Positions 1 through 10,507 of a stretch of 10,507 bases of DNA are shown here, one piece after another. The position numbers and the translations under genes were made by a program. The notes beneath the pieces are model-generated. The model was not told the DNA's origin and searched no databases. It worked only from the letters and a program-made list of their open reading frames with translations. Every line of letters begins with the position of its first letter. Position 1 is the stretch's first letter. The DNA comes from Candidatus Dojkabacteria bacterium (GTDB taxonomy: Bacteria > Patescibacteriota > Dojkabacteria > B142 > OLB20): contig JAGQLK010000027.1 in NCBI GenBank assembly GCA_020429485.1, forward strand, positions 1 through 10,507, in the 5' to 3' direction.

Positions 1-907
1 CAGGCGATGCCATCGATATTAGTCCTTGTAGCTGTTGTTGATTAGCCACTATTTCAGCCTCAAGTGATGGGTTACCATCAGCTTGGAACTGAGTTTTTAA
101 TACTTGTTCTTGTTGTTTAATAAGTCTTGCTAGACTTAAAACATCAGCTGGTCTCTCTACTCCCATATCAATCATAACTTGCATAATATCTTCATCGTGG
201 AGATTTGCAAGAAGTGCATTAAGATCAGAATCTAGTGAAATTTGCGGTAGCATGCTACCAGGGATATATTCGTTTTCTCCCACAGTCATATTTGCTATCT
301 CTTGTAATTCAGCTCTTCTTGCAAAGTTGAACCACCCTCTTGATTCTGTAAGTACACCTGTATTAGGATAATTTGCTTGGGCGTGATCTACTAGAGTTCC
401 AAGCGCCATCATTCTAAGTGGGATAATAAGACCTTTATTCCTATGTGTTTGATCAAAAGCAAATGTCCAACCAATTTTGATTAAGAATTCATCTTCAGGA
501 ATAATATCACCAAGAGCAATTGGCCTAACTCCATCATCTACTGTCTCAAGAAATCTTTGCCCAGCAAAGTCTTGTCTTGGTTGAATAATGAGGTTTGATA
601 CAGCAACTGGTTCCTCACCTTCATACACTGCCAAAGTAATCCCTCTAGTTCGTGTATGATCAAATGCAGGTCCTTCTAGTGTTACTGGGTCTGGTGCATC
701 TGGTCTTAATTCTAGATCTTGAGTATCGCCATAGTTGTATATACGGGTGTCTACACTAACAGTAGTATTTACTTGATTAAAGCGGTTTCTATCATTAAGA
801 AAGACAACACGATGATTGGCAGGTAATGTTTGATCTGCAAGTGCGCTAACATTGGCAACTACTTCGTTAGCTAAAGAATTACCTGGGTAAAAGTTTGTTT
901 CTGACAT
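1..907 (-). CDS. GNAT-like protein with helical C-terminal extension (3' end outside window)
   Basis: This frame is open from an ATG at 907 to the left edge, giving 302 residues with no stop, so the gene is partial at its 3' end. Residues 88-205 resemble a GNAT acyltransferase. Strand-like segments at 90-108 are followed by HRNKGLIIPL (155-164), which sits where GNAT proteins have the acyl-CoA-binding loop (usually R/Q-x-x-G-x-G/A), then a helix, and a tail GWFNFARRAEL (191-201) like the final GNAT 'N..A...Y...GF' segment. The loop is not canonical, so substrate and activity cannot be named. Residues 225-302 are predicted helical and rich in Gln and Leu, beyond a usual GNAT domain. The leader shows no Shine-Dalgarno sequence. 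The gene lies 47 bases after the 955-1983 gene on the same strand, so they may be cotranscribed, although a TATACT box and a palindrome lie between them. The reading frame is certain; the GNAT call is moderate. Confidence 0.8.
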   Translation of the reverse strand, partial: MSETNFYPGNSLANEVVANVSALADQTLPANHRVVFLNDRNRFNQVNTTVSVDTRIYNYGDTQDLELRPDAPDPVTLEGPAFDHTRTRGITLAVYEGEEPVAVSNLIIQPRQDFAGQRFLETVDDGVRPIALGDIIPEDEFLIKIGWTFAFDQTHRNKGLIIPLRMMALGTLVDHAQANYPNTGVLTESRGWFNFARRAELQEIANMTVGENEYIPGSMLPQISLDSDLNALLANLHDEDIMQVMIDMGVERPADVLSLARLIKQQEQVLKTQFQADGNPSLEAEIVANQQQLQGLISMASP

Positions 908-931
908 TTTTATAATTTAATATATTGTTTC

Positions 932-947
932 AAACTGTATACGGTTT
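932..947. promoter_or_regulatory. Near-perfect 16-bp palindrome, possible operator
   Basis: AAACTGTATACGGTTT equals its own reverse complement except for one symmetric position pair. It lies in the 47-base gap upstream of the gene starting at 907. It sits directly downstream of a minus-strand TATACT box (948-953), so it would cover the predicted transcription start. This is the usual position for a repressor operator. No regulator is identified. Confidence 0.35.
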
Positions 948-953
948 AGTATA
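948..953 (-). promoter_or_regulatory. Possible -10 box for the gene starting at 907
   Basis: On the minus strand this reads TATACT, five of six matches to the sigma-70 -10 consensus, 40 bases upstream of the ATG. No convincing -35 hexamer lies 16-19 bases upstream, inside the end of the neighbouring gene. The downstream gene could instead be read through from 955-1983. Confidence 0.3.
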
Positions 954-954
954 G

Positions 955-1983
955 TCACATATCTTCTGAGCGCATCATAGCGATAAAGTAGTCTGCAACT
1001 TCAGCTGTCTCTGGATATTGTTGAAATACTAATGATAAATCGGGCATATATGAGAATTCTTCTCCATGTTGATCCATCCAACTTAAAACCTGATGTGGGA
1101 GAATATTTGACACTTCTGCAATGGAAGCTAAAACAGCTGCGTATTTCCTGGCTTCCTTTAATGCTGCATTAGTATTGATAATTTGGAACTCGGCATTTCT
1201 TTGTTGTATTGGGCTCATTCTTTCCATGCCTGTATAAATATTAGCTGTATAGATAGTTTCTGCTAATTCTTCTAGTTTCGATAACTCTACAGTCCCAGCT
1301 TGGTAACCTCTAGCCATAGCACAAAGTGTATTTAATGCCATTCTTCTAAATCGCATAGTACCTTGCCTCATATTAGCGTCTCCTTCTTCGGGGGTGGATA
1401 TGCCTTGCATTAATCCCGCTGATTTCGTTAGGCAAGAAAATGTGCATGATAAACCGACTGCGGTCATTAAGTCTGTGAAATCTTGGTCATCAACTGCATC
1501 AGCAACTACTTGGCAAATAGCATATTCTGTAACTCTATCAGCAACAACGTCTACACTCCCTCCCCATCTTGAACCATATGTTTCTGGTAATTCATATTTC
1601 TCCTTTTTAACTCTGTTAGCTAATTTGAAGAGATGGATTAACATTCCATTAGATCTTGCTCGGGTACCATCCATAAAGTCTAGTGCGGATCCAGCTAAGT
1701 TTAGAACTCTTCCCATTAGAAGAGTCTGGTTTTGATCAGTCATAGCACGTGCACCTCTTATTGCCAATTCTGCACCTGCATCAGTAATATCATTAGCGTG
1801 AAGGGTTGCTGCATTAAATAATGCGTCATGTAGACTTTGACCCTGTGAAAGAAAATACAAAGTTGCACCTGTCTCGGTGACTGCTGTAATCAATGGGGCG
1901 GCTGCATATTGTAACAATCGATTGATAGAATTTCTACCATCGTCACCATCATCTATATTTGATGGCAGTTCGCTTGGAGCCAT
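955..1983 (-). CDS. CDP-alcohol phosphatidyltransferase-like protein with insertion between motif halves
   Basis: The 342-residue product carries the signature of the CDP-alcohol phosphatidyltransferase family, D-x2-D-G-x2-A-R then G-x3-D-x3-D: DFMDGTRAR at 102-110 and GGSVDVVAD at 141-149, followed by RVTEY as in many members. In the family these aspartates bind divalent metal and the CDP group while an alcohol such as glycerol phosphate or inositol phosphate is joined to a diacylglycerol. The two halves are normally about eight residues apart; here they are 30 apart, with a Lys-rich insert (111-140). The protein is less hydrophobic than typical six-helix members. I choose the ATG at 1983 because an in-frame ATG at 2124 would overlap the divergent gene and the promoter pair at 2008-2031. 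The gene ends in TGA and may be cotranscribed with the GNAT-like gene. The motif match is clear; the substrate, and whether it is active, are unknown. Confidence 0.75.
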   Translation of the reverse strand: MAPSELPSNIDDGDDGRNSINRLLQYAAAPLITAVTETGATLYFLSQGQSLHDALFNAATLHANDITDAGAELAIRGARAMTDQNQTLLMGRVLNLAGSALDFMDGTRARSNGMLIHLFKLANRVKKEKYELPETYGSRWGGSVDVVADRVTEYAICQVVADAVDDQDFTDLMTAVGLSCTFSCLTKSAGLMQGISTPEEGDANMRQGTMRFRRMALNTLCAMARGYQAGTVELSKLEELAETIYTANIYTGMERMSPIQQRNAEFQIINTNAALKEARKYAAVLASIAEVSNILPHQVLSWMDQHGEEFSYMPDLSLVFQQYPETAEVADYFIAMMRSEDM

Positions 1984-2007
1984 AACTGAAAAAAGTATTG
2001 GAAGTGA

Positions 2008-2031
2008 ATTATAGCAGATAAGTGCTATAAT
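2008..2031. promoter_or_regulatory. Palindromic divergent promoter with two extended -10 boxes
   Basis: A perfect 9-bp inverted repeat, ATTATAGCA and TGCTATAAT around a six-base centre, gives each strand the extended -10 box TGCTATAAT pointing outward. The plus copy is 2023-2031 and the minus copy occupies 2008-2016. Predicted starts near 2038 (+) and 2001 (-) leave leaders of about 17 bases to the ATGs at 2055 and 1983. No good -35 hexamers are seen, which fits extended -10 promoters. Confidence 0.6.
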
Positions 2032-2054
2032 CCAATAATTAATTATCTTCAAAG

Positions 2055-2828
2055 ATGTCAAATGAAGGTAGATTTCATGCTGTAGAGGAAGCATCAAGAG
2101 CTGCTCATAGAAGTCCTGAGGCACTATATCAATTGCAGCTAACTATCAATGATCATTTTGCCACTAGGCATTATCTTTATCCTGACGCACAAGTAGAATG
2201 GCGTCCATATGCTATTCCAGGTAGACCTGGATATTTCTCAGAAGCTAAAGCACCAGAAACCTTGAGGTTAGGCATACCTGACATTACACCTGATTTTGTA
2301 AACCTGAGTGCATTCTTAGGTCCTTTTCAAGCACTAAACAGCAAGCCATTTATGAGATATATTCTTGAACTAGGAGGTCACAGTGTGCATGATATTGCGA
2401 TTGCTTCAGGAGTACCAGCAGATTTTGACAGGCCTGATGAAGCATTCTTAGACTTTTTTGTTAGGACTCAAAGGGGGTTCCTTGAAGCAACATATGTATT
2501 AGGTGCTGCCACAACAATATATGGAGCTGAACTTGATAATGTTACAGCTAGTTTTGATCGAACATATCGACTTTATCCTCATCTAGTGAACTCATCATTT
2601 GAGTTTCCAGATGGAGTAGTAACAGATCAACATGAACTAAGACAGAGGCTTGTTGACTACTTTGGTGATTGGGATCAACAAGGAATATTTTTTACCCACA
2701 TTGCACAGGATATGCAAGGATGTCCAGGTATTCTAATTACTGACGATATTTGTCGCTCAATTGGATACTTTATGGAACAAGATGAGAATTGGGATAGATT
2801 TGCCGCTAATGCTTTTCACTGGGCATAA
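2055..2828 (+). CDS. Hypothetical soluble protein, lineage-specific
   Basis: I do not recognise this 257-residue protein. It has no signal peptide or membrane segment, and it is acidic and rich in aromatic residues, with many Phe, Tyr and His. Residues 14-60 look helical and then Pro/Gly-rich (RPYAIPGRPGYF, 50-61). The middle contains GGHSVHDIAIASG (106-118), and the end is acidic and aromatic (MEQDENWDRFAANAFHW). No catalytic signature can be assigned. The ATG at 2055 follows the extended -10 box by 23 bases and has no Shine-Dalgarno sequence. The gene is divergent from the CDP-alcohol transferase-like gene and shares its promoter region, so the two may be co-regulated. It converges on the 2878-3486 gene across a terminator starting four bases after its stop codon. 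Coding status is well supported by length and context; function is unknown. Confidence 0.8.
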   Translation: MSNEGRFHAVEEASRAAHRSPEALYQLQLTINDHFATRHYLYPDAQVEWRPYAIPGRPGYFSEAKAPETLRLGIPDITPDFVNLSAFLGPFQALNSKPFMRYILELGGHSVHDIAIASGVPADFDRPDEAFLDFFVRTQRGFLEATYVLGAATTIYGAELDNVTASFDRTYRLYPHLVNSSFEFPDGVVTDQHELRQRLVDYFGDWDQQGIFFTHIAQDMQGCPGILITDDICRSIGYFMEQDENWDRFAANAFHWA

Positions 2829-2831
2829 AAA

Positions 2832-2857
2832 AATCCCCTCCGGTTAAGAAGGGGATT
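2832..2857. terminator. Bidirectional intrinsic terminator between convergent genes
   Basis: AATCCCCT (2832-2839) pairs with AGGGGATT (2850-2857) around a ten-base loop. Read on the minus strand, the hairpin is followed by a run of seven T, so it mainly ends the 2878-3486 transcript. On the plus strand it begins just after the stop of the 2055 gene and is followed only by AT-rich sequence, so it may also act there, more weakly. Confidence 0.85.
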
Positions 2858-2877
2858 AATATTAAGAGAATTTGATT

Positions 2878-3486
2878 TTAGTGCATTGGACCAAAACCAC
2901 CCATTCCCATACCACCTGGACCACCCTTGCCACCTGGACCTTTTCCTTCATGGATACCTAGACTTTCCATAGCATCGTGAAGCTCATCTAGTTCATCTGC
3001 AGTCACATCTAGACCTTTCTCTGATAAGGCATCTAGTATTTCTGCTTGTCTTTCCTCATGCATTTGATCTTTCTGTGCCTCTCTTTCCTCAGCTGTTAAA
3101 TCTTCAAATTCAGCTTGTTTCTCTTCTCTAAGAGCTTGTCTTTCTTCTTCTGTCATATCCATCATTTCGTCGTGTTTTTCCTGATGGATTTCTTCAAGTG
3201 CCGCTAAGATGTCGGCTTGTCTATCTGTTAGGTCACCGTTGTCCACTGCATCAGAAATTGCTTGTTCTCTTTCAGCTTGCCTTTCAGCCTGCATTTCATC
3301 TTTTGTTTCTGAAATAGCTGTTTGAACTTGGTCTTCTGATACACCTAGTTTGCTAGCGAGACTTGATACAAATGAATCGTTATTCATTTGCGCTTGTGCT
3401 GCAGTTACACCTAGGCCGATTACTCCCATACCAGTGATACCTACTGCTGCACCTGTGATGATTAGTGTTTTTAGTTTGTTATTCAT
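2878..3486 (-). CDS. Secreted charged helical protein with Gly/Met-rich tail (DUF2680-like)
   Basis: The 202-residue product has a signal peptide: MNNKLK, a hydrophobic core to about residue 27, and a likely signal peptidase I site after AQA (30-32). Residues 37-175 are helical and extremely charged, with short repeated units. SLASKLGVSEDQVQTAI (42-58) and AVDNGDLTDRQADILAAL (80-97) resemble repeats in DUF2680-type secreted proteins. TEEERQALREE and TAEEREAQKDQ form a second repeat pair (112-141). The C-terminus (181-202) is Gly/Met/Pro-rich with Lys and a terminal His. The many Glu, Met and His residues could bind metal, as in Spy/CpxP-like periplasmic proteins, but no LTxxQ signature is certain. 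The product would be exported to the outside in a cell with one membrane. The gene is divergent from 3682 with a roughly 195-base gap and has no Shine-Dalgarno sequence. The DUF2680 resemblance is from memory and moderate. Confidence 0.8.
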   Translation of the reverse strand: MNNKLKTLIITGAAVGITGMGVIGLGVTAAQAQMNNDSFVSSLASKLGVSEDQVQTAISETKDEMQAERQAEREQAISDAVDNGDLTDRQADILAALEEIHQEKHDEMMDMTEEERQALREEKQAEFEDLTAEEREAQKDQMHEERQAEILDALSEKGLDVTADELDELHDAMESLGIHEGKGPGGKGGPGGMGMGGFGPMH

Positions 3487-3544
3487 CGTCTTTATATAAA
3501 AAATAAATTAATTTAAATACTTCTGCAGTGAGTATTGGCTTCAT

Positions 3545-3575
3545 ATTACCTATATTGCAATAAAAATTATGTCAA
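3545..3575 (-). promoter_or_regulatory. Possible promoter for the secreted-protein gene
   Basis: The minus strand has a perfect TTGACA at 3575-3570. The best -10 candidate is GGTAAT at 3550-3545, four of six matches with a 19-base spacer; TATAGG lies closer at a 15-base spacing. Neither is ideal. The leader to the ATG at 3486 would be about 50 bases, longer than at other genes in the window, and includes a six-base inverted repeat (3516-3521 with 3531-3536). Confidence 0.4.
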
Positions 3576-3610
3576 AGGAATATAAAAAATACATAAAATA
3601 TGCTGTAAAT

Positions 3611-3640
3611 TTGTATAGTTTCATACGTAATCAGTATAAT
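3611..3640 (+). promoter_or_regulatory. Probable promoter of the 3682 gene
   Basis: TTGTAT (3611-3616) and a perfect TATAAT (3635-3640) are separated by 18 bases. The predicted start is near 3647, about 35 bases before the ATG. A second TATAAT (3648-3653) lies just downstream, inside an inverted repeat, and has no good -35 hexamer. Confidence 0.5.
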
Positions 3641-3659
3641 ACCATTCTATAATGGTATT
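3638..3659. promoter_or_regulatory. Inverted repeat over the predicted transcription start, possible operator
   Basis: AATACCAT (3638-3645) and ATGGTATT (3652-3659) form a perfect 8-bp inverted repeat around TCTATA. It overlaps the end of the TATAAT box and the predicted start of the 3682 transcript, as a repressor operator would. It could also fold as a small hairpin at the 5' end of the mRNA. The T-rich sequence after it resembles a weak terminator, but no gene upstream on the plus strand would need one. Confidence 0.4.
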
Positions 3660-3681
3660 TTTGTTTGTAACTCCTACCTAA

Positions 3682-4614
3682 ATGGCTCTAGGGACAGAGG
3701 CTCCTAATGTCTTTGCAGTAAATAATAGGATTGATTATTCATTTGGCCTTGAAAGCCAGACATTTCCGTATCCGCATGTCATAAATGACCTAGTAGAATT
3801 TTGGGGAGAAGGAGAGGCAGCTGAGTTTATTGAAGATATTCGCTGGAGAATAGATCAGGTTTTTACCGATGATGGATATAAGGTTTTAGCATTTAATATT
3901 TTCAGACAATTTGCAATTGGAGAAGCATTGAGTCATGACAAAAGTGATCCAATGCATCAACAGGTAATAGTTGCTGCAAGAGCTTCTCTAGACAGATTGC
4001 CTGATTTGATTGCTAATTCATACCATTATCGTCAGCCATTAAATGATTATGATTGTCTAATAGCATTTACTGGAGCAGTAACTCATGATTATTTATCTAA
4101 GTCAGAAGATGGAACATCAGCTCTAGGGAATGTACCCAAAGTAGAACAGGAACTAGCAAATCTAGGTTGCAGTGATGTATTTGTACGAAATGTTAGCGAG
4201 TTAGTGTTAGCAACTGATTATCAGAATGCTGCAAATAACTGGATATATTGGGTGAGTCGTGGAGAGAACTTTGCTCAGGAATTAGGTGATCTTACCATTA
4301 ATATTCTGGCTACTCCAAGGGAGTATCTGTCTAATACTATACAGCAGCTTGCATATGCTCAAAGAACAAGTGTGAAGAGGATACTTATGCAAGCCCATGT
4401 GGTTATGGCTGACTTCTTAGGTATCTTTACTTCAGGTAACTACTTTGCGATTACAGACTTCCGTTATCCTGATGAAATCTCACCACCACTAGCTATGATT
4501 TCTTTAGTGGATGCTTTAGACAAGCTTACTGGTGGATCAAATGCACCAGATCCATGGATTATGCAAAGGTATAATGAGATACGAGAGTGGAGAATTGCAC
4601 AATCAATCCTATAA
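3682..4614 (+). CDS. HD-superfamily-like protein, uncertain
   Basis: The 310-residue soluble product has no signal peptide or clear membrane segment. Residues 112-185 recall the predicted metal-dependent HD phosphohydrolases of the COG4339 type. SYHY (113-116) comes first, then AFTGAVTHDYLSKSEDGTSA (128-147), where HD135-136 would be the metal-binding pair, then LVLATDYQN (174-182), at the place where that family has 'LILATKHH' or a late Asp. If correct it would be a metal-dependent phosphohydrolase acting on a nucleotide or other phosphoester. The spacing and the flanking N-terminal (1-110) and C-terminal (190-310) regions do not fit a standard member, so it may be diverged or inactive, or the match may be chance. 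No Shine-Dalgarno sequence precedes the ATG. The gene stands alone on its strand and ends five bases before a strong hairpin. Coding is secure; the family call is weak. Confidence 0.75.
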   Translation: MALGTEAPNVFAVNNRIDYSFGLESQTFPYPHVINDLVEFWGEGEAAEFIEDIRWRIDQVFTDDGYKVLAFNIFRQFAIGEALSHDKSDPMHQQVIVAARASLDRLPDLIANSYHYRQPLNDYDCLIAFTGAVTHDYLSKSEDGTSALGNVPKVEQELANLGCSDVFVRNVSELVLATDYQNAANNWIYWVSRGENFAQELGDLTINILATPREYLSNTIQQLAYAQRTSVKRILMQAHVVMADFLGIFTSGNYFAITDFRYPDEISPPLAMISLVDALDKLTGGSNAPDPWIMQRYNEIREWRIAQSIL

Positions 4615-4618
4615 AAAA

Positions 4619-4638
4619 AGTGCGGCCTAAGCCGCACT
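4619..4638. terminator. Bidirectional intrinsic terminator between convergent genes
   Basis: AGTGCGGC (4619-4626) and GCCGCACT (4631-4638) form a perfect GC-rich 8-bp stem with a CTAA loop. On the minus strand it is followed by a run of seven T and ends the 4661-5140 transcript. On the plus strand it starts five bases after the stop of the 3682 gene but lacks a T run. Confidence 0.9.
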
Positions 4639-4660
4639 CTAAATTCAAAATGAATTATTC

Positions 4661-5140
4661 TTACTTAGTAAAAGCAAGGTAAATCATGTAGAAGAAGTTG
4701 ATTCCTGGAAGGAATAACAATAGAACGTGCCATGTTGGCATGCCTAGTTTTTCTAGAAGTTTTACCCAAACCATTATAGTAACAACAATGTTAGCAACAG
4801 GTACGAACATTAGTAAGAAGTACCACATTGGATATCCTGATACCTTAACAAGAAGCACCATGTTCAAAACAGGCACAAATGCCCACCATGCATCTTTCTC
4901 TTCACCAGCTCTTTTAACGATTCTGAATAGTAAGTATGCACCGAAAAGGTATGCAGCTAAGTAGAAAACGCCAAGACCAAGTAGTGTCGCTAGTGCTGCA
5001 CCATCACTAACTTCTGTAGTTGTCTCATATGAATAATCATAGAGAAAATCATCTGTTTGTGCGAATGCAGTTTGTGCTGTAGCAGCTAGTGCTGTCAACG
5101 CAACAAGACCTGAAGAGGCAATTTTGGTTAACTTAGACAT
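4661..5140 (-). CDS. DUF5684-like small membrane protein with signal peptide
   Basis: The 159-residue product starts with a signal peptide (MSKLTK, hydrophobic core, cleavage probably after AFA at residues 25-27), then a short Asp/Tyr/Thr-rich segment (29-46). Four hydrophobic segments follow at about 49-73, 86-100, 105-125 and 136-157. Repeated Pro-Asn motifs, FVPVLN (88-93), FVPVAN (112-117) and FLPGIN (143-148), are typical of the DUF5684 family, often annotated as signal-peptidase-I-like. It lacks the Ser/Lys catalytic pair expected of a real signal peptidase, so I make no enzymatic call. I choose the ATG at 5140 because the consensus promoter at 5169-5197 lies just upstream; a longer in-frame start at 5197 would fall on the -35 box. 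The gene has its own promoter, although msrA lies upstream on the same strand, and ends at a strong terminator. Confidence 0.8.
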   Translation of the reverse strand: MSKLTKIASSGLVALTALAATAQTAFAQTDDFLYDYSYETTTEVSDGAALATLLGLGVFYLAAYLFGAYLLFRIVKRAGEEKDAWWAFVPVLNMVLLVKVSGYPMWYFLLMFVPVANIVVTIMVWVKLLEKLGMPTWHVLLLFLPGINFFYMIYLAFTK

Positions 5141-5168
5141 TGAAAAAGAATAATAAATAATTAATTGC

Positions 5169-5197
5169 ATTATCTGACAATATCTTTCAGATGTCAA
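5169..5197 (-). promoter_or_regulatory. Near-consensus sigma-70 promoter
   Basis: On the minus strand, TTGACA (5197-5192, perfect) is followed after exactly 17 bases by GATAAT (5174-5169, five of six). The predicted start near 5162 gives a leader of about 21 bases to the ATG at 5140. This is the best promoter in the window and decides the start codon. It lies just beyond the msrA stop codon. Confidence 0.85.
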
Positions 5198-5209
5198 TTC
5201 AGTAGGGCA

Positions 5210-5767
5210 TTAATCAGTATCAGAATACTCTTTTTTTATCTTATCTGAGTGTTCAGAGATAAGCTTCTTAACTTTTGGATCAATTACTATCTTACAGTAT
5301 CCAGCATTTGGGTTATTGTTATAGTAATTCAGATGATAATCTTCTGCGGGAAAGAATTTCTGGAACTTTTCTATATGAGTTACTATTGGAGCACTAAATG
5401 TCCCATTACTATCCAGCTCTGCCTTTAATGATTCTGCAGTTTTTTGTTGTTCATCAGAATGATAGAAGATAATTGATCGATACTGTGTACCAACATCTGC
5501 GCCTTGTCTGTTTGGAGTAGTTGGATCGTGTGTTTTCCAATATATTTCAAGTAAGTCTCTATAGCTTATTTCATCAGGGTCAAATTCTATTTGCGCTACT
5601 TCTGCATGACTGGTGGTGCCAGAGCTCACTTGTTCATAAGAAGGATTGTCTATATCTCCACCAGAATAGCCTGGAGTAACAGAAACAACTCCTTTAAGTC
5701 TTTGGAATACTGCTTCAGTACACCAGAAACACCCGTTTCCTAAAGTCGCTAATTCGAGATTTGCCAT
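5210..5767 (-). CDS. msrA: Peptide-methionine (S)-S-oxide reductase MsrA
   Basis: MsrA reduces methionine-S-sulfoxide in proteins and free methionine, with electrons usually from thioredoxin. This 185-residue protein has the family hallmark GCFWCTEAVF at 12-21, with catalytic Cys13 and a nearby Cys16. GVVSVTPGYSGG (26-37), THDPTTPNRQGADVGTQYRS (79-98) and EDYHLNYY (142-149) are also well conserved. GYCKIVIDPKVKK (156-168) supplies Cys158, the usual position of a resolving cysteine. The length is normal for a single-domain MsrA with no MsrB fusion. There is no signal peptide, so it should act in the cytoplasm. The ATG at 5767 sits nine codons before the conserved core and has no Shine-Dalgarno sequence. 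The gene is divergent from the 5938 gene. With the MTH1-like Nudix enzyme further right, it points to repair of oxidative damage. All expected catalytic features are present. Confidence 0.97.
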   Translation of the reverse strand: MANLELATLGNGCFWCTEAVFQRLKGVVSVTPGYSGGDIDNPSYEQVSSGTTSHAEVAQIEFDPDEISYRDLLEIYWKTHDPTTPNRQGADVGTQYRSIIFYHSDEQQKTAESLKAELDSNGTFSAPIVTHIEKFQKFFPAEDYHLNYYNNNPNAGYCKIVIDPKVKKLISEHSDKIKKEYSDTD

Positions 5768-5906
5768 ATTTATATTGATAATTATTTATAGTTTAACATA
5801 ATTGTGCAGAGTCGAAATGTTAGATTTTAGATTGAATATTATCCAGTAAGTTAGATTTCCTTTGAAGTTTTAGTTAAAGAGTGACGGTTCTATCTAATAT
5901 CTAGGG

Positions 5907-5912
5907 TATAAT
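5907..5912 (+). promoter_or_regulatory. Probable -10 box of the 5938 gene
   Basis: TATAAT is perfect and lies 25 bases before the ATG at 5938. A -35 is unclear: GTGACG at 5881-5886 would leave a 20-base spacer. The predicted start near 5919 falls within an inverted repeat. Confidence 0.45.
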
Positions 5913-5927
5913 TCGCTATATGAATTA
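5909..5927. promoter_or_regulatory. Short inverted repeat at the predicted transcription start
   Basis: TAATTC (5909-5914) and GAATTA (5922-5927) flank a seven-base centre and overlap the end of the TATAAT box and the predicted start. It could be an operator, but six AT-rich base pairs can occur by chance. Confidence 0.25.
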
Positions 5928-5937
5928 AACTTAAATT

Positions 5938-6831
5938 ATGGATCAAGAAACATATACAGCAATAATTGATGAGTCTGCAGATACATGGGGTAGTGCTGCT
6001 CTTACAGATTTAGAACAGGATCTGTTATTTCAGAGAAGAAGAGAATTGGGTAGTTGGGAAGCTGTTAGGGCAGAAGTTCTATCCGGCGGTCCAATGATTC
6101 CTGATCAGGTATTAGGCAGTGATTTCGTGCAGGCAGCTGTTCTACATGGCTGTCCAGTTGGCTATGAACTAATGCAAAATACTGAAGAGTGGGGAAGGTA
6201 TGTCTGGTCTTACATCACCAAAAACAGAGCTTTTAGAGCGTTTAAAAGAATGATTGGTAGTACTGGTAATGAAACTCTTTATCAAGAATGGGTTGGTGAT
6301 GAATTTAAGCAATCTGGTGAGCAAGGAACAAGTGAGATTATTAGACCATTAGAAGAAGGAGATTACGAAATTCCTATCAGAGGCATAGAAAAGACAGCGG
6401 CCTATTGGCCATGTCAAATGTTAAGAGTATTAGAAGCATATAGAACAGGGAGAGAATATCTTGATCTTGATCCTAATTTAGTAACTAGAAGAAGGGAGCT
6501 TCTAAGTATTGAATGGTTTTCGTTACAACCAGCAGTAGATGCAGCTGACAGCATAGAAGATGTAGCGATAAATGTAGCTGTAAGTATTACTCACACCTTA
6601 AAAGAAAGAGGGCTAGACGATTTAACAGTTGCAAGGATTGTAATGCGTGGATATGACCCACAACCAATGTTAGAAGAGCATGGACAGTATGAGAGTATAG
6701 GCTGGTTATGGCAAAGAATACTTGAAGAGCTAAATACTGAAGAAGATAACCTGGGATTGACTGAGATATTAAGTCACGAGGTAGCTCGTAGAACCCAGTT
6801 AGCATATGAGAAAAAATCTGGAAATCAGTAA
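5938..6831 (+). CDS. Hypothetical soluble helical protein, lineage-specific
   Basis: I do not recognise this 297-residue protein. It is predicted to be almost entirely helical, is rich in Glu, Arg, Leu and Trp, and has no signal peptide or membrane helix. Visible blocks are an N-terminal helix with RRRELGSWEAVRAEVL (33-48), a region with HGCPVGYELM (70-79), a Gly-containing middle (IGSTGNE, 106-112) and an Arg-rich segment TRRRELLSIEWF (183-194). The C-terminal half is long and acidic. No catalytic motif, zinc ligand set or nucleotide-binding loop is evident. The ATG at 5938 has a perfect TATAAT 25 bases upstream and no Shine-Dalgarno sequence. The gene is divergent from msrA and lies 83 bases before the small acidic gene on the same strand, which has a promoter of its own. 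Coding status is supported by length, composition like its neighbours and a spaced promoter. Confidence 0.78.
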   Translation: MDQETYTAIIDESADTWGSAALTDLEQDLLFQRRRELGSWEAVRAEVLSGGPMIPDQVLGSDFVQAAVLHGCPVGYELMQNTEEWGRYVWSYITKNRAFRAFKRMIGSTGNETLYQEWVGDEFKQSGEQGTSEIIRPLEEGDYEIPIRGIEKTAAYWPCQMLRVLEAYRTGREYLDLDPNLVTRRRELLSIEWFSLQPAVDAADSIEDVAINVAVSITHTLKERGLDDLTVARIVMRGYDPQPMLEEHGQYESIGWLWQRILEELNTEEDNLGLTEILSHEVARRTQLAYEKKSGNQ

Positions 6832-6839
6832 ATTTTTTC
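6810..6839 (+). terminator. Weak AT-rich hairpin at the end of the 5938 gene
   Basis: GAAAAAAT (6810-6817) pairs with ATTTTTTC (6832-6839) across the stop codon. The stem is almost all A-T and the T run is part of the stem, so at best it is a weak terminator. Confidence 0.25.
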
Positions 6840-6850
6840 AAAAAAAAGGG

Positions 6851-6879
6851 TTGCGATGTTTGAAACGCACTAATAGAAT
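6851..6879 (+). promoter_or_regulatory. Probable promoter of the acidic small-protein gene
   Basis: TTGCGA (6851-6856, four of six) and TAGAAT (6874-6879, five of six) are separated by exactly 17 bases. The predicted start near 6886 is about 29 bases before the ATG. It lies inside the left arm of an 11-bp inverted repeat. Confidence 0.6.
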
Positions 6880-6881
6880 AT

Positions 6882-6920
6882 GCTCATAATTAATATTATT
6901 TAGACCTAATAATTATGAGC
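6882..6920. repeat. 11-bp perfect inverted repeat spanning transcription start and start codon
   Basis: GCTCATAATTA (6882-6892) and TAATTATGAGC (6910-6920) are exact reverse complements separated by 17 bases. The right arm contains the ATG of the acidic small protein (6915-6917), and the left arm contains its predicted transcription start. It could be a DNA operator or, if transcription starts early enough, a hairpin hiding the start codon. Confidence 0.6.
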
Positions 6921-7070
6921 GATCAGGTTGATAAAAATGAAGAAGTCCAAGACGATGAGAACGTAGAGATCGATGATGTTAATCTTGATTCTTTTGCAGA
7001 TGAATTCGATGAAGATGAAGATAACTTTGGTCTAGACATTCCTTCTGAAGAAGACGACGATAGCTATTAA
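6915..7070 (+). CDS. Small, highly acidic protein (51 residues)
   Basis: An ATG at 6915 opens 51 codons ending in TAA at 7068-7070. The product has 15 Asp and 9 Glu, nearly half of all residues, and only one Lys. It has a short less-charged segment, NFGLDIPSEE (37-46), and no hydrophobic segment, so it is probably disordered and soluble. Such proteins can mimic nucleic acid or act as acidic partners of a basic protein, but nothing in the sequence names a partner. Support for coding is a well-spaced promoter at 6851-6879, an extreme but consistent codon bias (GAT and GAA dominate) and the same short non-Shine-Dalgarno leader as neighbouring genes. The inverted repeat over its start suggests tight control. 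It could be a chance frame in a GA-rich stretch, but the run of acidic codons argues against this. Confidence 0.65.
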   Translation: MSDQVDKNEEVQDDENVEIDDVNLDSFADEFDEDEDNFGLDIPSEEDDDSY

Positions 7071-7113
7071 CTCTATCCCCATTTACTAATTATGACCTTT
7101 ATAGAAATATAAT

Positions 7114-7139
7114 GTTTCTGTATGAAACTTACTATTTTT
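7114..7139 (+). terminator. Weak intrinsic terminator after the acidic gene
   Basis: GTTTC (7114-7118) and GAAAC (7124-7128) form a five-base-pair stem with a TGTAT loop, followed by a T-rich tract ending in five T at 7135-7139. The short stem makes this a modest candidate. Confidence 0.3.
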
Positions 7140-7163
7140 ATAATGAACTAGTCATAGATTTAC

Positions 7164-7351
7164 TATATCTATCAGGTGTAAAAGTACCATTATAGATATA
7201 ATTGCTCAATTAGTATTTATTTACTAATTGATCTTTAACAAGTAAAGAACATGGTACTTAATAGTCTGCAAATAGCAGATGAGCGAAAGTTGTTTTCAGA
7301 CTATTATGTATGTCTGATGATATCGGTCCACATTAGTAAAGGAGATGATAA
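7164..7351 (+). ncRNA. Candidate structured 5' leader with mutually exclusive hairpins
   Basis: Positions 7071-7351 have no gene but many exact inverted repeats. A local hairpin pairs 7164-7172 with 7192-7200 (9 bp), with an inner GGTGT/GTACC stem. It competes with a distal stem in which AAGTACCAT (7182-7190) pairs with ATGGTACTT (7251-7259). The distal stem would enclose TCAATTAGTA/TACTAATTGA (7206-7215 with 7222-7231) and CTTTA/TAAAG (7233-7237 with 7243-7247), making a three-way junction. Next comes a 10-bp stem, 7259-7268 with 7297-7306, sharing one base with the previous stem. It has two competing stems, TCTGC/GCAGA (7265-7279) and TCAGAC/GTCTGA (7296-7317). ATTAGTAAA (7332-7340), overlapping the Shine-Dalgarno site, is complementary to TTTACTAAT at 7220-7228 and 7082-7090. 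TATAAT boxes at 7108-7113, 7139-7144 and 7197-7202 could start the transcript. It matches no riboswitch or RNA family I know. Confidence 0.5.
7338..7344 (+). promoter_or_regulatory. Strong Shine-Dalgarno site, unusual in this window
   Basis: AAAGGAG lies seven bases before the ATG at 7352. No other gene here has a comparable site. Its first bases belong to a segment (7332-7340) that could pair with upstream TTTACTAAT copies, so access to it might be switched. Confidence 0.75.
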
Positions 7352-7822
7352 ATGTTCGAAGGACCTTTTGGTAACATGACTTTGCCGCAACAAGTGGCCA
7401 CAACAATCATTGCGATCGACACAATCTTATCTATGATTCTCATAGTTTGTTGGCGTTTATTGCAAAGCACAAATAATCCCAAGTACGAAAAAATACTCAT
7501 GGTGATTATGATCAGCACCTTGGCAATAGGGCTTGCTGTTTCCGTCCCGGCGAGTATTTTTTGGGATACGTTGTGGTCATGGCGAACTCTTCCTGCTGAA
7601 GAGCAGATGAGTTTGTTCAGGCTTGTCATTATTGATGTGGTTGCGTGTTATTTTTTAGTCGCTTCCGCTCTTATCATGTATTTCTCAGAATCAAAGCGTG
7701 TACAACAGATTGCCGTTGTCATTTTCCTCATTGCTTTGATAATAGCGATACCAATTTCGATTTATATCGGTTTCGTCGAATCCAAAGCGCAATGGGACGC
7801 ATTCTGGGACTTTCTTAAGTAG
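7352..7822 (+). CDS. Four-helix membrane protein of unknown function, atypical codon use
   Basis: The 156-residue product has four hydrophobic segments at about 13-34, 46-70, 86-108 and 115-140. The loop between the second and third is tryptophan-rich (WDTLWSWRTLPAEEQ, 71-85), and the tail is short and aromatic (WDAFWDFLK). There is no cleavable signal peptide and no motif that names a family, so it may be a small integral membrane protein such as a phage or accessory product. The ATG follows a strong Shine-Dalgarno site. Codon choice differs from the neighbours: CGT, GCG, CCG, GTC, TCC, ATC and TTG are frequent where neighbours favour AGA, CTA, TTA and GGA, and it ends in TAG. Together with the structured leader, this suggests recent acquisition or a different expression regime. 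It faces the uppP gene, convergent across 113 bases. Confidence 0.8.
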   Translation: MFEGPFGNMTLPQQVATTIIAIDTILSMILIVCWRLLQSTNNPKYEKILMVIMISTLAIGLAVSVPASIFWDTLWSWRTLPAEEQMSLFRLVIIDVVACYFLVASALIMYFSESKRVQQIAVVIFLIALIIAIPISIYIGFVESKAQWDAFWDFLK

Positions 7823-7836
7823 TTCATTAGACTCTA

Positions 7837-7880
7837 TGGTAGCGTTGATTCGTTCAACACAATTGCGCTCAGCGCTACCA
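7837..7880. repeat. GC-rich inverted repeat after the membrane-protein gene
   Basis: TGGTAGCG (7837-7844) and CGCTACCA (7873-7880) form a perfect 8-bp stem. It encloses a TTGA/TCAA hairpin (7845-7857) and an alternative GCGCT/AGCGC pairing (7865-7875). No T run follows on either strand, so it is not a standard terminator. It could protect the mRNA 3' end or mark an element boundary. Confidence 0.45.
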
Positions 7881-7935
7881 AAGGAGGGTTACTCTAATTG
7901 CATGATTTTTCTGCAAAACCTTTCCGCCATGTTCT

Positions 7936-8736
7936 TTACACACTTATTAATGATGCGATTATCATTAATATTCCAACTATTACTAGAAAAGGGGCAAAGT
8001 TAATCTTTTCAGCTACCTTGAGTAGCCAATTTATGGTTAGATATCCGAAAACAAATGACGCTAAAAAGGCAAGTAGCATTGAGGTCTCGGCGTTGAATTC
8101 ATTTAAATTTAGTAAAATATTTCCAGCAATCACTATCGGAATGCTCATTAAAAAGCTAAGCCTAAGTGCTTCTTTTTTATCGAAGTTTCTCAAAAGGAGA
8201 ACAGATACAGTTAATCCAGATCTTGAAAGTCCTGGTAAAGCTGCGAAACTCTGAGTTAAGCCAAGAAGTATGGCATCTGCGATGGTTGGCAGTTTTTTTT
8301 CTCCTGTTTGATTTTTACTCTTAAATTGTAGATAAGCAGTGACCAATAGCAAAATACCAACAAGTATATTAATTACTTTGCTTGATTGGGTAAGACTTTC
8401 TTCAAAATTTTCTACTATTTGGAGAAATACAATGCCTAGTATACCTGAGATAGCAGTTGTGATAATTAAATAGTGTATAAGAGATTTTTCTTGGGCAGGT
8501 GCGTTCTTATAGTTAAGAATCCATTTGATAATATTCCATAATTCTTTACGAAAATACACAATTGCTGCACATGTAGTACCAAGATGTAAGAAAAGTGCAA
8601 AATTTAGTAGTTGCTCTAAGTTGTCAAAGTTATGAAAAACATTATTTTCTAGCAATACTATAACTCCCTCTGAGCTTACTGGTAGCCATTCCGCAATGCC
8701 TTGAATAATGCCTATGATAATTGCATCTAGATTCAT
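7936..8736 (-). CDS. uppP: Undecaprenyl-diphosphate phosphatase (UppP/BacA family), atypical first motif
   Basis: UppP recycles the lipid carrier undecaprenyl diphosphate to the monophosphate used in cell-wall and polysaccharide synthesis. This 266-residue polytopic membrane protein has both family motifs. The first, IIQGIAEWLPVSSEGVIVL (10-28), keeps the essential second acidic residue (Glu16) and the Ser pair, but has Gln12 for the first Glu and Val25 where E. coli UppP has the conserved His30. The second motif, ALPGLSRSGLTVS (166-178), is intact with its Arg172. LHLGTT (50-55) also fits. I choose the ATG at 8736 over one at 8757 because family members start six to nine residues before the first motif helix and a TATAAT box at 8762-8767 would place transcription start near 8755. 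It is the last gene of a minus-strand cluster, 37 bases after the Nudix gene. The family call is strong; full activity is less sure because of the His change. Confidence 0.92.
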   Translation of the reverse strand: MNLDAIIIGIIQGIAEWLPVSSEGVIVLLENNVFHNFDNLEQLLNFALFLHLGTTCAAIVYFRKELWNIIKWILNYKNAPAQEKSLIHYLIITTAISGILGIVFLQIVENFEESLTQSSKVINILVGILLLVTAYLQFKSKNQTGEKKLPTIADAILLGLTQSFAALPGLSRSGLTVSVLLLRNFDKKEALRLSFLMSIPIVIAGNILLNLNEFNAETSMLLAFLASFVFGYLTINWLLKVAEKINFAPFLVIVGILMIIASLISV

Positions 8737-8761
8737 ACTTAATAAATTTAAAAACATGTAT

Positions 8762-8767
8762 ATTATA
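8762..8767 (-). promoter_or_regulatory. Possible internal -10 box for uppP
   Basis: The minus strand reads TATAAT here, 25 bases before the ATG at 8736 and just after the Nudix stop. No -35 hexamer is convincing. It might supply extra uppP transcription apart from the upstream genes. Confidence 0.35.
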
Positions 8768-8773
8768 TACCCT

Positions 8774-9241
8774 CTATGATTTTATTTCTTTAATCTCATG
8801 AAAAAGAATTTTATCATCCAGGCTTAATTCAAATGCACCTTTTATTTTCTTGCCGTTTAGCACAAGAGGTAGCCAGTATTCATCATCTGGCCACATTGTA
8901 GAGTAGGGGATTTCATCATACGAGAACCATGCTGGACGCATCTCCTCTGTTTCAGAAGGGTTACCAACCCACTCAGTACATATGTATACATGCACTCGTT
9001 GATTAATACTCATGTTTTCTGGAAAAGAGAATTCTAATTCTGCTACCTTGTCATATGTTTTAGGAGTGACGTTTATTTCCTCTTGGGTTTCTCGGATCAT
9101 AGCTTGCTCAATAGTTTCTCCAGCATCGAGCTTTCCTCCTATTCCGTTATACTTGCCTTCTGCAAAACCTCTTTTCTTCATCCCTAGGCAAATCTCAGAG
9201 GATTCTTTTTTGATTAGGAAACACAGTGTTGCATCACGCAT
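8774..9241 (-). CDS. MTH1-like Nudix hydrolase, probable oxidised purine dNTP diphosphatase
   Basis: The 155-residue protein aligns along its length with the MTH1 (NUDT1) group, which hydrolyses 8-oxo-dGTP and 2-OH-dATP to monophosphates and so keeps oxidised bases out of DNA. The Nudix box GX5EX7REUXEEXGU runs from Gly36 to Val58 (G, E42, RE at 50-51, EE at 54-55), with Asn57 replacing the usual Gly. GMKKRGF (20-26) and YNGIGGK (31-37) match the human enzyme closely. EMRPAWF (100-106) and MWPDD (116-120) place Trp117, Asp119 and Asp120 at the same positions as the base-recognition residues of MTH1. This substrate prediction is therefore better founded than for a generic Nudix protein. The ATG at 9241 overlaps the end of the upstream gene by eight bases (ATGCGTGA), implying translational coupling. 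There is no signal peptide. It belongs functionally with msrA in oxidative-damage repair. Confidence 0.93.
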   Translation of the reverse strand: MRDATLCFLIKKESSEICLGMKKRGFAEGKYNGIGGKLDAGETIEQAMIRETQEEINVTPKTYDKVAELEFSFPENMSINQRVHVYICTEWVGNPSETEEMRPAWFSYDEIPYSTMWPDDEYWLPLVLNGKKIKGAFELSLDDKILFHEIKEIKS

Positions 9242-10507
9242 TTTCTTTTAGCTCTAAAATATATCTTTCCATTGTACTCTGATTATCATTTTCTTTATTA
9301 ATATTTGTAGTGATAACCAATGGAAAGGCTGGTTTGTCTCTACCTACATGTGGTAAAAATTTTGAGTCAATTAAATAGCCTTGTCCTGCTTCCGTTAGAG
9401 CAAGATGTTTTGTTGTAAATGCGTTTAGTCTGTAGCTATATTGGGGATATTCAGATACTATTTGTTTGACTTTAGTAAGCTCTTCCTCAGTTAGCTCTTC
9501 TAGTGGGGCCCCAATTATCCAATTTATGAAATCATAGTCCGCTTCGGTTTTCCCTCTAACAATTACCACTTGGGCACGCAATTTTGGACCAAGTTCAATA
9601 GGTATTGATATTGCTTTGCTTGCTGCTTGAAGTGTAACACCAATTTCTGCTGGGTAAATCATGGCACCAAACTTTAATCCAGGTGCCTTATCTCTTCTAC
9701 CGAGTAGTTTATATGCTGGAAGTTGAGAGCCACATGAACATGGAGAGTCAACTGTGAAATATTTAACTACTCCAAAATCAGCTGCATCATTGACAAAAGA
9801 AGCTACTCCTTCACCTCCAAGTCTGGTCATTAGCAGTAATTTCCTTTTTCCCTCGTCAACCTGGGTCGTATAATTTGACATTGGACTATAGTGAATGAAG
9901 CCTGGTTCACATGTAGGCTGTATTTCACTGTATCTAATACCTCCTACTGAGCTATGTACCTCAGCCTTGCCTGCAGATTCAACTATTTGTTTTGGTTTCC
10001 AATATTTATGAAAATACTCAATATGACTGTCTGTTAAGAAGTTACCTAAGCCAGATATAATATTCGAGATATTAAGATCTTTAGGATCGAAACCAGCTTG
10101 AAGAGCTAGCTCAGTGAATCGTATTATGATGGCAGGAACTGAGGCGATGAAATCATAGTTGTAATTCTCTTTATTATTAAAAAATTCTGTAACACCTTCT
10201 ATGGTTAATAATTCATGAGTATCTGGGAAGTCTACAGTGATATCTGTTGTATCACTCAAGATTTTATATGCTCTGCCAACAATTCCCTGATTGGAAATAA
10301 AAGATAATCCTCTCGAACCAGAACTTAGCCTCAGAAGTCCCATTTTCATTATATTAGGCTCAACAAAGCACTTGTAGTATGCCCATTCGTCCCAAGGTAA
10401 CTCATAGGGGTTTCTTGTAGTAGTTCCACTAGTGTAATGAGTGTGTACATCTCCTTTGAAATCATCATGCCACATAGTACGCCCATCTTTTAAATATTCT
10501 GCTTTTG
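9234..10507 (-). CDS. PaaK-like adenylate-forming enzyme (5' end outside window)
   Basis: The frame is open from the TGA at 9234 to the right edge, at least 424 residues. Numbering from the Met at 10475, YTSGTTTRNP (14-23) is the ATP-phosphate-binding core of adenylate-forming enzymes (usually TSGTTGxP). FIASVPAIIIRFTELALQAG (109-128) and ISGLGNFLTDSHIEYF (140-155) match the PaaK substrate-domain layout. CSCGSQLPAYKLLGRRDKAP (246-265) followed by MIYPAEIG (272-279) corresponds to the PaaK/F390-synthetase 'C-CG ... GR-DD ... vfP-EIE' block. Such enzymes activate a carboxylate with ATP, usually to a CoA thioester. PaaK-type proteins have about 90 residues before the core motif and the frame continues upstream of 10475, so that Met is probably internal. 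The Nudix gene overlaps its end and uppP follows. The superfamily is clear; the acid substrate is unknown, and an acyl-transfer or lipid role is only suggested by the neighbours. Confidence 0.85.
   Translation of the reverse strand, partial: KAEYLKDGRTMWHDDFKGDVHTHYTSGTTTRNPYELPWDEWAYYKCFVEPNIMKMGLLRLSSGSRGLSFISNQGIVGRAYKILSDTTDITVDFPDTHELLTIEGVTEFFNNKENYNYDFIASVPAIIIRFTELALQAGFDPKDLNISNIISGLGNFLTDSHIEYFHKYWKPKQIVESAGKAEVHSSVGGIRYSEIQPTCEPGFIHYSPMSNYTTQVDEGKRKLLLMTRLGGEGVASFVNDAADFGVVKYFTVDSPCSCGSQLPAYKLLGRRDKAPGLKFGAMIYPAEIGVTLQAASKAISIPIELGPKLRAQVVIVRGKTEADYDFINWIIGAPLEELTEEELTKVKQIVSEYPQYSYRLNAFTTKHLALTEAGQGYLIDSKFLPHVGRDKPAFPLVITTNINKENDNQSTMERYILELKENA

Follow-up and report, generated by a model that had tools for sequence, protein, structure and literature searches.

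A strongly folded RNA element between two orphan genes of a Dojkabacteria bacterium, with a predicted link between their translation

The preQ1-II riboswitch is an H-type pseudoknot with a hairpin in its long loop, and known riboswitch classes recur before several genes. Another described system is that of coupled cistrons, and PMC5318159 states for overlapping ORF pairs that ribosomes coming from upstream may unwind structure and thereby promote coupling. We analyzed a window of 10,507 bases, which is a whole contig in the genome (1,289,971 bases, 246 contigs) of an uncultured ultra-small bacterium. An RNA element of 281 bases (7071-7351) lies in this window between ORF1 (6915-7070) and ORF2 (7352-7822). 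As in the coupled cistrons, the Shine-Dalgarno (SD) sequence of the downstream gene is placed within a predicted structure, the other strand of which is located at the end of the upstream gene, and ribosome movement would open this structure. In contrast to those cistrons, the ORFs do not overlap and are separated by 281 nt, and the locus combines a candidate pseudoknot core and a predicted strand hand-over with orphan genes. The element resembles preQ1-II in its candidate H-type topology, in the helices inserted in loop 3 and in its location upstream of an SD; it differs in having stems of 9+9 bp, two loop hairpins, an SD that belongs to a separate closing helix and not to the pseudoknot, and no Rfam match.

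In the searched literature, riboswitches and Patescibacteria occurred together only in PMC11665869, which mentions riboswitches as possible tools and lists synthetic ones among its references. The search returned nothing on T-boxes of Dojkabacteria, on T-box riboswitches of the candidate phyla radiation, or on structured RNA of Patescibacteria, and the main text of the T-box database paper (PMC7778990) contains none of the terms Candidat-, Patescibacteria and CPR.

The locus and its flanking genes

The features of the locus, some of them predicted, are the following.

6851..6879, + strand: promoter-like TTGCGA-17-TAGAAT (9/12 matches), a candidate only, ahead of ORF1
6915..7070, + strand: ORF1, a 51-aa acidic ORF, with the stop codon at 7068-7070
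7079..7090, + strand: 5' strand of the predicted closing helix P1; CC 7079-7080 pairs with the SD GG and 7082-7090 with 7332-7340, A7081 being bulged
7094..7097, + strand: GACC, a candidate continuation of P1, complementary to GGTC 7325-7328
7099..7143, + strand: hairpin A, AU-rich, in the MFE structure
7164..7172, + strand: 5' strand of the candidate pseudoknot stem S1, partner 7192-7200
7182..7190, + strand: 5' strand of the candidate pseudoknot stem S2, within the S1 loop, partner 7251-7259
7192..7200, + strand: 3' strand of S1
7206..7231, + strand: hairpin C, 10 bp, perfect (7206-7215/7222-7231), in the long loop of the pseudoknot
7232..7248, + strand: hairpin D, 6 bp, TCTTTA/TAAAGA, in the MFE structure
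7251..7259, + strand: 3' strand of S2
7259..7306, + strand: hairpin E, 10 bp plus an inner helix of 7 bp, predicted probability 0.98
7332..7342, + strand: 3' strand of P1, ATTAGTAAA just before GGAG, plus the SD GG; predicted P1 probability 1.00 at 37 C
7338..7344, + strand: Shine-Dalgarno sequence AAAGGAG of ORF2, 7 nt before the ATG
7352..7822, + strand: ORF2, a 156-aa orphan, predicted helical membrane protein

Acidic residues (D or E) occupy 24 of the 51 positions of ORF1, which would not be expected from AU-rich non-coding sequence, and the protein belongs to a database cluster (P0002, 100% identical, 2 members on 8 contigs, possibly including the contig analyzed here, as one of the 8 has the length of the window). 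Therefore, ORF1 is probably a real gene. It had no match in Pfam or NCBIfam. ORF2 has a GC content of 0.42, compared to 0.37 for the whole window. No homologues of ORF2 were found in its own genome, in viral contigs or in 84 other genomes of the class, and a single relative (P0001, 99% identical), which shows that variants of the strain exist, was present among 5.8 billion proteins. Comparison of ORF2 with Pfam and NCBIfam produced sub-threshold matches only, including DUF6594 (E 0.024), DUF1240 (0.18), SLATT_3 (0.69) and DUF4231 (1.2), and its single-sequence AlphaFold model (mean pLDDT 75.5) had no PDB match at E <= 0.001. For the 297-aa protein encoded upstream, one partial match (27% identity) was detected among the 84 other genomes.

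Within the scanned interval 6800-7600, the site at 6851-6879 is the only promoter-like site on the + strand upstream of ORF2. The two strands of this interval together contain 5 promoter-like sites, compared to 3.4 expected from shuffles; thus, the promoter evidence is weak. No promoter-like site was found on the + strand between 6880 and 7351, and no terminator-like site was found in 6800-7600. The first-pass annotation of this DNA had expected a transcript 5' end at 7115-7205, which finds no support in a promoter-like site, the only candidate being ahead of ORF1; a start of transcription after 7091 would delete the helix that hides the SD. We infer that ORF1 and ORF2 share a transcript, that ORF1 is translated and that the locus is regulated. 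The element could also be a separate small RNA, or an element of mRNA processing or stability, without SD control. Such an RNA would be closed on itself by P1 and would carry several hairpins, and three TATAAT words, at 7108, 7139 and 7197, were noted by eye. These points have to be set against the extension of P1 into the ORF2 SD and against the negative promoter (+ strand, 6880-7351) and terminator scans, and we consider this alternative unlikely.

A 14-nt inverted repeat (93%) at 6882-6895/6907-6920 contains the ATG of ORF1 (6915), and its 3' arm, TAATAATTATGAGC, resembles TACTAATTATGACC (7084-7097) at the 5' strand of P1.

Folding strength and long helices

The first-pass annotation had described exact inverted repeats sharing strands, and the coordinates proved to be exact: 7164-7172/7192-7200 (9 bp), 7182-7190/7251-7259 (9 bp), 7206-7215/7222-7231 (10 bp), 7259-7268/7297-7306 (10 bp), 7082-7090/7332-7340 (9 bp) and 7220-7228/7332-7340 (9 bp). 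The number of these repeats exceeds that found in shuffled sequences. The interval 7071-7360 contains 6 perfect Watson-Crick helices of at least 9 bp, compared to a mean of 0.475 in dinucleotide shuffles, and 0/200 shuffles reach 6; in 7160-7351 there are 5 such helices, compared to a shuffle mean of 0.22, with 0/200 shuffles having as many. The folding energies, which are nested ViennaRNA predictions here and throughout, point in the same direction. The folding control on 7071-7360 that had been proposed with the annotation yielded a z of -5.82, and 0/200 dinucleotide shuffles folded as well; the z values of 7115-7351 (-3.70) and 7164-7351 (-3.82) also beat 200/200 shuffles each. The gain from adding 7071-7114 suggests that the element begins upstream of 7164. 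The annotated interval, 7164-7351, is indeed structured, but both hairpin A (7099-7143) and the P1 5' strand (7079-7090) lie outside it.

A control from the same genome consisted of 40 contig stretches and the window (41 sequences, 236,456 bases), in which ORFs of at least 100 codons were masked and the 49 remaining pieces were folded on both strands. Among these 49 intergenic pieces, 7082-7351 has the top rank both in best-strand z and in the number of long helices (6, compared to 4 in the runner-up), and the piece at rank 2 contains the greater part of a T-box leader. An earlier control used 20 stretches and shorter pieces, and there 7082-7331 ranked 3/22 (z -4.40). The folding z, the helix count and the first rank of 49 together support the proposal of a structured RNA that ends at a ribosome-binding site.

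The palindromes could act at the level of DNA, or result from chance, with no role in RNA, and it is in favor of this reading that both strands fold well, the z of the minus strand being -6.81, compared to -5.58 for the + strand. Conversely, the MFE of the + strand is -72.5 kcal/mol, compared to -61.3 kcal/mol for the minus strand, such that the + strand is 11 kcal/mol more stable, the helix count was reached by 0/200 shuffles, and the piece is the first of 49; a DNA-level or chance origin is thus very unlikely. The computations argue for a real, strongly structured RNA, orphan as far as searched. What they show extends to the predicted fold, and a function as a switch is plausible.

It should be noted that, in 200-base sliding windows across the contig, 4501-4800 scores lower than the region of the element. 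The lowest z (-5.01) was found at 4601-4800 on the minus strand, between two converging ORFs, and this is perhaps a two-way terminator. Strong folding was also seen in another intergenic region of this genome, positions 9712-10001 of the stretch L022, with a z of -4.65 (+ strand) and 4 perfect helices of 9 bp or more. This region matched no Rfam family at gathering score, the matches obtained in 9720-10200 were all sub-threshold, and L022 was found to contain neither a tRNA nor a tmRNA.

Known RNA families and relatives of the element

No Rfam family matched the element at gathering score, which agrees with the initial impression of no known class, and the 11 hits obtained up to E 10 were all far below the gathering scores. 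Searches for relatives were also negative. A blastn comparison of 7071-7360 with 56 relatives of the bacterium found no homologue, none was found in phages and plasmids, and two exact words were absent from viral contigs. A covariance model built from one sequence (7160-7311, 152 positions) found no convincing homologue in 84 other genomes of the class, where two hits with E 0.016 and 0.062, of 92 and 97 bases, were judged to be chance, or in 378 other genomes of the phylum, a set that overlaps that of the class. These searches used strict filters, with at most 36 (class) and 8 (phylum) candidates scored per genome, so a one-sequence model could miss a diverged relative. Since no relatives of the RNA were found, its working as a switch remains a prediction.

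These results bear on the possibility of a ligand riboswitch of an undescribed class, in which the pseudoknot and hairpins C, D and E would be the aptamer, and P1 with the SD would be the expression platform. In favor of such a riboswitch are the strong folding, in which a pseudoknot and a junction are possible, the SD within the closing helix, and the Rfam result, i.e., sub-threshold hits only. However, no second instance was found in the class and phylum genomes with the one-sequence model and strict filters, and the orphan ORF2 hints at no ligand. We regard a ligand riboswitch as unlikely.

We also considered a diverged tRNA-sensing T-box, in which UGGUACU 7252-7258 would be the 7-nt bulge and hairpin D would be stem III. 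The element shares with a T-box leader (RF00230) the UGGNAC word, located in what could be a 7-nt bulge that follows a hairpin. The bulge geometry, judged by eye, is that of a site between ACA/UGU (7249-7251/7307-7309) and hairpin E. The hairpin TCTTTA..TAAAGA is similar to a stem III and resembles that of the T-box L032, and the same genome does use T-boxes. Against this, RF00230 did not detect the element up to E 10, and the element is absent from the 11 matches of this model in its own genome (84.8 down to 10.5 bits). A lineage model, R2, was built from 7 of these 11 matches (L028-L034; L035, which lacks TGGNAC, and L036-L038 were left out). It also gave no hit in the window up to E 10, and it is in effect a sequence model because its RNAalifold structure (3 pairs) is not the T-box fold. 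Furthermore, the element lacks GGTGGNACC, which is present in 7/7 of L028-L034, and no stem I was recognized by eye. A T-box at this position is hardly credible. As for membership in the family, the element was rejected: the antiterminators of L028-L034 contain the conserved GGUGGNACC, and the window reads CATGGTACTT.

RF00230 matches at E <= 1e-3 were present in 60/85 genomes of the class, and matches above the 93-bit cut-off in only 3/85. T-box leaders are common in this lineage, mostly below the Rfam cut-off.

Alternative pairings and a predicted translational gate

The 5' strand of S2 (7182-7190) is located inside the 19-base loop of hairpin 7164-7172/7192-7200, 1 nt from the 3' strand of this hairpin. 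Because of this placement, S1 and S2 can coexist as a candidate H-type pseudoknot of 9 bp + 9 bp, with a first loop of 9 bases and a last loop of 50 bases that holds hairpins C and D. An H-type pattern with a 1-nt junction was found in 0/500 shuffles at 9+9 bp or more, in 2/500 at 8+8 bp or more, and in 25/500 at 7+7 bp or more. The pattern of at least 8+8 bp occurs at 4 other places in 215,654 sample bases scanned (sequences with ambiguous letters were left out), so it is not unique at genome scale. In nested folds of 7160-7311, the energy is -34.6 with S1 and -37.5 with S2 (-10.1 for the S2 duplex alone), and the two stems compete in the nested ensembles (0.78/0.22). The S1/S2 pseudoknot may form in solution. 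Together with hairpins C, D and E it makes up the core of the element, which might serve as a binding site.

According to the first-pass annotation, the stems of three or more pairs exclude each other, and this number could not be confirmed. In the first pair, 7164-7172/7192-7200 and 7182-7190/7251-7259 exclude each other only in nested folds, and an H-type pseudoknot permits both. In the second, 7259-7268/7297-7306 and TCAGAC 7296-7301/GTCTGA 7312-7317 are indeed exclusive, but they are far from balanced, with predicted probabilities of 0.98 and 0.02. The third pair, in which 7332-7340 would be bound by 7220-7228 or by 7082-7090, is also exclusive, but the 7220-7228 partner has a probability of 0.00 in every ensemble computed. 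The partner that does have predicted occupancy instead is 7084-7091/7208-7215, in short transcripts.

A choice between S1 and S2 is also the basis of a possible leader-peptide attenuation. An ORF of 27 aa (7112-7195) ends inside S1, and thus a ribosome stalled on it would decide between S1 and S2; the ORF contains 5 Tyr codons (MFLYETYYFYNELVIDLLYLSGVKVPL). However, no SD was seen in the 20 bases before ATG 7112, and, in our judgement, ORFs as short as this one are not unusual in such DNA and AU-rich sequence often contains Tyr codons. We find attenuation highly improbable. The ATG at 7112 shares bases with the stop codon of an ORF of 6 codons at 7092 (TAATG).

The complement of the 9-mer beside the SD, TTTACTAAT, is present at 7082-7090 and at 7220-7228, and its partners are 7208-7215 (in part) and 7332-7340. 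Two upstream copies of TTTACTAAT were found in 1/20000 shuffles, and at least one copy in 222/20000. In growing transcripts that start at 7071, the pairing 7084-7091/7208-7215 has a probability of 0.98 for transcript ends 7216-7222 and 0.68 for end 7226, and it is lost (0.00) from end 7231, once hairpin C has formed; P1 (7082-7090/7332-7340) is at 1.00 from end 7341. These prefix foldings are equilibrium ensembles, not kinetics. According to these predictions, the genuine exclusivity is a strand exchange, in which 7084-7091 pairs with 7208-7215, is displaced by hairpin C, and 7082-7090 then pairs with 7332-7340. The 5' strand of P1 overlaps one copy (7081-7091) of an 11-nt direct repeat, and P1 is extended in the MFE structure by 7074-7077/7344-7347.

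At 37 C, GGAG is predicted to be unpaired with a probability of 0.20-0.26 when the transcript includes the 5' strand of P1, compared to 0.68-0.80 for starts at 7092, 7120 or 7151. Hiding of the SD is by itself ordinary, as GGAG is hidden at least as well in 166/300 shuffles and AAAGGAG in 32/300. The annotation had also suggested an RNA thermosensor. In such a sensor, the AU-rich stems would melt on warming and free the SD. An AU-rich helix does adjoin the SD. Yet P1 is predicted to stay shut from 15 to 55 C in transcripts that include its 5' strand (0.99-1.00), and over this range the probability of unpaired GGAG changes from 0.06 to 0.31 (start 6886) or from 0.25 to 0.28 (start 7071). The thermosensor reading is therefore unsupported, and its chance is very remote.

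The position of P1 relative to ORF1 points to a different way of opening. P1 starts just behind ORF1, with 8 bases between the stop codon and 7079. When the bases up to 7085 are kept open, as a ribosome at the stop codon might keep them, the probability of P1 decreases from 1.00 to 0.08 (transcript from 6960), and the probability of unpaired AAAGGAG increases from 0.15 to 0.72 (transcript from 7071). A response as large was observed in 0/300 shuffles, in which 7071-7331 was shuffled and the SD region was kept. The response depends on the footprint, since P1 remains at 0.98, 0.53 or 0.67 when the bases are open only to 7076, 7079 or 7082. Thus, in silico, a ribosome at the ORF1 stop codon can reach bases with which the SD of ORF2 is paired, given a footprint to about 7085. 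From the predicted opening of P1 by this ribosome and the absence of a comparable response in shuffles, we therefore tentatively favor intercistronic translational coupling of ORF2 to ORF1 via a long-range helix.

Under translational coupling, 7071-7351 would be an intercistronic, multi-branched RNA element in a two-gene transcript, with ORF1 followed by ORF2. The closing helix P1 (7079-7090/7332-7342) would cover the SD of ORF2 and keep this gene off, whereas a ribosome finishing ORF1 would cover the start of the 5' strand of P1, such that P1 would open and ORF2 would be translated. During transcription, the 5' strand of P1 would pair first with 7208-7215, would be displaced by hairpin C and would then be passed to 7332-7340, delaying the closing, and the core (the S1/S2 pseudoknot and hairpins C, D and E) would bring the distant strands together. 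A more specific version, that this is a new RNA design with a three-step cotranscriptional strand hand-over, read by the ribosome leaving ORF1, and with the 9+9 bp pseudoknot as a possible signal sensor, is quite unlikely. If true, the proposed regulation would give a lineage with little-studied gene control a native RNA switch that acts in cis. It would also provide a translation-coupled gate, open to testing, in which the strand hand-over is ordered. The reach of this claim is limited by the fact that the RNA, ORF1 and ORF2 are all orphans.

Elsewhere in the window, the ORF at 955-2124 on the minus strand carries the stretch DFMDGTRARSNG..GGSVDVVADR, which is reminiscent of the motif of CDP-alcohol phosphatidyltransferases.
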